Below, piece by piece: positions 1-34,972 of a stretch of 34,972 nt of DNA. Below the pieces are notes generated by a model. The model did not search any database. It was not told the origin of the DNA and saw nothing but the letters and a program-made list of their open reading frames with translations. The translations under genes and the position numbers were made by a program. Source of the stretch: an uncultured Pseudomonadota bacterium (GTDB taxonomy: Bacteria; Pseudomonadota; Gammaproteobacteria; Methylococcales; Methylomonadaceae); contig CAINHP010000041.1 of NCBI GenBank assembly GCA_903848905.1, positions 1 through 34,972 of the forward strand, in the 5' to 3' direction. Position 1 is the first letter of the stretch. Every line of letters begins with the position of its first letter.

Positions 1-304
1 CTTCTTCATGAGCAATAACTACATTTTCTTCATGCTCTACACTGAGAGTAACTTCTACTTGAGCCACTGCGACTGGTTCTTCATGAACAACAGAAGCTAG
101 AATTGGTTCTTCATGAACAACAGAAGCTATAATTGGTTCTTCATGAACAACAGAAGTTAGAATTGGTTCTTCATGAACAACAGAAGCTAGAATTGGTTCT
201 TCATGTGCGATTTCAGTTGCTTGTTGACTTTTATGTGCTATTTTAGCAGGTGTCTTTTTTACCGGTTGTTTAGCAACAGTTTGACTAACTTTTTTTCTAC
301 TCAT
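1..304 (-). CDS. Repeat-containing protein, N-terminal part (3' end outside window)
   Basis: The reading frame starts at an ATG at 304 with a good Shine-Dalgarno (GAGG, 7 bases upstream) and stays open to the window edge, so the C-terminus is missing. The first 28 residues are rich in Lys, Gln, Ala and Thr with an AKKxPAK-like basic stretch (QPVKKTPAK). Then come four near-identical 10-residue units with consensus HEEPILASVV, and a partial fifth unit HEEP. After these the sequence continues with degenerate HEE motifs spaced by Val/Ala-rich segments (VEHEENVV, IAHEE). There is no signal peptide or membrane segment in the visible part, so it is probably cytoplasmic or nucleoid-associated. I do not recognise the family. 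Basic Ala/Lys/Pro tails occur in DNA-binding and polyhydroxyalkanoate-granule proteins, but nothing here proves either. The ORF itself is well supported by codon-conserving repeats. Confidence 0.75.
   Translation of the reverse strand, partial: MSRKKVSQTVAKQPVKKTPAKIAHKSQQATEIAHEEPILASVVHEEPILTSVVHEEPIIASVVHEEPILASVVHEEPVAVAQVEVTLSVEHEENVVIAHEE
75..205 (-). repeat. 30-bp in-frame tandem repeat (4 full units plus 11 bases)
   Basis: Units begin at 75, 105, 135 and 165, with a partial unit at 195-205. They differ by only one or two bases each (CTAG/CTAT/TTAG in the centre). The period of 30 keeps the frame of the leftward gene and encodes HEEPILASVV-type decapeptides. Such near-identity implies recent slippage or recombination, so copy number probably varies between strains. 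Confidence 0.95.
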
Positions 305-740
305 GGTTCATCCTCAATTAGATTTGCTTTGTTATTGTTATTTTTATTTTTTACTACACACCAAGTATGAGTGCTTTTGCATTTTACCCGTTTTAACTCT
401 AAGGTAAAGGGTCGTTTTTCACAATACCATTATATTTTGCGTTTTATATGCCAAAAAATTTAACTTTTCCATATTATGACCGATAAGCACGTGAAGGGTT
501 CTTGTAGAATAACTTAACATGACACGTTAAATAGGTAGTAGGTTATTTTAGAAATGTGACCCTATATTTTCTAATATTTTCATGATAAAACGTTTTTTAT
601 TATTAATATACTTTTCTTTGCAATGATATACATTGAATTACACATAATTTTACCTAAATAACGAAAGTATCTGCTTGCGTAATATTGAGGCAAATGACAA
701 AATAAACGTGTTTATTTTCCAAACCTAAAAGGAGATTGAT
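305..740. other. Intergenic region between divergent genes
   Basis: These 436 AT-rich bases separate the leftward repeat protein from the rightward small peptide gene. I see no convincing ORF, only promoter-like AT stretches. The only clear structure is the palindrome at 700-717, listed separately. Promoters for both flanking genes must lie here, but no -35/-10 pair is good enough to call. Confidence 0.6.
700..717 (+). promoter_or_regulatory. AT-rich palindrome just upstream of the 65-residue peptide gene
   Basis: The arms AAATAAAC (700-707) and GTTTATTT (710-717) are perfect inverted repeats around a 2-base centre. They end about 11 bases before the Shine-Dalgarno of the gene starting at 741. 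The element could be an operator or a small RNA hairpin. A different palindrome occupies the equivalent place before the related peptide gene at 31332. Confidence 0.5.
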
Positions 741-938
741 ATGATTAGTAGTGGTTTAGGCTTAGGTATTCCAACGATTGCACAAGTTATTCGTGTAATA
801 AACAATCCACAGCCAGTAAATTTTAATGTTGGCACACCAAATTTAGAAGCCGCTAACACAGGGTCTTCTTCTGCGGGTAGTGTTAGTGCTGCGGGCGATT
901 GCGCTTCATGTGGTGGATCATTTAGCGCTTCAGCGTAA
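741..938 (+). CDS. Small Gly/Ser/Ala-rich peptide with C-terminal CxxC (possible precursor peptide)
   Basis: This is a 65-residue ORF behind an excellent ribosome-binding site (AAGGAG, 6 bases before ATG) and followed 17 bases later by a strong terminator, so it is a monocistronic unit. Residues 1-26 form a non-basic, aliphatic N-terminus (MISSG, IPTIAQVI at 10-17, QPV at 24-26). Residues 27-65 are Asn/Gly/Ser/Ala-rich and end in GDCASCGGSFSASA with Cys54 and Cys57. There is no classical signal peptide. A second peptide in this window (31332-31517) shares the N-terminal pattern, with IPTI, Q and QPV in the same order, which argues that both are real. A leader-like N-terminus followed by a small-residue core with Cys and Ser resembles precursors of modified peptides (RiPPs), but no maturase, protease or transporter is adjacent. 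It could instead be a structural or surface peptide. Function unknown. Confidence 0.75.
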   Translation: MISSGLGLGIPTIAQVIRVINNPQPVNFNVGTPNLEAANTGSSSAGSVSAAGDCASCGGSFSASA

Positions 939-955
939 ATTAAATGATTTATGTT

Positions 956-997
956 AAAGCCTTGTGTGTTTTCAACGCATTCAAGGCTTTCTATTTT
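956..997 (+). terminator. Rho-independent terminator of the 65-residue peptide gene
   Basis: The arms AAAGCCTTG (956-964) and CAAGGCTTT (982-990) pair perfectly, with extra TGTG/CGCA pairing inside, followed by CTATTTTT. It starts 17 bases after the peptide's stop codon and lies in the convergent gap to the leftward gene ending at 1010. Confidence 0.85.
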
Positions 998-1009
998 TAC
1001 ATTTTTTGA

Positions 1010-2212
1010 TTAAAAATGACACATAGATTCATTTTGATCAAACCCAAGCGTATCCAACTCTGTTTTTGGATGTAAAAATCCCTCAATGGGCGCGGAGGCG
1101 ACAAAAGAACGTGGTGCAACTAATAAAATTGACTGCCGCAATTGTCCATCCCAAGATCGAAACGAAAGCGGATTACCTTTATAACCTTGTAGTGTGAATT
1201 GCGGACTACGAAGGTAATTACTTAACACATTCAATTCATTCGATTTTGTGCGCGTTGCCGCTTCACCTATTGCACGAACTGCTAAATACGCGCCATAGTC
1301 TTGTTCTTCCATTGATCTTTTTGCAAGCGCCTGAAAACGATTTTGAATTTGCGCAGCTCCCCATTGCTCATGTGTTTTATGCCATGCACTCGCTATCAAT
1401 CCTTGCGTTCCAACAACGGGTCTTGCTAACCATGTTCGATACTCTAAATATTCACCAAACAACCCTTGCTCATCAGCTACCACCAGGACATCATAATCAT
1501 CAGCTTGCGAAAACACAGCGACATCCGATTGCGCGCTTTTTCGTGCGTCAAAGGTATGCTCCCATTTTTTCTCTAAAACAATTTTAGTGCCAAAGCGTTT
1601 TGCTGCACGCTTCAATGCGCTCACAAATAACACATCTTCAGGTGTGGACCCGCTCACTAAAAACCATTTTACCCAACGCTTTTTCAACAAATATTGCGCC
1701 AGTGCATCCGCTTTCATGGCTCGACTAGGAAGTAGGTGTAGTATATTCTTTTTGCATTGCTCACCACGCATCGCATCGTCTGTAGTACCTGCATCGAAAA
1801 ACAAAATCGGCTTATCTGCTGCTAAATTAGAAATTGCGAGTGTATTTTTCGCATTCAGATTTGTCACAACGTAATTAAACTTTGTGGCAATTTGCTTAGT
1901 AAATATATCAGCCACATCCCCTTCTTCAGGCACAATAAACGTCTGCAGAGTAAATTGCTGATGCGTGAATTCACCGGTTGTATTGTTATCTGAAATGGCA
2001 AGCTGTGCCCCTATTGATCCTTTTTCATTTATAAAAAGATCTAAATTTGACAGCATCTGCGTTGGCTGCGTTTGTAATTGCGTTAAATACGCAATAGAAA
2101 TAGTTTGATTTGCAAGCGTTGAAACAGTTGCTTTTTTTGCCGCTAACGCATATGAACTCAATGAAGTTGACGTCAAACCAACAAGTAAAAGAAAATAAAA
2201 TCGTGTTTTCAT
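1010..2212 (-). CDS. Periplasmic ABC-type substrate-binding protein, PQQ-alcohol-dehydrogenase-associated type
   Basis: This is a 400-residue protein with a signal peptide (MKTRFYFLLLVGL..., cleavage near residues 22-25 after SYALA). The rest has the two-lobed fold pattern of type I (Leu/Ile/Val-binding-like) periplasmic binding proteins: ISIAYL near the start, KPILFFDAGTTDD, a RAMKADALAQYL helix and VKWFLVSGSTPED. The C-terminal segment, with FLHPKTELDTLGFD followed by ESMCHF, fits the subfamily described as the substrate-binding protein of PQQ-dependent alcohol dehydrogenase systems (TIGR03863-type), as I recall it. Those are normally encoded beside beta-propeller proteins, ABC permease/ATPase genes and quinoprotein dehydrogenases. 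None of these is present here, so the gene is an orphan. It follows degP in the same direction but is separated from it by a terminator, so it probably has its own promoter. The ligand is unknown. Confidence 0.7.
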   Translation of the reverse strand: MKTRFYFLLLVGLTSTSLSSYALAAKKATVSTLANQTISIAYLTQLQTQPTQMLSNLDLFINEKGSIGAQLAISDNNTTGEFTHQQFTLQTFIVPEEGDVADIFTKQIATKFNYVVTNLNAKNTLAISNLAADKPILFFDAGTTDDAMRGEQCKKNILHLLPSRAMKADALAQYLLKKRWVKWFLVSGSTPEDVLFVSALKRAAKRFGTKIVLEKKWEHTFDARKSAQSDVAVFSQADDYDVLVVADEQGLFGEYLEYRTWLARPVVGTQGLIASAWHKTHEQWGAAQIQNRFQALAKRSMEEQDYGAYLAVRAIGEAATRTKSNELNVLSNYLRSPQFTLQGYKGNPLSFRSWDGQLRQSILLVAPRSFVASAPIEGFLHPKTELDTLGFDQNESMCHF

Positions 2213-2236
2213 AATAAATTAAAAAGAGTTAAGAAT

Positions 2237-2270
2237 AAAAAAGGCAACCATAAAAGATTGCCTTTTTTTT
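2237..2270 (-). terminator. Terminator of the degP-type gene
   Basis: Perfect arms AAAAAAGGCAA (2237-2247) and TTGCCTTTTTT (2258-2268) flank a 10-base loop. Read on the minus strand, the hairpin ends in a U-run, 22 bases after the protease stop codon. The T-run on the plus strand means it could also work in the other direction. Confidence 0.85.
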
Positions 2271-2291
2271 GTTTTCACTATCGATGGCGAA

Positions 2292-3731
2292 TTATTTTAA
2301 CTTCAACGCAATGAAAACGGGATTTCCTTGACGTTGCACCAGTAACGAAATCGAAACGCCTATGGGCATTTTTTTCACAATTCGCTCAAAATCAGACGAA
2401 TCATGAACGACGTTATTTTGAACACGTAAAATCACATCTCCACGTTGCATACCTGCTTCACGAGCAGCACCTTTGCCGACTTCTTGAATTAATACACCGT
2501 AACGCGGTATTTGCAATATTTGACGCTGTTCCGATGTTAAATCAGAAACCGAAATACCTAATTGATTGACTGGTGATTTAGTAGAAGGACTTTTTGCTAA
2601 TGCCAATTTATCATCTTCTTCAGGTAATGCGCCTACTGTGAAATGCAGTGTGCGAACTTCTCCTTGACGAATCAATTTTATGGTAGCGGATTCATTAATA
2701 GGTGTGATGCCAACCATTGGCGGTAAATCAGCTGAATGATCGATAATTTGACCATTAAATTCCGTAATGACATCACCTATTTGAACACCCGCTTGCTCCG
2801 CAGGTCCAGCAGGAATAACTTTCGCCACTAACGCACCTTGCGGTTTTTTCATATTAAATGATTCAGCGAGCTCACGCGTCACATCTTGAATTTGAACCCC
2901 AAGCCAGCCGTGCGTAGCTTTACCTTTGAGTTTAATTTGCTCAACAATATTCATCACAACATCCATGGGTATCGCAAACGACAATCCCATAAACCCACCA
3001 GTACGGCTATAAATTTGTGAGTTAATCCCAACCACTTTACCGTCCATATTAAACAAAGGACCGCCTGAATTTCCAGGATTAATCGCAACATCAGTTTGGA
3101 TAAACGGAACATAATTACCACCTGGCAAACTACGTCCTTTCGCACTCACAATTCCCGCAGTCACCGATTGTTCAAAACCAAATGGTGAACCAATAGCAAG
3201 CACCCATTCTCCCACTTGTAATTTATCAGGTGCACCAATAGTCACAACAGGTAGATCATGAGCTTCAATTTTCAACACTGCAACATCAGTACGCGCGTCT
3301 GATCCAATCAATTTCGCATTTAATTCACGACGATCAGAGAGTTTAACCACAATTTCATCTGCATCTTTGACGACATGATAATTAGTGAGTACATAACCAT
3401 CTGATGAAATAATAAAACCTGATCCCAATGAGCGTGCCTCTTTAGGTGTATAGCCACCGCCTCCACCTTGACCTTGCTGTTGTTGCTGCTCATTGAATCG
3501 GCGAAATAACTCTTCTAATTCGGGAGGCATTGAACCTTCAGGAAAAGCGGGCATTTCTGCTCCATTTTCCGCCCCAGCAGGCGGCGCTTTTTGCGTGGTA
3601 CTAATATTGACCACCGCACCCCCATTTGTTTTCACCATTTCGGTAAAATCAGGCAACTGTGCAAATGCTTGCAAATTAAAAAAACTTAACAAAAATAGAC
3701 TAAAAAACCAAATAATGGCTCGACTACGCAT
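2292..3731 (-). CDS. degP: DegP/DegQ/MucD-type periplasmic serine protease-chaperone
   Basis: At 479 residues it has the usual length of the HtrA family. It has a signal peptide (residues 1-24, ending in QAFAQ), then a Gln/Gly-rich LA loop (about 82-93). The trypsin-like domain carries His119 (TNYHVV), Asp149 (ARTDVAVLK) and Ser222 (NPGNSGGPL). Two PDZ domains follow, at about 270-365 and 390-476. It degrades or refolds misfolded envelope proteins, and in related bacteria restrains sigma-E/AlgU signalling (MucD). The linker between NISTT and FRRF resembles MucD more than E. coli DegP. It is transcribed divergently from tilS, with 85 bases between the two starts, and is closed by its own terminator. 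No rseA/mucA-type genes lie next to it. Nothing is missing from the catalytic core. Confidence 0.93.
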   Translation of the reverse strand: MRSRAIIWFFSLFLLSFFNLQAFAQLPDFTEMVKTNGGAVVNISTTQKAPPAGAENGAEMPAFPEGSMPPELEELFRRFNEQQQQQGQGGGGGYTPKEARSLGSGFIISSDGYVLTNYHVVKDADEIVVKLSDRRELNAKLIGSDARTDVAVLKIEAHDLPVVTIGAPDKLQVGEWVLAIGSPFGFEQSVTAGIVSAKGRSLPGGNYVPFIQTDVAINPGNSGGPLFNMDGKVVGINSQIYSRTGGFMGLSFAIPMDVVMNIVEQIKLKGKATHGWLGVQIQDVTRELAESFNMKKPQGALVAKVIPAGPAEQAGVQIGDVITEFNGQIIDHSADLPPMVGITPINESATIKLIRQGEVRTLHFTVGALPEEDDKLALAKSPSTKSPVNQLGISVSDLTSEQRQILQIPRYGVLIQEVGKGAAREAGMQRGDVILRVQNNVVHDSSDFERIVKKMPIGVSISLLVQRQGNPVFIALKLK

Positions 3732-3816
3732 ATACTCTCCATTTTTCTAAAGCGTTCAAAAAGGGTATTATCGTTCCACAATACGCAAATCTCAAGATAA
3801 GACGGAGGAGAATAAA

Positions 3817-5139
3817 TTGAAAAATGCAAAATGTTTGGTACAGCAACACGTTATCTCCGCATTTACGCAATTACCTCATAGTTCAAACCACATATATATT
3901 GGCTACAGCGGAGGGGTAGATTCACACGTTTTACTTCACGCGTGTGCAATGTTGCCTGATATAAAGCCAAAAATTATCGCCGTATATATTCATCATGGAT
4001 TGCAAACGCAAGCCGATTCGTGGGCGGAGCATTGTCAAAAAATAACCGAGGATTTAAGGTTAAAATTTGTCATGTGCGCGGTGAATGCGGCACCCAGTTT
4101 AGGAGAAAGTCCCGAAGAGGCGGCCAGAAATGCACGATACGCTGCATTTAAGCAATTAATAAATGAAAATGACGTGATTCTTCTCGCTCAACATCAAGAA
4201 GATCAACTTGAAACCGTGTTATTGCAACTCTTTCGTGGGAGTGGTTTACGAGGGCTTGCTGGGATGCCTGAGAAAATTGAATTTAGTGCGGGCTTAATGC
4301 TGCGCCCACTACTCCAAGTCAGCAAACAAGCCATCAACGCCTATGCTTTAAAACATAATCTCACCTGGATTGAAGATCCAAGTAATCAAGATATCGTTTA
4401 TGATCGCAATTTTTTGCGAAAAGACATTATTCCCGCTTTAAAAACACGCTGGCCTTCACTTGATAAAACCGTTTCTCGATCGGCTACGCATTGCGCTCAA
4501 TCTGAAGAATTTATTTCCTCAATGGCTAAAGCAAATTTTCAATGTGTTTTAAATAAAACCGATAATTCAATTGATATTAAATTACTTCAACAATACCCAC
4601 TTAAAGAGCAACACTGGATATTACGTGAATGGTTTGAGTTGCTTGGCATGAAAATGCCCTCACAAAATATTCTTGAGCGCATTATTTGCGAAATGATTGG
4701 CGCAAAAGAAACTAGTTCCCCACAAATCAAACTCAAGTACGTTACGTTGCGCCGTTATCATGGAAAACTAATGGCTATGTATAAAGAGTTTCACGTATTT
4801 AAACCATGCGAATGGCCACATAATAATCAGATTCTAATTCTTTCAAATAACACAATTTTAACATTAACACCCCAAACGAAAGGTATCTCAAAAACACACT
4901 GGGAGAATGCACGAATTACGCTAAAAACACGTCAAGGTGGTGAGAAAATACGCTTACCCAATCGCCAAGGTCATCACGACTTGAAAAAGCTATTCCAAGA
5001 CGCCACTATTCCCCCATGGCAGCGTGACGTTATGCCATTGATTTACTTAAATGATAAATTAGCCGCAGTAGGCAATTTGTGGATTGCCGCTGAGTTTTAT
5101 ACAGAAATAGATTTAGCCTACGGCATTTCGTTGGATTAA
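3817..5139 (+). CDS. tilS: tRNA(Ile)-lysidine synthase TilS
   Basis: This 440-residue enzyme converts cytidine 34 of tRNA-Ile2 (anticodon CAU) to lysidine using ATP and lysine, which changes the tRNA to read AUA. It is essential in most bacteria. The PP-loop motif SGGVDS is at residues 31-36, followed by the typical HHGLQ and Asp/Glu-rich helices (AARNARYAAF, HQEDQLETVLLQLFRGSG). The C-terminal substrate-binding domains end in the expected WIAAEF-like motif. The start is a TTG preceded by a strong Shine-Dalgarno (GGAGGAGA), with no better ATG in range. A rare start codon with a perfect SD is plausible for a low-expression tRNA-modifying enzyme. It is divergent from degP and followed in the same direction by the Tim44-like gene, 89 bases later. 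Confidence 0.96.
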   Translation: MKNAKCLVQQHVISAFTQLPHSSNHIYIGYSGGVDSHVLLHACAMLPDIKPKIIAVYIHHGLQTQADSWAEHCQKITEDLRLKFVMCAVNAAPSLGESPEEAARNARYAAFKQLINENDVILLAQHQEDQLETVLLQLFRGSGLRGLAGMPEKIEFSAGLMLRPLLQVSKQAINAYALKHNLTWIEDPSNQDIVYDRNFLRKDIIPALKTRWPSLDKTVSRSATHCAQSEEFISSMAKANFQCVLNKTDNSIDIKLLQQYPLKEQHWILREWFELLGMKMPSQNILERIICEMIGAKETSSPQIKLKYVTLRRYHGKLMAMYKEFHVFKPCEWPHNNQILILSNNTILTLTPQTKGISKTHWENARITLKTRQGGEKIRLPNRQGHHDLKKLFQDATIPPWQRDVMPLIYLNDKLAAVGNLWIAAEFYTEIDLAYGISLD

Positions 5140-5228
5140 AGACAAAAATGGCGTAAAATTTGACCTGTGAACCTTGCGAATTTTTCGCACCAAATTTAGT
5201 TGACTTAATAATGGAATTCAATAATTTT

Positions 5229-6341
5229 ATGACCAATAAAACCCGTATTTTTGTGAATAGTCTCGTTTTGATTTCGCTCGCATTGGGCGCTGTTTCGACT
5301 GCAGAGGCAAAACGTCTTGGCGGTGGCAATTCTTTTGGTAGTAAACCTTCTTATAGTACCCCTTATAGTCGATCTGCTGCACCCTCTACACAAAGTCGAA
5401 CTGTTTCACCTGCCCCTGTTACACCCAGTCACCCTGCTCCGGTTTATCAACAACCAGCACCGGCACAAAACAGTGGCTCTGCATGGAAAGATCGTGCAAT
5501 GGGTGCGGCAGCAGGGTTAGCTGTAGGCGGGCTTGTGGGTTCAATGATGAATAATGGCTCAGAACAACATCAAGTTCCTATTCAAAATCAACAAGGCTAC
5601 GCGCAACAACCTCAAAATCAAGATTATCAGCAACCACCTATGCAACCACAAGGTTATGCGCCTGCAATGAATCAAGGGTATAGCAATAATGGAGTGTCAC
5701 ACAATTCAGGTGGATTTGGCTGGTTTGGTTGGTTATTGATTGCCGGTTTAGGGTATGGCGCATATCGTTATTTTTCTGCAAATAAAAAAACGACTACATC
5801 AGATTATACGCCCTATCCACACACAACTAATGAGCCTAATTACGCTACGACATCTGCAAATGAAAGCGGTTCTGCAGGATTTGATACGGATTTATTATTT
5901 AGAAAAGGCGAGTCGAGTGTCTCTTCTTCAACAGTAGATTTAGCAAAATCAACACCGACGAATGTTCCCGCTGGATTTGATAATGGTGTGTTTTTACAAG
6001 ATGTAAAAACCCGTTACACTCTATTACAAAAAGCATGGGATGAACGTGATTTTGCTGAAATTCGCGGTTTAACATCCGATAAAGTATTTGCTGAAATTCA
6101 GGATCAACTAAAAAGTTTAACTGAAGTAAATAAAACCGATATTTTGAAATTGGAAGCTGAAATTTTAGAAGTGCGTGAATTAGCGAACGAATTTGAAGCA
6201 GTGGTTTTATTTGACACCATTATGCGTGAAGCTGAAAATGATCACCCAAATCAAGTACGTGAAGTTTGGCATTTTGTAAAATCAAAATCCGGTTTTCAAT
6301 CAAATTGGATACTTGATGGCATTCAACAGCTAGCTGATTGA
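5229..6341 (+). CDS. Tim44-like domain membrane protein
   Basis: The protein begins with a signal-like hydrophobic segment (about residues 6-27), immediately followed by the AKRLGGGNSFG signature. That signature is typical of bacterial Tim44-like inner-membrane proteins. A long Pro/Gln/Asn-rich low-complexity region follows. A Gly-rich AAAGLAVGGLVG stretch lies within this region. A Trp/Gly-rich transmembrane segment (GWFGWLLIAGLGYGAYRYF) follows near residue 165. The C-terminal half (about 240-371) is the Tim44/MBA1-like alpha-beta domain, ending in VREVWHFVKS and WILDGIQQ. The role in bacteria is not settled; membrane association and a predicted calcium-dependent or protein-transport function have been suggested. 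I prefer the ATG at 5229 because it places the signal segment right at the N-terminus. An in-frame ATG at 5211 is possible, and neither has a clear SD. It is a separate cistron downstream of tilS. Confidence 0.88.
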   Translation: MTNKTRIFVNSLVLISLALGAVSTAEAKRLGGGNSFGSKPSYSTPYSRSAAPSTQSRTVSPAPVTPSHPAPVYQQPAPAQNSGSAWKDRAMGAAAGLAVGGLVGSMMNNGSEQHQVPIQNQQGYAQQPQNQDYQQPPMQPQGYAPAMNQGYSNNGVSHNSGGFGWFGWLLIAGLGYGAYRYFSANKKTTTSDYTPYPHTTNEPNYATTSANESGSAGFDTDLLFRKGESSVSSSTVDLAKSTPTNVPAGFDNGVFLQDVKTRYTLLQKAWDERDFAEIRGLTSDKVFAEIQDQLKSLTEVNKTDILKLEAEILEVRELANEFEAVVLFDTIMREAENDHPNQVREVWHFVKSKSGFQSNWILDGIQQLAD

Positions 6342-6364
6342 ACTCTCACGTTTTAGATTTCAAC

Positions 6365-6395
6365 AAAAACGCCGGCTTAAAGACCGGCGTTTTTT
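6365..6395. terminator. Bidirectional terminator between the Tim44-like gene and hypF
   Basis: The perfect hairpin AAAAACGCCGG (6365-6375) / CCGGCGTTTTT (6384-6394), with an 8-base loop, is flanked by A and T runs on both sides. It sits between convergent genes ending at 6341 (+) and 6460 (-), so it can serve both. Confidence 0.93.
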
Positions 6396-6459
6396 CTTAA
6401 ATATGGGCGATATGTTTCAAACTACTCTAATTAACGTTATACATTATTGAGTATTTTGA

Positions 6460-8778
6460 TTAATGAATACCTAACGCCGCAGCAATAACAGCTTGCCCTA
6501 ATGCTAAACCACCATCATTCATTGGATAATGTTTAGGATAGAATACGTTTTTATTACATTGCCGCAATTTCATAGAAACCGATTCCAATATCAATTTATT
6601 TTGAAATACACCACCACTTAAAACGATATTATCTATGCCAGTTTTAAGACTAAGCGTAGTTAAAACCTCAACGGTTGCATCAACAAGACTATGATGAATA
6701 CGTGCGGCAATATTGGCTTTATCAACGCCATCTCTGAGATCAATCAAAACTGACGTCCATAGTCCCTTCCAATTTAATACTAACAAGTTGTCATTGTGCT
6801 CAATTGCCCATGCGCGTGAATAAGATTGCTCATTTGAAAATACGGGTGTAGCAAGCACTTCAAGTGCCATTGCTGCCTCACCTTCATATTGAATTTTTTC
6901 ACTATGTAAACCCAGTGCAGCGGCAAATGCATCAAACCAGCGGCCACAAGAACTACTCAATGGCGAATTAATATTTTGGAGAATCATTTTTTCTAAAGTC
7001 GCTAGAGGCTTTGTTTTCAGAAGCTCAATAATGTTTAAATCAGAATAATCGGTCAGTAATAGATCCATATCAAAATAATGCTGTAATTGTGCATAGGTAT
7101 TTCGCCAAGGTTCTCGCATGGCTTGTGTACCACCAGGTAAAGCAATATTTTGAAAATGCCCTAGTCGCCTAAACGAGTGATAATCTCCCACTAAAAACTC
7201 CCCACCCCATAACGTATTATCACTATTGACGCCCAAACCATCAAAAATGGCTGCTAACATAGGTGGAGCATTCAAAGGGTTATTCCATTCTGCTAAACAT
7301 GCGGCTAAATGTGCATGATGATGCTGAACTTGAATGACTGACAACTCGTCAAATTCAGCCAATAACTGGCCATATTGCGTAGATAAATAGTTTACATGAT
7401 AGTCAGTTGCAATGATTTTAGGTTTAAATTGGTATAATTTTTTATAAAAATCAATCGCGTGACGATAATCATGTTGAACTGTGGCTTTTTCTAAATCCCC
7501 CATATACGCGGAAACGATAGCTTTGCCATTTTGTATTAAACAAAAACTGTTTTTAAGTTCCGCCCCCATAGCTAACACATTATTTGCATTCTCAAAACCG
7601 GGAGGCAAAGAAAGACTTTCAGGTGCATAACCTCGTCCACGACGGAGTATATGCATGTTACCCGCCATTTCTCGAAGAATTGAATCGTCAAGTCGATTAA
7701 TAATATCTCGGTCGTGAAAAAGGAAGAAATCAGCAATAGTAGCAAGCTTGTCGCGTGCATCATGATTATCTATACATTGAGATTCATCACTGATATTGCC
7801 TGATGTAAAAACAATAGGCGTATCAAAATACTGCATTAATATAGTGTGTAGCGGCGTATAAGGTAGGATAAAACCGAAGTTGTTATCGTTTAGAGCAATG
7901 TTTGGTGCTAAATCATTACCTTGCGCGGTGAGTAATACAATAGGCGCACTTTTACCACGCAACGCTTTTTTTTCTAATTCACTCATGTATGCATAACGAG
8001 AAATGACTTCTTCATCCCTCGCCATCAAAGCAAAGGGTTTAGCGTAGCGGTGTTTTCTTTCACGTAGTCTGCTAACTGCATTTTCATCCGTTGCAAGACA
8101 AGCAAGATGAAAACCGCCAATGCCTTTAATAGCAACGATATAGCCATTTTTAATCAATTCAGCAGCATGTTTAAACAAATCGCCACACGCTAATGGTTGC
8201 CCTTGGTTATCTTCTAGCCACACTTTAGGTCCACAATTTGAACACCCATTAGCCTGCGCATGAAAACGACGATTGCTTGGATCCTCATATTCTCGTTGGC
8301 ATGGTAAGCACATGGTAAATGTGGCCATGCTCGTACTAGCGCGATCGTAAGGTAGATCTTGGATTATCGATAGACGTGGACCGCAATGCGTACAGTTCGT
8401 AAATGGATAGCGATAACGACGATTATGTGGATCAGCAATGTCTGCTAAACAATCTTTGCAAGTCGCCGCATCAGCAGCGATGGATGTTTCAATGCGATTA
8501 TGTTGACTAGCAACAATGTGAAAGCCTTCTATGTGGCGTTTTTGAAGATATGCTTTAACCTCGATACTGTCCACTTTTGCAAGCGGAGGAAGTTGAAGTG
8601 GAATTTGGTCTATAAAGGCATCAATATTATCTTTATCTCCCACGACTTGAATGACAACTCCTAGACCATCATTCCACACTTCACCGGCCAACTGAAATTT
8701 TTTGGCAAGATGCCAAATAGCTGGTCTAAAACCAACACCTTGAACAATTCCTCGAACTCGAATTTCTTTTCCTAACAT
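6460..8778 (-). CDS. hypF: Carbamoyltransferase HypF, [NiFe]-hydrogenase maturation
   Basis: At 772 residues it has the full HypF length. HypF turns carbamoyl phosphate into a thiocarbamate on HypE, the source of the CN ligands of the hydrogenase iron. Domains in order: acylphosphatase-like (GIVQGVGFRP at 10-20), two zinc-finger-like modules with CKDC, CTHCGP, CLPC and CSNCGP pairs, a YrdC-like domain (KGIGGFHLAC; PIVLLT; FTSGNISDE), and the C-terminal Kae1-like carbamoyltransferase domain (QHHHAHLAAC; LSGGVFQNK; NDGGLALGQA). All key Cys and His residues are present. No other hyp or hydrogenase structural gene lies in this window, so its partners must be elsewhere. Its start overlaps the end of a 46-codon ORF by 7 bases and has no SD of its own, which suggests translational coupling. 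Transcription may come from the iscR side. Confidence 0.95.
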   Translation of the reverse strand: MLGKEIRVRGIVQGVGFRPAIWHLAKKFQLAGEVWNDGLGVVIQVVGDKDNIDAFIDQIPLQLPPLAKVDSIEVKAYLQKRHIEGFHIVASQHNRIETSIAADAATCKDCLADIADPHNRRYRYPFTNCTHCGPRLSIIQDLPYDRASTSMATFTMCLPCQREYEDPSNRRFHAQANGCSNCGPKVWLEDNQGQPLACGDLFKHAAELIKNGYIVAIKGIGGFHLACLATDENAVSRLRERKHRYAKPFALMARDEEVISRYAYMSELEKKALRGKSAPIVLLTAQGNDLAPNIALNDNNFGFILPYTPLHTILMQYFDTPIVFTSGNISDESQCIDNHDARDKLATIADFFLFHDRDIINRLDDSILREMAGNMHILRRGRGYAPESLSLPPGFENANNVLAMGAELKNSFCLIQNGKAIVSAYMGDLEKATVQHDYRHAIDFYKKLYQFKPKIIATDYHVNYLSTQYGQLLAEFDELSVIQVQHHHAHLAACLAEWNNPLNAPPMLAAIFDGLGVNSDNTLWGGEFLVGDYHSFRRLGHFQNIALPGGTQAMREPWRNTYAQLQHYFDMDLLLTDYSDLNIIELLKTKPLATLEKMILQNINSPLSSSCGRWFDAFAAALGLHSEKIQYEGEAAMALEVLATPVFSNEQSYSRAWAIEHNDNLLVLNWKGLWTSVLIDLRDGVDKANIAARIHHSLVDATVEVLTTLSLKTGIDNIVLSGGVFQNKLILESVSMKLRQCNKNVFYPKHYPMNDGGLALGQAVIAAALGIH

Positions 8779-8912
8779 CGATAAATACGCGGTAATTGCT
8801 CACCAACTGACCAATCCAAAATGCGTCGCCCTCCAAATAACGTGTTCATTTGTAGGTTTTCAATGGCCGACTTCACTTGTTGTTCTATCCACTGATATTT
8901 ATGTCTTGGCAT
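8772..8912 (-). CDS. Small 46-residue ORF overlapping the hypF start
   Basis: An ATG at 8912 opens a 46-codon frame whose TAG stop overlaps the hypF ATG in the arrangement ATGTTAG. The product is polar and basic, with MPRHKYQWIEQQ at the N-terminus and GGRRILDWSVGEQLPR near the end, and no signal or membrane segment. I do not recognise it. Support comes from the stop/start overlap, from the absence of an SD for hypF (which would need coupling), and from unbroken protein-like composition in a gap that would otherwise be 220 bases. Against it, its own SD is weak or absent. It could also be a remnant of a longer gene. Confidence 0.4.
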   Translation of the reverse strand: MPRHKYQWIEQQVKSAIENLQMNTLFGGRRILDWSVGEQLPRIYRC

Positions 8913-9001
8913 TTAGGAATGAATAAGATACGAGAATTGTAAAATTTTAATAACCCCTATTTTCTAAACTTTTCAGAAAATAACTATGTAACAGCAATTG
9001 A

Positions 9002-9475
9002 TTAGCTATTTTGAATTATTTGTGTAAAAACCAAGGTATGTTCATTGTCTTTTTTCATCTTACGCACTTCATCGCGTTGCGCTATTGCATCAGCAAGTGT
9101 AATTTTTGAGAAATAGCCTTCAACTTCATCATTCAAATCCATCCATAAATAATGAGCTATACAAGGACCATCATGAAGACAATTGGCTTTTCCCCCACAG
9201 TTAGTTGAATCAATTGGCTCATTGACGGCATGAATAATCATAGAAATTGTTATTTTTTCTTCAGATCGCTGTAATTTATATCCACCACCTGGTCCACGTA
9301 CCCCGACAACCAAATTTGCTTTACGTAAAAGTGCAAATAACTGTTCTAAGTATGACAATGAAATTTCATGCCTACTAGCAATGACCGCCAATGTGATTGT
9401 ATCCTCTTCTTTCGTATTTATTGCTAAATCCAACATAGCCGTTACTGCATAGCGACTTCGACTTGTTAAACGCAT
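9002..9475 (-). CDS. iscR: Rrf2-family Fe-S cluster regulator IscR
   Basis: The product is 157 residues from the preferred ATG at 9475 (MRLTSRSRYAVTAMLDLA, the canonical IscR beginning). It has an N-terminal winged helix with the LSYLEQLF recognition segment and the wing motif GVRGPGGGYKL. The [2Fe-2S] ligands Cys93, Cys99 and Cys105, with His108, correspond to E. coli Cys92/98/104/His107. An ATG two codons upstream (9481) sits directly on the SD (GAGAGG), so 9475, with about 7 bases spacing, is the better start. IscR senses Fe-S status and represses isc genes when it carries a cluster. Unusually, it is not followed by iscS/iscU here but by a small ORF and hypF. It may therefore be the cell's only IscR in an uncoupled location or a paralogue acting on iron-dependent enzymes. 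Confidence 0.9.
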   Translation of the reverse strand: MRLTSRSRYAVTAMLDLAINTKEEDTITLAVIASRHEISLSYLEQLFALLRKANLVVGVRGPGGGYKLQRSEEKITISMIIHAVNEPIDSTNCGGKANCLHDGPCIAHYLWMDLNDEVEGYFSKITLADAIAQRDEVRKMKKDNEHTLVFTQIIQNS

Positions 9476-9481
9476 GACCAT

Positions 9482-9801
9482 CCCTCTCTTGAATATGAAA
9501 TATACTTTAATTTAAGTACACGATAAGTCACTAATTTCTTATTATTTAATCTAAACATCTAACTTTAAGAGGGTTTATTTTTATTAACCATGTAAAAAGC
9601 ATTCAAAATTCAGACATAAATAGTAACTTATTGCGACATCAATACCCTATTATAAATGAGTTTAAATATTATAGCTAAATTTTGAAAAAGAGATTATGCC
9701 TAAAGCGGCGAAGACTAGTGTGGAAGGCATGAATGTTAATATATGACGCGATAGTTGATTGCATTTTGAAAATATAATTTCAAATGTGCATGATATCTGC
9801 G
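9482..9801. other. Intergenic region upstream of iscR
   Basis: 320 bases of AT-rich DNA between two leftward genes. I see no supported ORF: a 16-codon frame at about 9697 is too short and lacks context. The promoter for iscR should be here, but I could not find a clean Fe-S-type IscR site. Confidence 0.5.
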
Positions 9802-10440
9802 TTATCTAACCAATCGAACATTCATAAAAGCATTTTTATCATTGTAATTGGTATGACCTTGATTGAAATCAACATACCAAGCGTAATGATTGCTATAAAC
9901 ATAGGGTGAAGACGACCAAAACCACAAACTTTGCGTATTGGAAAATAATATTGTATTAATGCTAGGTTTTTTCACTGGCGCGTCACTTAAACACTTGGCT
10001 TTTTTCGTGTCATATTGCCCATCAACGCAAAGTACCAGCGTCATTAACTCTATTTGTGTGGGTAAACGCCAATTATCATAGCCCGCAAAATGACTTGTTA
10101 ATTTCATTGCGCTATACCATGTGAATTTTTCTGCATCTCCATCGCAAGTATATCCATTCCAAACTTGACCGACAGCGCAACGCTGCCACATCAAACCGTT
10201 GTTTTTAAATGTTACCGTTCCATTTTTGTTATCAATGAATTCATCAGAATTTTTATCTGCAATACTGGGTTTACTCTGACTTTCAACCTCTTCACTAACT
10301 TGTTTTTGCGCGACTTGCTCTTGAGTTTGCTTTACATTCTCGTCGTTTGGGGTGGATTCATGTTTATCATTCATTATTTCATAGGATAGGCCTACTAAAA
10401 TAAAACCACAAAATGCAATCATCAAAATAGATTTTTTCAT
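9802..10440 (-). CDS. DUF1566 (Lcl C-terminal-like) exported or membrane-anchored protein
   Basis: A 212-residue protein with one N-terminal hydrophobic segment (about residues 4-21) that could be an uncleaved anchor or signal peptide; no lipobox is obvious. A charged, Gln/Glu/Lys-rich linker (about 24-67) leads into a DUF1566 domain. The domain shows its usual marks: DNKNGTVTFKNNGLMWQRC, the WYSAMKL helix, YDNWRLPTQIELMTLV, LWFWSSSPY, and a final AWYVDF...NVRLVR. DUF1566 is a C-type-lectin-like fold found in many secreted gammaproteobacterial proteins, where it probably binds ligands or other envelope parts. It stands alone, with long non-coding stretches on both sides. Partner and ligand are unknown. 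Confidence 0.85.
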   Translation of the reverse strand: MKKSILMIAFCGFILVGLSYEIMNDKHESTPNDENVKQTQEQVAQKQVSEEVESQSKPSIADKNSDEFIDNKNGTVTFKNNGLMWQRCAVGQVWNGYTCDGDAEKFTWYSAMKLTSHFAGYDNWRLPTQIELMTLVLCVDGQYDTKKAKCLSDAPVKKPSINTILFSNTQSLWFWSSSPYVYSNHYAWYVDFNQGHTNYNDKNAFMNVRLVR

Positions 10441-10862
10441 AACTCGCCCTACTCCTTCGCTGAAAATAAAATCAGCAATTCAACATCAATAAAAGCATTT
10501 TCAAGCTATGAATTACATTTTATAGATTCATAGCAATGCAACCTTATTCCAAATCTTAACGCTTAAATCAATCAATAACACATTAAGTTCAGTGTATTCA
10601 GATCACAATTTTTTTGAAACTGTACATCACATTTCCAATGAAACTAACTTTATTAACAGTTTACTATGATTTCGTCACTTCCAGTATTGAAAGCAACATT
10701 AATTTATGCTTTTAAAAACGTAATATTTGACAGAATGAAATGTCAGTATCAGAATAGCGAATAAAAACTCAAACTATGTATATTATAAAAACATAGTGAT
10801 TTAATTATTAGCCATTACCTTAAAATGGTTTTATTTATTCAATCCTAACACTTAAAAAAGCC
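10441..10862. other. Divergent intergenic region
   Basis: 422 AT-rich bases between the leftward DUF1566 gene and the rightward DUF928 gene. It carries many stop codons in all frames and no strong inverted repeats. I can support nothing beyond an expected pair of divergent promoters. Confidence 0.5.
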
Positions 10863-11462
10863 ATGTCTAAAATTATACTTTTACTATCTAGCTTTTTCTT
10901 ATCAACAGCCGTTTTAGCTGACGCCCCTATTCTATTTAAACCTCCAACAACTGGTGCGCCCACCACGCAACGAGGCGGAGGAACACGAGGCATTAGCAAT
11001 ACGTCAATTCAACTTCAAGCATTGGTCCCAACTGGGCAAGTGGGATTAACTGCGCAAGCCTCTCCTAATTTGTACTGGTACGTTTCTGAGGCAGCGCCTT
11101 ATAGCGTGGAATTCTCACTTTCTGTTGAAAGTACCGGTGAAGTTATTGCAGAAGAAACATTGCCTCCAGTGACAAAAGCCGGTATTCAAACCATTAAACT
11201 CAACAGTTTAAATGCGCAGCTCACCGAAGGATCGGACTATTTATGGTCAATTGCGCTGGTAATTGATCCAACACAGCGCGGAAAAGATATTTTGATCAGT
11301 GTGCCTATTCGAAGAAATCCGACCACAATTGATCTAAATGATGGTGCTAAATTAGCGCAAGCTGGTTTTTGGTACGATACACTGCAATATGTTACTGAAA
11401 ATAAATCATCTCAAGTGCAGGATCTTTTAAAACAAGCAGGAATTACACTAGGTGGCAATTAA
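10863..11462 (+). CDS. DUF928 periplasmic protein
   Basis: A 199-residue exported protein with signal peptide (residues 1-19, ending VLA|DAP). The mature part matches DUF928 features: a Gly/Arg-rich start (QRGGGTRG), LQALVPTGQVGLTAQASP, the aromatic NLYWYVSEA strand, PGI-like KAGIQTIKL, and DYLWSIALVIDPTQRGKD. DUF928 proteins are frequent in cyanobacteria and large sulfur bacteria and often sit beside CHASE2-type signalling proteins. Here the stop overlaps the GTG start of the adenylate cyclase by 11 bases, so the two are translationally coupled. A plausible reading is that DUF928 is the periplasmic partner or ligand-binding subunit of the CHASE2 sensor domain. That is an inference from gene order; no biochemical role is known to me. 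Confidence 0.85.
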   Translation: MSKIILLLSSFFLSTAVLADAPILFKPPTTGAPTTQRGGGTRGISNTSIQLQALVPTGQVGLTAQASPNLYWYVSEAAPYSVEFSLSVESTGEVIAEETLPPVTKAGIQTIKLNSLNAQLTEGSDYLWSIALVIDPTQRGKDILISVPIRRNPTTIDLNDGAKLAQAGFWYDTLQYVTENKSSQVQDLLKQAGITLGGN

Positions 11463-13338
11463 AAAATGGTTAAATCATCCTATCGTTGTTTGCGCATCGC
11501 TTGGAATTGTTTCGTTTTTACTCATTATTGGACTGCAATCACTTGATATCGTAGAGGGGTTAGAATTACGCGTTTTTGATAAACTTTTATCTCAGCGACC
11601 TTCGGAAATGATTGATAACCGTATTGTAATCATTAGTGAAACAGAACCTGATATTCGTCGTTTTGGGCATCCTCTTTCTGATCAGGTGTTTGCTGACGCT
11701 CTGCAAAAAGCAGAAGACGCTGGTGCTCGGGTGATAGGAGTAGATAAATATAGAGATATCCCTACGCCACCTGGTTCAGATAATTTAAGTAATGTTTTAA
11801 AACAATATGAAAATATTGTCTGGATATTTTTTGGCGGTGATCAAAAACAGAATTTTGTTGCAGCACCTGCTGCACTAGAAGGAAGTATTGCACGAACAGC
11901 CTTCAATAATATTCTTGAAGATCCCGATGGTGTTGCCCGTCGGGGTCTTTTGTTTTCAGATGTCAATGGCACGAGCTACTATTCTTTTCCGCTATTGTTA
12001 TCTGTTTACTATCTGGCTAATGAGAATATGGCTGTTCAATTAGATGATCAGCAAACACTTAATATCAATGGAATAAGTGTTCCAAAAATTGATTCAAATT
12101 TTGGGGGGTATCATGAGGCAGATACAGGCGGATACCAAATTATGCTCGACTATCCTGCGCTACCTCAGTCATTTAGCATTTATACCTTATCGGATTTGCT
12201 TGATAATAAAGTCCCTGCCGATGCATTAAAAAATAAAATCGTATTATTTGGTGCTATGGCGCCTAGTCTTCAAGATTATTGGCTTTTACCAAATGAAGTT
12301 ACTCGCTTTGGAATTGAATATCATGGCTATTTTATTAGCCAAATTCTGAATATGGCGACGAAACAAAAACAACCTCTCCGCGCCATATCTGATAATGCAG
12401 AATATGGATGGTTATTATTTTGGTGTTTAATTGGCTCATTTGCAGGACTGTATCGAGGTGGCATCCTTTTCTTCGTTTTAATGCTAATTGAATTTACTGT
12501 CCTTCTAGGCAGTAATATATTCTTACTCAATCAAGGATGGTGGTTACCACTCATTGCCCCCTTACTTGGTTGGATTTGTGCTTTGTTTGTCAGTGTGTTT
12601 TATTTTTTCACTCAAACGCGAGCAGAACGTGGTCAATTAATGAAATTATTTGAACGCCACGTTTCAGCGGAAGTTGCTTCACATTTATGGGAAGTACGTG
12701 ACCAATTTTTCAGTAAAGATGGCATTCAACCCGATACGGTAACCGCAACTATTTTATTTACCGATTTATCTAATTTCACCACTATTTCAGAACACATGGA
12801 GCCATTAGTATTAATGAACTGGCTCAATGAATATATGGAAGAAATGAGTCAATTAGTAATGGCACACGGTGGAATGATTGATAAATATATCGGTGATGCA
12901 ATTATGGCTATTTTCGGTGTTCCCGTTAAACGTGAAACCGAAGAAGCCATCGCAAACGATGCAAAACAAGCGGTTGCGTGCGCCATTGAGTTTGGTCACA
13001 AACTAGGCGAGCTCAATCAAAAATGGGAAGCACAAGGTCTTCCAACAGTCACCATGCGCACCGGTATTTTTACGGGGACGGTGGTAGCAGGAAGTTTTGG
13101 TAGTTCACAGCGCATGGAATACACCGTTATCGGTGACACCGTGAATACAGCATCCCGTCTTGAAAGTTTTGATAAAACGATCGCCGCGCCTACACGCGAT
13201 CATCCTTGTCGCATTCTCATCGGTAATTTAACTCACCATTATGTACAAGATAACTATCAAACTGAAGTGGTAGGCGAATGCTTACTCAAAGGCAAAACGG
13301 ATATGCTAAAAATTTATCACATTATTGCAAAAATCTAA
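11452..13338 (+). CDS. CHASE2-domain adenylate/guanylate cyclase (class III)
   Basis: A 628-residue membrane cyclase that starts with GTG inside the end of the DUF928 gene. Residues 10-28 form a first transmembrane helix. The extracytoplasmic CHASE2 sensor domain spans about 35-310 (IVIISETEPDIRRFG; VIGVDKYRDIP; GVARRGLLF). Three more membrane helices lie at about 319-386. A short linker (LFERHVSAEVA) leads to the class III catalytic domain at about 428-620. Metal-binding Asp438 (LFTDLSNFT) and Asp482 (KYIGDAIMAIFG) are present, as are the GDTVNTASRLE transition-state region and a final LKGK segment. It should make cAMP (or cGMP) in response to an envelope signal. A perfect CRP-type site near 28918 in the same window shows that a cAMP-CRP response is at least possible. 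Substrate specificity was not derived from the sequence. Confidence 0.92.
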   Translation: MAIKKWLNHPIVVCASLGIVSFLLIIGLQSLDIVEGLELRVFDKLLSQRPSEMIDNRIVIISETEPDIRRFGHPLSDQVFADALQKAEDAGARVIGVDKYRDIPTPPGSDNLSNVLKQYENIVWIFFGGDQKQNFVAAPAALEGSIARTAFNNILEDPDGVARRGLLFSDVNGTSYYSFPLLLSVYYLANENMAVQLDDQQTLNINGISVPKIDSNFGGYHEADTGGYQIMLDYPALPQSFSIYTLSDLLDNKVPADALKNKIVLFGAMAPSLQDYWLLPNEVTRFGIEYHGYFISQILNMATKQKQPLRAISDNAEYGWLLFWCLIGSFAGLYRGGILFFVLMLIEFTVLLGSNIFLLNQGWWLPLIAPLLGWICALFVSVFYFFTQTRAERGQLMKLFERHVSAEVASHLWEVRDQFFSKDGIQPDTVTATILFTDLSNFTTISEHMEPLVLMNWLNEYMEEMSQLVMAHGGMIDKYIGDAIMAIFGVPVKRETEEAIANDAKQAVACAIEFGHKLGELNQKWEAQGLPTVTMRTGIFTGTVVAGSFGSSQRMEYTVIGDTVNTASRLESFDKTIAAPTRDHPCRILIGNLTHHYVQDNYQTEVVGECLLKGKTDMLKIYHIIAKI

Positions 13339-13527
13339 TAGTGTCGTCGTCAGCTCTAAATTTCACCTAAATCCGCCTTAATAAGCGTTATTAATTTATG
13401 GTTAAGTTTGCATGAAGTCTATTATGTCAGTTTAGTCATAAATAAAATGAGATAAATTAATAATTTATTTGCGTGATTTTGATAAAATCTAGTCTGTCTT
13501 TAATGAATGTGCTACATCGAAATGGTC

Positions 13528-14370
13528 ATGACTAAAATTTTATACATTTTTTTATTGCTCTCATTTAGTCATATTGCAATCAGTCAACCTTGCAATGGGC
13601 AAAACGAAGGTATTGATAAGTGTGAAAACAGTCGACTAATTTGTAAAAACGGGAGTGTAAATTACTCGAAAAATAACTGTAAGCATTTGAATAATAATAA
13701 ATTATATAACAATACAATAAAAGTCGATTACGAAGGTTTTAGTGTATGGCTAGACTGCCAAAGACACGGGGCGATAAAATTTCAATATAACGCGCAACAC
13801 GACACTGGACATTTTCCGCGTGCGAATAAATTTTCACTAGACGCCCAAATGCCCAAAAATTGCCAGCAAATGTCAACTCATGCGTATGGAAATCATTATG
13901 ATCGTGGTCATCTAGTGCCAGCAAATCATTTGGATTCGTCCGCATCAGCCATAAAAGCGACCAATAATATGACAAATATTCTGCCACAAGCCGCTAACAT
14001 GAATCGGGGAGCATGGATGGTAACGGAAGAAATTACCGAATGTTATCGTGACATTTCTGAATTACTCATCATTGGCGGGGTGATTTGGGGTAATAATCCT
14101 AAAGATGATTTTTTTGTAAAATCACATGGCATAACAACCCCCGATGCCTTTTGGAAAGTTATTGTGAGAGGTAGTGGTCAAGATGAACAAGCCATCGCAT
14201 GGATAGTCCCTAATTCAAACGAAGCGACTCACGATCAACTTGATAACTATCTTGTTACTGTGCGTGAAATTGAAGCACTAACAGGTGAAAAAATTCCTGT
14301 AGCAGATTACATTAAAGAAATAAAACCAAGCACGTCATGGCTAATTCCTATTGGATGCAATAAAGGATAG
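13528..14370 (+). CDS. Secreted DNA/RNA non-specific endonuclease (NUC1 / beta-beta-alpha-metal)
   Basis: About 280 residues with a signal peptide (MTKILYIFLLLSFSHIAIS). The nuclease core carries the catalytic DRGH motif (125-128, HYDRGHLVPANH; His128 is the general base). The conserved NMTNILPQ...NMNRGAW block supplies the metal-binding Asn (about N158). This family cuts double- and single-stranded DNA and RNA with Mg2+. Several Cys residues (22, 32, 39, 51, 77, 112) suggest disulfides in the periplasm or outside. An ATG at 13507 and another at 13522 are in frame; 13528 is chosen because it gives the standard signal peptide, though no start has a good SD. No immunity gene is evident, which fits a nutritional or biofilm nuclease more than a toxin. 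The small gene starting 5 bases after the stop is probably co-translated. Confidence 0.87.
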   Translation: MTKILYIFLLLSFSHIAISQPCNGQNEGIDKCENSRLICKNGSVNYSKNNCKHLNNNKLYNNTIKVDYEGFSVWLDCQRHGAIKFQYNAQHDTGHFPRANKFSLDAQMPKNCQQMSTHAYGNHYDRGHLVPANHLDSSASAIKATNNMTNILPQAANMNRGAWMVTEEITECYRDISELLIIGGVIWGNNPKDDFFVKSHGITTPDAFWKVIVRGSGQDEQAIAWIVPNSNEATHDQLDNYLVTVREIEALTGEKIPVADYIKEIKPSTSWLIPIGCNKG

Positions 14371-14374
14371 CAGC

Positions 14375-14644
14375 GTGATTGAGAATTTATCTGAAACATT
14401 AACATTTATAACAGGCGAAAATGAAACGATTATCGCTTTGATGCGTGATTTAGGCGTTTATGCGCAAATGCAAATAGGGCAGCTCACCGGAAAGGATGTG
14501 GTATTGATTAAAGAGAGTCACATTTTCATTTGGAGCGTAGATGATTATTTTTATTACCATAGTCATGATGCTATTGAACGTGAACGTGTGCTTTTGCGCT
14601 TTAAATCCTGTGCAAATGAAATGAATACAGCTACGCGACATTAA
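14375..14644 (+). CDS. Hypothetical 89-residue protein downstream of the nuclease
   Basis: A GTG start at 14375 follows the SD AAAGGA by about 7 bases and lies 5 bases after the nuclease stop, so it is likely translated from the same message. An upstream ATG at 14351 would overlap the nuclease and has no SD. The product is a compact, acidic alpha-beta protein with no signal peptide or membrane helix (VIENLSETLTFITGENE; LGVYAQMQIGQLTGKDVVLI; FIWSVDDYFYYHSHD). I recognise no family. Its position right after an exported nuclease raises the possibility of a cytoplasmic inhibitor, but charge and location alone cannot show that. Confidence 0.65.
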   Translation: MIENLSETLTFITGENETIIALMRDLGVYAQMQIGQLTGKDVVLIKESHIFIWSVDDYFYYHSHDAIERERVLLRFKSCANEMNTATRH

Positions 14645-14804
14645 TATAAAAGTAATTTATAACTGACGATTAAAGGGATAGATAATTTGATAATATGATT
14701 CGAATCGAATAATGCTCAAATTAAAAAGAATATAAACATGCAAACCATTACAATATCAGTAGTGTAGCAATAAATAAATGAAAATATAACGAGATGATAC
14801 TGAA
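14645..14804 (+). promoter_or_regulatory. Upstream region of fapA with a GATTCGAATC palindrome
   Basis: This 160-base gap holds a perfect 10-base palindrome, GATTCGAATC (14697-14706), overlapping a second repeat of TCGAAT. It could be an operator for the fapA-PilZ unit. No other structure was seen. Confidence 0.35.
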
Positions 14805-16496
14805 ATGACAAATCAAAATGGCTTAGAATTTAAGTTAAGTAAAAGTGAGCGCAAATTACTTGCTGTTTTCACGCCTTCCGCAGAAAAGCTTGATAATCTC
14901 ACCATTGATGTCGTTAGAAAAGGGATAGAAGAAGCCGGATTAGCGTATTTATTTATAAATGAGCTCGCAATAGCCGAATTAATCGTTCGCTACAGTGATC
15001 CGAAGGCAGAAGCATTTGAATGTGAAATTGGTGAACGTCGAGATGCCTCTTCATTAATCACCGTGTCTGACGATAAATTACGTGCACGTTTGACGGTAAC
15101 ACCGAATTATGGTGGGAAAGAGATCACTGTTTCGGCTATACAAAAAGCTATCAAAGAAAAAGAAATTACTTATGGAATAGTTGAAACAGAAAAACTTGAA
15201 GCCATTATGGATAAAGGTTTTTGTACTGATTTCTTGATAGCAGAAGGTATAAGAGCAGTCGATGGGGTTGATTCCCAGTTTAAAAGCATGATGCCCGAAA
15301 CCCATGAGCGCAAACCTAAAATTGACGCGAATGGCATTGCGAATTACCGTGAATTAGGTGAAATTCCAGTGGTTCGTAAAGATTCGGTCGTCATGCAGCG
15401 CATGCCTGCCATTCAAGGCAAAGAGGGGCGCACCGTTTTTGGTGAAGTAGTTCAACCAAAGATTGGTGAGAATATTCCGTTCTCTAAAGATATGAAGGGG
15501 GTTTACGTTAACCCTAACGACGAAAATCAATTACTATCCTCCGTAACTGGACAACCCGTACCTGTCCCAAATGGAATGACCGTTTCTTCAATCTTAACGC
15601 TCGATAAAGTTGATTTCTCAACAGGCAATGTGAACTTTGATGGATCCGTTGTTGTTAAGGGGGATGTGGTAGAGGGCATGATTATTGAAGCACTCGAAGA
15701 CGTTATTATTCACGGTAATGTCATCGGTGCAACGGTAAAATCAATGGGTGGCCTGACTATTAAAGGCGGCGTAATGGGAAGTAGTCAATTATTTTCTAAT
15801 GCGGATATTATCATTAAAAGCGGCGTGCAAGGCTCAGAGCAGCCTAGCGATGAAAATAATGTAAATAATATACAAAAAATTGTCGCTCGTGGCTCGGTGG
15901 TTGTTGAGTTCGTTGAAAACTATCATATTGAAGCAGGATATGATATCGCCATTTCAAAATATGCGTTAAATACTGAATTAATGGCCGGTAATAAAATTTT
16001 TGCGGGTGCAAAAAATAGTAGTAATAAATCGTCGATTATTGGCGGAAGTAGTTGTGCATTACTTCAGCTTAAAGCAGCTGTGGTGGGAGCGCGCTCAGGC
16101 ATTAAAACCCATATTCAAGTCGGTATCAATCCTTATATCCAAAAACGCATACTCGACATGAAAGAGGAGTTAATCGCAAAACAAGATGAGCTCGTATATA
16201 TCGGCACGCTTCTCGCCTTCTATGATGATCATCCTGAAAAAACAACGACTACAATGATCGCAAAATTGCACCGAACACTCAGCAAACTCAAAATTGACAT
16301 TAAACAACTCAAAACTGAAATTGATGAATTATCGGAGAATTTTTCTGCCTCTGATAATGCACGAATTGTAGTAGATAGAGGTGTTTTTGTTGGTACAGAA
16401 GTGCAAATTGGCAATGTACGCTGGAAAGCAGAAGAAAATCGCGGTAAAAGTCTGTTTGTTTTACTATCGGGAACTCGAGAAATTGCTATCAGCTAA
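14805..16496 (+). CDS. fapA: FapA / DUF342 polymer-forming protein
   Basis: A 563-residue cytoplasmic protein of the DUF342 family (flagellar assembly protein A). The N-terminal third is alpha-beta (FKLSKSERKLLAVFTPSAE). Conserved blocks follow, such as GEIPVVRKDSVVMQRMPAIQ and GKEGRTVFGEVV, then the repetitive right-handed beta-helix core (VDFSTGNVNFDGSVVVKGDVVEGM, with a Gly/Val hexapeptide rhythm through GNVIGATVKS and KGGVMGS). Near the end there is a charged coiled coil (about 445-510: MKEELIAKQDEL; LKIDIKQLKTEIDEL) and a last strand segment (VFVGTEVQIGN). In Vibrio, FapA helps place polar flagella through glucose-responsive signalling. In other bacteria DUF342 proteins are common in chemotaxis and motility regions. 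Here it is followed by a PilZ protein 56 bases later, consistent with a motility or surface-behaviour pair. Confidence 0.85.
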   Translation: MTNQNGLEFKLSKSERKLLAVFTPSAEKLDNLTIDVVRKGIEEAGLAYLFINELAIAELIVRYSDPKAEAFECEIGERRDASSLITVSDDKLRARLTVTPNYGGKEITVSAIQKAIKEKEITYGIVETEKLEAIMDKGFCTDFLIAEGIRAVDGVDSQFKSMMPETHERKPKIDANGIANYRELGEIPVVRKDSVVMQRMPAIQGKEGRTVFGEVVQPKIGENIPFSKDMKGVYVNPNDENQLLSSVTGQPVPVPNGMTVSSILTLDKVDFSTGNVNFDGSVVVKGDVVEGMIIEALEDVIIHGNVIGATVKSMGGLTIKGGVMGSSQLFSNADIIIKSGVQGSEQPSDENNVNNIQKIVARGSVVVEFVENYHIEAGYDIAISKYALNTELMAGNKIFAGAKNSSNKSSIIGGSSCALLQLKAAVVGARSGIKTHIQVGINPYIQKRILDMKEELIAKQDELVYIGTLLAFYDDHPEKTTTTMIAKLHRTLSKLKIDIKQLKTEIDELSENFSASDNARIVVDRGVFVGTEVQIGNVRWKAEENRGKSLFVLLSGTREIAIS

Positions 16497-16552
16497 TTTC
16501 ATTGCATCAACTGCTCAAGTCAGTTTATATTTTTAAAAAGAGGTGATGCACA

Positions 16553-17512
16553 ATGTCTCAAGATTCTGCAATGATACACAACCGAGCAATGATAGTGAAC
16601 AACCTCGCTATGCTCGTCAAAAATAAATGCAATGTATCCGTGTCCTTAGGCGGTAAAGAAACATTATTAACCGTTTTACTCTCGATTAATCACCAAGAAA
16701 GCACTATTGTTTTAGATTATGGTTCTTCCGAGTATTTAAACAAAAAATTAGTTAATATTAAAAATCCGCACTTTAATACTGTTTTTAATGGCATTCAGGT
16801 TTCTTTTCATGTTGATCATGTAAGAAAAAGTAAATATAAGGGAAGTGATTGTTTTATGATCACTATCCCCGACCAACTTTATTGGTACAATCGACGTGAA
16901 TATTATCGAGTTGCCTGCCCTGCACTTGATGGGGCGAATATTGAAATTGTGCTTACTGAACCTAATGAAGAGACTTCGTTAGAAAAAAAACAGGCTTACG
17001 CATTAGCAATTGCCCGAATTGAACAAAAATTAATTGCAAACATTCAAACTCAATATGCTGATGAAAAAATAGCTTGGCAACGCGCTTATTCTAAAATGGG
17101 GGCATTCTCTAAGAGTAAAGCCAATATAGCACGACAAAAATTTGAAGAAGAACTCGAGGCGCATCCAGCACATCCAAGTACAAAATTAGTGAATGTGATG
17201 CGTTTTAATTTAGTGAATGTGAGTATGTCGGGGTGTCAACTCATCAATATTGATCCTGAATTTTCCTATTATTTACCCAGCGGCGCCTTTTACCACGACA
17301 AATTACTTAATTTGCCACATTTCAAAATATATGTTTCTTTTAAAGTGATGTCGGTAAATTCAATTGTCCGATCGGTACTGGATCCCGAGGCGAATGAGTT
17401 TGAGGATCATATTGGTTTGGAATTTATGGATATACCTGAATCTATTGAGGGTGCTATTTTGCGCTATGTTCAAGATATTGAACGGCAAAGTGGGTTGCTT
17501 GATAGTTTATAA
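16553..17512 (+). CDS. YcgR-like PilZ-domain protein (c-di-GMP receptor) with an internal helical insert
   Basis: 319 residues behind a clear SD (AGAGGTG, 8 bases). The N-terminal half resembles the YcgR N-domain (residues about 20-110). It is followed by the c-di-GMP-binding motif RxxxR (Arg115-Glu-Tyr-Tyr-Arg119, in NRREYYRV) at the domain junction. The second PilZ motif, NxSxxG, is at 222-227 (NVSMSGCQL). In ordinary PilZ domains these motifs are roughly 25-35 residues apart; here they are about 103 apart, because residues about 137-208 form a highly charged, helix-rich insert (Glu/Lys/Ala/Gln-rich). The C-terminus has the usual HIGLEFMDIPE strand and a final helix. Family members bind c-di-GMP and slow flagellar motors or act on pili. 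It is paired with FapA. Confidence 0.87.
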   Translation: MSQDSAMIHNRAMIVNNLAMLVKNKCNVSVSLGGKETLLTVLLSINHQESTIVLDYGSSEYLNKKLVNIKNPHFNTVFNGIQVSFHVDHVRKSKYKGSDCFMITIPDQLYWYNRREYYRVACPALDGANIEIVLTEPNEETSLEKKQAYALAIARIEQKLIANIQTQYADEKIAWQRAYSKMGAFSKSKANIARQKFEEELEAHPAHPSTKLVNVMRFNLVNVSMSGCQLINIDPEFSYYLPSGAFYHDKLLNLPHFKIYVSFKVMSVNSIVRSVLDPEANEFEDHIGLEFMDIPESIEGAILRYVQDIERQSGLLDSL

Positions 17513-17532
17513 AACCATTCACCAATATTTAT

Positions 17533-17554
17533 CGACTCATTAAAAAATGAGTCG
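17533..17554. terminator. Stem-loop between convergent genes
   Basis: The perfect arms CGACTCAT (17533-17540) and ATGAGTCG (17547-17554) flank a 6-base A-rich loop. They sit 20 bases after the PilZ gene stop and before the leftward gene ending at 17614. There is no strong T-tract on either side, so it may be a weak or Rho-assisted terminator or an mRNA-stabilising hairpin. Confidence 0.55.
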
Positions 17555-17613
17555 ACTATCCATTTGATTGAACGCTACTTAATTTCAAAAGATCAACTAT
17601 TCATAGCGCGTTA

Positions 17614-17958
17614 TTATTCTTTTACACATAAAAACTTAATGTATTTGACATTAAGTTCTTCATAATGCCCATCTTCTGTTTGACTTAAAAGAATCGGCTC
17701 ATGTCCTGGATGGACAATGCATTCACCTTGACCATTCAACTGAACTTCAGAATCTTGAAAAATGCGTCTCATTTTATAAACTTTTCCATCTTTCTGCCTA
17801 ACCGAATGTACTATTTTGTGCTCATTTTTTATAAGACTTGGAAAATATTTCGCAAGGCTATTTGAGACATATCCTATAATTTCACCTTCCGCATGATATT
17901 CAGCAAAGGTGTTTGAGGAAAACAGCGTTAAAAAGACTATGAGTGTTATTTTGTTCAT
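17614..17958 (-). CDS. Small exported hypothetical protein
   Basis: 114 residues with a textbook signal peptide (MNKITLIVFLTLFSSNTFA, cleavage after residue 19). The mature part is about 95 residues, basic and beta-strand-like (GEIIGYVSNSLAKYFP; HKIVHSVRQKDGKVYKMRRIF), with two Cys (in GECIVHPG and the final FLCVKE) that could form a disulfide. It probably acts in the periplasm or is secreted. I do not recognise the family. It is a single gene, leftward, 76 bases downstream of the response regulator gene in the same direction, so the two might be co-transcribed, but no SD is visible. Confidence 0.65.
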   Translation of the reverse strand: MNKITLIVFLTLFSSNTFAEYHAEGEIIGYVSNSLAKYFPSLIKNEHKIVHSVRQKDGKVYKMRRIFQDSEVQLNGQGECIVHPGHEPILLSQTEDGHYEELNVKYIKFLCVKE

Positions 17959-18033
17959 GAATTTTTTAAGTATTAATAATTATTATCTATTGTGATGGAT
18001 TAATCACTATGGGTTTGTAAATCAATTTCTTTA

Positions 18034-18402
18034 TTAACTTAACGCAAGTTTAACGACCTCTTGCAATTGTTGATATGTAAACGGTTTTTGTAGAATACCT
18101 CTTACACCTAACATTTCAACTGAATCCAAATTAAATCCTGCGGCCATTGAACGTCGACCACCAGAAATAACGATAATCGGAAGATTAGAGTTTGATTGAT
18201 GCAGTTCCGTAATCACTTCAATACCATCTATATTTGGCATAATGATGTCAGTAATCACTAAATCTGGGTTGAATTGATGAAAATTTGCTATTCCCTCTTT
18301 CCCATCATGCGCTATAGATATTTCATGGCCATCACGCGTTAATAATTTTTGCAACAAATCACGTAATTGATCTTCATCGTCAATGACTAATATCTTTGCC
18401 AT
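18034..18402 (-). CDS. Single-domain response regulator (CheY-like receiver)
   Basis: 122 residues from the ATG at 18402, chosen because the SD AAGG is 8 bases before it. An ATG at 18408 is too close to the SD. The whole protein is one receiver domain: acidic pair in VIDDEDQ (residues 7-13), phospho-acceptor Asp52 (LVITDIIMP), Ser80 (VISGG) and Lys106 (LQKPFT). There is no output domain, so it works by binding partners, like CheY or SpoIIR-type phosphorelay intermediates. No histidine kinase is adjacent. It is divergent from the aldo/keto reductase; the 245-base gap holds inverted repeats (18510-18538) and a structured leader. Confidence 0.92.
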   Translation of the reverse strand: MAKILVIDDEDQLRDLLQKLLTRDGHEISIAHDGKEGIANFHQFNPDLVITDIIMPNIDGIEVITELHQSNSNLPIIVISGGRRSMAAGFNLDSVEMLGVRGILQKPFTYQQLQEVVKLALS

Positions 18403-18509
18403 CCGCATTACCTTTTAATTAAAGTTTTATTATTCTCCCGCATGCTATTGAAAATATCAACCCATTAAAATTGTCTTAAAACACATGGCATCCAAGTAAG
18501 ATTATAAAA

Positions 18510-18538
18510 TACCTTAAGAATATGACCTCTTAAAGGTA
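18510..18538. promoter_or_regulatory. Imperfect inverted repeat in the divergent region
   Basis: TACCTTAAG (18510-18518) and CTTAAAGGTA (18529-18538) pair with one bulged base. The repeat is placed midway between the divergent response regulator and reductase genes. It is a candidate operator. Confidence 0.35.
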
Positions 18539-18560
18539 CACAGTGTGATAAATAAAAAAT

Positions 18561-18647
18561 AAAGCTCCATCTTAAATCTTATGTTATTTTACCTAAGGAG
18601 TAAAAAAACGGTAAATAATCTAACATTTTATATTTGGAGCTTTTTTT
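18561..18647 (+). promoter_or_regulatory. Structured leader with SD-sequestering, terminator-like hairpin before the aldo/keto reductase
   Basis: AAAGCTCCA (18561-18569) is perfectly complementary to TGGAGCTTT (18635-18643). The 3' arm contains the gene's Shine-Dalgarno (GGAG, 18636-18639), and the following T7 run ends at the start codon (18648). Between the arms lies a second hairpin, TTTACC (18588-18593) / GGTAAA (18610-18615), which displays AAGGAG in its loop. Closing the outer stem would hide the SD and could also act as an intrinsic terminator. The element therefore looks like a switchable 5' UTR. It fits no known riboswitch class I can name. Confidence 0.5.
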
Positions 18648-19475
18648 ATGATTCAGCCCAAGTCGACCATACCCAATCTTCTTTATGGAACAGCGTGGAA
18701 GAAAGAGCGAACTGATACGCTAGTTGAGCAAGCTATTCAAATCGGGTTTAGAGGTATTGATACCGCTTGTCAGCCAAAACATTATGATGAAAAAAGAGTC
18801 GGGGTTGCGCTAGCTCGATTAAAAGAGCAAGGAATAGATCGTTCATCCCTCTATTTACAGACAAAATTTACGCCACTTTCCGGTCAAGACCCAAGTAGTG
18901 TGCCCTATGACAAAAAAGCCGTATTAAGCGTACAAATCGAGCAATCATTCAATGCCTCGCTAAATAATTTACATACTGATTATTTAGACGCACTTCTACT
19001 TCATTCCCCCTTGCCTACTTTTGAACTTACTCTTGATGCTTGGCATGAAATGGAAAGATTACATAATACGGGCAATGTACAACGTCTTGGAATAAGTAAT
19101 TGCTATGATTTGGCATTATTTGAAAAATTATTTAATACCGTCAGCGCAAAACCCACTATTCTTCAAAATCGATTTTATAAAGACACTCACTATGACAAAC
19201 CTTTACGTCAATTCTGCATAGAACAGGGCGTCACTTATCAAAGTTTTTGGACACTAACAGCCAATCCTCATATTCTCAGCAGCACAGTTATGAAGTCGTT
19301 AGCGGATGACGTTAAAAAGACACCAGCACAACTTTTTTTTCGCTTTCTTATTCAAAGCGGCATTACGCCTTTAACAGGCACTTGCTCCACTAGCCACATG
19401 AAACAAGATTTGGATACAGTCAATTTTCAACTTAGCGACAAAACAATGAAAACGATCCGTCACTTGCTGATTTAA
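18648..19475 (+). CDS. Aldo/keto reductase family oxidoreductase
   Basis: 275 residues, a (beta/alpha)8-barrel NADPH-dependent reductase. The catalytic tetrad is visible: Asp38 (GFRGIDTA), Tyr46 (PKHYDEKRVG), Lys73 (LQTKFT) and His119 (DALLLHSP). Later features are LGISNCYDLALFEKL, the ILQNRFYKD segment, and PAQLFFRFLIQSGITPLTGTCS in place of the usual cofactor-phosphate-binding block. The usual GSS/KS-x-xR motif is altered to TGTCSTSHM, so cofactor preference is uncertain. The substrate is probably a small aldehyde or ketone. Homologues of this short type also occur in fungi and plants. The gene is monocistronic, with a structured leader upstream and a terminator downstream. Confidence 0.9.
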   Translation: MIQPKSTIPNLLYGTAWKKERTDTLVEQAIQIGFRGIDTACQPKHYDEKRVGVALARLKEQGIDRSSLYLQTKFTPLSGQDPSSVPYDKKAVLSVQIEQSFNASLNNLHTDYLDALLLHSPLPTFELTLDAWHEMERLHNTGNVQRLGISNCYDLALFEKLFNTVSAKPTILQNRFYKDTHYDKPLRQFCIEQGVTYQSFWTLTANPHILSSTVMKSLADDVKKTPAQLFFRFLIQSGITPLTGTCSTSHMKQDLDTVNFQLSDKTMKTIRHLLI

Positions 19476-19515
19476 CTTTAAACACTTACCGATCTCACTC
19501 AATAAATCTTACGCC

Positions 19516-19540
19516 GACACAATGGCTGTGTCTTTTTCCT
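19516..19540 (+). terminator. Terminator of the aldo/keto reductase gene
   Basis: Stem GACACA (19516-19521) / TGTGTC (19527-19532) with loop ATGGC, followed by TTTTTCC and seven more T. It begins 40 bases after the stop codon. Confidence 0.85.
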
Positions 19541-19698
19541 TTTTTTGCCTAAACTCTATTTTAAATATTTAAAAAATCCAGTGTTGTGCGTGTATCAACA
19601 TAATGTAATCATTTCTCACTCAATTTCACCGTGTAACTCTCGAAGACTAATGTTAAAATAAAGTTACCCATTCACTTAAAACCATGTGTGTAACTATT

Positions 19699-20664
19699 AT
19701 GCAACCATACGTTCCACCTCCAGAAGAAATCGATGACATTCCAGTTCAGAAACAAAAATATATTGGACTCAAAGATCATGACCTTCCGATAAAAGTCTTA
19801 TTTACCGGGTATCTCTGTACAGTCGGTATTGGCTATTTATTTGCGATTATTCAGATTTTATTCACACACGGCATGGCTGATGGAAAATTTGGCTTGTCGG
19901 TTGATGACATTGTGTACAGTTACTATGGCAATCGCTCAGGGACTGTGCTTGAAACGCAACTGAATGGTTCAATGAAAGATAAAGCAACCGACCAAGAGCG
20001 CTTTGATATCATTCAATGGGTGCGCGATGGTGCTGATAAAGACGACTATATTGATAATGGTATCAAAAAAATTATTGAAAACAACTGTGTAATGTGTCAC
20101 AACAAAGAGTCTGGCAGTCTTCCTGATTTCAATAAATTTGAAAACATTCTAGCTGTCAGTAAACAAGACGAAGGCGCAACGTTCTCCTCGCTAACGCGGA
20201 TTTCCCATATTCACCTATTTGGGATCAGCTTTATTTTTATGTTTGTAGGCATTATTTTTAGTTTTGAAGAAACAACGTCCGTCAGATATAAATGTATTGC
20301 CATTGGTATGCCTTATGTGTTCCTCATAGCGGATATTTTATCGTGGTGGCTGACAAAACTCCACCCTATGTTTGCATGGCTCGTCATTATCGCCGGCGTT
20401 GGGATGGGGACATCGTTTGTGTATATGTGGGTGATTTCGCTATTGGAAATGTGGCTATTCAAACCCGTTTTTGTGAGCGGCCTTGGCATGCACTATTTGC
20501 AGTGGCGTGATAGTTTAAGATCAGAAGCCCTTGGGAAAACAGTTGACTATATTGTTTGCTTAATTAAGAAAAGCATCAATTTTTATTGTCACTACATCAA
20601 AAGTAACGCCCTCCCTTTATTAAAAAAAGCATGGGATTTTCTACTGAGTAAAATCAAAAAGTAA
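19699..20664 (+). CDS. Membrane-anchored monohaem c-type cytochrome, four-helix
   Basis: About 321 residues. After a cytoplasmic Pro-rich start (MQPYVPPPEEIDDIPVQ) comes a transmembrane helix (about 31-56). A periplasmic segment carries one c-type haem motif, Cys130-Val-Met-Cys133-His134, and an RxxxHxHxFG segment (RISHIHLFGISF) that may supply haem ligands. Three more transmembrane helices follow (about 172-189, 199-217 and 224-254), then a basic amphipathic C-terminal tail. Proteins of this layout occur in methane-, ammonia- and sulfur-oxidising proteobacteria and are often left as hypothetical or mis-annotated. A role in electron transfer from a periplasmic donor to the quinone pool is plausible but unproven. 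An in-frame ATG at 19684 is an alternative; neither start has a good SD. Confidence 0.75.
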   Translation: MQPYVPPPEEIDDIPVQKQKYIGLKDHDLPIKVLFTGYLCTVGIGYLFAIIQILFTHGMADGKFGLSVDDIVYSYYGNRSGTVLETQLNGSMKDKATDQERFDIIQWVRDGADKDDYIDNGIKKIIENNCVMCHNKESGSLPDFNKFENILAVSKQDEGATFSSLTRISHIHLFGISFIFMFVGIIFSFEETTSVRYKCIAIGMPYVFLIADILSWWLTKLHPMFAWLVIIAGVGMGTSFVYMWVISLLEMWLFKPVFVSGLGMHYLQWRDSLRSEALGKTVDYIVCLIKKSINFYCHYIKSNALPLLKKAWDFLLSKIKK

Positions 20665-20678
20665 GCGCTTTTTGATTT
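20651..20678 (+). terminator. Hairpin overlapping the cytochrome gene stop codon
   Basis: Perfect 11-base arms AAATCAAAAAG (20651-20661) and CTTTTTGATTT (20668-20678) flank a 6-base loop that includes the TAA stop. It may be part of a tandem terminator with the stronger hairpin 13 bases further on, or a 3'-end stabiliser. Confidence 0.6.
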
Positions 20679-20690
20679 AAGTGAAACAAT

Positions 20691-20732
20691 GCGTGACAGT
20701 GATTTTTTAGTTGCTGTCACGCTTTTCTTTTT
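20691..20732 (+). terminator. Strong terminator between the cytochrome gene and tusD
   Basis: Perfect arms GCGTGACAG (20691-20699) and CTGTCACGC (20714-20722) are followed by TTTTCTTTTT. It ends about 40 bases before the tusD start. tusD therefore needs either its own promoter in that short gap or readthrough. Confidence 0.9.
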
Positions 20733-20772
20733 GTGTTTCTTTAACGACTCTTATTGCGAGAAAATTATCTTA

Positions 20773-21129
20773 ATGAAATTTGCACTGCAAATTAACGCCA
20801 GTCCCTATCATTCATCCACTAGTTTTACGGCGTATCGCTTTGCTTGCGAAGTGCTTGAACAAGAGCATGAAATATTCCGTATATTTTTCTACCATGACGG
20901 CATTTATCACGCGATAAAAAGTGCCACGCCTCCCGATGATGAATTTTCAATTTTTAGTGCATGGCAAACACTGGCACAGCAAAATGATATTGATTTAGTG
21001 GTATGTATTTCTGCGGCACAGCGACGCGGATTAGTTGAGGAAAATGTCGCTCAAGGATTTCGACTTGGCGGTCTTGGACAATTGCTTGAAGCAACGTTAC
21101 TTGCTGATCGCTTCATCGTATTTGGTTAA
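20773..21129 (+). CDS. tusD: Sulfur-relay protein TusD/DsrE
   Basis: 118 residues from the ATG at 20773, which gives the family start MKFALQINASPYHSSTSFTAYRF. An earlier in-frame ATG at 20689 lies inside the terminator hairpin and is rejected. The active-site Cys78 (DLVVCISAAQRRG) is at exactly the position of E. coli TusD Cys78, which takes persulfide from TusA. In E. coli it passes sulfur through TusBCD and TusE to MnmA for 2-thiouridine in tRNA; in sulfur oxidisers DsrEFH feeds the Dsr pathway. tusC follows 3 bases later, but tusB and tusE do not. Confidence 0.93.
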   Translation: MKFALQINASPYHSSTSFTAYRFACEVLEQEHEIFRIFFYHDGIYHAIKSATPPDDEFSIFSAWQTLAQQNDIDLVVCISAAQRRGLVEENVAQGFRLGGLGQLLEATLLADRFIVFG

Positions 21130-21132
21130 ACA

Positions 21133-21492
21133 ATGATGAAAAAATATTTATTCGTACTGCGAAAATCAAGCTATAGCGGGCTTTATGTGCAAGAAACAAT
21201 TGATATTATATTAACCACAGCCGCTTTTGAACAAGATGTGACAATATTACTTTTGGATGATGCTGTGTTCCATTTAAAAAATCATCAAAATGCAATAAAT
21301 AGTGCGTATAAAAATACAGCTACGCTTTTCTCTATTCTACCAACCATGGACGTTGACGCTATTTTTGTTGAAACCCAATCACTTCTTGAGCGCGGCCTGT
21401 CTGCTGATATGCTAACGTTGCCTGTAAAAGAAGTTTCTCGAGAAGATATAACGCCATTTATGTCACAATTTGATATTGTGTTCGCGGGTTAA
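21133..21492 (+). CDS. tusC: Sulfur-relay protein TusC/DsrF
   Basis: 119 residues, usual family length, starting 3 bases after tusD (second Met at 21136 is also possible). Typical features are [22 protein letters not shown], the hydrophobic strand [11 protein letters not shown] and a C-terminal FDIVFAG. TusC/DsrF has no catalytic cysteine and is the structural middle partner of the hexamer. The gene's stop overlaps the lipA stop tail-to-tail by 4 bases (21489-21492), so there is no room for tusB after it. Either TusB is encoded elsewhere, or this lineage uses a DsrEF complex without H. Confidence 0.93.
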
Positions 21493-22448
21493 AGTAATGA
21501 TTTAGCCTGCAAATCAGCATGATAAGATGAGCGCACCATCGGCGCACTAGCCACTTGTTTAAATCCTAAATTTCTTGCTATGTCACCATAACGCTCAAAT
21601 TGCTCTGGCATCACATATTCTTCTACAGCAAGGTGCGCTTTACTTGGCTGCAGATATTGACCAAGTGTGAGCATTGAACAGCCTGCTGCCAATAAATCAC
21701 GCATGACGTCTTCCACTTCCTCGGGAGTTTCACCAATACCCAGCATTAAACCTGATTTAGTGGGTACATTAGGTAGTGCAAGACTAAATTGTCGAAATAA
21801 ATCCAGTGAACCGTCATAATCCGCTCCGGGACGCGCTTTTGCATACAAACGCGGTACCGTTTCTAAATTGTGATTAAACACATCGCACGGAAAATTACAG
21901 AGAATTTCCAACGCTTTTTCAACGCGACCACGAAAATCAGGTACCAGAACTTCAATTTTCGTATTAGGTGCAATTTGACGAATTTCTCGAATACAGGCCG
22001 CAAAATGCCCCGCGCCACCATCTCTCAAATCGTCACGATTCACCGAGGTAATCACCACGTATTTCAATGCCAATTTATGCACAGCTTCAGCAAGTTGGCT
22101 TGGTTCATTCTCATCAAGCGCTTGAGGTTTTCCATGCGCAACATCACAAAAAGGACAACGACGTGTACATAAATCCCCCATAATCATAAACGTGGCGGTG
22201 CCATTTTGAAAACATTCCGCCAAATTTGGACAGGCGGCTTCCTCACAAACGGAATGCAGGCCACTTTCACGCAGCAATTTTTTCACATTGCTAATTTCCT
22301 GCCCTGCCGATAATTTAACGCGTATCCAATCGGGTTTACGCAATGTCGTTTCTTTTTGCTCAACCTTAACGGGTATTCGTGCTAGTTTTTCACTGCTACG
22401 CTGATGGGTTTGAGGTGTATTGCGTGATGGCGCTTGATAATTTGTCAT
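21489..22448 (-). CDS. lipA: Lipoyl synthase LipA
   Basis: 319 residues, a radical-SAM enzyme that inserts two sulfurs into protein-bound octanoyl groups, using up its auxiliary 4Fe-4S cluster. The auxiliary-cluster cysteines lie in [16 protein letters not shown]. The radical-SAM CxxxCxxC is in [15 protein letters not shown], and the C-terminal conserved Ser is in RSSYHAD. Start overlaps the end of lipB by 4 bases (ATGA), the classic lipB-lipA operon. It is convergent and overlapping with tusC, putting a sulfur-carrier gene and a sulfur-inserting enzyme next to each other. Confidence 0.97.
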
Positions 22449-23041
22449 AATGTCTTAATGAAATGGTCGGCAATGTGCTCGCAAAGCGTTTGCGTTGGCA
22501 GGAAAACACCAAAATCCGCAACTTGTGTCATCTGTAAATTAGCATATCCACAAGGATTGATAAACGTAAACGGCGTTAAATCTAAATGATTATTCAAACT
22601 TAATCCATGATAACAGCCATTTTGTTTAATGCGCAGTCCAATTGAGCCAATTTTTTTATTTTCAACATAAACCCCTCGTGCATCGGCATTCGCCTTGGCG
22701 TGAATCTGGAAGTCAGCGAGCGTTTGAATCATCGCATTTTCAAGTAAGGTCACTATTTGCTGACTATTGAGTTTCAAGCGTTTTAAATCAAGCAAAAAGT
22801 ACACAATCGCTTGCCCTTGCGCATGATAGGTGACTTGCCCACCTCTATCGGTTTGCACAACAGGCCTATCGCCGATATTGAGCAAATGCTCACGCTTACC
22901 GTTTAAGCCAAGCGTATAAACAGGAAAATGCTCTGTTAGCCAAATTTCATCAGGCGTATCGTGAGTGCGCGTCTGCGTGAAGTGCTGCATATCACGCCAC
23001 ACTTTCTCATAAGGAGTCAACGATAAGGGTTTAATAATCAA
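22445..23041 (-). CDS. lipB: Octanoyl-ACP:protein N-octanoyltransferase LipB
   Basis: 198 residues, slightly short but complete. It moves octanoate from acyl carrier protein to lipoyl domains, the step before LipA. Catalytic Lys (in [13 protein letters not shown]) and Cys (in [11 protein letters not shown]) are present. The RGGQVTYH motif is intact but is followed by AQGQ instead of the common GPGQ, a small change in a usually constant loop. First gene of the lipB-lipA operon, divergent from the VOC dioxygenase gene. The intergenic region (23042-23314) is AT-rich, without clear boxes. Confidence 0.95.
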
Positions 23042-23314
23042 AATTTAATTCTCAGCTTTTAGGCTAAATATGTTCCAAAACAGTGCATAAATGAAGATTG
23101 TACGTTATTTTTGGTGCAATTTCGTCGCATTTATGATGTTAAATGCAGATTTGTGTTGATGATAAATAACGACTAAAAAAATTTTTATCATTCAATATCA
23201 TCAAATTAGCATTTATTTAGGCATATTCTATTATCAAAAATAATCCTCAATATTTCGCTGGCATAGTCTTTGCGCTTTTATTTTTATACACATGATTAGC
23301 TAAAGGTATCAATA

Positions 23315-24535
23315 ATGATTTGTTCCACGTCTATGCCTCGTTTTGGTGATAAAAAGAATTCTGATTTTTTTGAAGAATATCTGCAACGCCTGTTAACCCA
23401 GCGCGACTCAAGCGGTTTAACCGATATGATTGGTGGCATTGAAGCGTTTATGATTAGCGTTGAGCCCGGCAATTCGGTGGAATACATCACTGAACTCGCG
23501 CTAATGACACCTTATAACTATCTCGTCACACTTGATAGCGAAAAACATTTAACACACGTTTTGCGCATTGATATGAATTCGCCTGATATTTTACTCCGTG
23601 AAGTGAAATACGCGGAGCATAACGACATCTTTCGCAGTCTAAATGATTTATATCCCGTTGGTGCAAAACGCCCGCATAGCCGCTATTTAGGCGAGATTCT
23701 GTTAACAACAAATCGCCACGAAGTTGTTGCACTACAGCAAGTGCGCGAATTTCGTTTTTTTTCTATCGGTCAACTCGCCGATTTAGATTTACCGTTAAAC
23801 GTCAGCATATCAAAACCCTCGCCGTACACTCAAAATGTGGTGGGGTATATGGAGCGACCTGAAAATGGTATTCGTTTTTATCAACATGGTAACTGTGTGA
23901 TTCTACGCACAGCGCAAGCAGCTAATGACAGAGGAAAAGAAATGCAAACGCGCCTTGGCATTGGGGATTTATTATGCCCTATAGATCATCTTGCCACGCG
24001 TGTTTACAGTCAAAATCGTGAGTCAGCTATTTTAGAATACCTTGCACTATCAAGTTACTATTTCTGGGGAAGTTACGATATTGCGGATCAAAACTCATCA
24101 ACCAATGTCACTAAAAATACGCGCCTTGATCCCGAATCAAAAAGTCCTGCTAAAGTCTTTACGGCCAATAATCATCCCTACTGCGTCAATCATCTCGATA
24201 AAATGCCTAGCCCAACGGAAACCTTCGTGAGAAATTACGGCCCTCGTATGCACCATATTGCCGTGGAAGTCAAAGACGGTAATCAGCAAGGTAAAGAAAA
24301 TATTGATGTCGTTGTAGACGCCATTACAGCGCAAGGCAAAGGCTTTTTACTTAACACGGTAGGCTCTCGAGAAGAAGGATTAAAACAAATTTTCTCCTCC
24401 GCTTCGGACTTTTCTTCATTAATTATTGAATACGTACAACGATTTGATGATTTCGATGGTTTTTTTACCAAAGAAAACGTCGCCTCTCTGACCTATGCCG
24501 CAGGCCAAGAAGAAAGCGTTGCAAAAGAGTTATAA
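23315..24535 (+). CDS. HPPD-like VOC-superfamily non-haem iron dioxygenase
   Basis: 406 residues with SD AAAGG 8 bases before the ATG. It has two VOC (glyoxalase-fold) modules like 4-hydroxyphenylpyruvate dioxygenase. The C-terminal module shows the likely 2-His-1-Glu iron triad: His225 (PIDHLATRVY), His314 (RMHHIAVEV) and Glu372 (SLIIEYVQRF). It also has HPPD-like flanking pieces: GLKQIFS before the Glu strand, and the GFFTKENVASL segment in place of GFGEGNFKAL. The N-terminal module is strongly divergent, and a 40-residue insert (about 258-300) separates the first ligand from the second. Either it is a distant HPPD (tyrosine degradation, homogentisate) or an HPPD-like enzyme acting on another 2-oxo acid. 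No homogentisate dioxygenase or tyrosine aminotransferase is nearby. It lies 26 bases upstream of citrate synthase in a likely operon. Confidence 0.75.
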   Translation: MICSTSMPRFGDKKNSDFFEEYLQRLLTQRDSSGLTDMIGGIEAFMISVEPGNSVEYITELALMTPYNYLVTLDSEKHLTHVLRIDMNSPDILLREVKYAEHNDIFRSLNDLYPVGAKRPHSRYLGEILLTTNRHEVVALQQVREFRFFSIGQLADLDLPLNVSISKPSPYTQNVVGYMERPENGIRFYQHGNCVILRTAQAANDRGKEMQTRLGIGDLLCPIDHLATRVYSQNRESAILEYLALSSYYFWGSYDIADQNSSTNVTKNTRLDPESKSPAKVFTANNHPYCVNHLDKMPSPTETFVRNYGPRMHHIAVEVKDGNQQGKENIDVVVDAITAQGKGFLLNTVGSREEGLKQIFSSASDFSSLIIEYVQRFDDFDGFFTKENVASLTYAAGQEESVAKEL

Positions 24536-24561
24536 CCACTTTCATTTTTCGGGAGAATTTT

Positions 24562-25839
24562 ATGACAGAAAATCGTGTATTTACATTGAGGGAAAATGCC
24601 AAAATAGTATGTGAAATTCCGGTATTGTCAGGAACGAATCGTCCTGATGTACTCGATATTAAATCGCTTTATAGCCAAACAGGTTTATTTACTTACGATC
24701 CGGGATTTCATTCCACGGCAAGTTGTAGCTCAACGATAACGTATGTTGATGATGAAATTGGCATGTTGTTTTATCGCGGTTATCCCATTGATGAATTAGT
24801 TGAAAAATGCAGTTTTTTAGAAATTAGCTGTTTGCTACTTTATGGTGAGTTGCCAACACCTGAAAAATTGCATGAATTTGAGCAAAAAATTACGACGCAA
24901 ACACTGGTTCACGACCAATTAACCAATTTTTTTAAAGGTTTTCGGCGTGACGCACACCCGATGGCTGTAATGGTGGGCGTTGTGGGAGCGTTATCCGCGT
25001 TTTACCACGATGCACTGGATATTAAATCCGCGCAAGACCGAGAACTCAATGCCATAAGATTAATTGCAAAAATGCCGACCATTGTGGCGATGTGCTACAA
25101 ATATAGCGTTGGTTTACCTTTTATTTATGCGCAAAGCAAACTGAATTACACAGAAAACTTCATGCGAATGTTATTTGCCACGCCTTGTGACGATTACATT
25201 CAAAATCCCGTCTTTGTTCGTGCCCTTGAAAAGTTTCTCATTCTCCATGCCGACCATGAACAAAGCGCCTCCACATCCACTGTACGTTTAGCCGGTTCAA
25301 GTGGCGCGAATCCTTATGCGTGCATTACAGCGGGCATTGCATGTCTTTGGGGGTCGGCTCACGGTGGCGCAAATGAAGCGGTTTTAAATACATTTAAAAC
25401 CATTGGTGATGTTTCTCATGTTCCCCGATTTATCGACAAAGCCAAAGATGATCACGATCCATTCAAATTAAATGGCGTTGGTCATCAGGTCTATAAAAAT
25501 TACGATCCTCGCGCCAAAATAATGAAACAACTTTGCTATGAAGTTCTCAGTGAACTCAATCAACTTGATGATCCACTCTTTCAAGTTGCTCTTGAAGTGG
25601 AGCACGTTGTTTTAAAAGATGCGTATTTTATTGAAAAAGGGATGTACCCCAAAGTCGATTTTTATTCTGGTTTATTGCTTTATTCACTCGGCATTCCCGT
25701 CAATATGTTCACTGCCATTTTCGCAATGGGACGAGCGATTGGCTGGATTTCACATTGGGATGAAATGATTTCCGATCCCAATCAACGCATTGGACGACCA
25801 CGGCAACTTTATCGAGGTTCTCCAAAGCGTCATATGTAA
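24562..25839 (+). CDS. gltA: Type II citrate synthase (GltA)
   Basis: 425 residues, aligning along its length to E. coli GltA as I remember it (DPGFHSTASC; FRRDAHPMAVM; ILHADHEQSASTSTVR). It condenses acetyl-CoA and oxaloacetate. Catalytic residues His267 (AHGGANEA), His308 (GVGHQVYKNYDPRA) and Asp366 (KVDFYSG) are all present, as are Arg317 and the RPRQLYRG end. The residue after His308 is Gln, where E. coli-type enzymes have Arg (GHRVYKNYDPRA). SD GGGAG precedes the ATG. It is downstream of an HPPD-like gene rather than alone or beside the sdh genes, its usual place. It may be the housekeeping enzyme or a dedicated paralogue for a pathway with the dioxygenase; the sequence does not decide this. 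Confidence 0.94.
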   Translation: MTENRVFTLRENAKIVCEIPVLSGTNRPDVLDIKSLYSQTGLFTYDPGFHSTASCSSTITYVDDEIGMLFYRGYPIDELVEKCSFLEISCLLLYGELPTPEKLHEFEQKITTQTLVHDQLTNFFKGFRRDAHPMAVMVGVVGALSAFYHDALDIKSAQDRELNAIRLIAKMPTIVAMCYKYSVGLPFIYAQSKLNYTENFMRMLFATPCDDYIQNPVFVRALEKFLILHADHEQSASTSTVRLAGSSGANPYACITAGIACLWGSAHGGANEAVLNTFKTIGDVSHVPRFIDKAKDDHDPFKLNGVGHQVYKNYDPRAKIMKQLCYEVLSELNQLDDPLFQVALEVEHVVLKDAYFIEKGMYPKVDFYSGLLLYSLGIPVNMFTAIFAMGRAIGWISHWDEMISDPNQRIGRPRQLYRGSPKRHM

Positions 25840-25931
25840 AGCGTCAATGCGACACCCCAACATCAGGAGTCATTGTGATGAAAAAGCTCTGTTTACGATT
25901 CAACGATATTTCCGTGTTAAACGTTTTTTGA

Positions 25932-25951
25932 TGCGTTGCTACGCAATTTTT
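25932..25951 (+). terminator. Weak terminator after gltA
   Basis: Short stem TGCGT (25932-25936) / ACGCA (25941-25945) with a 4-base loop, followed by ATTTTT. The short stem makes it weak, but position and U-run fit. Confidence 0.5.
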
Positions 25952-26102
25952 GCCAATATGCGCCCATAGTTTGGCGTAAAATAAAAATAGGTAATACTTA
26001 TTTAACGAAAAAAACGATAGACACTATTAAAAGCTTCACACGTTAAGACAATGAATTCGGTTAAAATATCAATCATCCGTTTTGACATTTAAAGCAGGCT
26101 CT

Positions 26103-27125
26103 ATGAAGCGTTTTTTCACATATTCAATTTTACTTATTTTACTTTCAGGTGCAGGCTGGGGAGCTTTTTCATGGATCCAAGAGCGACAACATTACGAAAG
26201 TACAGATAATGCTTATTTAAAAAGCAATAGCGTACTCATTAGTGCGCGTGTAGAAGGCTATATTACGCAGCTCAATGTAGATGATAATCAAATAGTCAAA
26301 AAAGGTGATGTGATTGCCGTCATTGATGATCGTGATTATCAAGCCAAGTTAGCACAAGCGCAGGCGCGAGTGTCCGAAGCACAAGCTTACTGTGATTTTT
26401 TGCGTGCGAATAAAAATACACAGCAATCATCCCTTAGTAATGCCGATGCAGCAGTTTTAGCAATTGAAGCAAAAAAACAGCAAATCAACCAAGATGTCGC
26501 GCGATTTAGCGCTTTAATTGAAAAAGGGAGTGCACCGCGTCAGACGCTCGATAAGTTGCAATCAGAATCGAAGCAAACAAGCGCAGAACTTCGTGGCTCT
26601 CAAGCTGCTGTTGCCATGCAACAAAAGCAGTTAACGAGTTTTGAAAGTAATATAGCCCAATCACTCGCACGGATCAAACAAGCACAAGCGCAAGTTGAAC
26701 TAGCCCAACTTGATTTGGCGTATACTCAAATTCTCGCACCATCTGATGGCACCATTGGTCATCGAGGAGTTCAAATCGGTCAGTTTATTCGCCCTGGTCT
26801 GAACTTAGTGCATTTGGTCAGTCAAAATCCAATATGGATTGAAGCGAATTTCAAAGAAACACAATTAACTCACATGAAAATTGGGCAACCCGTAAAAATT
26901 CACGTAGATGCCTATCCCGATTCGATATTAATGGGTAAAGTCGATAGTTTTTCACCAGCTAGTGGCTCAGAATATAGCCTACTTCCACCAGAAAATGCTA
27001 CGGGTAATTTCACCAAGATTGTGCGTCGTGTACCGGTTAAAATTGTATTCGACGACTCAGTGGACACCTCATTATTAAAATCGGGTTTATCCGTCACGGT
27101 AAAAGTTCAAGTTAAACCGTTATGA
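26103..27125 (+). CDS. emrA: EmrA/HlyD-type membrane fusion protein of a multidrug exporter
   Basis: 340 residues from the ATG at 26103 (AGG about 5 bases upstream; a TTG at 26082 is in frame but less likely). One N-terminal transmembrane helix (residues 4-23) anchors the protein. Then come the first half of the lipoyl-like domain (VEGYITQLNVDDNQIVKKGD), a long Gln/Ala-rich coiled-coil hairpin (about 85-205), the second lipoyl half (ILAPSDGTIG) and beta-barrel domains ending in SGLSVTVKV. The protein bridges the inner-membrane pump to a TolC-type channel, which is not encoded here. The stop overlaps the emrB start by 4 bases. Confidence 0.93.
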   Translation: MKRFFTYSILLILLSGAGWGAFSWIQERQHYESTDNAYLKSNSVLISARVEGYITQLNVDDNQIVKKGDVIAVIDDRDYQAKLAQAQARVSEAQAYCDFLRANKNTQQSSLSNADAAVLAIEAKKQQINQDVARFSALIEKGSAPRQTLDKLQSESKQTSAELRGSQAAVAMQQKQLTSFESNIAQSLARIKQAQAQVELAQLDLAYTQILAPSDGTIGHRGVQIGQFIRPGLNLVHLVSQNPIWIEANFKETQLTHMKIGQPVKIHVDAYPDSILMGKVDSFSPASGSEYSLLPPENATGNFTKIVRRVPVKIVFDDSVDTSLLKSGLSVTVKVQVKPL

Positions 27126-28687
27126 CGCAAACCGGAACAAACGAGCGTGTTTTAACAACGGGCGAATGGATTGGCTTTTTTAGTATGGCCGTTGGTGTAT
27201 TTATGGCGGTACTTGATATTCAAATTGTTGCCAGCTCATTGCAGGAAATTCAAGCCGGTCTATCCGCAACACAAGATGAAATTGCATGGGTGCAAACCTC
27301 CTATCTGATTGCGGAAGTGATTGTCATTCCACTATCCGGGTGGCTTGGACGTGTTTTTTCAACACGCTATTTATATGTACTCTCTGCCAGTGGCTTTACC
27401 TTAGCGAGTTTAGCGTGTGCCTTTGCATGGAATTTGCCCTCCATGATCGTATTTCGCTGCATTCAAGGTTTTTTTGGTGGCGCGATGATTCCCATGACGT
27501 TTACCATTATTTTCATGCTCTTTCCTCCACGATTACAACCCACGATGAGTATTGTTCTTGGGTTAATTGTCACTATGGCACCAACCATTGGCCCCGTTTT
27601 AGGGGGTTACTTAACTAACTCTTATAATTGGCAATTACTTTTTTTAGTCAACATTATTCCTGGTTTTATCGTCAGTTTCTTGGTATTTCGTTTTCTTGAT
27701 ATCGACAAACCTAATTGGGCACTCCTGCAAAAAATTGATTTTTTTGGCATTGCGTTAATAGCTATTTTTTTAGGATCATTGCAATTCGTGCTTGAAGAAG
27801 GCTCTAAAAACCAGTGGCTTGAAGATGAGACCATACTCATGCTGACTATTACAGCGATTATAAGTGGGGTGGTGATGCTTTGGTGGGAGCTTGTTAATCC
27901 TCACCCGATTATTGATTTATACGCGTTTAAAAATAGAAATTTTACAATTGGTTGTATTTATAGCTTTATTTTAGGCATTGGCCTTTACACTATTATTTAT
28001 TTAACGCCTATTTATCTTGGAAGTATCAAAGGCTTAAACAGTTTACAAATTGGTTATTATTTAATGGTTGTCGGCTTATTCCAGCTCGTTTCTGCGTTTA
28101 TTGCAGGACCACTTGAAAAGAAAATCGATTTGCGTGTCATGTTGTGCTTGGGATTTGGTTTATTTGCGCTTGGGTCATGGCTAAATGGGCAACTAACCGC
28201 TGAATCAGGTTACTGGGAATTTTTTATTCCACAAGCGATACGCGGTAGTGCGTTGATGCTGTGTTTTCTTCCCATTAATACTCTAACACTCGGCTTACTT
28301 CCAATGGAAGAAGTAAAAAATGCGAGTGGACTCTATAATTTAATGCGTAATTTAGGCGGTGCGATTGGTCTTGCAGTGGCCAATACGTTAATTTTGTATC
28401 TCAATAAAACGCATTATTCACAACTGCGTGAATCTGTTAAATCCACGGATATCCATGTCCAAAATTTACTTTTTGGCATGGAGCAACAGCTTGACACCTC
28501 TATTATTGATCATCCAAATACGGCTGCCTTACTCCAATTAAGCTCTCTTGCCTGGCGTGAAGCCGGTGTAATGACATTCAATAATTTATTTCAATGCATC
28601 GCGTTAATCTTTTTTAGTGCACTTTTTATTGCGCCCTTCCTCAAAAAAGTAGGAGCCGAAAAATCAGCCTCATTGCCTATGGAATAA
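27122..28687 (+). CDS. emrB: EmrB/QacA-type MFS drug exporter (DHA2 family, 14 TM)
   Basis: 521 residues, highly hydrophobic, with the 14-helix DHA2 layout. Motif D1 is in MAVLDIQIVASSLQEIQ, motif A-like in SGWLGRVFSTRYLYV, and motif C-like in TMAPTIGPVLGGYLTNSYNWQLLFLVNIIPG. It is a proton-driven exporter of hydrophobic or amphipathic compounds, working with EmrA and an outer-membrane channel. It is translationally coupled to emrA (ATGA overlap). No MarR/EmrR-type regulator is adjacent. The upstream neighbours (dioxygenase and citrate synthase) are separated by about 260 bases and a weak terminator, so a functional link is only a possibility. Confidence 0.94.
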   Translation: MTQTGTNERVLTTGEWIGFFSMAVGVFMAVLDIQIVASSLQEIQAGLSATQDEIAWVQTSYLIAEVIVIPLSGWLGRVFSTRYLYVLSASGFTLASLACAFAWNLPSMIVFRCIQGFFGGAMIPMTFTIIFMLFPPRLQPTMSIVLGLIVTMAPTIGPVLGGYLTNSYNWQLLFLVNIIPGFIVSFLVFRFLDIDKPNWALLQKIDFFGIALIAIFLGSLQFVLEEGSKNQWLEDETILMLTITAIISGVVMLWWELVNPHPIIDLYAFKNRNFTIGCIYSFILGIGLYTIIYLTPIYLGSIKGLNSLQIGYYLMVVGLFQLVSAFIAGPLEKKIDLRVMLCLGFGLFALGSWLNGQLTAESGYWEFFIPQAIRGSALMLCFLPINTLTLGLLPMEEVKNASGLYNLMRNLGGAIGLAVANTLILYLNKTHYSQLRESVKSTDIHVQNLLFGMEQQLDTSIIDHPNTAALLQLSSLAWREAGVMTFNNLFQCIALIFFSALFIAPFLKKVGAEKSASLPME

Positions 28688-28917
28688 AATTGTAGGCTAC
28701 GCAAATTAGTTATAGCAGAACATTAATCACAATCCATTATTCAAACGAAAACATCAAATAATCCGCCCATTTTGATTATGTCTTCCAAATTGCATGGCAA
28801 TACATGCGTTTAAGCCCTCTCACCCACTTTAAAGCATCGATAAGCTGTATCCCCCTATTTATCAAGCTATTCGCTATAGTTACTCAGAGCATGACTGAAC
28901 GCACTTTGTAAAAAAAA
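28688..28917. other. Intergenic region upstream of the peroxidase gene
   Basis: Part of the 339-base gap between emrB and the peroxidase gene. No ORF or strong hairpin was found before the CRP-like site that starts at 28918. A terminator for emrAB is expected but not obvious. Confidence 0.5.
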
Positions 28918-28933
28918 TGTGAACTGCGTCACA
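28918..28933. promoter_or_regulatory. Perfect CRP-type site upstream of cytochrome c peroxidase
   Basis: TGTGA (28918-28922), ACTGCG spacer, TCACA (28929-28933): both half-sites match the CRP/Vfr consensus exactly. The flanking A-rich left side and TTTT right side also fit. It lies 94 bases upstream of the start codon, in a good place for activation of the peroxidase promoter. It is not an FNR site (TTGAT-N4-ATCAA). Confidence 0.6.
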
Positions 28934-29026
28934 CTTTTGGAAAATTTATCAGAATTACGAACTGTTGCACTATAAACTTTTTTCAGCTGTTTAATATTAA
29001 ATTAAAAAGAAACAAGGATAAATATT

Positions 29027-30313
29027 ATGAAAAAGCTATTATTAACCTTCTCCTGTGCCGTCTTTAACTTAACTGCGTACTCAGCTGTTCCCTTAACACC
29101 GGAACAACAATTAGGGGAAGCCCTTTTTAAAGATAAAAACTTATCATTTAACCATAATCAATCTTGTGAAACATGCCACAGCCTAAATCCCATTCCGTCA
29201 CTTAAAGGCGTTCAAGGAATTGTGCCGGGATTTGTTGACCCCAGTAACGTCAAAGGTATATCTCCCATTTCAGTTGGCTCAATTCCACGGACAACTGGAA
29301 CACTTAATGCACCAAGCATTGCTTATGCGAGCTACAGCCCAGAATTTGGCTGGGATGAAGATGAACAAATTTATGTAGGTGGGCAATTTTGGAATGGCCG
29401 AGCAACAAATTTAATTGAACAAGCAAAAAAACCTTTACTCAATCCTGTTGAAATGGCGATGCTCGATGAACTCGATGTTGTTAATAGAATAAAATCCAAT
29501 CCTAAATACATCAAAGATTTCCAAAAAATCTACCAACTCAATATCTCCGATACCAGTTCAGACAAAGCAATACAAGACACCTACACTGCTCTCGCTAAAG
29601 CGATTAGTGCCTTTGAGCAAAGTGGAACTTTTAATAAATTCAACTCAAAATTTGACTATTATTTAGCTGGAACCACCCAATTAAGCACTACGGAGAAAAA
29701 AGGATTAGATTTATTTCAAGGAAAAGCAGGCTGTTCGGGTTGCCATAAAATGGATGTGACAGTGGACAGTAATGGAAACACCATTCCACCTCTGTTTACC
29801 TACTTTGGTTACGACAATATCGGACTGCCCCGCAATATGGCTATTCCAGGCAATCCCTTTGCAGACCTAGGGTTAGGTGGACGCGAAGGTATTCCACAAA
29901 CTGAAATTGGTAAACACAAAGTGAGATCGTTGCGTAATATCGATTTGACACCACCGTATGGTCATAATGGGATATTCAACAATTTAGATGATATGGTACA
30001 TTTCTATAACACGCGTGATGTATTGAAAAAAGTCAAAGATAATAACTCCCCTGAGTTTGCAAAAACCGCTTGGGCAGCACCTGAAATTTCGTCAAATATG
30101 AATACCACGCAAATAGGTAATTTGGGACTTAGCATAGTCGAAGAAAAAGCCATCGTTGCCTTTTTGAAAACGTTAACCGATGACTATCCATTATGGGGAA
30201 ACAATCCTGTTGCTGTTAGTACAAAAGATGGTCGTGTTCCTGAAAATTCGCCACCCCCTATTATCTCAACAAAAAACATGCCTACATTGAAAATTCCAGT
30301 TCGGATTAAATAG
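29027..30313 (+). CDS. Dihaem cytochrome c peroxidase (CcpA/MauG family)
   Basis: 428 residues behind SD AAGGA. It has a signal peptide (residues 1-20) and two c-type haem motifs, Cys47-x-x-Cys50-His51 and Cys236-x-x-Cys239-His240. Conserved family segments are LNAPSIAYA, FWNGRA, LNPVEMAM, HKVRSLRNIDLTPPYGHNG and FLKTLTDDYP. It reduces hydrogen peroxide in the periplasm with electrons from small cytochromes. A MauG-like biosynthetic role is less likely without a methylamine dehydrogenase nearby. The protein is longer than classical CcpA (about 340) because of a C-terminal Pro-rich tail (SPPPIIST) and inserts after the first haem. CRP-type control is suggested by the site at 28918. Confidence 0.92.
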   Translation: MKKLLLTFSCAVFNLTAYSAVPLTPEQQLGEALFKDKNLSFNHNQSCETCHSLNPIPSLKGVQGIVPGFVDPSNVKGISPISVGSIPRTTGTLNAPSIAYASYSPEFGWDEDEQIYVGGQFWNGRATNLIEQAKKPLLNPVEMAMLDELDVVNRIKSNPKYIKDFQKIYQLNISDTSSDKAIQDTYTALAKAISAFEQSGTFNKFNSKFDYYLAGTTQLSTTEKKGLDLFQGKAGCSGCHKMDVTVDSNGNTIPPLFTYFGYDNIGLPRNMAIPGNPFADLGLGGREGIPQTEIGKHKVRSLRNIDLTPPYGHNGIFNNLDDMVHFYNTRDVLKKVKDNNSPEFAKTAWAAPEISSNMNTTQIGNLGLSIVEEKAIVAFLKTLTDDYPLWGNNPVAVSTKDGRVPENSPPPIISTKNMPTLKIPVRIK

Positions 30314-30462
30314 TGATGCTTGATTATGAACCCGCTACACTTACTAAGACATAAATTTTGTAAAATAGTCTTACCAAAATGAGGTGTCAAATCTGACAAC
30401 GATAACAATTTAGTTGCAAATTCCAAGAACACTACGGAAACAATTTTTCAATTTACATAGAT

Positions 30463-30503
30463 TTGACCTTATACCATGATCATTTTTCATGGTATAAGGT
30501 CAA
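30463..30503. repeat. Perfect 17-bp inverted repeat (long hairpin)
   Basis: Arm TTGACCTTATACCATGA (30463-30479) is the exact reverse complement of 30487-30503, with a 7-base loop TCATTTT. There is no following T-run, so it is not a standard terminator. It may be a transposon or MITE remnant, a recombination site, or an mRNA 3'-end structure for the peroxidase gene 150 bases upstream. Confidence 0.9.
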
Positions 30504-30660
30504 TCTTTCTCATCAAGCGTCCAATACGCCGACGACTGACCCCTTCACCCCACTCTCGCAACTCACGCTGAATGCGCAATCAAGTGGACTATTAGCAACA
30601 CAAACCAAAAAGCACTTGCTCGAACTCACTAAAAAACTCCCTACAGCGGCCAAAATATGA
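30504..30660 (+). pseudogene. Possible 3' remnant of an unidentified gene
   Basis: A frame open from the hairpin (30463) to a TGA at 30660 gives a C-terminal-looking, polar, Thr/Leu/Lys-rich sequence (FTPLSQLTLNAQSSGLLATQ; HLLELTKKLPTAAKI) with a higher GC content than the surrounding DNA. There is no start codon with an SD, and part of the frame is the hairpin itself. It may be the tail of a gene whose front was lost at the inverted repeat. Family not recognised. Confidence 0.3.
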
Positions 30661-30798
30661 CAATCATCCAACTATTTATTCAAAAACAATCCAACCATTG
30701 AAAATACTATCAATGTCATAGATGAGCGCTCAAGCATGACAAATCATCGACTTCAATAATCTTCGAAAATATTGAATCAAACTATCAGATTAAATCCA

Positions 30799-31056
30799 TT
30801 ATTCATCATAGATACCATCGTCGATTTCAACATCATCGTGATATTCGTCACGATACGTCCCCCCATAAAGTCCCGCTGACTTTGTGAGCTTTTTATCTTG
30901 TTCATCATCTTCAATGGAATCGTCTGAAGCAAAATGCAGATGCGCGAATTGATTGGCTAAAAAAATATATTTCTGATTTTTATACAGAAAACAACCAAAT
31001 CTATCAGTATATAAACCAATCACACCTTTACCGCGCGGTAATGCTTGTGAATTCAA
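30799..31056 (-). CDS. Hypothetical 85-residue acidic protein, perhaps 5'-truncated
   Basis: The frame begins just after an in-frame stop and has only TTG (31056) or internal GTG as possible starts, without an SD. The N-terminal half is aromatic and strand-like (GVIGLYTDRFGCFLYKNQKYIFLANQFAHL). The C-terminal half is very acidic and Tyr-rich (YRDEYHDDVEIDDGIYDE). No family recognised. A decayed gene that has lost its beginning is as likely as an intact one. Confidence 0.35.
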   Translation of the reverse strand: MNSQALPRGKGVIGLYTDRFGCFLYKNQKYIFLANQFAHLHFASDDSIEDDEQDKKLTKSAGLYGGTYRDEYHDDVEIDDGIYDE

Positions 31057-31130
31057 AAATAGATTAATTCAACTTTATTGGCATTGATTATGCTGAATTA
31101 AATACATCATATAGCTTTCCCACTCCGTAG

Positions 31131-31160
31131 CCTCTTCATTTTATGTTAGAGGTTTTTTTT
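31131..31160 (+). terminator. Orphan terminator-like hairpin upstream of the 61-residue peptide gene
   Basis: CCTCT (31131-31135) pairs with AGAGG (31148-31152), followed by eight T, then GA and eleven T. No rightward gene ends just before it, so it may close a small RNA or the remains of a lost gene. Confidence 0.5.
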
Positions 31161-31250
31161 GATTTTTTTTTTTGACGTATCAAATTAAATAATTTTTAAC
31201 CCTACAATAGTACTAACCTTAGCCGATACAGTTAAGTCACGCTGAACAAA

Positions 31251-31275
31251 GCAAACGGATGAGAATCCCATTTGC
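31251..31275 (+). promoter_or_regulatory. GNRA-looped hairpin in the leader of the 61-residue peptide gene
   Basis: GCAAA-c-GGAT (31251-31260), tetraloop GAGA, ATCC-ca-TTTGC (31265-31275): nine base pairs with a small internal mismatch. It lies 57 bases upstream of the ATG. A compact GNRA-capped stem suggests a structured 5' UTR. Confidence 0.4.
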
Positions 31276-31305
31276 TATTTGGTGTGATAAAAGTATGGTT
31301 GCATG

Positions 31306-31318
31306 TTGTTATTAACAA
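31306..31318 (+). promoter_or_regulatory. Palindrome just before the SD of the 61-residue peptide gene
   Basis: TTGTTA (31306-31311), T, TAACAA (31313-31318) is a perfect inverted repeat ending 3 bases before the SD TGGAG. It is a candidate operator or translational switch, similar in placement to the palindrome before the 741 gene. Confidence 0.4.
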
Positions 31319-31331
31319 TTTGGAGAATAGA

Positions 31332-31517
31332 ATGATAAATTCATCAGTCATTCCAACCATCTCGCAAACCATTAGTTCATTAAACCAACCTGTTTTAGTT
31401 AAACCTAATGAGGTTGTTGCTGCAATTACTCCCACAAAGATCGTTGCAGCTGTATCCACTAATGTTAGCGTGGATATGGGAACGTCAAGTTCCCATTCGA
31501 TTAATACACACGCCTAA
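31332..31517 (+). CDS. Small 61-residue peptide related to the one at 741-938
   Basis: ATG at 31332 follows SD GGAG by about 7 bases; an upstream in-frame start at 31272 has no SD. The N-terminus repeats the pattern of the peptide at 741: MINSS, IPTISQTI (residues 7-14), then N and QPV (19-21). The rest is Val/Ala/Thr-rich (EVVAAI, KIVAAVS) and ends in a Ser/Thr/His tail (MGTSSSHSINTHA) with no cysteine. No basic signal peptide. It is followed 28 bases later by a strong terminator, so it is a single-gene transcript. Function unknown. The shared leader-like half and divergent C-terminal half would suit precursor peptides or small structural peptides; no processing enzyme is beside it. Confidence 0.7.
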   Translation: MINSSVIPTISQTISSLNQPVLVKPNEVVAAITPTKIVAAVSTNVSVDMGTSSSHSINTHA

Positions 31518-31544
31518 TATTTAGCGAGATGTTTTTTTAAGAGG

Positions 31545-31580
31545 TAGCCTTGTTTATTGACTTAGACAGGGCTATTTTTT
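31545..31580 (+). terminator. Terminator of the 61-residue peptide gene
   Basis: TAGCCTTGT (31545-31553) pairs with ACAGGGCTA (31566-31574) with a single G-U pair and is followed by six T. Its AGCCTTG/CAGGGCT sequence resembles the terminator after the related peptide gene (956-997). Confidence 0.85.
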
Positions 31581-31673
31581 AACTCATCAATTATTGCATT
31601 GCAGCACAATTTTACTATCACACCATTACGACAATAACGCTTAAGTCTTTACAAAAAAATCATCTCAGTATTT

Positions 31674-31985
31674 TTACAATAATTTTTTAATTGGATATTG
31701 GTTAGAATATTCATCAACTCTTTTTTTTAATTCTTTTCCTGTTCTAAAACGTACAACATGCCTTGCCCTAATTAAGAGTGCTACACCAGTTTTTGGATTA
31801 CGCCCCATAATAGCTTCCCTCTTTAGTATAAAAAAGTTGCCAAATCCTCTAATGTGTACCTGTCCACCTGCTCCTAATTCTTCAATCATACTTTCAATTA
31901 TGACATTAACTGCAGCTTCAACAACCGAATTTGATAAGAAAGGGTATTTCTTGGCAATATTATCGATTAATTCAGATTTAATCAT
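31674..31985 (-). CDS. IHF/HU-family DNA-bending protein (IhfB-like)
   Basis: 103 residues with the full HU/IHF fold: IKSELIDNIAKKYPFLS helix start, VVEAAVNVIIESMIEEL, VHIRGFGNFF, the GRNPKTG arm with the intercalating Pro (61-67) and VRFRTGKELKKRV. It looks closer to IHF beta than to HU. It bends DNA in recombination, replication and transcription. The sequence departs from the highly conserved housekeeping IhfB (LKREAIMGR, LLIRARHVV), and the gene sits among orphan genes rather than after rpsA. It is therefore probably an accessory paralogue, perhaps of mobile-element origin. Its start overlaps the end of the preceding gene by 8 bases, so the two are co-translated. Confidence 0.9.
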   Translation of the reverse strand: MIKSELIDNIAKKYPFLSNSVVEAAVNVIIESMIEELGAGGQVHIRGFGNFFILKREAIMGRNPKTGVALLIRARHVVRFRTGKELKKRVDEYSNQYPIKKLL

Positions 31986-32220
31986 TGTCGTATAAATCCC
32001 ATGTATGCTGCTGGCTGGAAGATAATCTTAATTTTCCATTTATAATCATAGTATTAATTTGAGTGTAAATTCGTTCAGATGAGTCATCACTATTAAGTTT
32101 TTTATCAAGAATTGCAGTTGCCTTATCAGGAACTGTAATACTATTGAGTGGAATTCCTATCTCAATCAATTCTTGACATGCCTGTACAATGCAAATTTCA
32201 GCTTGTTTATCATTATTCAT
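31978..32220 (-). CDS. Hypothetical 80-residue protein coupled to the IHF-like gene
   Basis: Starts with MNNDKQAEICIVQACQELIEIG and continues as a small mixed helical protein (PLNSITVPDKATAILDKKL; SSERIYTQINTMIINGKLRLS), predicted soluble. The 8-base overlap with the IHF-like gene supports both being real and co-expressed. The spacing of helices around IYTQINTMIINGKL could suit a small winged-helix or DNA-associated protein, but I see no motif to confirm this. SD is weak. Confidence 0.6.
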   Translation of the reverse strand: MNNDKQAEICIVQACQELIEIGIPLNSITVPDKATAILDKKLNSDDSSERIYTQINTMIINGKLRLSSSQQHTWDLYDND

Positions 32221-32782
32221 ATTAATTTTTCTTATTTTTATTGAACTTTATGACCGTTAATGCAGTAATAACTGAGATGCTGTTATGGGAGTTTTAACTA
32301 ATTAAAGGTGTGTACTAAACAAAAATACGTCTCTTCTCCGCGAATTATAGCTATTTATAACTTTCAAATTTATCCATTACAACCTAGCGAAGTAACGCTT
32401 ATATCATTATTAAATCGCCCTACCCTGTTCAGTCTAATTTCTAAAAGCTTGCACCAAATTGATACTGTTATGCAATCTCTTGATAAAGCAATTTTCCAGT
32501 AACATTTAATGTTTTATACTTAAAATGAGAATTTTTCAAAATTGTTTTCAAATTCTCGTCAGTCATTTTTTGTTTTGCAACGCTTGTATAAACCAAACAA
32601 TACAGCAACATTTTAATTTTCTCTCGATTGATTATAGTCTAGACTCAATTTGAAAAATTCAGTCAAGGATTAGCTTTTAATTTCTCGGTTTAAACCTAAA
32701 TAATCTTCAAAACAATTAATTTTAAATCTGTTGTGGATTGGATATTCAGCAAAATCTCAATTGACTTGTTGAACCTATATCC
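32221..32782. other. Long low-coding AT-rich region
   Basis: 562 bases with no convincing gene. A 64-codon frame at 32308-32502 starts with GTG without an SD and looks like chance. One 8-bp inverted repeat (GAGAATTT at 32527-32534 / AAATTCTC at 32550-32557) is present. The composition suggests decayed DNA. Confidence 0.5.
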
Positions 32783-32923
32783 TTACTTGTTTAACAGTGC
32801 TGATGTAGCAGTTAAAATTGACATCACAGTATAGGCAAAAACAGCTGCATAATGATGCTCAATTACTTCCACACCGAGCAAACATGACAATGGGACTAGT
32901 AAAATAAGCATGACAATACGCAT
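32783..32923 (-). CDS. 46-residue hydrophobic membrane peptide
   Basis: The ATG at 32923 has a near-perfect ribosome-binding site (CAGGAGT, 7 bases spacing). The 46-residue product is two hydrophobic stretches (IVMLILLVPLSCLLGVEV, then AAVFAYTVMSILTATSALL) around a polar EHH turn, with a short Lys end: a small two-helix membrane protein or a signal-anchored peptide. Similar shapes occur in type I toxins and small regulatory membrane proteins, but there is no antisense RNA or antitoxin that I can point to. Family unknown. Confidence 0.65.
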   Translation of the reverse strand: MRIVMLILLVPLSCLLGVEVIEHHYAAVFAYTVMSILTATSALLNK

Positions 32924-32984
32924 TTATTAACTCCTGAGTTACTTTCATTTTATCGCTCGGTACTTATTCACGTTTTGTTCTTAG

Positions 32985-33263
32985 TCAATTTCTTGAAACT
33001 CGTCCTTGATCCAAAAGATATTCTGCGTGTTTTTCCGCTTCTTCAGGTGTTTTCCAAAAACCACCTTGCCTTGGTTTCCAATTATTCTCGGCTGATGCAA
33101 TTGCATTTTCTAACGAAGAATACGGTTCATATTCACTACCTTCAAGGGAGGTATAAAAATAGTTTTCCTCATTTTTATAAAACCAAATAGGATAAGCACC
33201 ATAACTACCCACGCTATAATAAGTGCAAATATCGTCTTGTTCGTCAGTTAACATAAAGGCCAT
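32985..33263 (-). CDS. Hypothetical 92-residue protein
   Basis: From the ATG at 33263 (an upstream TTG at 33269 is also in frame). It is a soluble acidic protein rich in Tyr and Trp: DEQDDICTYYSVGSYGAYPI; NEENYFYTSLEGSEYEPYSS; NNWKPRQGGFWKTPEEAEKHA. The pattern of short aromatic strands followed by a PEEAEKHAEYLL helix looks like a small compact domain. I do not recognise it. No clear SD, but composition and codon usage look real. Confidence 0.55.
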   Translation of the reverse strand: MAFMLTDEQDDICTYYSVGSYGAYPIWFYKNEENYFYTSLEGSEYEPYSSLENAIASAENNWKPRQGGFWKTPEEAEKHAEYLLDQGRVSRN

Positions 33264-33310
33264 ATTCAATGAATTTAATTAAAATGAGTTATAAGCTGAA
33301 TATTGAAGTT

Positions 33311-33349
33311 AAAAAACTCTCAATGCTTAAATAAATAAAACATTGAGAG
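33311..33349 (-). terminator. Terminator of the His-rich peptide gene
   Basis: Perfect arms CTCTCAATG (33317-33325) and CATTGAGAG (33341-33349). On the minus strand the hairpin is followed by six U (33311-33316). It lies about 105 bases downstream of the leftward gene ending at 33454. Confidence 0.75.
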
Positions 33350-33453
33350 CAGAGGAATATAACTACTTAATTTACAAGGGGCATAACAATACAGTGTTAT
33401 TTTTAGAAAATTTTATAATTTTTATATGTCAGCTTGGTGAATATTTATAATTT

Positions 33454-33594
33454 TTACTTATTGTGCTTGTGATCATCCGAATGATCATGATCGTGTTCAT
33501 GGTCTTCTTTATGTTCATCAGAATCCCTATGATCATGACTGTGGTCATGTGAGTGTTCATGATCGTGTTCGTGTAAATGTTGTGATTGTGTCAT
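33454..33594 (-). CDS. 46-residue His/Asp-rich metal-binding peptide
   Basis: Preferred start ATG at 33594 (weak SD GAGAAG, 8 bases). The frame is open further upstream, but that part lacks an SD and has different composition. The peptide has 16 His among 46 residues, mostly in HxH/HDH alternation with Asp and Glu (HEHDHEHSHDHSHDH; HDHDHSDDHKH). Such tails bind Ni, Zn, Co or Cu, as in HypB, SlyD, Hpn and ZIP/CDF transporter loops. Here the whole protein is the tail, as in the small nickel-storage proteins. hypF in the same window suggests nickel use by the cell, but they are 25 kb apart. It could also be a periplasmic or cytoplasmic zinc buffer. A terminator follows. Confidence 0.7.
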   Translation of the reverse strand: MTQSQHLHEHDHEHSHDHSHDHRDSDEHKEDHEHDHDHSDDHKHNK

Positions 33595-33741
33595 TTGAAT
33601 CTTCTCATAACTTATTATTAAATATGAATAAATTGACTTTGGCGTGATTAATTTGCAAGAAATCAATTTTCAACATAAAATATCACTATTGAGTAGTGAG
33701 ACGACTTTATACAATAGGATTATGACATTTTGATGTATTTT

Positions 33742-34251
33742 TTATTGTTCATCCAACTTAGTGATCGTAGTAAAATCAGCATACGAATAATCACCTACAG
33801 CCTTAATATATTGCTTTAGCTTTTCGACTTTTGTTCTTTCACCTATTAACAAAAGCTTTTTTCTAATATTCTCATGGGCAAAATTGCCATGAAGTAAATA
33901 ATTCATATCAATTTCAAAAATATTTTTTATAATTGATTGATTATCAAAAATAATTTTAGTTTTGTAACTTTCATACATGTTTGTTTTACCTTGATTTAGG
34001 CATTCCTCAATTACAAAATCTTCATCAATATCTGAAAATAACTCAGAATTCATATTTTCACTTTGGATCAATATCTCCTTAGCAATTAATCTTGCTTTTA
34101 TCGCATTATTAATATGGAGTAAAAAACTTTCTCCTCGAAATTCTTTGTCATTAATTCGCTCAACGGTGCATATAACATAAGATGGAAATGAGGAAAAACT
34201 CGTTTCAACTGCAAAAATTCTAATATTTTCGAACTGCATTTTCGTTTTCAT
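33742..34251 (-). CDS. Hypothetical 169-residue protein
   Basis: ATG at 34251 with SD TAGGT about 7 bases upstream. A soluble, mixed alpha-beta protein (MQFENIRIFAVETSFSSFPS; ECLNQGKTNMYESYKT; GNFAHENIRKKLLLIGERTK), without signal, membrane helices or known motifs. Codon usage is very AT-rich like its neighbours. It looks like an orphan gene of the accessory region; no function can be assigned. Confidence 0.6.
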   Translation of the reverse strand: MKTKMQFENIRIFAVETSFSSFPSYVICTVERINDKEFRGESFLLHINNAIKARLIAKEILIQSENMNSELFSDIDEDFVIEECLNQGKTNMYESYKTKIIFDNQSIIKNIFEIDMNYLLHGNFAHENIRKKLLLIGERTKVEKLKQYIKAVGDYSYADFTTITKLDEQ

Positions 34252-34769
34252 GATTTACCTAAATTAATAACATAATTTAAATTCATTCCTGTATAGCTAA
34301 CGCGGTACAAAGTGTGAGAAGTAAATTCTTGAAAATTCTTTTTCTTAAGCACCTATAACGCAAAGCATTATCTATCTTATTATATCGCTTTAGTTATCCA
34401 AGTCTTGCGCATGTAAATTAACACAATAAAAGTAAGTATACTAATGATTTCGATATCAAGGTGATGTTGCGTAGCTTAAATGAATGTTTTTCGTCATTAG
34501 AAGCGGCAAAGACCACCAATGAAATATCGATGCCCTTATCCGCATTCCCAAGCAAAAAACACCATCCAATATGACAATTTAAATTTTTCATTTTCCGCCA
34601 CTTTTGATCGTGCAAAAGTACATCCCCTATTTGGGTGAAGATTACCTGTTTATTTTTGTGTATAATTAACTTGAGTTAAATTAAATATAACTCTGATTTC
34701 TTTGTACATGACAAAAAACAGAACATGTTGAAATAGTTCATAATATAGATTTTACGAAGAGATTGAAAA
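34252..34769. other. Non-coding or decayed region before the transposase
   Basis: 518 bases. A leftward frame is open from about 34670 to 34418 (fragments HDQKWRKMKNLNCHIGW, ADKGIDISLVVFAAS) but has no good start and may be a gene broken by the insertion. The left end of the IS must lie here, but its inverted repeat cannot be identified without the other end. TATAAT at 34659-34664 could be the -10 box for the transposase. Confidence 0.4.
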
Positions 34770-34972
34770 ATGAACCAAATCAACGGGCTTTCAGCGATAT
34801 TAAATGAAAAATTCCAATGGAACAAAGCAAGAATGGATTGCTTTGCCAGAATGCTTGTTGGAGTGATTAAAGCGAGAAGCGTCAACTTAACTGAAATCGC
34901 ATTGATGTTTTCAGGTACGGCGAAGATGGAATCTAATTATCGCCGTATTCAACGATTCCTGCATGATTTCAA
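34770..34972 (+). mobile_element. IS4-family transposase, N-terminal part (runs off window)
   Basis: The ATG at 34770 opens a frame to the window end (67 codons seen). The sequence NEKFQWNKARMDCFARMLVG, then VIKARSVNLTEIALMFSGTA and SNYRRIQRFLHDF, matches the N-terminal domain of IS4-type DDE transposases, which bind the IS ends. The catalytic part is outside the window. A moderate SD (GAAGAGA) precedes it. The element marks the accessory nature of this end of the window. Confidence 0.85.

Follow-up and report, generated by a model that had tools for sequence, protein, structure and literature searches.

The ORF at positions 31332-31517 of the DNA analysed here is a real gene for a mostly unstructured 61-residue protein of a methane-oxidising bacterium, and it belongs to a family of solitary genes that is restricted to one genus. 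Judging from its sequence, and with a confidence that we would place a little short of even, the gene product is a small and largely disordered protein that belongs to the late flagellar (sigma-28, FliA) regulon or descends from a member of it. The window, that is, the whole stretch analysed, comprises positions 1-34,972 of CAINHP010000041.1 (GCA_903848905.1), from an uncultured Methylomonadaceae bacterium; the genus is one of the Methylococcaceae and includes the isolate UBA10906. The features of the window that enter the argument are these:

31332..31517, + strand: gene for a 61-aa protein of the B subfamily, with an ATG start (sequence, profiles)
31322..31325, + strand: Shine-Dalgarno sequence GGAG, 6 nt 5' of the ATG (sequence)
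31222..31229, + strand: sigma-28-like -10 box GCCGATAC, 7 of 8 positions, with a similar box in each of the four B genes
31236..31288, + strand: predicted 5'-UTR hairpin of 53 nt, the palindrome of the original prediction (z -2.6)
31537..31582, + strand: intrinsic terminator hairpin with a T-run (z -5.9)
741..938, + strand: related 65-aa gene of the A subfamily, ending in CASCGGSFSASA, without the tail motif (profiles)
956..990, + strand: terminator hairpin of the 741 gene (z -3.5)
700..717, + strand: palindrome AAATAAACGTGTTTATTT upstream of 741 (sequence)

The original prediction, made from the window alone, had joined the two ORFs 741-938 and 31332-31517 in one peptide family, and both are present as it described them (65 and 61 aa). 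When the shared N-termini (26 residues of the 741 peptide and 21 of the 31332 protein) are aligned globally, the score is reached by none of 20000 shuffles, and BLASTP gives the pair alone an E value of 6e-4; the full-length local score of the pair is reached by about 0.17% of shuffles, or by 0.48% when the halves are shuffled apart. Profiles were run against 706 frames of the window and 10000 shuffled decoys. A profile of 16 members from other genomes ranked the 729-938 frame first (3.6e-26) and the 31263-31517 frame second (1.3e-10), with the next window frame at 0.17 and the best decoy at 0.049. The profile of the C subfamily alone also recovers both genes (741 at 1.1e-16 and 31332 at 9.3e-7; best decoy 0.0056), and the B profile, built without 31332, recovers 741 at 6.4e-6 (best decoy 3.3e-4). 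The A profile alone finds 31332 merely at 0.023, barely better than the decoys (0.08), and the relation between 741 and 31332 therefore runs through the C members.

The predicted scatter of several copies with a common N-terminus also holds beyond the window. The bacterium's own genome (2.49 Mb in 278 contigs, 96% complete) carries three copies, namely 741, 31332 and C124:16864-17046, the last 77% identical to 31332; a fourth match, at E 0.46, was not counted as a member. A 19-row profile searched over 311 genomes of the order found 19 members, spread over 14 of the genus's 18 genomes. The genomes of the genus in which no member was found are G005, G009, G010 and G012, the match in G009 (E 8e-4) having been dropped because it lies inside a 355-aa protein. 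Among the 293 genomes of the order outside the genus there was no clear member, the one match that passes E 0.01 being in G206, at 0.0015. Fifteen of 32 early loci were looked at, and inspection by eye rejected L007, L009, L023, L029 and L031 as false. The observation of a peptide family is thus confirmed, and the interpretation first placed on it is partly supported, as set out below.

Family members share the N-terminal segment PTIxQ..NxP and fall into three subfamilies. The A subfamily (741 type) occurs in four genomes and ends in SFSASA or similar; the B subfamily (31332 type) has four genes in three genomes, lacks Cys and ends in SI[DN]TH[AV]; the C subfamily has eleven genes, with Cys in eight, and ends in [IV]D[TSA]x[AV]. 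For four A pairs dN/dS lies at 0.06-0.12 and for three C pairs at 0.05-0.25; in five of these seven dS is close to 1 or higher, and hence saturated. The B pairs give 0.33, 0.61 and 1.40, the last for the paralogues 31332 and C124, which differ by few changes; on the sequences, this value of 1.4 also fits relaxed selection.

The 31332 protein itself consists of an N-terminal IPTIxQTI..N.P, a low-complexity middle and the C-terminal tail SINTHA. Structure prediction returned a mean pLDDT of 60 and a single helix at residues 10-17, which is too weak for a fold search. The expected ribosome-binding signals are in place, with GGAG before 31332 and, by eye, SD-like sequences before family members. 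Terminators, computed for the two genes of the window, follow both of them as predicted, and the AGCCTTG likeness between them is probably due to chance, since that heptamer occurs six times in the window, a number reached by 11 of 100 shuffles. Likewise, a palindrome does stand upstream of each gene, and it is not the same element: 31332 has the 53-nt hairpin at 31236-31288, 741 the short AAATAAACGTGTTTATTT at 700-717. Stem-like sequences reminiscent of the 31236-31288 hairpin recur by eye in other B genes, with differing letters and length, and the corresponding upstream hairpin of the C124 copy is not more stable than shuffled sequence (z -1.1). A gene of the di-heme cytochrome c peroxidase/MauG family (29027-30313), the best NCBIfam match of which is the MbnH family, below its cut-off, lies about 1 kb upstream of the 31332 gene.

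The C-terminus is where the original picture of a conserved leader and a variable core gives way. The tail [ILV][DN]xx[AV]-COOH closes 15 of the 19 family members and 1 of 252 long control ORFs, and the middle of the protein is a low-complexity linker. The pattern was written after the sequences had been seen, and the end is part of the PF14070 model, which makes the rate in controls (1/252) the informative number. A Gly directly precedes the tail in 10 of the 19 family members, 13 of 14 YjfB rows, all 11 rows of the proteins from related genera described below, and none of the 252 controls. The 741 peptide is a relative of the 31332 protein that has neither the tail nor a sigma-28-like box.

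As read from the sequences, the tail is common to three sets of proteins that are otherwise dissimilar: small proteins of related methanotroph genera, PF14070 (YjfB) and E. coli FlxA. The weak match outside the genus, in G206, is a 57-aa protein that ends in GGTIDTHA, and a query with it gave 25 matches in 23 of 237 genomes of the taxonomic family. Of the 18 matches read, 17 end in IDTYA, INTYA, IDVRA or the like, and L118 has no tail; seven (L114, L119-L124) were left unread. These MSSVSGVG...IDTYA-like proteins of about 57 aa, from other genera of the same taxonomic family and with no Pfam match, resemble the 31332 family in the tail and differ from it in their N-terminus and in a DADGDNDGSKG middle; good sigma-28-like promoters stand in 12 of their 15 distinct upstream regions. 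YjfB_motility (PF14070), a putative motility protein, resembles the family in its length of about 55-70 aa and in a C-terminal G..[ILV][DN]xx[AV], to the [ILV][DN]xx[AV] part of which the SINTHA of 31332 conforms; 12 of 29 YjfB genes have a sigma-28-like promoter. YjfB has a central KKAMDIQ segment that is absent from the 31332 family. PF14070 matches 52 of 370 genomes of the class, 42 of them over the cut-off. From these 52 genomes we took 30 YjfB loci, leaving out four rows of other frames, and all 29 readable ORFs among the matches listed end in [ILV][DN]xx[AV], L145 having yielded no sequence. Finally, E. coli FlxA has a tailed end like the family's, GTIDIYV, and a FliA site upstream, but at 110 aa, with a Gln/Glu/Lys-rich middle, it is unlike the 31332 peptide. 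FlaG was considered as a further bearer of the tail and set aside, the sole FlaG found ending in GSLLQTKA, outside the pattern.

Every row of the two comparison alignments has the tail (A7, 14 of the 29 YjfB sequences; A8, 11 of the 17 tailed sequences from related genera). Yet profile comparison of the family with YjfB gives 2.6%, with the tails not even aligned; with the related-genera set it gives 22.4%, over the last 17 columns only, and the tail may consequently be convergent. YjfB against the related-genera set gives 10.6%, again at the tail. Homology to YjfB or FlxA was thus tested and not found, 31332 is not filed as a member of either, and our claim is limited to a protein that may work like them. 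Direct searches were made as well: Pfam has no match for the 31332 peptide at E 1, nor at E 10 for three other members, one of B type; NCBIfam returns a single match at E 0.19, far below its cut-off, and Rfam nothing at gathering thresholds. PF14070 has no match in the bacterium's own genome in a search that matched the B. subtilis control. PF14282 is over the cut-off in none of the 18 genomes of the genus, a weak absence given that the same search missed the E. coli control, although hmmscan does match E. coli FlxA to PF14282. A phage origin was also considered and rejected: PHROGs gave two weak matches, at E 0.07 and E 0.09, and each concerned a single one of the 19 members. A scan of viral contigs with alignment A4, whose five rows are all A or C members, yielded 129 pattern stretches and no relative; plasmids matched neither 28900-34972 nor the G206 relative. 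In a literature search of limited scope we found no paper mentioning both FlxA and YjfB, and on that limited search the shared tail is apparently unreported.

The second line of evidence comes from promoters, scored over 12 positions as TAAA-N14..16-GCCGATAA in the 200 nt upstream of each gene (220 nt for YjfB). Of the 15 distinct upstream regions of the proteins from related genera, 12 score 10 or more and 10 score 11 or more; the 18 control genes of the same loci include one that reaches 10 and none that reaches 11. Among the 29 YjfB genes, 12 reach 10 and four reach 11, compared with none of 37 controls at 10 or above. The upstream region of E. coli flxA has a score of 11, and a published list contains its FliA site (PMC4183435). 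YjfB is grouped with sigma-28 in one sub-module in PMC11607428, which calls it "an uncharacterized small protein". The four B genes score 10, 10, 11 and 10, and 8 of 162 controls reach at least 10. Their -10 boxes, at 7, 8, 7 and 8 of 8 positions, lie within a block conserved among the four upstream regions, and a -10 box of at least 7/8 within 150 nt is found in 4 of 4 B genes against 11 of 162 controls; the four genes form two pairs of relatives and do not amount to four independent cases. A good -35 (4/4 of TAAA) is present in one B gene only, that of G014; the -35 of the 31332 gene is weak (TACA, 3/4 positions, spacing 15).

A comparison of upstream regions for a common promoter motif, as the original prediction had proposed, showed that no single one serves all subfamilies. 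In the A and C subfamilies, a score of 10 is attained by two of the 15 genes. GTTTATA[TC] stands at -53 to -60 in 5 of the 11 C genes (L063, L034, L064, L016 and L062); it is promoter-like. The 741 type has neither this motif nor a sigma-28-like -10, so that regulation differs inside the family. Among the flagellin starts of the genus, 7 of 14 (ten loci) carry TTAAAGTAAC-N10-GCCGATAA at about -110 to -125, and the other seven, including L091, the one examined in the bacterium's own genome, have no such box within 220 nt. All 18 genomes of the genus have flagellin, and its presence thus provides no discriminating test.

In the gene neighbourhoods of 18 places (3.4-35 kb each), the ORFs of 60 aa or more include no neighbour common to all subfamilies. 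Signal-transduction proteins form one loose group at 10 of the 18 places, which we take as chance from a large family. The C124 copy has on one side a gene read by eye as triosephosphate isomerase and on the other the remains of a flagellin gene, beyond which come flaG and then an intact flagellin. The remains lie downstream of the C124 copy, at L067:9047-9653 on the minus strand (contig G000:C124), in two frames by eye and with the N-terminus missing; the intact flagellin is at L067:6124-7770. In G014 the same isomerase gene adjoins the B copy and no flagellin was seen there, so the flagellin side of C124 proves nothing. Next to the 741 gene, at 1010-2212, is a gene for the ABC substrate-binding protein of a PQQ alcohol dehydrogenase system (TIGR03863). 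This gene adjoins the A-type peptide gene in all four genomes, the window's copy being the one assigned to TIGR03863 and the other three being grouped with it by BLAST; one C gene has the same gene about 5 kb away.

What else could such a gene be? Perhaps the strongest competitor, though we consider it unlikely, is a set of genus-specific orphan proteins unconnected to flagella, for which tail and -10 box would both be coincidences. It would accommodate the missing profile homology to YjfB, the different upstream motif of five C genes and the half of the examined flagellin starts that lack the box, as well as the abundance of the box itself, which has 40 matches in the window (at most one mismatch) against 26.6 expected from shuffles. 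Coincidence is hard to reconcile, however, with a tail so much more frequent in the family (15/19) than in control ORFs (1/252), and with a -10 box upstream of every B gene that few controls share.

Two other readings are both quite improbable in our view. The tail may be a turnover signal (ClpXP, Tsp or the like) that shortens the life of small sigma-28 proteins, and no docking ligand. The A or V at the end is part of the pattern, and the low order predicted by the model (mean pLDDT 60) would suit such a signal. A degron of the ClpXP or Tsp kind would need less than the I/V-D/N that is conserved further in, and this counts against it. Hardly different in probability, and if anything slightly lower, is the reading in which the gene encodes the precursor of a peptide that is secreted or modified (RiPP, microcin or pheromone), with a conserved leader and a variable Ser/Gly/Cys core. 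Solitary small genes would fit a precursor, as would the Cys within a Ser/Gly-rich end such as CASCGG in each of the four 741-type members and in eight of the eleven C members. Against it, the B members, 31332 included, have no Cys, the C-terminal end is the conserved part, and no gene adjoins all subfamilies. Moreover, of the two peptide-processing genes that were searched, YcaO is found in none of the 18 genomes of the genus and peptidase C39 in 5 of 18, not including the bacterium's own. A RiPP precursor was given up as the main reading after these enzyme and neighbour searches. Taken together, the tail and the promoters point to swimming rather than to a bacteriocin-like peptide.

If the late-flagellar reading is correct, sigma-28 RNA polymerase would transcribe the 31332 gene once the hook is complete. 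The free tail would then serve as a docking ligand for a motility-related partner, which might be the export gate, a chaperone, or a cap or stator factor; a second contact would come from the helix-forming segment near the N-terminus. With both contacts, the protein could be a flexible tether, or could modulate how the flagellum is assembled or used. A broader proposal, which we regard as possible but rather doubtful, is that unrelated late-flagellar small proteins (YjfB, FlxA and the two methanotroph families) carry one C-terminal tag, [ILV][DN]xx[AV]-COOH, read by a single conserved motility partner. Selection would in that case keep the tag and not the body, and each genus would consequently have a body sequence of its own. 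Should YjfB, FlxA and the lineage-specific proteins indeed be united by the tag, a pull-down with the tail could give several orphan families a function.
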